A stretch of 33,157 nt of DNA from Candidatus Nitrosocosmicus sp. (GTDB taxonomy: Archaea; Thermoproteota; Nitrososphaeria; Nitrososphaerales; Nitrososphaeraceae): contig QCWC01000002.1 in assembly GCA_013114705.1 (NCBI GenBank), positions 1 through 33,157 on the forward strand, given 5' to 3'. Below are positions 1 to 33,157 of this stretch, piece after piece. The translations under genes were made by a program, and so were the position numbers. Position 1 is the first letter of the stretch; each line of letters starts with the position of its first letter. The notes under the pieces are model-generated. The model saw only the letters and a list, made by a program, of their open reading frames with translations, made no database searches and had not been told where the DNA came from.

Positions 1-129
1 TCTGAATATGATTGGATTAAGAATGCATATGTCCATAATAATAGTGTAAGATTTTGTTCATCTGGTCTAATCTCTAACGAAATAATTAGAAAGAGCCAAA
101 GCAACATAGTTTCTTATATATTTCAATAA
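1..129 (+). CDS. C-terminal fragment of an unidentified protein, cut by the window edge
   Basis: An open frame enters from the left edge in frame 1 and ends with TAA at 127-129, giving 42 codons. The peptide contains FCSSGLISNEII and ends SYIFQ. It has no recognisable domain. A gene truncated by the window is the simplest reading, but 42 codons could also stay open by chance. No function is assigned. Confidence 0.35.
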   Translation, partial: SEYDWIKNAYVHNNSVRFCSSGLISNEIIRKSQSNIVSYIFQ

Positions 130-337
130 CAAAAACTATTGTAATCACCTCAAAGTATCGTTATTTTCATTATACTGTATTGTATTGATTTACTTACCTC
201 TTGAATGAACAATTGAGCGAATTCCTATTTTTATCCATTTTAATAATCAGGGGATATTTTTTGGCTAATTCATATTTTCTAAAACTATTTGAGATAATAG
301 TTCTATAATCAGTTTTCATCATAATCAAACAGAAATT

Positions 338-574
338 AGCATCCAAACTATGAAATTATTAATTTTAACTATACATTTTGATCACAATGAATAACATAAC
401 AAAAAACTATAAAGTCGGAATATTTGCAATGTTTATTGCAGCAGCACTCATAGGTTCAGTAGTAGCCTTTGGCGATAACTATGCATATGCAGGTGGAAAG
501 AAGAAACACAATGACGCAGAGCAAGAAATCGAACAAGGTCAATCAAACGAACAGAATGCACAATGTGTATCTGG
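338..574 (+). repeat. Copy 1 of a 237-bp duplicated segment (promoter plus 5' coding part)
   Basis: This segment matches 4202-4438 without gaps at a constant offset of 3864 bp. It covers about 49 bp upstream of the ATG and roughly the first 62 codons. I count about 7 substitutions within the coding part. The similarity stops abruptly after the codons for CVSG. The start of both copies reads close to ATCCAAACTATGA, and both carry TATACATTTTGAT just before the ATG. Confidence 0.9.
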
Positions 575-656
575 AACATTCTCATTAATTGACTGTAACA
601 ACATAGGCCTAGACCTCCAATTCCAAAACGGCAATATTGCCGCAGGACAGCAATAA
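387..656 (+). CDS. Small secreted protein, constant N-terminus/variable tail family, copy 1
   Basis: This protein of 89 residues has unknown function and is probably exported. A hydrophobic segment (FAMFIAAALIGSVVAF) ends in AYA before GGKKK, a good Sec signal-peptidase site, leaving a mature peptide of about 53 residues. The mature part begins with a basic GGKKKH stretch and continues into a Glu/Gln-rich stretch. It has two cysteines ten residues apart (CVSG and CNN) that could form a disulfide, and it ends AAGQQ. ATG at 387 is preferred over the in-frame TTG at 378 because the paralogue at 4251 shares this ATG. An AT-rich box near 355-365 would place the RNA start close to the ATG. Export and family membership look solid; the role is unknown. 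Confidence 0.8.
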   Translation: MNNITKNYKVGIFAMFIAAALIGSVVAFGDNYAYAGGKKKHNDAEQEIEQGQSNEQNAQCVSGTFSLIDCNNIGLDLQFQNGNIAAGQQ

Positions 657-1461
657 ACTCTTTTTATTTTTTTAAGTTTCTAATAATTAATCTGTTCTTT
701 GGACTGTATATTTCAACTTGATAGTTCAAAATCATGAACTTGAATTTTTTTTAACCCCTAAATAACTATTAATAGTAATACTTTATGCTCATACGAAAAG
801 CTTGAAATTTAAGATTGCTTATTTATTTACCTGTCAGTTGATTCGCTAATCATTTAAAGGCAGTTGGCGGTCCAACCGTAAAGTCTATTATAAGGGGTTC
901 TATACAAAATTACAAAATTGGATTGCCCTTGGGTGATTTGATTTACTAAATGCTTTTAGGAACGAAACATGGTCTTGCGTTTCCAAATTTACTATTTGTA
1001 TATCCACAGCGTCACTGTATGGAGGGCTTACGTGAATCCAAACTTATTTGCGAGTAACACTATCTATCTTGTAAAGGTCGTTACCTTCATTGTTATGGTT
1101 TATGTTTTCTTCTACTAATTTCAATCTTCTCTGATAATGGGCCACAACAAAACAATAATTTACTCTAATTGACGATATATTAGATATTGTTAGAATATCG
1201 ATAAGACGGTAAGGCCTAGATCCAATGTCATTCATATTCTATATATCAAACTAGTTAATTCAATTGAAAAATCAAATACAATGTAATCATTACTGTACTA
1301 AGTATTGAGATAATTATTCGAGTGGGCTAAACTAATACATCTGAATCTTGTTTACCACTATTTGATCATTTTTGGTGATTGCCAATAAAGAATAATCAAT
1401 CCAAAAAAAGAGTGAAAATAGAAATCGAATTTTTTTTTAATTCTGTATCTTTAGTTCTTTC
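657..1461. other. Intergenic stretch, about 800 bp, no convincing gene
   Basis: Past the T-tract I see no supported gene. A 63-codon minus-strand frame at 1044-1235 has no TATA box at the right distance, no Shine-Dalgarno and no recognisable domain, so it is not called. A weak 5-bp stem (GTTGG...CCAAC) lies near 863-876. The region may hold decayed sequence. Confidence 0.4.
661..674 (+). terminator. T-tract terminator after copy 1
   Basis: A T-rich run (TTTTTATTTTTTTAAG) begins 5 nt after the stop codon at 654-656. Archaeal RNA polymerase terminates at such U-tracts without needing a hairpin. Assigned from position and composition only. Confidence 0.5.
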
Positions 1462-2145
1462 TTAAGTCACTGTCACGCTTCCAGTCATCCAAGGATGCAA
1501 TATGCATATGTAATTATAGGATCCAGGTTTTTCAAATGTTACACTGAATGTATTTCCTGAACCAGGATATTCTTGTTCAAATCCATTTGGTAAGAACCAT
1601 CCTGAATTAACATATTTTTCTGTTCCTGTCAAAGTATAGTTAGCATTTGGAGTCATGAAATTTACATTATCTGATGAATCAATTACAACCGGATTAAAAG
1701 TGCGCGCATTGACAACCACAATAGTATTCATCCCGTCTTCGCCAGGTATTAGTATCGGCTCATTATTAGATCCTGGTGGGAGAGCGGTGAATTCAGTTGT
1801 ATTTGAGATACTCATAGGTGAAACTACACCTGCAGTTTTATTTCCATCAAAGATAAAGGTAACAGTGTGAGGTTCGCCTACAGTTGTTGGATTATACCAT
1901 GTTACAGTTTGACCCACTCGAACTTCCACATTCTCGGGGATAAATGCCGTCAACGGAGCAGTACCGTTTCCTCCTCCTGCAGCTATTTTCACGGGTTCGC
2001 TTTCTTGTGTTTGATTTGAAGTCGATGCTAATGCTACTTTTGTAGGTATGCCGTCTACTGAGAGAATTGCTAGGATTGTTACTAGTGTCAACCCTGAGAT
2101 GATTATTGTCATTGATGTCGATGCTTTTGCCATCTTCAAATGCAT
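1462..2145 (-). CDS. Exported blue-copper (cupredoxin) protein
   Basis: This is a predicted extracytoplasmic type-1 copper protein of the plastocyanin/azurin fold. A signal-anchor or signal peptide (hydrophobic about residues 12-30, ALA about 38-40) is followed by a cupredoxin domain from about residue 65 to the end. The ligands are visible: His93 in EPHTVTF, then Cys214, His217 and Met220 in CILHPWM. About 110 residues separate His93 from the Cys loop, longer than a minimal plastocyanin, so a large insertion is present. Ammonia-oxidising archaea use many such proteins as electron carriers in place of cytochrome c, so a periplasmic electron-transfer role is likely. A TATA-like box near 2161-2169 would favour the internal ATG at 2133 (MAKAST) as the true start. 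Confidence 0.88.
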   Translation of the reverse strand: MHLKMAKASTSMTIIISGLTLVTILAILSVDGIPTKVALASTSNQTQESEPVKIAAGGGNGTAPLTAFIPENVEVRVGQTVTWYNPTTVGEPHTVTFIFDGNKTAGVVSPMSISNTTEFTALPPGSNNEPILIPGEDGMNTIVVVNARTFNPVVIDSSDNVNFMTPNANYTLTGTEKYVNSGWFLPNGFEQEYPGSGNTFSVTFEKPGSYNYICILHPWMTGSVTVT

Positions 2146-2412
2146 TTGTATTTACTATATGATATACTTTTTCTTGGTATGTTATTATTGACATGAAATA
2201 TGCTATCCTTATTGTACTTATTATAACCTCTCAAACCTAATTTGTCACATTCTCGCCAAGTAAATTTATTCCAAAATATTTCGGCTAGTCCTATAAAAGG
2301 AATATAAAATAGATATAAGGTTGCTATTTTCGGCTGTTCAATTTAGTTTCTGGAAAATAGAAATGATCTTGTAACCTAATTGAAATCAAATCCTTTATTG
2401 ACTATCATAAAA

Positions 2413-2423
2413 TATTTTTATAT
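2413..2423 (+). promoter_or_regulatory. TATA box for the Cys-rich secreted peptide
   Basis: The sequence TATTTTTATAT is centred about 26 nt before the ATG at 2445. That spacing puts the transcription start at or next to the start codon, so the message is probably leaderless. Confidence 0.6.
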
Positions 2424-2444
2424 GACTTTGACTATAGGTCGATA

Positions 2445-2696
2445 ATGGATTTTAGATTAGGGATGATGGCAATTGTGATGGTGGTTACTTCCTTGACTTT
2501 GGCTCCTACATTAGTGATGAATCAATCAGCAGAAGCAAATCATTATTGTACTGATTACAAGGGTAAATCCAAAGATTGGATAGAAGGGTGTAAACAAGGT
2601 TGGTATGATCATGATCATTGTTGGGGATATTATCCAGGGAAAGGCGATTACGCTAGAGGATACGCAGTCGGTTGGGACAAGGGAAGCTGCAGATAG
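2445..2696 (+). CDS. Small Cys-rich secreted protein
   Basis: An 83-residue protein of unknown function. Residues 1-31 form a signal peptide with a hydrophobic core and a SAEA cleavage site before NHYC. The mature part of about 52 residues has four cysteines (35, 49, 59, 82), enough for two disulfides. It is rich in Gly, Tyr, Trp and His, with an imperfect internal repeat (GCKQGW and GYAVGW) and a DHDHC segment that could bind metal. It has its own TATA box at leaderless spacing and is followed by a T-rich run near 2722-2738. It stands among other small secreted genes. A small disulfide-stabilised surface or periplasmic protein is inferred. Confidence 0.75.
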   Translation: MDFRLGMMAIVMVVTSLTLAPTLVMNQSAEANHYCTDYKGKSKDWIEGCKQGWYDHDHCWGYYPGKGDYARGYAVGWDKGSCR

Positions 2697-2972
2697 TAAT
2701 TTAGATAAGTAACATTAAATCCCTTTATTTTTATTTTTTGATTAGCATAGATAATACTATTTTTAGTAAAAAATTAGCGTCTTTTTGTTATGGATCAGAT
2801 ACAAATCTGGAATCAGTTACAATTGTGGCTGAGTTATATTATTCATTGTCATTTGAATAGAATGGATAAATTCTTGTTGAAAATTTGGTGTCTTATTGAC
2901 AGCAGATAATTTGATAAACTTATCCAAGGTTTTTCACAAGAATTAAAATAGAAAATATTTTCTTCAAAAAAT

Positions 2973-2995
2973 TTGGTTAGTTCTTAACTAACCAA
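2973..2995 (-). terminator. Perfect 10-bp hairpin between convergent genes
   Basis: TTGGTTAGTT at 2973-2982 is the exact reverse complement of AACTAACCAA at 2986-2995, with a 3-nt loop. On the minus strand the hairpin lies about 50 nt past the stop of the 3044-3337 gene and is followed by a T-run, like an intrinsic terminator. The gene at 2445 ends on the other side, so it could serve both. An operator or RNA-processing role is possible. Confidence 0.5.
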
Positions 2996-3043
2996 TTTGC
3001 TCATGAACCGTGTTTGCTCTATTTATAGAGCCTTTGGAAAGCA

Positions 3044-3337
3044 CTATCCAGTAGAATTGGCTAATAATCTGTCTAATTCGTCATCAGCAGATTGACAGAA
3101 TTCTAGTGCTTCATTGGTGTTATCATCTTCTAACTCTTGAATACAATCTTCGAGATGATCATCAACTGTTTGTAAACTCGGCTGTTCGTTGCTTGACTCG
3201 TCGTCGGTACTTGTTTGGTTAGAATTGGATTCATCAGTGCTCGCAAAGACTGAACCAACATGGTTTACTGCCATAGCGCTAACCATCAAGATAGAATAGG
3301 CCAAAATGAATATGCTTAAATACTGATTTTTGTTCAT
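3044..3337 (-). CDS. Small acidic secreted protein with a Cys pair
   Basis: A 97-residue protein of unknown function. A signal peptide spans about residues 1-32 (hydrophobic core ILAYSILMVSAMAV, cleavage after VFA). A Ser/Asn/Thr/Asp-rich linker of about 25 residues follows. The C-terminal part (about 56-94) is strongly acidic and helical, with Cys65 and Cys81 16 residues apart, a pattern that fits a disulfide-clamped helical hairpin. A perfect inverted repeat lies about 50 nt past its stop. It belongs with the other signal-peptide proteins of this region. No catalytic motif is seen. Confidence 0.7.
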   Translation of the reverse strand: MNKNQYLSIFILAYSILMVSAMAVNHVGSVFASTDESNSNQTSTDDESSNEQPSLQTVDDHLEDCIQELEDDNTNEALEFCQSADDELDRLLANSTG

Positions 3338-4201
3338 CAGGGGTTAACCTAGAGTTGGGTAATTAAGTTTTTCGTTTGTTGGTTGCTACACATCCATGTC
3401 TAATTCATTTTCTGTACTCATTTATCAAATTTACTCAATTCAACGTAAAAAATTGATAGATATTTTATCCTTGCATAAATTGTCATATTGTTTTAATGAA
3501 TTTTTGTAATATGGCTGACTAGTTGAGGTAAATGATGATCACAAACAGTCGATATCTACTTTTTATTCATTTTCTCCGGTCAATTTCTAATAGTATAGAA
3601 TCTTGCAATGTTTGATAACCTAAAGCGATCTATGAATATGGTGAATTGTATCTTCAAAGTTAGATTGACTAAAGTAATAATAGCAAATAAATGCAGTTTT
3701 ATACTTTTCTAATCCTTTGGCCATCTTCGTTCCATTTCTCACCTCATAAGAAATATCGAATATCATAACAATATTGCTATGATGCTTGGTGATTTCGGAG
3801 TAGATAAAATAAATGTACGCGAAATTGCGTATATTATATCTGAAAGTCTTTCCCTACGTATGATCAAAGAACGATCTTTGGGACATGCTGCCAAAACAAT
3901 AAGGTCCTTAATTGATAATACTATGAGAAAATTCAAAATTATTTATTGAATAAAGCGGTTACTATTTGCCCACTGAAATTTATTCTCTATATCTGAAGAA
4001 CAAGGTTCCAAGTTGATGTTCTCTCATATAGGTATACTTGCCATTGACTATTCTCAAAACCTCTAATTGTCATGATCTTGTCTTTCTGAACTTATAACAC
4101 AATATATTGTAGAAAAATAATTTGTTCATCTAATACTATTATAAGATTATTTATACGAACAAAATTCTGTAGTAAGATTTTGTTTTAATTTTACAGTATC
4201 G
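3338..4201. other. Intergenic stretch with one short ORF
   Basis: About 860 bp separate the acidic secreted gene from repeat copy 2. Apart from the short frame at 3779-3949, listed separately, I see no gene, RNA or array. The part nearest 4202 (from about 4080) is very AT-rich. Confidence 0.4.
3779..3949 (+). CDS. Possible short protein or gene remnant, 56 residues
   Basis: An ATG frame starting MMLGDFGVDK continues to TGA at 3947-3949. The frame is also open upstream to about 3713. The peptide is mixed helical and basic (INVREIAYIISESL, then KTIRSLIDNTMRKF), which looks more like real protein than random AT-rich translation and might be a degraded helix-turn-helix. No promoter is clear. I cannot name it; a remnant of a longer gene is as likely as a functional mini-protein. 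Confidence 0.3.
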   Translation: MMLGDFGVDKINVREIAYIISESLSLRMIKERSLGHAAKTIRSLIDNTMRKFKIIY

Positions 4202-4438
4202 AGTATCCAAACTATGATATGTTTAATTTAACCTATACATTTTGATTGAAATGAGTAACATAACAAAAAACTATAAAGTCGGAATATTTGCAATGTTCAT
4301 TGCAGCAGCACTTATAGGTTCAGTAGTAGCCTTTGGCGATAACTATGCATATGCAGGTGGAAAGAAGAAACACAATGACGCAGAGCAAGAAATCGAACAA
4401 GGTCAAGCCAGCGAACAGAACGCACAATGTGTATCTGG
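4202..4438 (+). repeat. Copy 2 of the duplicated promoter plus 5' coding segment
   Basis: This is the partner of 338-574 in direct orientation, gap-free over 237 bp. Most coding differences are silent or lie at the mature N-terminus (SN versus AS). Past 4438 the two genes no longer align at the DNA level, although cysteine spacing and the GQQ ending are kept. Confidence 0.9.
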
Positions 4439-4520
4439 TGAAATTACCTTTGCTTCATGCAATAACGTCAACATCCAATTGCAAGAACAATTAGGCGATT
4501 TGGCATTAGGCCAACAATAA
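4251..4520 (+). CDS. Small secreted protein, constant N-terminus/variable tail family, copy 2
   Basis: This is an 89-residue paralogue of the protein at 387-656. The signal peptide, AYA cleavage site, GGKKKHNDAEQEIEQGQ stretch and CVSG are the same. After CVSG the tail changes completely (EITFASCNNVNIQLQEQ onward) yet keeps the second cysteine at the same position, a CNN motif and the final GQQ. An in-frame TTG at 4242 is an alternative start. Function is unknown. Conserved framework with a replaced tail suggests either relaxed constraint or selected diversity in an exposed segment. Confidence 0.8.
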   Translation: MSNITKNYKVGIFAMFIAAALIGSVVAFGDNYAYAGGKKKHNDAEQEIEQGQASEQNAQCVSGEITFASCNNVNIQLQEQLGDLALGQQ

Positions 4521-4521
4521 A

Positions 4522-4534
4522 TTTCCTTTTTTCT
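4522..4534 (+). terminator. T-tract terminator after copy 2
   Basis: The sequence TTTCCTTTTTTCTT begins 2 nt after the stop codon. It fits an archaeal U-tract terminator and sits at the place equivalent to the one after copy 1. Confidence 0.5.
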
Positions 4535-4685
4535 TAATATTCCAAATTAATGACTGCATTCGACAATATTGATTTGTATTATTTTATTTCCGATCGTTTT
4601 GCTGCAATATAAAAAATCTATATTACATTACCAGTTCAAATATTAAAAATAAAAAAACTGTTTAATTTGATATTAAATTATGGGT

Positions 4686-4895
4686 TTAGGCAGATGCAGC
4701 ATACAATGCTGACTGGCTATCAAAGAATAGGGCCGATGAAGCAGATAGACATTCTTTATCGCTAATGCCATCCACTGCATAAACTTGCGGAATTACATTG
4801 TTATTGATACTGCTTAACCCTGGAGTTACTGCAATAACTGCAAATAATGTCATGGCTGCTACTAGAGTAAATCCCAAAATCAATGGACTATTCAT
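4686..4895 (-). CDS. Small secreted peptide
   Basis: A 69-residue frame starting at ATG. The hydrophobic segment (LILGFTLVAAMTLFAVIAV) and a VYA cleavage site before VDGI give a signal peptide of about 41 residues and a mature peptide of only about 28 residues with one cysteine. It ends in ALYAASA. The size and signal fit the other exported mini-proteins nearby, which is the main support. A mature peptide this short could be a secreted peptide or a tail-truncated relative. Function is unknown. Confidence 0.5.
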   Translation of the reverse strand: MNSPLILGFTLVAAMTLFAVIAVTPGLSSINNNVIPQVYAVDGISDKECLSASSALFFDSQSALYAASA

Positions 4896-5139
4896 TGTTA
4901 TAATACATAAAATCTAATATTTAAATCCTATTAGAATGATCATTTCGGTCATATATCATACCAGTATCTTTTCTTTCAAAATTTGTCCAAGCTTATCTAA
5001 TATCCTAAATCCACTGATTGTATCATTCACTTATGATGTCATCGTAGTTCGTAGTATTTCAACTCATGACATTATTTTGGATAAGATCAATCGGAGAACC
5101 ATCAATAAAGATATTTAGGACATTTCATTTTAGCAACTT

Positions 5140-5688
5140 GTGATACAATTTACTAACAAGCTCATAATTATGGTGGCTGCAATTTTGACCATTTCTATGA
5201 TCTCAGCTCAATCGACAATAGCTCAAGATGATGGAAGTGTAACAGGATTGAGTGCACCCAGTGAAGTGCAGACGTTTAGTTCAGCCTTTGACACATTTGT
5301 CGAATCAGACCCGCAAGGCTTTGGCGTATACGATGAAAGAGACTCTAGTACGTTTAGTCCTGGCGAAGCCATTACTTTATACATCGAGCCCGTAGGTTTT
5401 GAATACGGCACTACCGCTGAAGAAGGTGATGAATCGTTAAATACAATAAACTTCTCTGCTGACTTCATCATTTCTGACACCGAAGGTAATGTATTGACGG
5501 GCCAGCAAGGACTCCCAGTTAGTGAGATAATTTCTCATCATCAAAACAAAGAAGTGTTTATTCCATTTACTATCTCTCAAACAACACCGTTCCCAGTCGG
5601 CGACTATGTGATAACATATACTATTCATGACAGCAATTCGGGAAATAGTTTCGATATAGTCAAAGAAATCTCTATTTCAGAGGAGTAG
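5140..5688 (+). CDS. Secreted beta-sandwich-like protein
   Basis: A 182-residue protein starting at GTG. The signal peptide covers residues 1-28 (IIMVAAILTISMISA core, cleavage after TIA). The mature domain is rich in alternating beta-strand pattern: FSPGEAITLYIEPVGFEYG, then a run ending PFPVGDYVITYTIHDSNSG and a last strand DIVKEISI, typical of an Ig-like fold. It has no cysteines and no catalytic motif. An AT-rich box near 5107-5119 lies about 26 nt before the GTG, supporting leaderless expression from it. It probably acts outside the membrane, possibly in adhesion or binding; this is inference. Confidence 0.75.
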   Translation: MIQFTNKLIIMVAAILTISMISAQSTIAQDDGSVTGLSAPSEVQTFSSAFDTFVESDPQGFGVYDERDSSTFSPGEAITLYIEPVGFEYGTTAEEGDESLNTINFSADFIISDTEGNVLTGQQGLPVSEIISHHQNKEVFIPFTISQTTPFPVGDYVITYTIHDSNSGNSFDIVKEISISEE

Positions 5689-5691
5689 CTA

Positions 5692-5707
5692 CTTTTCTTT
5701 TTTTTGC
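5692..5707 (+). terminator. T-tract terminator
   Basis: A run reading ACTTTTCTTTTTTTTG follows the stop of the secreted beta-sandwich-like gene within a few bases and fits archaeal U-tract termination. Confidence 0.5.
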
Positions 5708-5911
5708 TGCTAATGTTATTGTGACTTTTTAGATATCTTTTACCCTTGCAATTTATTCTGTTCTTTATTTGCTTGTCATTTTATGACAAAACAGATGAAA
5801 TAGGAACCACGATTTGATTACCATTTCAAATATCAAATACAATTTGGTCGCATATTACTGACAACCCAAAGAATTTATACTCTTTTGACGTTTTAGCCTA
5901 TCTGCCCTGAT

Positions 5912-6259
5912 ATGGACCATATAGATTTAGAGATAAAGAAAAGTATAATGACACACATCCACATTATTTTAGGAAACGCACCTGAAAAAAAACATACTTT
6001 TAATTCGTTGGAAGACCTCTATGCTAAAGTCTCTTTCTCCATAGGTTCAGCTCGTGAATATGAGTGTAGTGGTTACTATGGTACAGAGCTATTGGATTCT
6101 TTGAATGCTAGTATAAAATGGATGAAGAAGAGAGGCATCATTATTTTTAGAACCGATAATTCAGGAGAATCTTCGACCGTTCGAATTGACAAAGAAAAGT
6201 TGATCAAATATATTATTGATCCAGACATCAAGATTGACGATTCTTCCAACGATAAATGA
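5912..6259 (+). CDS. Hypothetical cytoplasmic protein, possible winged-helix fold
   Basis: A 115-residue protein with no signal peptide. It begins with a helical segment (DLEIKKSIMTHIHIIL). A middle region containing SLEDLYAKVSF and LDSLNASIKWMKKRGIIIF then leads into a strand-rich end. The pattern helix, helix, hydrophobic strand with basic KWMKKRG resembles a small winged-helix domain, but no signature motif confirms DNA binding. A TATA-like ATTTATAC lies at 5873-5880, giving a leader of only about 10 nt. I do not recognise the family. Confidence 0.6.
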   Translation: MDHIDLEIKKSIMTHIHIILGNAPEKKHTFNSLEDLYAKVSFSIGSAREYECSGYYGTELLDSLNASIKWMKKRGIIIFRTDNSGESSTVRIDKEKLIKYIIDPDIKIDDSSNDK

Positions 6260-6637
6260 ACAGCTGATCATTGGGAATTCTACAAATGTAACTATATCTG
6301 TAGACTTGACGCCAAGAGTTAGATTTTCTAAGGAACAAATGACTTAATTCGCTCCTTCGCTTAGGGGGGGGGGGTCAATAGATAAGAACCTAATATTTGG
6401 TAACCTTTTTTTTAATTGTTATAAAGTGGAATTGAGGTTTAAATTCAAGCTGATGCGAACACGGCACGATGCGGGGGGAATAAAATTACTGTCTTTTCGT
6501 CTCAAGGTGAACAACTTACTAAACTTGCTTGATCTGATATACTTTTGTGCCCCTACCTATTTTTGTATTATTTGGATAATTGTACGTATATGCGAAAAAA
6601 ATTTGTAATTTATCTTATCATGGAGACAATATTCTAA
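6260..6637. other. Intergenic stretch with a G11 run
   Basis: No convincing gene. A 60-codon plus-strand frame at 6426-6608 has no promoter or domain and is treated as chance. The notable element is the homopolymer at 6364-6374, annotated separately, followed by a T-run near 6407-6420. Confidence 0.4.
6364..6374. repeat. Homopolymer run of 11 G
   Basis: Eleven consecutive G in an otherwise AT-rich intergenic region. Such runs are prone to slippage during replication and to length errors in sequencing. It lies about 260 bp upstream of the broken VOC gene. Confidence 0.95.
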
Positions 6638-7015
6638 ATGCCCGCTATAAAACATTTCGAGTCACCTGCAGACGATATTCAAAGAGCAGTTGGATTCTAT
6701 AGGGATATATTTAATTGGGAATTGGAAAAATGGGCAAATCCTGAAAATCCGAATATGGATTATTGGTTCATCAAGACCAAGGATGAAAAAGGAAATCTCG
6801 GTATAAGTGGCGGAATGATGAAGTGACAGTCATCAGATCATAAGGTGACTAATTACATTACTGTAGGTTCCATAGATGAGTACACAATCAAAATAACTGA
6901 GAAGGGTGGGAAAATTGTCATTCCAAAAACAGAGATACCTAATATGGGATACTTTACAGTTTTCTTAGATAGCGAAGGAAATATGCTGGGGCTGTATGAA
7001 GGAAAGAAATCCTAA
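6638..7015 (+). pseudogene. VOC (glyoxalase/dioxygenase superfamily) gene with an in-frame TGA
   Basis: The first 62 codons (MPAIKHFESPADDIQRAVGFYRDIFNWELEKW onward to SGGMMK) match the first half of a small glyoxalase/bleomycin-resistance domain. A TGA at 6824-6826 stops the frame. Reading on in the same frame gives a perfectly good second half (NYITVGSIDEYTIKITEKGG, then MGYFTVFLDSEGNMLGLYEG) ending in TAA at 7013-7015. Restored length is 125 residues, normal for this family. One C-to-T or A-to-T change in an Arg codon (CGA or AGA) would explain the stop. The rest shows no decay, so the change is recent, a sequencing error, or bypassed by readthrough. Confidence 0.85.
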
Positions 7016-7161
7016 AAACATAATACATACCAACTACTTTTTTTTATCCGTTCCAAATGTGGTGGGGGTTTTCTCATTTTATTTTAGCAAGATAAAATGG
7101 ATCTGAATCAGGATTCAATAGATACTATATACTTTTTATAAAATGGCGTACATTATAATGC

Positions 7162-7299
7162 ATGAGTGTTAGTACTCCTGATGATTTTATTGCTTGCAAA
7201 ACTTGCAGTCATCCTAAATCTCTTCATTTAACGGCGGGAATGGGCAGTGCTCCTCCTTTTTGTAAAGCGGCAGGATGTAAATGTCCAAGCTTTACTTAG
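7162..7299 (+). CDS. Mini zinc-binding protein, 45 residues
   Basis: An ATG frame of 46 codons including the stop. It carries C12-x2-C15-x-H17-x4-H22 near the start, then C34, C39 and C41 near the end (FCKAAGCKCPSF). Seven potential metal ligands in 45 residues is far more than chance. The CxxCxHxxxxH pattern with a CxC tail fits a compact zinc finger. A TATA-like stretch at 7130-7140 (ACTTTTTATA) lies about 26 nt before the ATG, giving a leaderless message. Possible roles are nucleic-acid or protein binding; none is demonstrated. Confidence 0.65.
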   Translation: MSVSTPDDFIACKTCSHPKSLHLTAGMGSAPPFCKAAGCKCPSFT

Positions 7300-8062
7300 C
7301 TTTGCATCTAAAGAAAAGTTGTTGCAATTTTTCTTAATTCAAAAACTTGTTACTTGTTCTTGAGGATATACTAACATTCTCATTTGCCTTTCTATTGTGA
7401 TAGCTCCCACGGAATATCTACAAGAGAACGGAGTTGGAAAGACTCTATAATGGATATCCTTTTTCCAAATGCCGTGACCCAAGTCAGCGGTCACCCCCTA
7501 TTACATAGTAATAACATAAATAATTCAAATAGAAGGGAAGATTTACAACAGACGGTGGAGACAAGACTTAGTTCATAGGAAAGATGAAAGTCCAGATAGT
7601 AAATTTTTTGTACTATAGACTTTATCCAGACGCCGACAAATTGAAAAGGGAGTTAGATGGTTAATGTGTTATTTAGATGAATCTTTTTAATCAAAAGACA
7701 ATACTTTTGTATGCAATGGATATGAACTGGTTTAGCTGATTTATCTAGATCGACTAACAGGGGTTCTCTTTTCATATAATATGAAATCAATCCTCCCAAT
7801 GGTCTTACGCTTTAATCTTTTTCACATCGAAATAATCCCGTAGATGTTTGGTATTATGTGGATATAGAAAATTGAATAGAATGCTTCCGATTTTCCAATG
7901 GAATTTTAATGGTTTAGCAATTTAGCCCAGATACGACCAAACAGAAAAAATCCTTAAATAAAAAGAATAATCTAGGGCCAAAATCCCTCAAAGGGTCATT
8001 AATGGTATCTGTGACAGAAATAGTCACAACCAAATAAATGAATTTAAAGAACTGGTATTACT
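7300..8062. other. Intergenic stretch, about 760 bp
   Basis: No supported gene. A 64-codon TTG frame at 7384-7578 lacks promoter support and domain features. Two small inverted repeats are present: GTGACC/GGTCAC at 7474-7494, and TGTGAC/GTCACA at 8010-8028. The second lies about 35 nt past the stop of the minus-strand gene at 8063 and may help terminate it. Confidence 0.4.
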
Positions 8063-8671
8063 TTACTTCCATAACCATGTCTTTGTCCAGTCAGTACCAT
8101 TGCTGTCCTTCCAATAGAGATAGAGACCAACCTTGCCATCAATACTTTTCATCTCCTTAATGTCCGATTCGAAAAACATGCTCCCCTTCAAAAGCAGATT
8201 ACCCTCGTCATCATACTCTCCAGTATCTGCGGCCGTGAATGTTGCTACACTGTCACCTTTGACTATCATTCCTTTCCCTGCGCTGCTTATAGAAGGTAAT
8301 GAATACGTTGACACGTAAGTACCATACTCAGTAACATTTCCTATTCCTATCATGTTTCCCTCTGCTTTATACGAGTCCTTTGTTAGTTGTGGATTAATAC
8401 TTACTACTTCTTTTCCTGTGTCTACCGAGTCTGTTAATTCATAGAACGGTTCTCCAAATGCCGTTATCATTGCATCTACGGTAGATTCTGGGTCATGAAA
8501 AAATGTGTTATTTTCAGACCTAATAGACGAGCTGTTTTGATCAATTACTGATGCATGCGCCTCGTTCGCTATTTGGATGGTACCACCTGACAATGCGGTT
8601 ATCGGAAGAAGTGGAAGCGACGCAAAAACAATTACAAAACATCGAAGAAGCTTATTTTTGGAGTTCATCAT
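8063..8671 (-). CDS. Exported beta-rich protein
   Basis: A 202-residue protein of unknown function. The signal peptide covers about residues 1-41 (CFVIVFASLPLLPITAL core, AHA cleavage site before SVID). The mature part is predicted mostly beta, with repeated strand-turn units such as GKGMIVKGDSVATFTAADTG and NLLLKGSMFFES, and ends in TDWTKTWLWK. The repeated charged-turn pattern and the terminal Trp suggest a small beta-barrel resembling lipocalin or allene-oxide-cyclase-like folds, which is a guess from pattern. It has no cysteines and no catalytic residues that I can name. It lies alone on the minus strand. Confidence 0.75.
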   Translation of the reverse strand: MMNSKNKLLRCFVIVFASLPLLPITALSGGTIQIANEAHASVIDQNSSSIRSENNTFFHDPESTVDAMITAFGEPFYELTDSVDTGKEVVSINPQLTKDSYKAEGNMIGIGNVTEYGTYVSTYSLPSISSAGKGMIVKGDSVATFTAADTGEYDDEGNLLLKGSMFFESDIKEMKSIDGKVGLYLYWKDSNGTDWTKTWLWK

Positions 8672-9037
8672 GTCTACGTGTTCGATGGGGTTTATATTAA
8701 GATTTTATATTCAACAAAAAAATATAATATACATATTTGATTCAGATTGCATTAACTCCAAAAAGTTTTGCTAAATAGCCGAAGTAATATTCATTTTCGG
8801 TATTCATTCTATTGAGTTAGTTTGATTTAGAGATGCTGATAATATTATCTTCAAGACTCACTGATTGATGGGGTATTTTAGATTTGCAATACAAATAATA
8901 TTGTTTCCAAAACCATCTTGTCTAGGGAAGTATGAAATCCTATAGTTTTTTACAAATAAACTAAAAATTTGAAGTCTTTTAGTATTTTTGCTATGTTTTT
9001 TGCATACAAGATAAATATCAATGGCCTATAACTACAA
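8672..9037. other. Intergenic stretch upstream of the exported beta-rich gene
   Basis: About 365 bp of AT-rich DNA holding the promoter of the minus-strand gene at 8671 and, near 9011-9018 (ATAAATAT), the likely TATA box of the 55-residue ORF at 9038. I see no other gene or repeat. Confidence 0.4.
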
Positions 9038-9205
9038 TTGAACCATTTGGTAGGCTGGAGTTATATTGTTATATGTGAAAAATGCGGGTATATTTCCACG
9101 GAGAAATTGCCCGAAGATAAAGCAAAAAAACTATTACACGAACACGAGGAGAGTTCTGAAATCTGTACGACAGGTCACATAAAACTGATGAAAGTTAGAA
9201 CCTAA
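9038..9205 (+). CDS. Mini zinc-ribbon-like protein, 55 residues
   Basis: A TTG-initiated frame reading MNHLVGWSYIVICEKCGYIS and onward. C13-E-K-C16-G is a typical zinc knuckle. H34, H36, C43 and H47 (EICTTGH) supply possible further ligands. ATAAATAT at 9011-9018 is about 26 nt before the TTG, matching a leaderless start. Its TAA overlaps the stop of the convergent gene by two bases. Length and motif suggest a small zinc-binding adaptor; the function is unknown. Confidence 0.55.
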   Translation: MNHLVGWSYIVICEKCGYISTEKLPEDKAKKLLHEHEESSEICTTGHIKLMKVRT

Positions 9206-9405
9206 ATTGCATTAACTACGCCTGCACTCTTGTAAAGCATTTTTACACACTCAGAATATGTTCTATATTTGAACTTTATCTCATCTATAGGTATATCCTT
9301 GTCAAGACGATCTTTTGTTGTGTCAATCTTGTACTTGTTTGCTATATCGTCCAAAATTGTATTCAAGGTAGAGTTAGTGTAAGATTCAACTATCAGGCGG
9401 TTCAT
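9202..9405 (-). CDS. Hypothetical small protein
   Basis: A frame of 67 residues from ATG at 9405 (69 from an in-frame TTG at 9411). It is a mixed, mostly helical sequence (STLNTILDDIANKYKID, later YSECVKMLYKSAGVVNAI) with no signal peptide or metal motif. Its TAG lies at 9204-9202, tail to tail with the plus-strand mini zinc protein. The family is not recognised. The amphipathic pattern supports real coding. Confidence 0.5.
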   Translation of the reverse strand: MNRLIVESYTNSTLNTILDDIANKYKIDTTKDRLDKDIPIDEIKFKYRTYSECVKMLYKSAGVVNAI

Positions 9406-9603
9406 ACTCAATTATTCTCTTCCTAGTATTTATTCTTCTACATTCATCTTTATTAATTTTATATTATCTTGTTTTTTTCTATTGTACCAACTTTCGTACA
9501 CCCAATAACGAATTTGATTTTAATAGAATCACTAAACAGATAGATTTCTGCATTCTAAAAATAAATAAAGTTTTATCAAAATTGAAGTTTCTTTACCCCA
9601 ATA

Positions 9604-10173
9604 TTGTATCAATATAATATTATGATGGCATTATCTGCCATGATGCCAATCAATACGGATATTACGTATTGTTTATTATGTCACGTCATTACATCCTTTC
9701 GATACATGAATTTTGATTACTATTTTTTTGCTTTTTCAGGAACGCTTGGGGGATTGATGGCCACCGTTTGCATGACCATCTTCGAAATTCCGTTTTGGAA
9801 AAAGTGGGGATTAAAGGGAATTTTAGAATGGCATGAAAACCAGATACTGTATAGCAAACTGACTAATAATAATCCAGATAGGTTAAACTTCTTTGGTATT
9901 TTCTTATTACATTTTGTTAATGGAGTACTAGGCGGATTGGGCTTTTCCATTTTGTTGATCCTGATTCCTTTTCAGATTTCAATAATATACATTGTAGGAT
10001 TAATTTACGGTCCTGTTTTATGGATTTTGACACTGCTTCCTATACATAAACCCATTACTAGTGTTGATCCTTTTAGTCACCCTCAAGGGTTTGGCCCCCT
10101 TGTTGTAAGTCTATTTGGTCATATAATATATGGTCTCATACTTTCATGGGGATTTCTGCTATTCAACCAATAA
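9604..10173 (+). CDS. Integral membrane protein, unknown family
   Basis: A 189-residue frame with about four hydrophobic segments: around residues 38-62 (FFAFSGTLGGLMATVCMTIF), 98-122 (FFGIFLLHFVNGVLGGLGFSILLILI), 127-146 (IIYIVGLIYGPVLWILTLL) and the C-terminal GPLVVSLFGHIIYGLILSWGFLLF. Two glycine-rich helices and several conserved-looking His residues are visible. The start is uncertain: TTG 9604, ATG 9622 or ATG 9706. A TTTATTAT box near 9671-9680 would suit the last, giving about 155 residues. No transporter or enzyme signature is recognised. The next gene lies on the opposite strand, 14 bp away. Confidence 0.7.
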   Translation: MYQYNIMMALSAMMPINTDITYCLLCHVITSFRYMNFDYYFFAFSGTLGGLMATVCMTIFEIPFWKKWGLKGILEWHENQILYSKLTNNNPDRLNFFGIFLLHFVNGVLGGLGFSILLILIPFQISIIYIVGLIYGPVLWILTLLPIHKPITSVDPFSHPQGFGPLVVSLFGHIIYGLILSWGFLLFNQ

Positions 10174-10187
10174 AAATTACAGGTTAC

Positions 10188-11669
10188 TTAAAGATACTTG
10201 TTTGGATCTATATTTTCAGCTCCAGGAATTCTTGCAATTTCAAATCTCTCTTTTTCCTTCAAGAAAGATATAGTTGCGTCAATACCCAATTTTGTTGTCA
10301 GGAGATTAGTTTGATCACTTGATGGGTCTAAACTTGAACCCTTGGTGTTAGGTATCATCACAAAGTCTCTGTCTGCCTGAGTTCGAGTGGAAATAGCGTA
10401 TTCGACTTCCACTGGATTTCGTGGATTAATGTCTTCATCAACAATAATTGCTGACTTGAGGGATGGATGAGCCGCAAAAGCAGTAAGTATCGCATTCTTT
10501 GGTTCGCCTTCTAATCTTTTCTTTATTTGTATTACAGCAGTCAACCAGTTACTTCCGCCATCGGACAGATGAACGGATTTTGTAGTAGGAACGGTATTCT
10601 TGACATAACTCAAAATCTTTGCTTCAATAGGCAAGCCCATTAGCAATCTATGCTCGGTATAACCTGGCAAAATGTCGTAGTAAATAGGGTTATCCCTATA
10701 CCATATATTACTAATTTCAAATATTGGTTGTTTTCTTCTAAAGTCATATGTTCTAAGCATTTCGACCATCCACTCTTCTGCAACTTCATCATGCAATATT
10801 TTACCCTCTATTACGACTTCACTAAATTTCGGTATCAGCAGATCCGAGTAACTACTCTTTGTTAGAAGTAACTTGCCATCCAAAAGATAATTCGCTATCG
10901 AGGTTTCATCAACACCATAAGAGGCTTGATAGGCTGCAGCAATATTAATTGCGGGATGTATGCCGATCACAACACTTATTTTCATATCTTCTTTGTGTTC
11001 CTTAGCATAGGTATAAGACTTGTGAAGATGTCTGCCTTCGACCATTCTGATTACCATTTGACTGTTGTTTAGTAATAACATCCTGTGTATGGAAGAATTT
11101 TGATTACCGTTCTCTTGATCCTTTACATATACCGTCGACGAAGTTACGAAAGGACCAGCATCTTTTTCAAAATGACTTACAATAGGAAGATCATACAAGT
11201 TGCGCGTACTATTACTATTAAAAGGGGCTTCTAAAGAAAAATCCTTGGGATAATATTCAGTCCCTATACTGGCCAATTGAGATAAATCTATTTGATTGTT
11301 AGTAGAATTTACAGCCAGGAAAAATCGTTCCCTTGTTCCCAACAGATTGCAAGCGACCCTAAATTTAGATTCGTCAACATTTGTAAAAATTAGTGCCTCC
11401 TTGTTGTCGAACTTACTAACAATTGCTGCGAGTTCAAACTTTTTCTTTACTTTCTTGTTAATAGTAATTAATTCATTTTTTTCTGAAAGAATCTGTAGAA
11501 AACCCCTGAGATCATTTCCTATCCCTTTGTCAAAATCTTTTCCGTTGTAGGGTTTGTTCTTACTGCTATTTGATTTTGAAGCAAAATTTAATCCCGACTT
11601 CGAAAATACTTTATCTGTCCCTATTGTTGATTTACGTCCTTTGCTAAAGCCTGTCTTTTTCGTAGTCAT
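10188..11669 (-). CDS. ubiD: UbiD-family prenylated-FMN decarboxylase
   Basis: A 493-residue UbiD-like enzyme. The family removes CO2 from unsaturated acids using prenylated FMN. In many archaea a UbiD member acts in the modified mevalonate pathway (anhydromevalonate phosphate decarboxylase), a plausible role here. The core starts near residue 52 (NDLRGFLQIL). Hallmarks are MVEGRHLHKSYTYAKEH, IGIHPAINIAAAYQASYGVDE, FSEVVIEGKI and the Glu-rich EVAEEWMVEML segment where most members have EGPFGE. The first 51 residues are an extra Lys/Ser/Gly-rich extension absent from typical UbiD. The ATG follows directly on the stop of the upstream gene (TAAATG), implying translational coupling. Confidence 0.85.
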   Translation of the reverse strand: MTTKKTGFSKGRKSTIGTDKVFSKSGLNFASKSNSSKNKPYNGKDFDKGIGNDLRGFLQILSEKNELITINKKVKKKFELAAIVSKFDNKEALIFTNVDESKFRVACNLLGTRERFFLAVNSTNNQIDLSQLASIGTEYYPKDFSLEAPFNSNSTRNLYDLPIVSHFEKDAGPFVTSSTVYVKDQENGNQNSSIHRMLLLNNSQMVIRMVEGRHLHKSYTYAKEHKEDMKISVVIGIHPAINIAAAYQASYGVDETSIANYLLDGKLLLTKSSYSDLLIPKFSEVVIEGKILHDEVAEEWMVEMLRTYDFRRKQPIFEISNIWYRDNPIYYDILPGYTEHRLLMGLPIEAKILSYVKNTVPTTKSVHLSDGGSNWLTAVIQIKKRLEGEPKNAILTAFAAHPSLKSAIIVDEDINPRNPVEVEYAISTRTQADRDFVMIPNTKGSSLDPSSDQTNLLTTKLGIDATISFLKEKERFEIARIPGAENIDPNKYL

Positions 11670-12008
11670 TTACTTTTCCTCTATCATTGAAAGTATCTTT
11701 TCATTGATTATCTTCATATCATCTAGATGTAATTTATTTTTTGTGTACAACGAAATCACACAAATTCCATTTTTCATCAAAGATATTCTAGTTGACAAAG
11801 TATCAATAAAGAGTTGATCGTTTTTGTCCGGGATTACCCTCGCTGTATTTGATTTATTTGTAACAGATAGAGAAACAGATATGGATCCTAATTTTGATTC
11901 ATTTTCAGATATAGAAATAAAATTGCCGTTATCAAAACTCAGAATGTTAAGAATAAACTTTCTCCCTAAAGAATTTGAGAATATCTCGATAGGATTATTA
12001 TTTGGCAT
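11670..12008 (-). CDS. Small protein resembling proteasome assembly chaperone PAC3/4
   Basis: A 112-residue protein encoded immediately before ubiD, stop and start abutting. The order of elements (KFILNILSF strand, KLGSISVSL, then NDQLFIDTLSTRISLMKNGICVISLYTK and a C-terminal helix ending MIEEK) resembles the PAC3/PAC4 fold of proteasome assembly chaperones, in which a GtlSvsl strand precedes a long helix and a vSly strand. This is pattern recognition and could be wrong. The tight coupling with UbiD suggests co-expression but not a shared function. It has no signal peptide and no catalytic motif. Confidence 0.55.
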   Translation of the reverse strand: MPNNNPIEIFSNSLGRKFILNILSFDNGNFISISENESKLGSISVSLSVTNKSNTARVIPDKNDQLFIDTLSTRISLMKNGICVISLYTKNKLHLDDMKIINEKILSMIEEK

Positions 12009-12106
12009 CCTCTACAATCAGAAGAAATCTTATACTGTTAAATCTTTCTAAAATCATTTTGGAATAAATATCTATATTATTCAGGCAATTCTTATTATTA
12101 AATTAA

Positions 12107-12280
12107 ATGAAAAATTTGCAGATTGATGATATCACATATAAAAGACTCCAGTCATTGCTTGATGAATTTATTTCTTCAAAAAAGCAAGATTTGGATATGA
12201 ATGATCTGCTAAATGATCTAATAGACAATTATCAGGAATCTCAATGGGGTACACTTGGAGCAAGTGCAGGTGGTGGATGA
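12107..12280 (+). CDS. Short RHH-like protein with a GGG C-terminus
   Basis: A 57-residue ATG frame. The N-terminus (LQIDDITYKRLQSLLDEF, then MNDLLNDLIDNY) follows the strand-helix-helix pattern of ribbon-helix-helix or antitoxin-like proteins. The tail ends in GASAGGG, an unusual flexible glycine end. It lies 98 bp upstream of mre11 on the same strand and diverges from the PAC-like gene, so it may be the first gene of the mre11-rad50 unit. A TATA-like box is near 12072-12080. It might be a DNA-binding regulator or a small partner of the repair complex; neither is shown. Confidence 0.6.
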   Translation: MKNLQIDDITYKRLQSLLDEFISSKKQDLDMNDLLNDLIDNYQESQWGTLGASAGGG

Positions 12281-12378
12281 AGGTAGCGAGGAGAATTGTC
12301 GATTAAAATGTTGTCAATTGTGTATCGATATACAAAAAATTAATGAATAAAATATGGTGTTGATCTTTTTAGTTGTAG

Positions 12379-13653
12379 TTGCTCATTTCTCATATCTCTG
12401 ACATTCATCTAGGATATTCCCAATTTAACCTCCAAGAGAGGGAGGAGGATTTATACGAAGTCTTTGAAGAATCAATTGAAAAATCCATCAGGGAACACGT
12501 AAAGGCCATAATCTTATCCGGAGATATATTCCATAATCCGAAACCAAATGGTGCTCCCATAGTAAGACTAGCAAGGGAACTAAAAAAACTAAAGGAGAAG
12601 TCCGTATTAGTTTTTTTTATCTTAGGTGAGCACGACATAAGTAGATCAAATGATGTCCCTTTGCCTTACTTGTTTCATAATCTGGGATTGGCAAGGCGAC
12701 TAAGGCCAGATTCCCCCGTCCAGGTCGAAGGTGTGCTAATTTATGGTTTTAACAAGGAACGCCGATCAAACATTGAGAAGGGATTGATAAAACCTTTCAA
12801 AGTGTTAGAGTCTATAGTAAAAAGTGATGAACAAAAATATACCCATGACAATAAAAGACCTAGTAAAATATTGGTACTTCATCAAGGGTTAAATGATTTC
12901 AATAAATTCGCAGGGGAGATATCTTCAAGTGACTTGCCATCAGGTTTTGACTATTATGCTATGGGTCACTATCATGATCACATTGAAAAACGTTTTTCCT
13001 GTATTAATGACGGGTTGGTGGCATATCCTGGATCAATTGATCTAGGTCACAGTGAACCAATATCAAATGTTGAAAAGGGATTCTTATTGGTTGATATATC
13101 TGATAGCCCTAAAGGCGTAAACACTCAATGGATAAAATTAGAACGAAGGAGACCGCAATTAGCATATCAAGTCGATTATTCTAATATTAGTATCAATTTG
13201 AATTCTATAATTAAGGAAACCTCGGGTTATTCCAAAAAACCAGTAGTCGATCTTCAGATAGTCGGCTCGAATATAGATCAGAAAATTCTAGCCAGGCAGC
13301 TAATATCGTTAGAAAATACAACGCTACATTACAATTGGAGTATTACAAATGCCCAGCATTCCGATATGACCGGATATTCTTATGATAAAGACAAGGGATT
13401 TGATATGGATAAAGAGATGTCGACATTGATACAAAAATCATTGGGGTCAATGCCTCTTGCAGATCTTTCTTTGGATCTAATCCAGTCATTCAACGATAAT
13501 CATGAATCCCCTTATAACGATGGACTGCATAAGAAGAAGAGAGAGCAGATTGCTAAATTTCTATGGGAATTTTATGAATCTAATAGATCCTCATATGAGA
13601 ATCCAAAAGTAGATATCAATAACATGCCATCAGAAGAGTCGGAAGAGAAGTAG
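12379..13653 (+). CDS. mre11: Mre11 nuclease of the Mre11-Rad50 complex
   Basis: The Mn-dependent exo/endonuclease subunit that processes DNA double-strand breaks with Rad50. Phosphoesterase motifs appear in order: D8-I-H10, G48-D49-I-F, G83-E84-H85-D86, H168-Q-G and G196-H197-Y-H199. Position 84, Asn in the GNHD of well-studied Mre11 proteins, is Glu here; other archaea also vary at this position. The capping domain follows from about residue 255. Length 424 is usual. The start is TTG at 12379, the only choice that keeps the full first strand MLISHISDIH; AATAAAAT at 12345-12352 sits about 30 nt before it. Rad50 follows within 14 nt of the stop. Confidence 0.95.
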   Translation: MLISHISDIHLGYSQFNLQEREEDLYEVFEESIEKSIREHVKAIILSGDIFHNPKPNGAPIVRLARELKKLKEKSVLVFFILGEHDISRSNDVPLPYLFHNLGLARRLRPDSPVQVEGVLIYGFNKERRSNIEKGLIKPFKVLESIVKSDEQKYTHDNKRPSKILVLHQGLNDFNKFAGEISSSDLPSGFDYYAMGHYHDHIEKRFSCINDGLVAYPGSIDLGHSEPISNVEKGFLLVDISDSPKGVNTQWIKLERRRPQLAYQVDYSNISINLNSIIKETSGYSKKPVVDLQIVGSNIDQKILARQLISLENTTLHYNWSITNAQHSDMTGYSYDKDKGFDMDKEMSTLIQKSLGSMPLADLSLDLIQSFNDNHESPYNDGLHKKKREQIAKFLWEFYESNRSSYENPKVDINNMPSEESEEK

Positions 13654-13659
13654 GAGGAG
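13652..13659 (+). promoter_or_regulatory. Strong Shine-Dalgarno for rad50, overlapping the mre11 stop
   Basis: AGGAGGAG overlaps the TAG of mre11 (13651-13653). It sits 7-9 nt before CTG at 13667, ideal ribosome-binding spacing. Such a strong site in a genome where many genes look leaderless identifies where rad50 translation begins. Confidence 0.75.
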
Positions 13660-13666
13660 ATACGAA

Positions 13667-15832
13667 CTGATCAAAAAACTTATCCTGAATAATTTCTTAT
13701 CACATACAGATACATCACTGGATTTGCATCCCGGCATTACAGTCTTCGTTGGACATAATGGATCCGGTAAATCGAGTATTATTGACTCTATCACATTTGC
13801 CCTTTTTAATGAACACACACGAAAATCAAACAAGAATTTGTTGACAAGAGGGATGGATTCAAGCATTAGTAATGAAGCTGGATCCCATGTGATAATGAAA
13901 TTCTCTATTGGGTCTTCTGAATATCGTGTACAAAGACAGATTGATGTTCAGGGTCGACTCATCTCTGCTAAATTGGAACAGGCAGTAAAACATGGAGGAC
14001 CATTAGAAAAACAAGCAACTAACAGAAACATTGACTCTAATATAACTTACAGACCAATTATTTCTGGCGAGCGAAAGCAACTTGGAGAATCAGTTATCCA
14101 TGAGATCGAAGCCATAATGGGATTGGATTATTCCAAATTACAGATTGCTGGCATAATCCAGCAAGGTGAAATAAGCAAGATAATAGATTCCCAGCCAAAG
14201 GAGTTCAAAGAATTGTTAAATAGTATGATTGGATTGGATCGATTAGATACATCTTTCCATAATATGCATGGAGTAATTGAAGAATTTCGAAGAATGTTAA
14301 GAGAAAAAACTTCGGGATATGATGATAATCAGATAGACATTTTGGTAACACGAATTAAAAATAATGAAACAAAATTATCAAAAACCAAAGAACTGTTAGG
14401 CGACATCTTGTTACAAGTTGCTAGCAAGACGGATGCAATGATCAAGCTTGAGAGGCAAATCGAAATTTTGGAACCTAAGATAATCAAATTATCGGAACTT
14501 AAATCACTTGAAAACACTCTATTGAAATATTTCAAAGAACGATCAAACTCATTAAGAAAGGAGATAGACCATTTAAATCGTGTAATAAAAGATGTTAAGA
14601 AGTCACTTAATATTTTGAAGGACAAAGAAAGAACATTTATTACTATTCAGATGGTTAAATCTGAGAAAGACGATCTAAATGATAGGGTAAACAAAATAGT
14701 TGGAGAGATAGGCAAACTAGAAGGACTTACAGAATGTGCACAAAAAATTCAGATTATAGATGGAAAATGTCCAGTGTGTAACTCAAAGATCGTATCCATC
14801 AATCATATGTTTGATATCTCCCATATAACTAAACAATTGCATCAAAAAATCACTGAAAAAAAGTTAATGAGTACAGAGTTGTCAAAACTCAACAAAGAGG
14901 AATTCGATTTAAAAAAAAGAGAAAAAGAGATTATTGAAGCAGATCGAACCTTATTAAATTATGATTATAGTCCACAATTTAGTATCGAAAATATGGAAAG
15001 TAATCTAAGTAATTTAAATAAAGAATTTCTTGAATTGTCTATACTCTCTTTGGAGAACTTGGATAATGTCGATCTGTCTATTCTTAAATTAGATGAATAC
15101 TCTTCCAATTTGATTGAACAGATAGAAGATTTGAGAATTAAGGTGATTGATGCTGATTATGAAGCCTTTCAACAAAAAAAGGCCCTCAAGAATTCTCTAT
15201 CAAAAGAAATAATACATGTTCATAATCAAAAAGCTGTATATGAAAAAACTATATCAGATATAGAAAAAGAAAACTGTGACCTTGGTATTTTGATTTCTGA
15301 ATTAAAATCAATATCCCTATTTATAGCTGATCTCGAAAAGATACGTTCTCTCGTTTTCAATAGAGATGGATTTGTTAGTTCAAGCTTGAGAACAAGGGCA
15401 TTGAGTTTGATATCTGCAAAAGCCTCAGAATATATACAGATTTTTAACGTAGGATTGTCGAGAATATCTCTGGTTGAAAAGCCTAGAGAGATAAAAGTGG
15501 TTTGCTTTGGTAATCGTGGAGAAATAGATACGAACTCATTAAGTGGAGGTGAAAAAGTCGCAGTATCCCTTGCAATTAGGATGGGAATAGCCTTTCTAAT
15601 GGGTGCCTCAAAGATCGATTTTATTATCTTAGATGAGCCTACAACTAATCTAGATGAAGAAAGACGTCGATCCTTTGTAAAGATCGTTTCGGAGGTATTT
15701 GATAAAGGTGCCGGCCCCATAAATCAGTTAATCATAATCACACATGACGAAGAGATTTTTGAGGACTCAGAGATTGAACAAGTTTACAAATTCCAAATGA
15801 CCGAGAGAGGTTCACTAGTGAAAACAATATGA
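13667..15832 (+). CDS. rad50: Rad50 ATPase, probably starting at CTG
   Basis: An SMC-like ATPase that tethers DNA ends and drives Mre11. From CTG 13667 it has 721 residues: first strand LIKKLILNNFLSHTDTSLDL, Walker A around 30-37 (GHNGSGKSS), Q-loop region IIQQGE, coiled coil, zinc hook C368-P-V-C371, second coil, signature LSGGEK at 625-630, Walker B ending D656-E657, and ITHDEE. TTG at 13724 would delete the conserved first strand, and no ATG, GTG or TTG exists in frame between the upstream stop and 13724. The hook arms are shorter than in typical 850-900-residue archaeal Rad50. Confidence 0.9.
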   Translation: MIKKLILNNFLSHTDTSLDLHPGITVFVGHNGSGKSSIIDSITFALFNEHTRKSNKNLLTRGMDSSISNEAGSHVIMKFSIGSSEYRVQRQIDVQGRLISAKLEQAVKHGGPLEKQATNRNIDSNITYRPIISGERKQLGESVIHEIEAIMGLDYSKLQIAGIIQQGEISKIIDSQPKEFKELLNSMIGLDRLDTSFHNMHGVIEEFRRMLREKTSGYDDNQIDILVTRIKNNETKLSKTKELLGDILLQVASKTDAMIKLERQIEILEPKIIKLSELKSLENTLLKYFKERSNSLRKEIDHLNRVIKDVKKSLNILKDKERTFITIQMVKSEKDDLNDRVNKIVGEIGKLEGLTECAQKIQIIDGKCPVCNSKIVSINHMFDISHITKQLHQKITEKKLMSTELSKLNKEEFDLKKREKEIIEADRTLLNYDYSPQFSIENMESNLSNLNKEFLELSILSLENLDNVDLSILKLDEYSSNLIEQIEDLRIKVIDADYEAFQQKKALKNSLSKEIIHVHNQKAVYEKTISDIEKENCDLGILISELKSISLFIADLEKIRSLVFNRDGFVSSSLRTRALSLISAKASEYIQIFNVGLSRISLVEKPREIKVVCFGNRGEIDTNSLSGGEKVAVSLAIRMGIAFLMGASKIDFIILDEPTTNLDEERRRSFVKIVSEVFDKGAGPINQLIIITHDEEIFEDSEIEQVYKFQMTERGSLVKTI

Positions 15833-15916
15833 ATATTTAGGTAAAATAGTAAAAATTGGATAAAAGCAGAAAGGTTAATACATCTTCAAAATCATAAAAT
15901 TCATCAGCAGCTTACG

Positions 15917-16147
15917 ATGAAATTACCGCGTTTACCTCGAGAAGCAAGAAGGACGAGAAAACCTCTTCAAGACAACTGGGTCAAATATCCAACCAAGACT
16001 TTTTGGATCCAGTGTACATACCAAAAATGCAATTACTATTGGCGTTATTCTGGCGGGAAAAATTGGGCCGAATGTCCTATCTGCCACTCAATAAGCAAAG
16101 TATCCATTGCAAGAAAATGTTTCAAGTTTAATAATCCAGAGTTATGA
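15917..16147 (+). CDS. Small zinc-ribbon protein
   Basis: A 76-residue protein with a basic N-terminus (LPREARRTRKPLQDNW) and one zinc ribbon formed by C33-x4-C38 and C53-P-I-C56. Aromatic residues cluster between the knuckles (NYYWRY), as in nucleic-acid-binding ribbons. It lies 84 bp after rad50 on the same strand and could be co-transcribed with the repair genes. The function is unknown; RNA or DNA binding is inferred from the ribbon and the basic tail. Confidence 0.75.
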   Translation: MKLPRLPREARRTRKPLQDNWVKYPTKTFWIQCTYQKCNYYWRYSGGKNWAECPICHSISKVSIARKCFKFNNPEL

Positions 16148-16208
16148 CCATAATAAAAAATGCAAATTAAAAAAACCTATTTGTTCACTGATTCATTTAT
16201 CAACGATT

Positions 16209-16502
16209 CTATTCATTAACAAAGTAAGAGTTTTCATCTTCCGCAATTAACAATTGGATGTTGTCTCCTGTTTGCCTTTGATTCAAATCTTTATCAGAAG
16301 GATTGTTATTTACAGATAATTTTCCTGACTTAACATAAATTATTAGTGTTTTTTTCTGTCCGAAATTTCTTGGTATCGTCTGCAAAAAGAAATTCAAGGT
16401 ATAAATGTCTTCAAAAGTTTCACTTGCTAGTTCTTTAAGACAGTCATCATAAAGTTTAAGGTTTGTAAGCTTTCCGGAATTAGAAATCTTGACAATATTC
16501 AT
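16209..16502 (-). CDS. Hypothetical protein downstream of herA
   Basis: A 97-residue protein of alpha/beta character (MNIVKISNSGKLTNLKLYDD, TLIIYVKSGKLSV, NIQLLIAEDENSYFVNE). It starts 54 bp after the herA stop on the same strand, so the two are probably co-transcribed. No motif is recognised. It occupies the position beside herA where many archaea have nurA, but it is far too short and lacks the NurA RNase H-like acidic residues that I would expect. It could be a small partner of HerA. Confidence 0.6.
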   Translation of the reverse strand: MNIVKISNSGKLTNLKLYDDCLKELASETFEDIYTLNFFLQTIPRNFGQKKTLIIYVKSGKLSVNNNPSDKDLNQRQTGDNIQLLIAEDENSYFVNE

Positions 16503-16556
16503 TATCTTGAAAATGAATACTATTGTTACTAATTTATGCTTTTTTAAGAGCGCTAG

Positions 16557-18173
16557 TTACTCTATGTATTCTTCTTCAATATAGTTTTCTCTAATAAACA
16601 ATCGACTATCTTCAACTGACAACTTCTTTTTCTCTTTTGTATTTTTCCATTCATTGACTGGTTCGGGATCTTTACCCATCATCCTTTCTAATATTTCATC
16701 TATCTTTATAAAAGAAGGCAGGTTTACCCATTGTCCTACTAGTAATGCTTCTCCGGGGTTTAGTGAAGGTAACTGTTCAATTATCTTACCATTTATTGAC
16801 TCACTAGATGATTCAATTTGGGATTGATCCTCTTGTTGAACTAATTTCATTATTGCTAGTGAACCCATTTGACTCAATACATTTGGGTCCAAGGTTCTTG
16901 GTCTCTGAGATACAATTATCAAACCAACCCCAAATTTTCTGCCTTCTCTTGCAACCTTTGAGGCGATATATTTAGTATCAGTACTCTCATTCTTAGGCAT
17001 AAAGACATGAGCTTCTTCTACAACGACTATGACTGGACTATGGAACAATATTTGATTTTTGTTTTGATAATTAGTTTTTAGACTTTGACCCTTTGCCAAC
17101 TTTCTATGGTACAATATAGATTCAAGATAAAACGCTATGGCAACATTTGCCTGCTTCTCAGTAAACTCTATCAAATTTATTATATTAATACAGCCTTCTC
17201 TAATTTGAGACACAGGGTCTAACGCATCTGGAATCAGTATATTGTCGAATCTTCGCCTGGCTTCCTTGATTTTATCGATAACTCTATCCGCTGAACTTGC
17301 GAATCTTTTTTCCTTAGATCCTATCCCTGTGATATTTTTTTCCAATTCCTCCCAAAAACCATCTCCTGTTCTTGTTTTCAATTCATCATTCTCAAATGCC
17401 TTTAAGAGGATAGTATTTTGAATGTCTGCATTTTCTCTTATTTCTATCACTTCGGCAAACTTATCTGACGTCAATAACCTGGGATTTATTCGGGCTTGCA
17501 TAAAGTTAATGTTCTCACCTTTTAGAAATCGATATTCATCATGATAATCAAAAATTACCATTGTGCCTGGAATTTTCGCGATAGATTTTGCAATCACACT
17601 GACTAAATTGCTCTTTCCCATACCTGTCATCGCCAAAATACCCAAATGCCTAGTTGTCATCTTGTTTGTATTGACCTTTACATTCACATTTGTGTTTCTT
17701 AGAAGAGTACCAATTTTTATCCATGATTCTTCCTCAGAGTCAAAGATATCTCTCAGATCTTCCCTTCTTGCCCTATACACTTCAGTGCCTGGGAGTGGAG
17801 GTATTTCTGGTAAAATGGATTTGGATCTTTTGAGCAATTCTTGTAAACCCAATATCTTAACGTTCACTTTAAAACTCTTATCTCTTTTGTTTATTTCAGC
17901 AACTATTTTGCTTTCCAATGCCTCTTCAAAATTGGAGATTTCGTCTAATGCATCACTTTTGATGAAGCAGGATTCGACCACTCCTAGAATACTCTTATTC
18001 TCCCGGTTGGCAATTGTAATATACTCTCCTAAACCAACAGGTTCCTTTCCTTCAAATGTTATGTAACCAGGTTTAGTAACGCCAATAACGACACCCAAAA
18101 GTTCTCCGTCTATTCTAGTTTGATTTAGGTCCAAATCACTCTCAGAATTTACTTCGCCAACTTCATCCATCAT
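16557..18173 (-). CDS. herA: HerA-type bipolar DNA translocase/helicase
   Basis: A 538-residue hexameric FtsK/HerA ATPase that in archaea works with NurA and Mre11-Rad50 in end resection. The N-terminal HAS-type barrel domain (about residues 20-120: ELLGVVIG, GYITFEG, LGEYITI) precedes the ATPase core with Walker A around 182-189 (MTGMGKSN), FDYHDEY after the next strand, Walker B VIVVVEEAH (381-389) and an Arg-rich AREGRKFG segment that may supply the arginine finger. SQRPRTLDP and GEALLVG follow. Length is normal. It is convergent with the mre11-rad50 unit and divergent from the inositol-phosphatase gene. Confidence 0.93.
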   Translation of the reverse strand: MMDEVGEVNSESDLDLNQTRIDGELLGVVIGVTKPGYITFEGKEPVGLGEYITIANRENKSILGVVESCFIKSDALDEISNFEEALESKIVAEINKRDKSFKVNVKILGLQELLKRSKSILPEIPPLPGTEVYRARREDLRDIFDSEEESWIKIGTLLRNTNVNVKVNTNKMTTRHLGILAMTGMGKSNLVSVIAKSIAKIPGTMVIFDYHDEYRFLKGENINFMQARINPRLLTSDKFAEVIEIRENADIQNTILLKAFENDELKTRTGDGFWEELEKNITGIGSKEKRFASSADRVIDKIKEARRRFDNILIPDALDPVSQIREGCINIINLIEFTEKQANVAIAFYLESILYHRKLAKGQSLKTNYQNKNQILFHSPVIVVVEEAHVFMPKNESTDTKYIASKVAREGRKFGVGLIIVSQRPRTLDPNVLSQMGSLAIMKLVQQEDQSQIESSSESINGKIIEQLPSLNPGEALLVGQWVNLPSFIKIDEILERMMGKDPEPVNEWKNTKEKKKLSVEDSRLFIRENYIEEEYIE

Positions 18174-18458
18174 CTATGATACGTTTGTATCGGGTATTTT
18201 TATTACTTGTTATCTAAAACTGGCTTGAGTTATCAAAATTAAGTCTGAATATATGATTAGGAAAATTCAGCTCAAAATCATTTGTAAGAAATAGATAAAT
18301 CTGAGCAAGGATCAGCTGGAATACCCTCTAAACAATGAAATCAATATTCGTGATTTCTTGACTTTTTATTATGTTTATCGCATAACGTGATTACACTCTA
18401 AGTGTATTCATTCCATAGTTTTTATGTGCTTATCAGATTAATATTGATGTGATTTGAT

Positions 18459-19262
18459 GTGTCAGTTTTGGATATATTAAAGGAATGTGCCATCAATGTT
18501 TATGATAATACAAAGGATGTAATAGGTACGCTTGAAGGAAAGAAAAAATTCGGCGTAGGTGCAGGTGGCGATGTTTCGACTAGAATTGATCTGATAGCTG
18601 AAAGATCAGTTTTTGACATCTTGAAAAAGAACGCCTTTGATCCAAATGTTGTTGGCGAGGAGTGTGGTTTAGTTGAGGGTAAAGATGCAGGCATAATAGT
18701 GATGGATGGAGTGGATGGAACAACCAATGCAAATTGTGGATTGCCTTTTTATTGTTGTTCTCTTGCTTATTCTCCAGATATGAATCTTACTTCAGTAACC
18801 GATTCAGTAGTATTTAGTCTAGTATCTGGTGATATCTTTTATGCATCCAAATCAAAGGGCTCTTTTATGAATGGAAAAAGACTTTCTACCATCAAAGATC
18901 CTTCACTAGCAATTGATGAAATGGTTATTGGCCTCAATATCTCTGGATTATCTAGGGAACATTTTAATTCGATATCTAACCTAGTTTCATCTATCAACCA
19001 CGTAAGACATTTAGGCGCCAACGCATTGGAATTATGTTATTTTGCACGTGGATCGATTGATGCATACATTGATGTCAGAGATAAGATCCGATCAATCGAT
19101 ATGGCGGCATGTTATCTGATAGCAAAGGAAGCCGGCGGGCTGATTTTCGATACTACGGGAAGAGAATTGAATTGTGGCCTTTCTGTGGATTCACGGATGT
19201 CGTTTATCGCAGTTGCAAATATTGAAATGTACAATTGGATCAAAAATTTGATAAGTGAATAA
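18459..19262 (+). CDS. Inositol monophosphatase/fructose-1,6-bisphosphatase family enzyme
   Basis: A 267-residue Mg-dependent, Li-sensitive-type sugar phosphatase. The metal-site motifs are all present: E67-E68-C-G, D83-G-V-D86-G-T-T-N (family form DPxDGTxN) and S-I-D214-M-A-A with EAGG soon after. Archaeal members act as inositol-1-phosphatase, fructose-1,6-bisphosphatase or both, so gluconeogenesis or inositol-lipid synthesis are the candidates. The GTG start at 18459 keeps a complete N-terminal helix. ATG at 18457 is in another frame. The TTTTTATG box near 18419-18426 precedes it. It diverges from herA with about 285 bp between them. Confidence 0.88.
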   Translation: MSVLDILKECAINVYDNTKDVIGTLEGKKKFGVGAGGDVSTRIDLIAERSVFDILKKNAFDPNVVGEECGLVEGKDAGIIVMDGVDGTTNANCGLPFYCCSLAYSPDMNLTSVTDSVVFSLVSGDIFYASKSKGSFMNGKRLSTIKDPSLAIDEMVIGLNISGLSREHFNSISNLVSSINHVRHLGANALELCYFARGSIDAYIDVRDKIRSIDMAACYLIAKEAGGLIFDTTGRELNCGLSVDSRMSFIAVANIEMYNWIKNLISE

Positions 19263-19467
19263 TCGTATTTTAATAATATCCTGATTACTTACATTGTCAA
19301 AAATTATAAGATTCAGGTGAGCATAACCATTTCTTTTGGTTAGAGTTGATTGTGGTTATAGAAGTAGAGTCCAATAACGATTAACGATCAATACTTTTCA
19401 AAAAATTTGGTATGGTTGGTGACGATTAGGTAAAAGAATTTAATAACGCCAACAAAGTATTAGTCTT

Positions 19468-19755
19468 GTGGATTTTTTTCATAAGAAATATTCATGTGAA
19501 ATAGATGGAGAAAAGTTTGCGTCAGAGGACGAATTAATGGAACACTATCGAACAATTCATCATAAGATGATATTAAAGTGTCACAAATGCGGAAAGCAAT
19601 TTATTCATGAGAAGGATCGGCTACATCATGTTCGCGAAGAACATGAGAAGGAAATGGATGCTAGAGTTCACAAAAGCGAGCACAAACATAAGGGAACGGG
19701 AAATCCTCAAGACCAAGTGGATTCAAATATGCGAAACTTCGGAGACAATTTCTAA
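19468..19755 (+). CDS. Two-finger C2H2-type zinc-finger protein
   Basis: A 95-residue protein starting at GTG. Finger 2 is canonical: C38-x2-C41-x12-H54-x4-H59. Finger 1 aligns on the same grid but has Asp13 in place of the second Cys (C10-x2-D13-x12-H26-x4-H31). A basic, His-rich tail (ARVHKSEHKHKGTG) follows. C2H2 fingers of this classical spacing are common in eukaryotes and recurrent as small proteins in Thaumarchaeota. DNA, RNA or protein binding is likely; the target is unknown. The gene stands alone and converges with the cobalamin-binding regulator. Confidence 0.8.
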   Translation: MDFFHKKYSCEIDGEKFASEDELMEHYRTIHHKMILKCHKCGKQFIHEKDRLHHVREEHEKEMDARVHKSEHKHKGTGNPQDQVDSNMRNFGDNF

Positions 19756-19827
19756 CACAATTAGCAGAATTTTTCTATCTGTTATTTTTATTTTAGTTTT
19801 ACCCCGTTATAGATCGTTTGATCATCC

Positions 19828-20727
19828 TTATTCGTACAACTTTTTGTTCTTCGGGTGATTTTTTAATACCAATTTTACCGTTTTGATGAGTGAATCTATA
19901 GTTGAATTGACAATTAAAGTAACATTTGGACCAGTGGATTCTAATCTTTTCCTTTCCTCATCACTACAATTATTTATAGCCAATCCACCAAGTAGGATCG
20001 GTGTTTGAAAACGAGAACTTAAACTATTTATTAATCTTAGTGCTGAACCAATATTGTCACGTAAGGTTACTGATACTAATACTAATTTTGGATTTGATTC
20101 TTTCATATGTACTATTACTGAATCGGTTGGAATAGAGGGAGAAATATTTAATACGTTAAAACCTTTTTCTAGCAACACAGATTCAATCATGTTACAAGCA
20201 ATATTATGAAGTTCTCCATCCGGAGTACATATTAGGATGCCCCCCAAATTATTACTGGCTTTTGTGGATCTAGTTAATTTATGGATAGCCATATTAGCCA
20301 TATTACTACAAACATGTTCCGTACCCACATCAATAGTGTTATTTTGCCATAAAATGCCAATTTCGTACAATATGGGCTTGAGAATATTTTCATAAAACAT
20401 GGATAAACTGCGGCTTTCTCGAAAGTCTTCAACTGCTCTTATAATGCTATCAATATTTCCTGACTTTAAACCGTCAAATACATTTTGTCTTAGTTCATTA
20501 AGTGTTTGTTCCGGGACTTTCTGCATTGTGGTAACAGCCGAAACTAATGACAATATTTTGGGATCATTTTTATATTCTGGTGGGATGTTCTCAATTCTCA
20601 AATCACATGATTTGCCCAAATATTTTATTGTTTGTTGGGTTGATATCTTTCTCTTCGAATCCCATTGGCTTTTTACTAAATAATAATAATCAAATCCTTT
20701 TACCTTTTTTACGCGGATGAATACCAT
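19828..20727 (-). CDS. Cobalamin-binding regulator resembling the CarH sensory half
   Basis: 299 residues. Residues 1-40 (VFIRVKKVKGFDYYYLVKS to TIKYLGK) look like the beta-hairpin N-terminus of IS1634-type transposases, not a MerR domain. About 70-150 is a four-helix cap with W127-x9-E137-H138, the CarH-type signature. About 160-290 is a B12-binding Rossmann fold with E172-L-H174-N-I-A (ExHxxG variant, Gly to Ala), S219-V-T-L and G247-G248. CarH-type proteins sense light through adenosylcobalamin. The residue after W127 is Gln128 where Thermus CarH has the His that caps cobalt after light, so the photochemistry may differ. Repeats in its promoter suggest autoregulation. A methyltransferase corrinoid role is less likely. 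Confidence 0.8.
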   Translation of the reverse strand: MVFIRVKKVKGFDYYYLVKSQWDSKRKISTQQTIKYLGKSCDLRIENIPPEYKNDPKILSLVSAVTTMQKVPEQTLNELRQNVFDGLKSGNIDSIIRAVEDFRESRSLSMFYENILKPILYEIGILWQNNTIDVGTEHVCSNMANMAIHKLTRSTKASNNLGGILICTPDGELHNIACNMIESVLLEKGFNVLNISPSIPTDSVIVHMKESNPKLVLVSVTLRDNIGSALRLINSLSSRFQTPILLGGLAINNCSDEERKRLESTGPNVTLIVNSTIDSLIKTVKLVLKNHPKNKKLYE

Positions 20728-20761
20728 GACAAAAAGAGTTATATACTGTTAGATATTAACA

Positions 20762-20797
20762 TAGTGCTAATTACTTAGGCTAGTGCTAACTTTATAA
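20762..20797 (-). promoter_or_regulatory. Promoter and direct-repeat operator of the cobalamin regulator
   Basis: TAGTGCTAA occurs exactly at 20762-20770 and again at 20781-20789, 19 bp apart (about two helical turns), in direct orientation. On the minus strand a TATA-like ACTTATAAAG (20789-20798) abuts the second repeat, so both repeats fall between TATA and the predicted RNA start. That position suits a repressor that blocks initiation. The regulator encoded just downstream is the natural candidate to bind here. Confidence 0.6.
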
Positions 20798-20966
20798 GTA
20801 ATGATATTTGTTAAATAGATAAGCAAGCATGACGCAAAACAAAATACTTGTAATTCATGATTAAAGCTACTATTATCTTCTCAATACCGGTTGCAAATAG
20901 TTGTAATAATAAGAGGACCTATTTAATACATGAAGTGAGTTTTCTCTCAAACTGGTAATTAAATAG

Positions 20967-22226
20967 TTAGGGATTTATTAACTTTCGATTGACAATGTAA
21001 TCCTTTACTGACTTTGTAACCACCGGAAGTATTCTAGGATCATTTATTTTTGGGATTATGTAGGTTTTCGATAGATGTTTGATATCAATTAGATCTGCTA
21101 TTGATTTTGACACTGCAATCAAAATATCTTCATCCAAGTTCTTTATCCTTAAATCCAATAACGCCCTAAATATCGCTGGAAACACAACTGCATTGTTTAT
21201 TTGGTTGGGGAAATCGGAACGACCAGTGCCTACTATTGCCGCTCCTGCTCTAACAGCTTCCAGCGGTAATATCTCCGGAGCTGGGTTGCTAAGTGCAAAT
21301 ATTATTGGATTCTTATTCATTGTTTTGATCATATTGGCATCTAGTAAGTTTCCTATCCCAGATGTTCCGATAAATACATCCGCTTCTTTAATGGCCGTTG
21401 TTATGTCTCCTTTTATTTTCCTCTTGTTTGAATTTAATGCTATTTCCTTCTTGAAGGGGTTTATCTTAGGAACAGGATATTGAGCCTTGTTAGATACACG
21501 TGGACTTGGATTATTATTATTGGTATCTCTTCCTTCATAAATAGCTCCTCTCTTGTCTAATACTATAATATCTTTGAATCTGGCCTTGTTTAAAATTTTA
21601 AATATTCCATATCCCGCCGAACCTGCTCCTGCTATAACCACATTGGTTTCCTCTATTCTTTTGTTTAATAGTCTCAATGCATTTAATAAAGCCGCCATAG
21701 TTATTACCGCCGTACCGTGTCTATCGTCATGAAAGACTGGTATTGACATTTCACGTTGGAGTATTTCAACAATTTCCAAAACTTTTGGTGATTCGATATC
21801 TTCTATGTTAATGGCTCCAAAGGATGGTTCTATAGATTTTACAAAACTAATAATTTCCTCCTTACCTCTGAGAGATATACATAAAGGAAATGCGTTGACG
21901 TTAGCCAAAGTCTTAAACAATACTGATTTGCCTTCCATTACTGGCAACGCACCTTCTGGACCAATGTTTCCCAATCCGAGAACTCTTGTTCCGTCACATA
22001 CGATAGCAATGGTGTTCCATTTAGATGTATACTCATAAGCCAAATTCCTGTCTTTACTTATCTCTTCGGAAACAAATGCTACACCTGGCGTGTAGATCGA
22101 ACTAAGTGTTCCTTTTCCATACTCTCCTTCAGTTTCAAAGATATTATCTGAAGAAATTCTGCTACTTATCTCGATTTTTCCTCTAAGGATTCGATGAAGG
22201 TTTAAAGCATCCTCTTTTAATGTCAA
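20967..22226 (-). CDS. Malic enzyme (malate oxidoreductase, decarboxylating)
   Basis: A 419-residue enzyme converting malate to pyruvate and CO2 with NAD(P)+. The malic N-terminal domain shows IYTPGVAFVSEEI, VCDGTRVLGLGNIGPEGALPVMEGK and NIEDIESPKV with FHDDRHGTAV. The NAD domain has VVIAGAGSAGYGIFKIL, then DVFIGTSG, ALSNPAPEI and AIVGTGRSDFPNQ. An Asn/Pro-rich stretch after the first Rossmann unit is a small insertion. The start is TTG at 22226; TTTATATGG (minus strand, 22250-22258) lies about 28 nt before it, consistent with a leaderless RNA. It probably links the C4-acid pool to pyruvate in a CO2-fixing archaeon. A PTA extension is absent. Confidence 0.92.
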   Translation of the reverse strand: MTLKEDALNLHRILRGKIEISSRISSDNIFETEGEYGKGTLSSIYTPGVAFVSEEISKDRNLAYEYTSKWNTIAIVCDGTRVLGLGNIGPEGALPVMEGKSVLFKTLANVNAFPLCISLRGKEEIISFVKSIEPSFGAINIEDIESPKVLEIVEILQREMSIPVFHDDRHGTAVITMAALLNALRLLNKRIEETNVVIAGAGSAGYGIFKILNKARFKDIIVLDKRGAIYEGRDTNNNNPSPRVSNKAQYPVPKINPFKKEIALNSNKRKIKGDITTAIKEADVFIGTSGIGNLLDANMIKTMNKNPIIFALSNPAPEILPLEAVRAGAAIVGTGRSDFPNQINNAVVFPAIFRALLDLRIKNLDEDILIAVSKSIADLIDIKHLSKTYIIPKINDPRILPVVTKSVKDYIVNRKLINP

Positions 22227-22346
22227 TAGGTCTTTATTTATATAGAATCCATATAAACAGATTATCCCACTGAATATGTTTACCTCTGAGAACTTTTCAG
22301 AAATTCTTCATAATGTTTCCAAAGAAGTAGGTGAATATATAAAAAA

Positions 22347-23258
22347 CTAATTTAGAAATGATGCGTTAACAATTACATTTCTTACCTCAGAAAGCCTTTT
22401 TCTTAATGTCATGATATTTATATTTGCAGCAGAGGCAATTCTGGCTTGCGATATTTTTTGTTTATGTTTTCTGCAAGTAATGTATAAAATGGCTGCAGCG
22501 ATGGAGAGTGAGTTCTTGCCTGAAAAAACATTTTCATTCTGTATTGCTAACAACAAGTCAATCGACTCTCTCGCAGTTCGCTCATTTATATTGGCCTCGT
22601 CAGCAATTTTCCTGATAAATATGGTAGGTTTAAACTGGACGTGGGTAATTTTTAATTCTCGCATTAATAACCTGTAACATCTGGCAGCAAATATTTCGTC
22701 TGCTTCAACTATTTGTGAAATTTCTGATAGGGTTCTTGGAATATTAACTTTCTTGCAAACCAAATAAACGCAAGCAACTATCATTTCCTTGATCGATCTA
22801 CCTTTAATTAGGCCCTTTTCAAGAGCTTTCTTGTAGGTTAATAGTGCTTCTTCAATACACACAGAAGTCAATGACAACTTGTCCTTGATTCTGTTAAGCA
22901 GATCAATAACTATCTTTAGATTTCTCTTCTTATTTGAACAACTTACAATTTTGTTGAGAAATTCAATCTTGTTATGTTCTTTTCTGTTAGAAAATCTTTT
23001 TGAACTGGTTGCATCGTAATCTGCAATAGATGTAGACATTCCCTTGTCATTCAAAATAATGGAGTGCGGTAGTACAGTGTTGGTGTCACTTCTGTATTTG
23101 TAAAAATCGGTGTTCAATTCCGCATCATAAATTCTGTCTTGAACAATAACTCCACAGGTCTTACATAGTTTTTCTCCTTTTTCATAATCATATATTATAG
23201 AATGCTGATGATCTGAAGAGACTTTCTCTAATTCGTTAAATAATAAAGTATTATACAT
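22347..23258 (-). CDS. tfb: TFB-family transcription initiation factor with degenerate zinc ribbon
   Basis: A 303-residue archaeal TFIIB homologue that bridges TBP and RNA polymerase. Two cyclin folds are clear: first about 110-195 (IEEALLTYKKALEKGLIKGRSIKEMIVACVYL), second about 205-300 (ERTARESIDLLLA, SIAAAILYITCRKHKQKISQARIASAANINIMTLRKRL). The N-terminal ribbon keeps only C32-K-T-C35-G; the first CxxC is missing, with H17-Q-H19 nearby. The B-reader/linker is also unusual and Asn/Ser-rich. This suggests a specialised paralogue. TATAAGTAA at 23281-23289 lies 26 nt before the ATG on the minus strand, so the gene is leaderless. It diverges from the RHH regulator. Confidence 0.9.
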   Translation of the reverse strand: MYNTLLFNELEKVSSDHQHSIIYDYEKGEKLCKTCGVIVQDRIYDAELNTDFYKYRSDTNTVLPHSIILNDKGMSTSIADYDATSSKRFSNRKEHNKIEFLNKIVSCSNKKRNLKIVIDLLNRIKDKLSLTSVCIEEALLTYKKALEKGLIKGRSIKEMIVACVYLVCKKVNIPRTLSEISQIVEADEIFAARCYRLLMRELKITHVQFKPTIFIRKIADEANINERTARESIDLLLAIQNENVFSGKNSLSIAAAILYITCRKHKQKISQARIASAANINIMTLRKRLSEVRNVIVNASFLN

Positions 23259-23302
23259 CGAAGTATGGTAGATGAGAGACTATAAGTAAAGGTTGTATAC
23301 TA

Positions 23303-23350
23303 TGTAACCTATGGTATAAATAAATTACAAAAGGTTACAGTTAGTTACAG
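23303..23350 (+). promoter_or_regulatory. TATA box flanked by repeated operator half-sites
   Basis: TGTAACCT (23303-23310) and AGGTTACA (23332-23339) form a perfect 8-bp inverted repeat around TATAAATA at 23315-23322. A further GTTACAG at 23344-23350 repeats the half-site at 23334-23340 exactly 10 bp downstream, one helical turn. The array covers the core promoter of the RHH gene at 23379 and lies about 45 bp from the TFB start on the other strand, so it may control both. Confidence 0.65.
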
Positions 23351-23378
23351 TTTTAAGCCATGATGTTATGAATACTAT

Positions 23379-23912
23379 ATGGCCCTTTCAAACTCAACAG
23401 TAAGATCATTTCGAATCGATAAAACCCTTTCAGAAACATTAAATTCTGAAGCTGAACGAATGGGCGTTTCAGTTAATGCCATGATTAATTCAGTCCTTAA
23501 ACAGTATGCCGAGTTTACAAGATTTCAATCCAAATTAGACCTCCTAGTAATTCACCGTGAAATATTAAGATCATTACTTAGAAGACTCGATGAATCTGAG
23601 TCATATGCCCTTGGTTTGGACATGGGGAAAGAAATACCTAATGATACAATTCTATTTTGGAAAAAAAATGTTTCTTTTGAATCAGTCTTGGAATATATTG
23701 AAAAAATAATATGTACATACGGTTATATCGGGACCTTTGACGAACTAGAGACGGATAAGCACAAGATTATTGTAATCCGACATAGACTAGGTGCGCAGGG
23801 TTCGCGATTTTTATTGGGATTCATGAAATCCCTCATAAAACAGACTCTTGATTTGGAACCAGAGATCGATGTAACCGACTATTCTGTCAAGATACAATTC
23901 GAGTTAAAATAA
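23379..23912 (+). CDS. Ribbon-helix-helix regulator with a C-terminal sensory-like domain
   Basis: 177 residues. The first 50 (STVRSFRIDKTLSETLNSEAERMGVSVNAMINSVLKQY) are a textbook RHH/CopG DNA-binding motif: strand VRSFRID, helix, G-V-S turn, helix. The rest (about 60-177) forms an alpha/beta domain ending in HKIIVIRHRLGAQGSRFLLGFMKSLIKQTL and a final strand; I do not know its ligand. The HxLGxxxSxFL pattern resembles small-molecule sensing domains of the V4R/HNOB type, but this is speculative. The operator-like array directly upstream suggests autoregulation. RHH dimers bind repeated half-sites one turn apart, matching the 10-bp spacing seen. Confidence 0.75.
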   Translation: MALSNSTVRSFRIDKTLSETLNSEAERMGVSVNAMINSVLKQYAEFTRFQSKLDLLVIHREILRSLLRRLDESESYALGLDMGKEIPNDTILFWKKNVSFESVLEYIEKIICTYGYIGTFDELETDKHKIIVIRHRLGAQGSRFLLGFMKSLIKQTLDLEPEIDVTDYSVKIQFELK

Positions 23913-24760
23913 AAAACCAATTAATTTTCTGTATTATCAGCGTGACGTAAATGATCAAATAGTCTTGAATGCAATATTCTTTGTATAGGTAAAAAACCTA
24001 TTAATAGTTAAGACATACTTGAGCAAGAATTCGAGAATAATGCCAAAGCAGTTGAAGAAGTAAACAATGAAGAATGCAAAAGTCTGAAGCCCGTTCGAGC
24101 TATATAATAAAGCCAAAGGGGTATGGAATTAGGAATACATTCTTATACTTACTAGTAATCCGAATTTGTGAATCAACGCATTTGACAATGTCATAACTAT
24201 TGTGCTAAAATTGAAAGCATAAGACATCTACCTCATTTTTGTCTTACTTGTTCATTAGACCAAACGTTGGTATCATGTTGTTTTAAGAATTTTGATATGA
24301 TTGCTACTTGTCTCGTAGATGATCAAAATTTCCTTTTGTTAAGAATCTTGAACCTTTACTAATGAATATCTCATTTGTGTTTCTGGTTTATAGAACAAAA
24401 ACACAGCAAGTCCGATGAGCTGAAAAAAAAGACCCTTTGTGGAAAAGATTTATACTAATACATAACATTTTTAAAGGAGCAGATCTAGGTGGCAATGACT
24501 GCTCTGATTTAAACTGAATCTTGAGAAGTGAAGTCAAAATTTGTATTGATATATCTATATGGTAAAAGATCTCAATCCCTTTCATTCTTATCGCTTATTG
24601 AAATTCAATAGGTAATTTTCGATATGGAACAATCACTTAATTGAACACCTGTGATCTAGATCATGGTCAAAATATTTTTATGCAAATTTGCCATTACTTG
24701 ATTTCATCTGTTAATCAAAAATGGTCCGGAATTCAAACATTGGGTATAAATCAATTTTTA
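23913..24760. other. Gene-poor stretch of about 850 bp
   Basis: No convincing gene. A 65-codon minus-strand frame at 24388-24585 lacks promoter and domain features. A stop-terminated open stretch near 24020-24100 (reading EQEFENNAKAVEEVNNEEC) has no start codon and could be a decayed gene end. A 12-bp palindrome at 24652-24663 is listed separately. Confidence 0.4.
24652..24663. repeat. Perfect 12-bp palindrome
   Basis: TGATCTAGATCA is fully self-complementary and is followed about 9 bp later by an AATATTTTTATG box. It could be an operator for an unrecognised transcript. A 12-bp palindrome can also arise by chance in a window this size. Confidence 0.6.
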
Positions 24761-25036
24761 TTAATTGTCAAAATGTACTCTCATGGGGAAATTGACTGAT
24801 TCGTGAAAGTGAAGATTTCTTAGCCCCCTCTCATTGGATAGGAAATCCTCAATTTTTCCTGAATAGCGAATAATGTTTCCAGTTGTCTCTGGGTTTATTA
24901 TTTCCGTTACATTCAATGCAATACCATTTTGATAATCGATTTCCCAAAGTTCGTTTCCAATGCTTTCAAGAAGAATATATTCCACAGATTTCGAGGCAGA
25001 TGAGGCTGGAATGTTGCTTTCTTTATCTGTGTTCAA
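24761..25036 (-). CDS. Hypothetical 91-residue protein
   Basis: A TTG-initiated frame. After a polar N-terminus (NTDKESNIPASSASKSVE) it reads as a compact alpha/beta sequence: EYILLESIGNELWEIDYQNGIALNVTEIINPETTG and onward to FHESVNFPMRVHFDN. Strand alternation supports real coding. It has no signal peptide and no known motif. A TTATATTTATTG box near 25065-25076 lies about 33 nt upstream on the minus strand. It diverges from the PRC-barrel-like gene; the overlapping plus-strand frame is treated as a shadow. Confidence 0.5.
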   Translation of the reverse strand: MNTDKESNIPASSASKSVEYILLESIGNELWEIDYQNGIALNVTEIINPETTGNIIRYSGKIEDFLSNERGLRNLHFHESVNFPMRVHFDN

Positions 25037-25186
25037 TCACTTTATTTATACATCTGATAGTTATTATATTTATTGTTAAATTCAAGTTAGTTTGTGATGG
25101 ATAAAAGCACTACAATCTTTCATTCAATATTTCAAAAGATTTTCAATCAGTATGATCTATTTAAGAATTGTTTTATAGTATTTTAT

Positions 25187-25420
25187 ATGTCAAATAATCT
25201 AGATATTAATTGGTCTGATGCAATCAAGAGAGAAGCTAGAGGCCTCAACGACTATGATTTAGGAGAAGTACAAGAAATAAGTGAAGATTATATTGTCACT
25301 GAAAGGGGTATGGTAGATAAGGACAAGTTTATAATTCCCAAAAGCCTAAGTTCTAAATTTGACGGACATACTTTGCATTTGAACTTGTCTCAAGAAGATG
25401 CAAATAAATACAAACAATGA
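25187..25420 (+). CDS. Small PRC-barrel-like protein
   Basis: 77 residues from ATG 25187. The sequence DAIKREARGLNDYDLGEVQEISEDYIVTERGMVDKDKFIIPKSLSSKFDG is typical of small PRC-barrel or DUF2171-like beta proteins: GEV strand, dyvvtERG, then fyIPK and a DGxxL strand. A frame extending upstream to 25094 exists, but the added 31 residues are unlike the domain. CTATTTAAG at 25158-25166 sits about 26 nt before 25187, pointing to the shorter protein. Such proteins occur as stress-related or RNA-processing partners; the role here is unknown. Confidence 0.7.
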   Translation: MSNNLDINWSDAIKREARGLNDYDLGEVQEISEDYIVTERGMVDKDKFIIPKSLSSKFDGHTLHLNLSQEDANKYKQ

Positions 25421-25664
25421 GATTTCCAATTATTGCCCAATTAATTTAGTCAAAATTAAAAAAAAACGGGATTTCAATCCAGTTTTTAATGTCCAGCTAA
25501 TATCTAGAATCGAGTGGAAACGTTTTTTTGTCTATAAAACATTGGAAAAAGTGATTTTACCAGTAATTTCTAAGTAATGGGGAGTATTGAATCTAGTTAG
25601 TTGTACTTGATTACCAAAAGTATTATGGTTTATTAATGAATGATGTATTTGTACAGATGCAGAA

Positions 25665-26063
25665 GTGATTCGTATTATGATAATCGAAGACGAACAGGAC
25701 TTGTTGAATCTTTACAAAGATTTTCTTATAAACAAGGGCTATTACATTTCTGTCACAAATACGACTGCATCCAATATTATGAGCGACTATGAAGAATTCA
25801 AACCCGACTTAGTGATACTTGATTACAAACTACCAGATGGTAAAAATGGACTTGAGGCTGCCAACGAAATCTTCAGCAATTACCCATTTGCATCTATCCT
25901 AATAATATCTGCTTACGATACCGTGAAACAGGCATTTAATGCTGAAAAAAGATTCATTACAAAAAATATAAAACTGCTAATAAAGCCGTTTAAATTATCA
26001 AAGCTAAATGAACTAACTATAGAGCTAGTTAACAGGCAGACCAACAAACATGTCAAAACCTGA
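25665..26063 (+). CDS. Stand-alone response-regulator receiver domain
   Basis: 132 residues forming one CheY-like receiver and nothing else. The acidic pair is E8-D9, phosphoacceptor D53 (VILDYKLPDG), switch residue S82 (ISAYD) and K107 (IKPF). It has no output domain, so it would act by protein contact, like CheY or Spo0F. No histidine kinase is encoded nearby, so the partner lies elsewhere. The GTG start at 25665 gives the complete first strand IRIMIIEDE. Thaumarchaeota of soils carry many such single-domain regulators. Confidence 0.9.
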   Translation: MIRIMIIEDEQDLLNLYKDFLINKGYYISVTNTTASNIMSDYEEFKPDLVILDYKLPDGKNGLEAANEIFSNYPFASILIISAYDTVKQAFNAEKRFITKNIKLLIKPFKLSKLNELTIELVNRQTNKHVKT

Positions 26064-26332
26064 CTGTGATTAGATATTAGATCGGATACAATTAAGTTGA
26101 CATAAATACGTAGAAATTTTACTTCACAATATCTATTTTAGGTATAACTTGATTGGATTAAATCAAATTAACTATTTTGACAAAAAAGCTTTAACCAAAA
26201 TTGATTTAGTAGAACACACATTGCGATTCTTGGAAATTCCAGTATAACCACCTCGTCCATTCTTCTATTACTGACCATGTCTATTACAATCTAATAAAGA
26301 ATCGTCACAAATACTATCTTAGACTGTGAAAT

Positions 26333-27334
26333 ATGACAAGAAGAATCAAGATTAGTATTCAAGCATCACACGAGCAATACCATCCAAGTGACCTATTAGA
26401 AGATGTACTATATATGGAAAAAAAGGGGATAAAACGCTGTTGGACAAGTGATCATTATATGCCCTGGTGGAATTCGGGGGCATCAGGAGGAGCAGCCTGG
26501 CCTTGGATGGGAGCTGCCCTCGCAAAGACTTGTGATTTGGTTTTAGGGACTGGAGTGACAGCTCCTATCTTAAGATATCATCCCGCTATTGTTGCTCAGG
26601 TTTTTGCAACTCTCGCAAGCATGTTTCCAAATAGGGTAATTCTTGGTTTAGGTAGAGGTGAGGCAATGAACGAAGTAACAAGTGGAAATGTTTGGCCCAC
26701 CAATGCAGAACGGTTCGCAATGCTCCGTGAAGCTATCAAATTGATAAAAAAACTGTGGAAAGAAAAATGGGTTACCTTTACAGGTGAATATTACTGGGTG
26801 AAGGATTCACGATTGTACACGAAACCTGATGAACCTATACCAATTTATATTGCTGCAGCAGGAAAACAATCTGCAGAGCTGGCCGGTGAAGAAGGAAATG
26901 GCCTCATTACAACAGAGTCAAACATTGATAAAATAAGGAATAATCTAATACCTGCATTTGAGAAAGGGGAAAGAAAAAGGGAACAAGATCAAAAAGCCAC
27001 CATCAATAAAGAAATAGTATTATTCATCCCTGCCTCATACGATGAAGATGAAGAAAAATCACTTCAATCGATTCGGTTTTGGAGAGGCTCAATGATCAAG
27101 GCATTCTTTGAAACTGATATACATGATCCTAGAAAAATTGAAGAAAATGGATTGATTATTGAAGATGATTCTTTGAAAAAGCATTTGTTTTTGATTAGCT
27201 CTGCAGAGGAGGCAATCAGGAAGATCTCTGCATTTGCCGATGCTGGAATTACCGAGATTGTACTGACAAATTCAAGTCCAAATAAGCAGAAATTAATCGA
27301 CCTGTTGACAGATAGAATAATACCTAGTTTGTAG
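26333..27334 (+). CDS. LLM-class F420-dependent oxidoreductase
   Basis: A 333-residue TIM-barrel enzyme of the luciferase-like monooxygenase superfamily, nearest in pattern to F420-dependent glucose-6-phosphate dehydrogenase. Signatures are KRCWTSDHYMPWW, LVLGTGVTAPILRYHPAIVAQ, FPNRVILGLGRGEAMNE, FAMLREAIKLIKKLW with FTGEYY, and PIPIYIAAAGKQSAELAGEEGNGLITT. The TGVT and GLGRGE segments line the F420 site in Fgd-type enzymes. Thaumarchaeota make F420, so cofactor use is plausible; the substrate is unknown. The start is ATG. It is followed 26 bp later by a convergent mini-gene. Confidence 0.88.
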   Translation: MTRRIKISIQASHEQYHPSDLLEDVLYMEKKGIKRCWTSDHYMPWWNSGASGGAAWPWMGAALAKTCDLVLGTGVTAPILRYHPAIVAQVFATLASMFPNRVILGLGRGEAMNEVTSGNVWPTNAERFAMLREAIKLIKKLWKEKWVTFTGEYYWVKDSRLYTKPDEPIPIYIAAAGKQSAELAGEEGNGLITTESNIDKIRNNLIPAFEKGERKREQDQKATINKEIVLFIPASYDEDEEKSLQSIRFWRGSMIKAFFETDIHDPRKIEENGLIIEDDSLKKHLFLISSAEEAIRKISAFADAGITEIVLTNSSPNKQKLIDLLTDRIIPSL

Positions 27335-27360
27335 ATATGATGACATCCTCGAGTTTAGAA

Positions 27361-27525
27361 TTACCCTCCTCCACCATCTTTTCCACCAGCAGAATTTTCT
27401 ACTTCTAGTTCCTTTAACTCTTCCTCTAATTCAGAGTCTGCTTTTGTTACCGGTTTTAACATCTCTTTCTTTAATTTGTCGCTAGTAGATGACTCTTGGT
27501 TTGATGTTTCGCTACTTTTATCCAT
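27361..27525 (-). CDS. 54-residue acidic, disordered protein with Gly-rich C-terminus
   Basis: A minus-strand frame from ATG 27525 to TAA 27363-27361. The protein has a Ser/Thr/Gln-rich start (MDKSSETSNQESSTSDK), a Lys-rich short helix, a strongly acidic helix (SELEEELKELEVE) and a tail ending AGGKDGGGG. It has no aromatic residues and would be largely disordered with one helix. Overall design (about 55-65 residues, acidic helix, Gly-Gly tail) resembles prokaryotic ubiquitin-like modifiers Pup and UBact, but no ligase or depupylase is seen here and the terminal residue is Gly. It could equally be a small chaperone-binding or linker peptide. It converges with the LLM gene. Confidence 0.6.
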   Translation of the reverse strand: MDKSSETSNQESSTSDKLKKEMLKPVTKADSELEEELKELEVENSAGGKDGGGG

Positions 27526-28069
27526 ACCAATAATGTCAATGTATCTTAGTTAAACTTTCAAACATGTGTTTCAATGTATTATTGTGATATTAACCACTGT
27601 CTGGATTTTGAGGAAAATCAATTGATCAAAATGATAATATGTCATCTGAAATGAAATTTTTGATTCGGATTGCTAGGTATCACAGTCTATAAGGATTTTT
27701 AATGGGTAGGTTTATCAACATGAATTCCGGGGCATATCTTGTATTGACCAACACCGAAAATGTTGGAAATATTTGTTTTGGTCCTTTTAATTTTTCATCG
27801 AATATTAATCTAAAATATTTTTGTATGCTGAGAACAGCCTGTAATTTATTCTCTGGAACTTGGGTAGATCGGCATTACAAATACAGTTTTGTTTTGTTCA
27901 GAACCGTAATCTTCGATAAAGTTACTCCCTAACATCTTTAAATCCCGCCCCATCAGTTTGTTTCGTCTTTCATCAGCTTAAATAAGTGTGGAAATTAAGC
28001 GGAAGACTAATCATAGTCCGCAAATAGTCGCCTCTTAAAATTTATATAGGAAAAAATCTAGTTCTTTGC
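27526..28069. other. Intergenic stretch, about 540 bp
   Basis: A 76-codon plus-strand frame at 27702-27932 has TATA-like DNA too close to its ATG and no domain, so it is not called. The right end contains TTTATATAGG at 28041-28050, the TATA box for the gene at 28070. Nothing else is recognised. Confidence 0.4.
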
Positions 28070-28336
28070 ATGGTTAGTTATAAACCAATTTTAATAGCTG
28101 GTTTAGTCATGATTGTAGCAGGAGTTATTGGTGTAGCAATCACAGCCCCCGTTGTAATTAACGATGCTATACCTGATACAGAATTCAATATTCAGTCTCC
28201 ACCTACTGAAACAGAGTTTCGTAATCCGATGGTTGATGCAGAGGTAATTTCTGTACTTTTGGTTATTGCTGGATGGATTGTAGCCATGTTTGGTTGGGAT
28301 ATGAAAAAGACTAGAAAGGCTCTAATTCCACCTTAA
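28070..28336 (+). CDS. Small membrane protein with two transmembrane helices
   Basis: 88 residues. Helix 1 spans about 7-28 (ILIAGLVMIVAGVIGVAITAPV) and helix 2 about 58-75 (VISVLLVIAGWIVAMFGW). A polar loop of about 30 residues joins them, and a short basic tail (DMKKTRKALIPP) probably faces the cytoplasm, so the loop would be outside. TTTATATA at 28041-28048 lies about 25 nt before the ATG, so it is leaderless. No family is recognised. Confidence 0.7.
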   Translation: MVSYKPILIAGLVMIVAGVIGVAITAPVVINDAIPDTEFNIQSPPTETEFRNPMVDAEVISVLLVIAGWIVAMFGWDMKKTRKALIPP

Positions 28337-28553
28337 TTTTAATTCAAATCTGAATTAACCAATTTTAATTTTCCTGACAGTTTTTTGCCTGCGATTTTTT
28401 TGATAAATCTGTAATACTTTAAAACGAAAAGAACATACTGGGATCAAACCGAATTTAAAAACAAGTATTTGAATTTGGATTCAACAAGTTCAATACGTTA
28501 CCCATCATTATTTTTTGAAACTAGAACAAAATATTAAGATGATTTTGAAAAAG

Positions 28554-28653
28554 CGCCCGGGCCGGGATTCGAACCCGGGTCAAGGGAGTGACAGTCCCCC
28601 ATACTGGACCGGACTTTACAATGCGCTTGTGTGCATTTCTATACTACCCGGGC
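28554..28653 (-). tRNA. tRNA-Asp (anticodon GTC) with an apparent intron in the D-loop
   Basis: On the minus strand the acceptor arms GCCCGGG (28653-28647) and CCCGGGC (28561-28555) pair perfectly, with discriminator G at 28554. The anticodon arm GGGGA-CTGTCAC-TCCCT carries GTC. The T-arm is CCGGG-TTCGAAT-CCCGG and the variable loop has 4 nt. The D-stem GTAT is followed by AG, then about 26-28 extra nt before the GGTCCA that completes the D-loop. The extra piece contains a 5-bp stem AATGC/GCATT. Removing it restores a 72-74-nt tRNA, so it is best read as an intron at a non-canonical site, as known in other archaea. Confidence 0.9.
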
Positions 28654-28768
28654 ACTATAATTTTCGTAAAGGCAAAACTAATTAAAACGTTTTGTTTTAA
28701 ATTATCTTGAATTACTAATAGTACTACAAATTTATCAAGTTTAAATCCCAGTACTATAAACCTAGATT

Positions 28769-29578
28769 ATGCTTAGCCAGTCTGGTGACGATTTTCAATC
28801 AGTGTTCTTTGAACTTGCAGGAGACTTGCGTATCTATATGCTCCTAAAACTGTCATCTAAACCTTATAGATTATCCCAATTGGCCACAGATTTAAACGCA
28901 ACTATGCAAGAATCCCACCGGAATATCAATAGATTAATAGATTCAAAACTGGTCAAGAAAACTGGAGAAGGCGAACTGTTGCTTACTCCTTATGGTGAAA
29001 TAATTGTATCACTTATTCCAAATTTTAATTTTCCATTCAAACATAAGGACTATTTTCAGGAGCATACACTTAGCAATCTTCCGTTAAAATTTATCCAAAG
29101 AATCGGTTCGCTCAATAATTGTGAAGTGGTAGTTGGCGTTATGGCAGTCCTTCAACGCTGGAAGGCAGTTTATAGCAACTCTCAGGAATACATCAGGGAA
29201 GTGATATCCCAAGTACCAATCGATCTTATAGAAACGATTGCTGAAAGAGTCAACAATAATGTAAAGTTTAGCTATATTTTCCCAGCAGACGTTGTAATCC
29301 CAAGGGGGAGGACTGAAATACTCAAAAAACTCGGTTGGAAGAATTTTGTTTCTAAAGGAATAGTGGAACGACGAATGGTAGACAAAATCAATATAGTTAC
29401 GATATTTAATGAAAGAGAATCGTGTATTTCCTTTCCAACATTAAAAGGAGAACCGGATCTAAATGTAATGTTTTACAGCAAAGATAGATCATTTCATGAA
29501 TGGTGCAAAGATTTTTTCGAATATGAGTGGACCAAGGCCAAGCTTTTTGACGAGTCCAAACTTAGTCCAGAAATATAA
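28769..29578 (+). CDS. Winged-helix transcription regulator with FilR1-type domain
   Basis: 269 residues. The first about 85 form an ArsR/MarR-like winged helix (LAGDLRIYMLLKLSSKPYRLSQLATDLNATMQESHRNINRLIDSKLV, then a wing GEGELLLTPYG). The remaining about 170 residues match the layout of the domain first described in methanogen regulator FilR1 (DUF1724): VAVLQRW helix, YIREVISQVP, VNNNVKFSYIFP and a strand-rich end with ERRMVDKINIVTIFNERESCISFP. A signal-responsive repressor or activator is expected; the ligand is unknown. It diverges from the tRNA gene, with about 115 bp between. Confidence 0.85.
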   Translation: MLSQSGDDFQSVFFELAGDLRIYMLLKLSSKPYRLSQLATDLNATMQESHRNINRLIDSKLVKKTGEGELLLTPYGEIIVSLIPNFNFPFKHKDYFQEHTLSNLPLKFIQRIGSLNNCEVVVGVMAVLQRWKAVYSNSQEYIREVISQVPIDLIETIAERVNNNVKFSYIFPADVVIPRGRTEILKKLGWKNFVSKGIVERRMVDKINIVTIFNERESCISFPTLKGEPDLNVMFYSKDRSFHEWCKDFFEYEWTKAKLFDESKLSPEI

Positions 29579-29654
29579 TAACATGTATATGCTCCGTAGA
29601 TTACAATTTGGATGATATCACATTTTTATATTTGTTATATTATTAATTTGATAT

Positions 29655-29885
29655 ATGCCAGAAGCTTTTGTGCTTATGAATGCAGAATTAGGAAGTGAAG
29701 AATCAATTGTGAATGAGTTAAAGAAGATAGATTTAGTAAAACATGTTTATCAGGTTTATGGCGTATATGATATTGTAGCACTTGTTGAGGGTGAAAGCAT
29801 GGACAAAGTAAAAGAAACTATAACATGGAAGCTTAGAAAACTCAATGGTGTGAAATCTACTCTGACTATGATAGTTATGGAGTGA
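29655..29885 (+). CDS. Stand-alone Lrp/AsnC ligand-binding (RAM) domain
   Basis: 76 residues with the complete RAM alpha/beta sandwich and no helix-turn-helix: EAFVLMNAELGSEESIVNELKKI, VYQVYGVYDIVALVEGES, MDKVKETITWKLRKLNGV, STLTMIVME. Such proteins bind amino acids or similar effectors and can join full-length Lrp proteins. A TTTTTATATT box near 29622-29631 is about 28 nt before the ATG, so the gene has its own leaderless promoter. Very common in Thaumarchaeota. Confidence 0.93.
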   Translation: MPEAFVLMNAELGSEESIVNELKKIDLVKHVYQVYGVYDIVALVEGESMDKVKETITWKLRKLNGVKSTLTMIVME

Positions 29886-29978
29886 TCTCCATCTTCTTCG
29901 ATAAACACTCGATCTGATACAATACGGGATAGTTTCTAGATAGCAACTTTAATCTACATCTTTATTTTTTATCTATTT

Positions 29979-30170
29979 ATGAAATTATTCTCCAAGAAAA
30001 AAGATAATAAGGATACTGAAAAAAAAGGCGCTAAAGTATCTAATCAGAAGAAGTGCAAGCATTGTGATATGATGTTTGACGATGATGAAAGATTACGACG
30101 TCATGTGAGAAAGGCTCATAACGAAAGGGGTGGAGACATGCCAAATTTAAACCCGTTTGGACCAAGCTAA
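29979..30170 (+). CDS. Single C2H2 zinc-finger mini-protein
   Basis: 63 residues. A Lys-rich N-terminal arm (KLFSKKKDNKDTEKKGAK) precedes one classical finger C26-x2-C29-x12-H42-x4-H47, followed by a Gly/Pro/Asn tail ending NPFGPS. Finger geometry is the same as finger 2 of the protein at 19468-19755. The basic arm suggests nucleic-acid binding, but one finger alone rarely gives specificity. No operon partner is evident. Confidence 0.85.
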   Translation: MKLFSKKKDNKDTEKKGAKVSNQKKCKHCDMMFDDDERLRRHVRKAHNERGGDMPNLNPFGPS

Positions 30171-30215
30171 TACAACTATGGTTTAAATTTACAATAATTA
30201 TAAACTAATGTTGTC

Positions 30216-31247
30216 ATGTTCCCAATCCATGATGATACTCCTAGAGTAAATGGGCGACCAATTGTTAATTATGGTTTAATCGGTGTCAATATAATTATTT
30301 TTATTTATGAAGTGATACTCACAGGAAATTTTTCAAATAGGATTGTACTAAGTGAGCTATATTCTAACTACGGTTCTATTCCTGATTTGATTTTATCAGG
30401 ACAGAATTTAGGATCGCTTTTTAGCTCAATGTTTATGCATGGTAGTATAGCCCACCTTTTGGGAAACATGTTTTTCCTTTATGTTTTTGGAGACAACTTG
30501 GAGGATAGGTTTGGCCATTTTAGGTATCTATTGTTATATCTCTTATGGGGAGTTATGGCCTCTATTGCTCATAGTGTTTATGCTATTTCTACAGGTGAAG
30601 GTGCTATTCCTGCAATAGGTGCATCTGGTGCAATATCTGGTGTTTTAGGTGCATACTTGATATTTTTTCCACATGCAAAAATACATACCATTATCTTTGC
30701 CTTTTTTATTACTACGGTGAGGATTCCGGCAATAGCCTATATTCCTTTCTGGTTTATCATGCAACTCATTTTTGCTCTTATAGGTCAATCTGGGGGAGTC
30801 GCTTATCTTGCTCACATTGGGGGGTTTTTGATCGGGTTGATATCTGCGTACCTGTGGAAATTCTTATCAAGTTATCTCTTTGGTCGGCGATCATATGAGA
30901 ATCGATACTACAAACCAGGGACTATGAAAACACCAAGAGCAGCATTTGGTATGAGTCGTATTGACACAAACCATATGAATCCTACCAACTTGAACAGCAG
31001 GGATAGAAGACTAAATCCTGAGATAATTTCTGGAGAAAATTTTGTTGATGTAATATTTGAAGACAAAAACGTTCTGTCAAGCTATCAGATAGAAGCTAGT
31101 TTTGACAAAGAAAGACAGATTCTAACGATACACAATCTAGTTACTAATAGGGATTATAGCATTTCTATTCCTCAGCTGCAGAATAATAACTACTTTGTCT
31201 CAAACATATCGGTAATAAATGGAATAGTTCGGATAAGACTTGACTAA
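30216..31247 (+). CDS. Rhomboid-family intramembrane serine protease
   Basis: 343 residues, with a six-helix rhomboid core in about 15-220. Catalytic Ser137 lies in G135-A-S-G138, His200 in AYLAHIGGF, and the oxyanion Asn84 and its His80 in H80-L-L-G-N. The family cleaves membrane proteins near the top of a transmembrane helix. The last about 120 residues form a soluble cytoplasmic extension, first basic (YENRYYKPGTMKTPRAAFGMSR), then a compact beta-rich unit (VDVIFEDKNVLSSYQIEASF to INGIVRIRLD) that may recruit substrate. It precedes the Rieske gene by 180 bp, with that gene having its own promoter. Confidence 0.92.
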   Translation: MFPIHDDTPRVNGRPIVNYGLIGVNIIIFIYEVILTGNFSNRIVLSELYSNYGSIPDLILSGQNLGSLFSSMFMHGSIAHLLGNMFFLYVFGDNLEDRFGHFRYLLLYLLWGVMASIAHSVYAISTGEGAIPAIGASGAISGVLGAYLIFFPHAKIHTIIFAFFITTVRIPAIAYIPFWFIMQLIFALIGQSGGVAYLAHIGGFLIGLISAYLWKFLSSYLFGRRSYENRYYKPGTMKTPRAAFGMSRIDTNHMNPTNLNSRDRRLNPEIISGENFVDVIFEDKNVLSSYQIEASFDKERQILTIHNLVTNRDYSISIPQLQNNNYFVSNISVINGIVRIRLD

Positions 31248-31427
31248 TATAAAAATCAATTATTAGTGCAAAGGTAAAAAGCTGAAAATTCCGGTTATCT
31301 TTATCCACATAGAACAAAATCAAAATATGCTCAAGAATATTCTCCAGCTTGATTGTGACTATGGTGTCTCCACAAGAGAAACCTAAATAAAGATTTATAA
31401 GATATCTTTTTACATTTTTTAAGTATA

Positions 31428-32042
31428 ATGTCTCAACGACAACCTCCAAAAGTTGACGGAGGAAAGATTTCACGTAGAGATTTTTTGAAATTGCTTGCAG
31501 CTGCAGGCACAGTCATGACATTTACACCTTTTGTTGAATGGGGAAAGTTTTTACCTAATCCTAGAGAGGCTGCCGAAGAGAGAGCGAAAGTGGTATTGCC
31601 CGACGGAAGCCAAGCAAATGTAAATTCATTCAAGGTTAATCATGCCGAAGCTATAGTTTATCCACTGTCAGAAGATCCTGTATTAAATGAAGAAGCCTTT
31701 CGAACATGGCAATTTATTAGACTGCCACCAGAGCTAGGTGGCGAAAAGAATGACGCTTCTGCTTTTAGAATGTATAGTATGGTGTGCTTACACTTATGGT
31801 GCCTGTGGAAATACTGGCCCGAAGATGGTAGAAAACGTGGAGAATGTCCATGTCATGGATCAATGTACGATCCTTTGACTGGTGAAGCATTCGCAGGCCC
31901 CGCAGCACTTCAAGCTCCTCCATCGAATGTATTGCCAAGTTTGGACCTAGAGGTCGATGATGAGGGTAACATCTGGATAAAACCACCTAATTGGACTCCG
32001 TCAGGCAATGGGGTTGTCGGATATGGGCGCTTCCTTACATAG
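31428..32042 (+). CDS. Rieske iron-sulfur protein of a bc1/b6f-type complex
   Basis: A 204-residue membrane-anchored 2Fe-2S protein that takes electrons from quinol in complex III. The twin-arginine motif S15-R-R-D-F-L-K precedes a hydrophobic segment (LLAAAGTVMTFTPFV), so it is exported folded through Tat. Cluster ligands are C120-x-H122-x2-C125 and C140-P-C142-H143-G-S; the two cluster cysteines plus the C125/C142 pair able to form the stabilising disulfide are all present. The C-terminus is NIWIKPPNW. TTTATAAG at 31394-31401 gives a near-leaderless transcript. The gene overlaps the start of cytochrome b by 20 bp, a coupled operon. Confidence 0.95.
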   Translation: MSQRQPPKVDGGKISRRDFLKLLAAAGTVMTFTPFVEWGKFLPNPREAAEERAKVVLPDGSQANVNSFKVNHAEAIVYPLSEDPVLNEEAFRTWQFIRLPPELGGEKNDASAFRMYSMVCLHLWCLWKYWPEDGRKRGECPCHGSMYDPLTGEAFAGPAALQAPPSNVLPSLDLEVDDEGNIWIKPPNWTPSGNGVVGYGRFLT

Positions 32043-33157
32043 TCAAGATAATAGCCTTGTAAGGCTATTCAAATGGATCTACGCCGGGTTCGATAGGACT
32101 ATATTTATGGGATTGAAGTTTACACTTCCAACCAAATTTGTAAGCCCGTTAGGATTTCTCGGAATGTTAACTTTTGTAGTTTTTATCATTTTGGGTATTA
32201 CCGGAGCTTTCCTCATGCTTTGGTATGAGCCAATATTGGATAGAGCATGGGATAGTGTTAGCAAGATTAATGATACAATCCCCTACGGTTTTCACATGAG
32301 AAATATCCATTATCATGCTTCAAATGCAATGGTTATGCTCGCAATCTTACACATGTATTACCAGTTCTTTAGTGGTAGATATAAGATCCGAAATGAAATG
32401 CTTTGGGTAACGGGGATCTTACTAGGGGTTCTGACAATTCTAGAGGCCTTTACTGGTTATGATATCATATTTAGTGAAAGAGCAGAACTGGCAATTTCTA
32501 TAGCGGCGTCTCTTACAAATTCTATTCCTATCCTGGGGCCCGATATGATGAATGCCTTCTTCGGGTCTGGCTTTCATGATTTCGTACTTCGGTTCTATGC
32601 ATTCCATGTTTTCTTCTTACCCATAGTGCTCCTAGGTTTAATGGTAGTTCATTTCCCACGATTTTTGGTATTTGATGTCCCAATGGTAATGGCCGTATCA
32701 GGAGCGATCATGTTGACTGGGGGCGTTTTTCCTATTGATATGGGACTTAAATTCGATCCTAATGTACCACCTGGCATAACTGTGCCTGAGTGGTATCTGA
32801 CTGGTCTGTATGCCTTTTTGAGGAGTCAGTTTGATAAGTTTACAACTGGAGTAGCTTGGCCAGGATTATTCATATTCACTTTGCTGATAATTCCATTCAT
32901 TGATAAATATAAGAAATTCTCATGGAAGGATCGGCCAATTATTACGGCCTTGGGGATTACTAGTATCGCGCAGATTATTATTACCACTTACTGGGGGTTC
33001 TACATAGACCCGGACAGGACAAAATCTCTGCTAGAAAGACTAGTTATTGATCCTATATTTCTGTACACTGTAATGGTTCTGCTAGTTCCGCTTTCATTTG
33101 GATTTACGTACTTGATGATAAAACTGGCAAAGAATGCAGAAGCAAATGCAAAGAAGC
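32023..33157 (+). CDS. Cytochrome b, fused b6/subunit-IV type, 3' end beyond the window
   Basis: 378 codons are visible, open to the right edge. ATG at 32023 (MGASLHSQDNSLVRLFKW) overlaps the Rieske gene by 20 bp. A diheme quinol-oxidising subunit: helix B histidines 96 and 110 are 14 apart; helix D histidines 195 and 210 are 15 apart, the b6f-like spacing rather than the 14 of bc1. The quinol-site motif P255-E-W-Y258 follows in the subunit-IV-like half. At least seven hydrophobic helices are seen. Together with Rieske it forms the thaumarchaeal complex III-like enzyme feeding electrons to copper proteins. Its missing stop codon is due to the window end. Confidence 0.93.
   Translation, partial: MGASLHSQDNSLVRLFKWIYAGFDRTIFMGLKFTLPTKFVSPLGFLGMLTFVVFIILGITGAFLMLWYEPILDRAWDSVSKINDTIPYGFHMRNIHYHASNAMVMLAILHMYYQFFSGRYKIRNEMLWVTGILLGVLTILEAFTGYDIIFSERAELAISIAASLTNSIPILGPDMMNAFFGSGFHDFVLRFYAFHVFFLPIVLLGLMVVHFPRFLVFDVPMVMAVSGAIMLTGGVFPIDMGLKFDPNVPPGITVPEWYLTGLYAFLRSQFDKFTTGVAWPGLFIFTLLIIPFIDKYKKFSWKDRPIITALGITSIAQIIITTYWGFYIDPDRTKSLLERLVIDPIFLYTVMVLLVPLSFGFTYLMIKLAKNAEANAKK

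What the first reader, a model, noticed from the sequence alone, without database searches (positions are those of the whole stretch)
338..4520. Two secreted mini-proteins: constant promoter, signal peptide and N-terminus, replaced C-terminal tails
Genes at 387 and 4251 match without gaps over 237 bp from upstream of the start through codon about 62. They then stop matching abruptly while keeping a second cysteine at the same position, a CNN motif and a GQQ ending. A sharp boundary plus preserved framework suggests recombination or selected variation in an exposed segment, as in diversified surface or toxin peptides, rather than ordinary drift. The copies are 3.9 kb apart in direct orientation, so recombination between them could delete or exchange the intervening genes.
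Basis: partly seen in the sequence, partly recalled or inferred. Interest (0 to 1): 0.72.

Follow-up and report, generated by a model that had tools for sequence, protein, structure and literature searches.

The report
Archaeal secreted repeat-protein family, partly homogenised
The two genes are single-unit members of a large, undescribed family of secreted, glutamine/asparagine-rich repeat proteins nearly confined to Nitrosocosmicus, a genus of soil archaea that lacks the usual protein shell; the family is a good candidate for the unidentified cell coat, and the 'variable tails' turn out to be old and stable while the front halves are copied between genes.

Summary
In detail: genes 387-656 and 4251-4520 match without gaps from about 47 bp upstream through codon 63, then diverge, keeping Cys70, CNN and GQQ. 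Each tail has syntenic orthologues in other Nitrosocosmicus species and evolves under purifying selection (dN/dS about 0.11). The matching half carries species identity instead of gene identity: paralogues in one genome are closer at silent sites (dS 0.42) than orthologues between genomes (0.68). So the front half is homogenised by gene conversion and the tails are stable paralogue types. A 26-bp upstream box occurs only before these genes (21 of 21 sites in four genomes).

Both genes belong to a large family: signal peptide plus 1-10 copies of a 46-residue Q/N-rich unit with a jointly kept cysteine pair (108 of 109). It is found in 15/15 Nitrosocosmicus genomes (12 to >100 units; ~34 genes in one complete genome) but in only 1 of 285 other genomes of the class, with no Pfam, NCBIfam or PDB match.

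Nitrosocosmicus lacks an S-layer and carries ~30-nm surface hairs of unknown composition. The best functional reading is a self-assembling coat or matrix protein, chaplin- or curli-like in logic but not homologous. That function is inferred; AlphaFold2 was uninformative.

The parts
340..365 (+). 26-bp upstream box of gene A (CATCCAAACTATGAAATTATTAATTT), 21 bp before ATG
   Evidence: Pattern scan: all 3 matches in the own genome and all 18 in G003/G004/G005 lie directly upstream of genes of this subfamily; reversed-pattern control 0
387..656 (+). gene A: secreted single-unit repeat protein, 89 aa (mature about 54 aa by inference)
   Evidence: syntenic orthologues G003:862392 and G004:963225
387..491 (+). 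gene A signal peptide, codons 1-35, ending AYA|GG
   Evidence: Read from the sequence (basic start, hydrophobic core, A-x-A); no signal-peptide predictor was available
387..575 (+). gene A codons 1-63: the block homogenised between paralogues within a genome
516..653 (+). gene A 46-aa repeat unit (residues 44-89; Cys60 and Cys70 = unit positions 17 and 27)
576..653 (+). gene A type-specific tail (codons 64-89), conserved in orthologues
4204..4229 (+). 26-bp upstream box of gene B (TATCCAAACTATGATATGTTTAATTT), 21 bp before ATG
4251..4520 (+). gene B: secreted single-unit repeat protein, 89 aa (mature about 54 aa by inference)
   Evidence: syntenic orthologues G003:856023 and G004:970167
4251..4355 (+). 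gene B signal peptide, codons 1-35
   Evidence: Read from the sequence
4251..4439 (+). gene B codons 1-63: homogenised block
4380..4517 (+). gene B 46-aa repeat unit
   Evidence: Profile match at C191:4380-4517, E 8.9e-22
4440..4517 (+). gene B type-specific tail, conserved in orthologues

Best explanation
SHOWN: A and B are single-unit members of a large multigene family almost confined to Nitrosocosmicus. Members carry an N-terminal signal-peptide-like segment, a short charged linker and 1-10 copies of a 46-residue unit (A-x-Q-x-I-x-Q-x-Q...QN-x-Q-[C/V]-V-S-G...[C/G]-N-N...Q-x-Q-x-N-x-G-N-N-A-x-A-Q) whose two cysteines are kept or lost together. In the A/B subfamily the segment from ATG to codon 63 (signal peptide plus first half-unit) is homogenised among copies within each genome. 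The second half-unit and the upstream flank beyond about -55 keep gene identity across species, and the tails are under purifying selection. A 26-bp upstream element marks this subfamily. INFERRED: gene conversion is the homogenising process. The proteins are exported by Sec, the cysteine pair forms an intra-unit disulfide, and the units, whether free 54-aa subunits or pre-linked tandem arrays, assemble through the conserved Q/N-rich segments into a coat or matrix on the cell surface. Paralogous tails would give chemically distinct subunits that share one export and assembly half. This coat would take the place of the S-layer that the genus lacks and could form the ~30-nm surface hairs.
For: Family and anatomy: 55 tblastn places in the own genome; 15/15 genus genomes; 46-column unit with Q3, I5, Q7, Q9, Q13, N29, G39 and Q45 nearly invariant; tandem arrays up to 10 units in 667 aa; cysteines 17 and 26/27 both present in 108 units, both absent in 38, one alone in 1 of 147; Q+N 29% against 8.7% in 14 other window proteins, and in most own-genome members the stop codon directly follows the last unit. 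Homogenisation: close-clade N-part dS 0.42 (same genome, different type), 0.68 (orthologues), 0.68 (neither); tail same type dS 0.85, dN 0.10; tail different type dN 0.38-0.39; permutation tests; two-sided boundaries; synteny. Dedicated upstream box. Coat hypothesis: restricted to the genus (15/15 inside, 1/285 outside; 1/55 other genomes of the family). PMC11559005 reports no S-layer genes and hair-like surface structures of unresolved composition. PMC12448741 reports S-layer-free cells that attach as aggregates and lack the adhesion genes of other ammonia-oxidising archaea.
Against: No localisation, expression or assembly data. AlphaFold2 was low confidence: pLDDT 47 for a three-unit protein, with two strands per unit in the top model only; pLDDT 50 for gene B, without strands. 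The Foldseek match list is therefore meaningless. No membrane or cell-wall anchor is apparent in the sequences read. The genus/S-layer correspondence is one phylogenetic event, not a set of independent correlations. One non-Nitrosocosmicus genome (G292) also carries the family; contamination or transfer was not resolved. Gene conversion is inferred from patterns, and repeated domain shuffling would leave the same trace.
Confidence: 0.55

Rival explanations
1. Diversifying or antigenic-type variation: tails are replaced or positively selected in an exposed segment.
For: Paralogues within one genome do differ sharply after codon 63 with a preserved framework.
Against: Tails fall into about seven types conserved across species; same-type dN/dS about 0.10-0.11; type effect p=0.0002, no genome effect; A and B keep their tails in syntenic positions.
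Confidence: 0.05
2. The proteins are adhesins or scaffold proteins of the extracellular polysaccharide matrix: largely disordered or glycosylated spacers that bind polysaccharide, not self-assembling fibres.
For: Long acidic Asp/Gly linkers and acidic C-terminal extensions in several members, median pI 4.4; low-confidence structure predictions; the genus forms aggregates with putative polysaccharide.
Against: Strict 46-aa spacing, near-invariant Q/I/G positions and joint keeping of the Cys pair argue for an ordered unit.
Confidence: 0.25
3. Secreted peptide effectors (bacteriocin-like or signalling peptides) with a common leader and different active tails.
For: Small, secreted, two cysteines, many paralogues, a dedicated upstream element.
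Against: The same unit occurs in tandem arrays of up to 10; tails are conserved across species instead of diversifying; no immunity or dedicated export gene is evident next to A or B, whose syntenic neighbours are a cupredoxin and other small secreted proteins.
Confidence: 0.1
4. The N-terminal identity reflects only recent duplication or DNA-level constraint, without gene conversion.
For: The upstream box is constrained: identity similar in orthologues, paralogues and unrelated pairs (0.85/0.79/0.80).
Against: Silent sites in codons 1-63 diverge freely between genomes (dS 0.68) yet are closer within a genome (0.42), while both flanks show the opposite pattern; tail types and gene order predate the species splits.
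Confidence: 0.08

Closest known systems
Chaplins of Streptomyces (ChpA-H, Pfam PF03777)
   Same: Multigene family of secreted proteins; short members with one domain (about 55 aa) and long ones with two; [quoted passage not shown] Here: 54-aa single-unit members and tandem members, with a Cys pair kept or lost together.
   Different: No PF03777 match in the genome; no sortase-type tail apparent; far more genes and up to 10 units; amyloid assembly untested; archaeal.
Curli major subunit CsgA and curlin repeats (Pfam PF07012)
   Same: Secreted Q/N-rich tandem repeats with conserved alternating N/Q positions; subunits of variable repeat number within a family (PMC10192328).
   Different: No PF07012 match; unit is 46 aa plus linker against 23 +/- 5 aa; paired cysteines; single-unit proteins; no significant internal half-repeat.
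Methanospirillum sheath protein (archaeal amyloid-like sheath)
   Same: Archaeal extracellular coat reported to be built from an amyloid-like protein (PMC10593813, PMC6242892; abstracts).
   Different: Sequence not compared here. That is a sheath around cells, whereas this is a dispersed family with dozens of genes per genome.
S-layer proteins of other ammonia-oxidising archaea
   Same: Would occupy the same place, as the main surface protein.
   Different: Opposite distribution as reported: canonical S-layer genes absent from Nitrosocosmicus (PMC11559005), this family nearly confined to it.

Membership tests
Curlin repeat (PF07012) | Profile match above the curated cut-off | tested here: not met
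   No match in long family members at E up to 10 nor in the whole own genome
Curlin repeat (PF07012) | Repeat length about 23 aa | tested here: not met
   46-aa unit; column-shuffle test for an internal half-repeat p=0.48
Curlin repeat (PF07012) | Beta-solenoid fold and amyloid polymerisation | tested here: inconclusive
   AlphaFold2 pLDDT 47-50; polymerisation not testable here
Chaplin (PF03777) | Profile match | tested here: not met
   No match in the own genome
Chaplin (PF03777) | Paired cysteines in the domain | tested here: met
   108 of 109 units with Cys17 also have Cys26/27; disulfide formation itself not tested
Chaplin (PF03777) | Short secreted single-domain members plus longer multi-domain members | tested here: met
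   89-aa single-unit genes and tandem members of 2-10 units; secretion inferred from N-terminal sequence only
Chaplin (PF03777) | Assembly into a surface amyloid film | not testable with these tools
   Needs purified protein
Hypervariable or diversifying surface antigen family | Excess nonsynonymous change or switching in the variable segment | tested here: not met
   Same-type tail dN/dS 0.10-0.11; tails conserved by type across genomes
Concerted evolution by gene conversion | Paralogues closer within a genome than orthologues between genomes, in a bounded tract | tested here: met
   N-part third-position difference 0.206 same genome against 0.282 orthologues in the close clade; both flanks opposite

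The most novel reading that the evidence does not exclude
An S-layer-free lineage of archaea builds its cell coat from a multigene set of secreted, disulfide-clipped Q/N-rich units that self-assemble into surface hairs: an archaeal counterpart of chaplins or curli of independent origin, with assembly halves kept compatible by gene conversion and tails specialised by paralogue.
Probability: 0.38. Interest if true: 0.82.

Novelty: new variant of a known kind. Interest (0 to 1): 0.6.

Why it matters
Nitrosocosmicus archaea are soil ammonia oxidisers whose outer layer lacks the S-layer of their relatives and whose surface hairs have unresolved composition (PMC11559005). This family is large, secreted-looking, almost confined to the genus and unmatched in the curated libraries searched, so it names concrete candidate genes for that coat that can be tested in existing cultures. 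It also gives a clean, quantified case in an archaeon of gene conversion homogenising half of a repeat unit while the other half stays paralogue-specific, together with an upstream element found only before one subfamily.

Tried and rejected
Positive selection or tail diversification: rejected by the orthologue test. Membership in curlin or chaplin families: not met. PDB by sequence: no convincing match; the best, E 0.005, were to low-complexity stretches. AlphaFold2 with 14- and 31-row alignments: low confidence. The Foldseek list (mostly pore-forming proteins, TM below 0.35, E above 1e-3) was dismissed as an artefact of long low-confidence hairpins. Internal half-repeat within the 46-aa unit: a shift of 26 looked suggestive by eye but no shift was significant (p=0.48). 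Family profile scan in viral contigs failed for lack of a conserved 7-10 residue stretch. G292, the one outside genome: its family contig gives one 96% match over 160 bp to G005 and otherwise about 65-80%, so contamination versus transfer stayed unresolved. Papers on Nitrosocosmicus genomes and biofilms were searched for this family without finding a description, but supplements could not be read.
Full report
WHAT WAS CHECKED. The two genes are present as described. Aligned without gaps, window genes A (387-656) and B (4251-4520) agree from about 47 bp upstream of ATG through codon 63 and then fall to about 53% DNA identity, while Cys60, Cys70, CNN and the final GQQ are kept.

WHAT FAMILY THEY BELONG TO. 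A protein search of the window's own genome gave 55 places, and all 15 genomes of the genus have matches. Named relatives are Candidatus Nitrosocosmicus; one metagenome bin is labelled Nitrosopumilus but its copies (G007) group with the same genus. A profile of the shared segment shows a 46-residue unit with near-invariant Q3, I5, Q7, Q9, Q13, N29, G39 and Q45. Members carry a signal-peptide-like N-terminus and 1 to 10 units joined by Gly/Asp-rich linkers; the longest seen here is 667 aa with 10 units. In most own-genome members the stop codon follows the last unit directly, and Q+N makes up 29% of the mature part against 8.7% in other window proteins. A and B carry one unit each; their 'tail' is the second half of that unit. 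Positions 17 and 26/27 are both Cys in 108 units, both other residues (mostly Val and Gly) in 38, and mixed in one, which is expected of a disulfide pair. There is no convincing Pfam, NCBIfam or PDB relative.

ORTHOLOGUES AGAINST PARALOGUES. The close subfamily (ATG...YAYAGG...EQNAQCVSG plus tail) was collected from the genus and divided by tail into about seven types. In the close clade (G000, G003, G004, G014) the N-part has dS 0.42 between different types in one genome, but 0.68 between genomes whether or not the type is the same. The tail has dS 0.85 and dN 0.10 for the same type between genomes (dN/dS 0.11), and dS about 1.8, dN 0.38-0.39 for different types. Label permutation on third codon positions gives a genome effect for the N-part (p=0.0006) without a type effect (p=0.60), and the reverse for the tail (genome p=0.85, type p=0.0002) (one misassigned type label was corrected). 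Beyond about -55 upstream the orthologues again win (0.71 against 0.48), so the homogenised tract has two boundaries. Gene order A - cupredoxin - small secreted genes - B - secreted genes is the same in G004 and largely the same, inverted, in G003, so A and B are syntenic orthologues and the pair has not collapsed by recombination between its copies. This is the signature of gene conversion limited to the 5' part; repeated shuffling of the 5' part would look the same.

UPSTREAM ELEMENT. All close members share a sequence like TATCCAAACTATGATATNATTAATTT about 21 bp before ATG. A whole-genome scan with up to 3 mismatches found it 3 times in the own genome and 18 times in G003, G004 and G005, always directly upstream of a member of this subfamily; the reversed-pattern control found none. 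Its identity is about the same for orthologues, paralogues and unrelated pairs, so it is constrained across species. Whether it is a promoter or a leader is not shown.

DISTRIBUTION. The unit profile matched 15/15 Nitrosocosmicus genomes and 1 of 285 others in the class; at a looser threshold 1 of 55 other genomes of the family. Unit counts run from 12 to over 100, the top values being limited by a scoring cap. Complete genome G003 has 73 units, which I count as about 34 genes. The outside genome G292 has a handful of members; contamination or transfer is open.

HOW IT MOST LIKELY WORKS. Nitrosocosmicus lacks canonical S-layer genes, has a thick wall and ~30-nm hair-like surface structures of unresolved composition (PMC11559005), attaches as aggregates and lacks the adhesion genes of S-layer-bearing relatives (PMC12448741). 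A large, secreted-looking, genus-restricted, Q/N-rich repeat family is a natural candidate for that coat. The arrangement of many short single-domain and some multi-domain secreted proteins with paired cysteines is like chaplins (PMC5618241), and the tandem Q/N-rich units recall curli (PMC10192328). Sequence tests for membership in either family fail. The structure predictions are too weak to use. Self-assembly, disulfide formation and surface location are therefore inferences. A matrix-adhesin role without fibre formation remains a serious rival.

VERDICT. Observation confirmed; recombination idea supported; diversifying-tail idea not supported. The finding leads to an undescribed protein family of more interest than the two-gene pattern itself.

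Noticed in passing
L040 1-369 (G000:C242:1-369): Contig-edge reading frame with a different tandem unit (KQNSKCEAGEDNNNSCNNISIGRQGDGNQGN...) that weakly matches the family profile; possibly a second repeat type related to this family.
   Followed up: no
window 2445-2696 (+): 83-aa secreted-looking protein rich in Cys, Trp, Tyr and His; 88% identical and syntenic in G004, not found at the G003 locus.
   Followed up: partly
window 3044-3337 (-), 4686-4895 (-), 5140-5688 (+): Three further secreted-looking proteins around gene B without a confident Pfam match, syntenic in G004, suggesting a local cluster of exported proteins.
   Followed up: partly
G003:C1 1098011, 1117941 and 2469764; G006:C88 823 and 15564: 162-aa and 159-aa family genes with identical match statistics in two or three places of one genome, suggesting very recent duplication.
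   Followed up: no
L093, L097, L105 (G012); G000:C192:3061-3282: Truncated, frameshifted or stop-containing members of the family; decaying copies or assembly errors.
   Followed up: no
L162 31-711 (G292:C22): DNA next to a family gene matches dozens of places in Nitrosocosmicus genomes at about 65-71% identity: a dispersed multi-copy element of unknown kind.
   Followed up: no
L110 (G001) and L136 (G004): Nine- and ten-unit members with similar N-termini and long acidic C-terminal extensions, the largest forms of the family seen here.
   Followed up: partly

Follow-up and report, generated by a model that had tools for sequence, protein, structure and literature searches.

The window analyzed here, i.e. 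a stretch of 33,157 nucleotides from Candidatus Nitrosocosmicus sp., holds on its minus strand a gene for a protein of 299 amino acids (19828-20727, with the ATG at 20727 and the stop at 19828), and inspection of the reading frames revealed stops throughout on the plus strand of the same segment. The protein is composed of an N-terminal three-stranded sheet, a helical cap and a B12-binding Rossmann domain. In a Pfam scan of all 299 residues, B12-binding_2 was identified at residues 82-150 (E 8.4e-8) and B12-binding at 165-257 (E 1.8e-9), the B12 domain extending to residue 290, and no other Pfam domain was found. A MerR domain was absent by Pfam from the whole protein as well as from residues 1-59 scanned separately, and the domain search that an earlier note on this DNA had suggested for residues 1-45 matched nothing in either scan. 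A putative operator and a TATA-like element precede the gene. Convergent to it, at 19468-19755 on the plus strand, lies a gene for a 95-residue protein that is C2H2 zinc finger-like in its Cys/His spacing.

The features of the B12 domain, all on the minus strand, were placed by means of Pfam, AlphaFold2 and an alignment of 62 sequences, i.e. the window protein and 61 of the 77 family ORFs, from which near-identical sequences had been thinned and one with a mid-sequence gap dropped. The helical cap (B12-binding_2, residues 73-155, 20263-20511) carries the adenosyl-cap motif Wx9EH, with Trp127 encoded at 20347-20349 and Glu137-His138 at 20314-20319. In the Rossmann subdomain (residues 160-290, 19858-20250, placed also by fold comparison) the motif reads ExHxxA-x41-SxT-x25-GG and includes His174 (20206-20208), the predicted lower axial ligand of cobalt. 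The residues listed in the earlier note, i.e. W127-x9-E137-H138, the ligand His174 within E172-L-H174-N-I-A177, and KYLGK at 35-39, are all present in the translation. Invariant in the 62 aligned sequences are Gly124, Trp127, Glu137, His138, Glu172, His174, Ser219, Thr221 and Gly247-Gly248. With E172, H174, S219, T221 and G247-G248 at spacings of 41 and 25, the window protein fits the CarH/LitR pattern D/ExHx2G/P-x41-SxT/V-x22-27-GG, except that Ala177 stands where the pattern has Gly or Pro; its Wx9EH motif aligns opposite the W and EH of Thermus thermophilus CarH (TtCarH). Three elements of the light-responsive CBD signature (PMC11796333) are kept in nearly every family member, namely GxxW (62/62), EH (62/62) and GxxH (61/62), while the fourth, GxxxP, as placed by alignment, reads S196-x3-P200 in the window protein, with Gly in 30 and Pro in 61 of the 62 sequences.

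The earlier note had equated Gln128 with His132 of CarH and taken this residue, together with an Ala for the Gly of ExHxxG, to mean a different chemistry. Both substitutions are borne out, as in the pairwise alignment the His following the cap Trp of T. thermophilus CarH is matched by Gln128, and residue 177 of the window protein is Ala. Their proposed meaning did not hold in this form. According to excerpts of PMC11796333, proteins with Gln (SasPcob), Tyr (AbDPcob) or Arg (CtMerR) at the His132 position are all light-responsive, and CtMerR responds to light without a bis-His state. Within the archaeal family, the six commonest residues after the cap Trp are Ala (33), Glu (10), Gln (9), Ser (3), Asp (3) and Lys (2, n=62), making the Gln of the window protein one of several that occur there, and Gln128 argues solely against a bis-His light state. 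The loop residue three positions after the ligand His is Gly in 45 and Ala in 14 of the 62 sequences; the Ala is a lineage variation and no family trait.

Among solved structures, the B12 domain of CtMerR (8jbs) was closest by sequence with E 4.3e-13, followed by the photocobilin 8j2w with E 1.7e-12. When the B12 part was compared by fold using VIA-align, the photocobilins came out on top (Z 24.1-24.5), led by 8j2w (Z 24.5 over 205 residues, 2.0 A) and followed by 8j2x and 8j2y, and below these were found 8jbs/8jbt (Z 21-22, with 22.1 for 8jbs), MetH 1bmt (20.1) and CarH 5c8e (19.5). The NCBIfam model of CarH gave 39 bits against a cut-off of 400 and matched residues 109-262 only, and the methyl-carrier models MtgC, MtbC and MtaC gave 19.1-34.4 bits where 215-450 are required. 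The cap Trp, Glu-His pair and ligand His mark the B12 domain as one of the CarH/photocobilin type. Furthermore, an adenosyltransferase (PF01923, E 7.8e-56) is encoded in the same genome, so that adenosylcobalamin (AdoCbl) can be made.

Residues 1-45 (20593-20727, minus strand), delimited by AlphaFold2 and family identity, constitute a putative DNA-binding domain, a basic three-stranded sheet ending in KYLGK with 11 K/R against 3 D/E. Conservation within the family is highest at the N-terminus, with a mean pairwise identity of 70% over residues 1-50, compared to 49% in the cap and 51% in the Rossmann subdomain (62 sequences). AlphaFold2, run once with the 62 aligned rows (mean pLDDT 90.7) and once for the N-terminal part by itself (87.2), predicted antiparallel strands at 2-9, 12-23 and 28-39 (pLDDT about 92), followed by a helix. 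The basic hairpin ending in KYLGK that the earlier note described is thus correct as to charge and ending, whereas the three strands make it a sheet instead of a hairpin. Searches with the N-terminal model gave nothing below E 0.5 in Foldseek and at best Z 4.6 in VIA-align (a ribosomal match), with PC4 at Z 3.0 and the arm-type integrase 3jtz at Z 2.6. As the fold has no confident match among solved structures, its proposed role in DNA binding rests on the operator described below.

The same module of 45-50 residues was found at the start of archaeal Fic-domain proteins (hhalign 95%), in four frames (L252-L255, at 2437-3351 on the minus, 2038-2931 on the plus, 1656-2594 on the minus and 1799-2692 on the plus strand, respectively), and the one scanned, L253, matched Pfam Fic at E 1.9e-19. 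Since these proteins begin with the three-stranded module, it is common to the regulator and to an AMPylation-type enzyme family. It is also carried by small archaeal proteins of 135-156 amino acids (hhalign 97-99%). Five of these (L246-L250) consist of the module and a tail of no known family; Pfam identified no family in L249 and L250, and nothing over the cut-off in the first 78 residues of L246. Both groups have the module as in the regulator, but lack the B12 domain. By sequence comparison they are firmer relatives of the N-terminus than the IS1634-type transposases which the earlier note was reminded of. A tblastn search of 72,556 plasmids with the family consensus returned three records at E<=10, two of which match a single IS1634 transposase at its N-terminus (37.5% identity, E=5), with an hhalign probability of 53% for the transposase against the module. 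A search for the IS1634 family in 31 family genomes gave a single sub-threshold match, outside the N-terminus. What stands is a weak positional likeness, i.e. a similar basic segment of 45 residues at the same end of the protein, at a similarity that is not significant; kinship with transposases is left unproven, and the DDE transposase domain present in the plasmid transposase P0002 is absent by Pfam from the window protein.

As regards distribution, a relative at E<1e-20 was read from the search table for 31 of 70 genomes of the same family, the raw tally of 68 out of 70 also counting the B12 part of a different protein, mostly of 840-880 residues. When 84,980 species genomes were scanned with a degenerate pattern, the 132 matches included 109 relatives, and the best 80 of the 109 are all archaeal by title and nearly all from Nitrososphaeria. 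The regulator belongs to an archaeal family found across the ammonia-oxidizing Nitrososphaeria. In one contig titled Nitrosopumilus (JACDCB010000109.1), the regulator is Nitrosocosmicus-like and 59% identical to the window protein, and the label is probably wrong. No relevant paper on cobalamin photoreception in these archaea was found in the open-access literature, and an earlier mention elsewhere is possible.

The DNA at 20762-20797, which the earlier note had singled out for a binding test, does contain a real and highly conserved direct repeat. This putative operator (20762-20789, minus strand) has the form TTAGCACTA-N10-TTAGCACTA, with half-sites at 20781-20789 and 20762-20770, i.e. at a spacing of 19 bp, and is a perfect repeat in the window. 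Directly after it, and some 29 bp ahead of the ATG, comes the TATA-like TTAATAT (20753-20759, minus strand). In relatives, too, the DNA preceding the gene has TTAGCACTA twice, 19 bp apart and beside a TATA-like element. We scanned the 90 distinct upstream regions out of 107, seven broken or truncated loci having been left out, with the window repeat as sole seed. At least 14 of its 18 bases occurred within 300 bp upstream in 72 of the 90, compared to 13 of 400 segments of 300 bp drawn at random from these loci, some of which may themselves contain real sites. The position is nearly constant, as 66 of the 72 sites end 28-35 bp before the start codon. A matrix derived from the sites found 178 matches across the 80 loci (832 kb), where a dinucleotide shuffle gave 1.5, and a TATA-like element follows within 14 bp at 114 of 157 sites (15 of 780 random places).

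Besides the regulator itself, matrix sites were found upstream of SDR genes (30 places), FAD oxidase genes (27) and genes for a secreted-looking WVKNTAGWWADG protein (13). Counted by locus, a site lies in the promoter of the divergent SDR gene at 27 of 41 loci, of the FAD oxidase gene at 26 of 35 and of the DUF1722 gene at 7 of 44. An operator upstream of photolyase was rejected, the site occurring in none of 11 such promoters. The secreted-looking proteins, nicknamed PEFG, have repeated WVKNTAGWWADG segments, no Pfam match and the operator beside the start of the gene; examples are at L132:4936-5856 and at about 4774-4801 in L083. In one group of loci (L142:5937-5964, L145:1126-1153 and L147:5937-5964) the repeat lies on the opposite strand beside the start of the regulator gene, as though it had been inverted. 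In another two loci (L095:520-547 and L098:495-522) the operator precedes a TFB-like gene by about 230 bp, a hint of possible control of a basal transcription factor by the regulator in some species.

Co-occurrence of regulator and operator was analyzed in 201 genomes of the order, using the module search and the exact pattern of the window with at most two mismatches. Regulator-bearing genomes had the site in 58 of 68 cases, all others in 9 of 133 (Fisher p 4e-30, a statistic that ignores shared ancestry), the 68 including some with only a broken copy of the regulator (e.g. G012, G017 and G065). In Nitrosopumilaceae, a family name read from the named loci, the figures were 34/35 and 0/16, respectively (p 2e-12, again ignoring shared ancestry). 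A reversed pattern, used as control, was found in 9 of 68 and 6 of 133 genomes, and 10 of the 68 regulator genomes had no site at this threshold. An earlier test on 70 genomes of the family, with two remnant-only genomes omitted and shared ancestry ignored, gave 23/31 against 7/37. Eight Nitrosopumilaceae genomes were searched with at most three mismatches; in four, the sites cluster at the regulator locus (3/3, 3/3, 2/2 and 4/4), and the other four have sites elsewhere too. Photolyase was found in 17 of the 201 genomes, all with the regulator (p 2e-9, ignoring shared ancestry) and 12 with both genes within 10 kb of each other, and within Nitrosopumilaceae alone in 12 of 35 genomes with the regulator and 0 of 16 without (p 0.01, with the same reservation). 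The remaining 51 of the 68 regulator genomes have no photolyase.

Gene neighbors were analyzed at 78 loci with an intact regulator, with flanks of up to 6 kb, many of them ended by contig ends. The commonest were SDR/NmrA genes (58 loci), followed by DUF1722 (44), FAD amine-oxidase-type (36), SRPBCC-like (32) and photolyase genes (12), the SRPBCC-like gene having been named by reading, with no Pfam match. At least two of these five occur at 52 of the 78 loci and at least three at 36. The arrangement varies, as the SDR gene is divergent in most Nitrosopumilaceae and upstream on the same strand in many Nitrososphaeraceae, and the photolyase gene changes position; the link between the genes thus outlives rearrangement. 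TFB-like genes lie near 38 of the 78 loci. Among the conserved neighbors, a part of which were annotated, no gene for B12 synthesis or uptake was found. The carH locus of T. thermophilus (pTT27) encodes an SDR with 39% identity over 282 amino acids to the archaeal SDR (E 7e-62), a photolyase with 27% (E 6e-51) and a DUF523-DUF1722 protein with 25% (E 1e-13) to the respective archaeal relatives. Between the FAD oxidase and Thermus CrtI or another Thermus FAD oxidoreductase there is little likeness beyond the nucleotide-binding motif, and for this reason we do not claim the same FAD oxidase. No relatives of the FAD oxidase were found on plasmids at 1e-5, and the SDR neighbors on a Haloarcula plasmid include no light genes. 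Parts of the bacterial literature describe a Pseudomonas LitR locus with photolyase, short-chain dehydrogenase and FAD-dependent oxidoreductase (PMC9758184), and TudS-DUF1722 proteins in light-responsive LitR operons (PMC11417400).

Taken together, the window protein is probably an archaeal transcription regulator that uses AdoCbl as light sensor, and likely a repressor with a non-MerR DNA-binding domain. Although by the evidence presented here it would act like CarH, it is not classed with it, there being no MerR domain. The central idea of the earlier note, a new architecture of cobalamin-dependent regulator in archaea, is supported and gains much from operator, co-occurrence and gene neighborhood, and the note as a whole fared partly well: the reading frame and residues were confirmed, and three details of interpretation did not stand as put. 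Computation has established the residues, the fold class, the operator repeat, the gene linkage and the co-occurrence; contact of the sheet with DNA, the form of the cofactor, the response to light and the polarity of regulation are what we infer. In the proposed mechanism, a dark oligomer of the AdoCbl-bound protein would place two N-terminal sheets on the two repeats beside the TATA element and, while bound, exclude TFB/TBP from the promoter. Light would then split the Co-C bond, loosen the oligomer and free the promoter, whereupon SDR, FAD oxidase and the regulator itself would be expressed as a light-protection set, joined by photolyase and DUF1722 genes where present. Counting against this reading are the photolyase promoters with no site and the few DUF1722 promoters with one, the 51 regulator genomes devoid of photolyase, the 10 regulator genomes in which no site was found, the Ser in place of Gly in GxxxP, and a window contig with none of the four partner genes.

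Archaeal activators commonly bind just upstream of TATA, and the sites described here lie upstream of the TATA element and not over it. The same light sensor might accordingly be wired the other way, with the dark AdoCbl form activating by recruitment of TFB/TBP, or with the light form being the one that binds DNA; we hold this to be unlikely, given that CarH and LitR are dark repressors with promoter operators, in the case of CarH direct repeats, as far as the consulted text of PMC8156234 and PMC11417400 goes. Another possibility, to which we assign a smaller probability still, retains the operator and oligomer logic and changes the input, so that the amount of AdoCbl would be read as B12 status (or redox or oxygen would be sensed via the corrinoid) instead of light. 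The adenosyltransferase, the many regulator genomes devoid of photolyase and a window copy with no light gene beside it are all compatible with this, but the cap residues are those of light-responsive domains (excerpts of PMC11796333), photolyase is confined to regulator genomes (17/17), the gene set is held in common with the Thermus carH locus, and the conserved neighbors that were annotated include nothing for B12 synthesis or uptake. It is more doubtful yet that the repeat is the site of another factor, e.g. a TFB paralog or a small regulator, the B12 protein itself acting on protein or RNA. Such a reading would draw on an N-terminal fold with no proven DNA-binding relative, on the occurrence of the module in Fic and small proteins, and on the TFB-like genes near the regulator loci, yet the site is tied to the regulator gene at near-constant spacing and follows the presence of the regulator from genome to genome, as is clearest in Nitrosopumilaceae. 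A corrinoid methyl carrier, finally, is suggested by nothing but the weak MtgC, MtbC and MtaC matches, whose scores rule this reading out for practical purposes; the AdoCbl cap Wx9EH is invariant, and the partner methyltransferase by which the earlier note would have recognized such a protein was not seen, on reading, beside the gene or elsewhere in the window, leaving it a vanishingly small probability.

For the organism of the window itself, it has to be considered that the system is decaying and that the window copy survives as an autoregulator with no targets left, a view that is somewhat unlikely in our judgment. The copy is one of several in Nitrosocosmicus-like genomes. In three of these (G009, G010 and G016) an SDR gene, broken in G016, lies just upstream of the regulator, and beyond it comes a TFB-like gene. 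Such a TFB-like gene is present in the window as well (by likeness, not Pfam), with no SDR at that place. Neither SDR, FAD oxidase, photolyase nor DUF1722 was found in the 33-kb contig, nor any photolyase in the assembly, which is 86% complete. The SDR of this genome resides on contig C100, beside a second, frameshifted copy of the regulator (L049, 6265-6435) consisting of the N-terminal domain only, the B12 domain having been lost. We considered whether this copy might work as an N-terminal protein in its own right and discarded the idea; with its frameshift and missing B12 domain it is taken to be a remnant. A similar truncated copy in another genome (L046) has an intact N-terminal frame of 74 residues. 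Decay would also agree with broken copies in other genomes of the genus, and with the operator of the window being the only exact copy in its assembly. Against it, the ORF in the window is intact with every cofactor residue kept, and operator and a relative with 77% identity are retained in G008. With no SDR beside the window copy, a broken copy on C100 and no photolyase, the system may be reduced here, and with only the autoregulatory site intact, the remaining regulon may be small.

In the reading that we prefer, that of a CarH-like light sensor, the likeness to CarH/LitR comprises the Wx9EH cap, the ligand His, the helical cap and Rossmann fold (Z 19.5), a direct-repeat operator at the promoter, here predicted in silico and of other sequence and spacing, and linked SDR, photolyase, DUF1722 and FAD-oxidase-type genes. 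It differs in that a three-stranded basic sheet replaces the MerR winged helix, in a 19-bp spacing of the repeats where CarH has tandem 11-bp repeats, in the Gln at the His132 position, and in being archaeal and located at TATA promoters. The photocobilins SasPcob (8j2w/8j2x) and AbDPcob (8j2y), the best fold matches, have a bilin-binding globin-like domain where the archaeal protein has its N-terminal sheet, and SasPcob shares the Gln after the cap Trp (as given in a part of PMC11796333). CtMerR (8jbs/8jbt), the top PDB match by sequence and light-responsive without a bis-His ligand, has a MerR DNA-binding domain. The methyl carriers MtaC, MtbC and MtgC and the B12 module of MetH share the cap, the Rossmann B12 fold and the loop with the ligand His; the former have models whose cut-offs the window protein falls far below, and the latter, by the available text of PMC8156234, is without the Wx9EH adenosyl cap.

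CarH homologs are, in the portion of PMC8156234 consulted, spread across bacterial taxa. On balance, we lean slightly toward a widespread family of archaeal AdoCbl photoreceptors, in which a CarH-type sensor is joined to a new DNA-binding domain, i.e. a three-stranded sheet that would read TTAGCACTA repeats spaced by 19 bp beside TATA, and which would switch photoprotective genes in ammonia-oxidizing archaea from marine and soil habitats. A single protein, a 28-bp DNA and a defined set of target genes make up a ready test system, and the module may offer a compact non-MerR DNA-binding part for optogenetic design. Photoinhibition, i.e. the inhibition of nitrification by light, is called well documented in a passage of PMC9239080, and the regulator, if confirmed, would provide a concrete mechanism for the light response of these archaea. 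In that case, B12-based light control would have been adapted to TBP/TFB promoters of the eukaryote-like kind, with the same sensor and much the same targets as in bacterial CarH/LitR joined to a different DNA-reading part.
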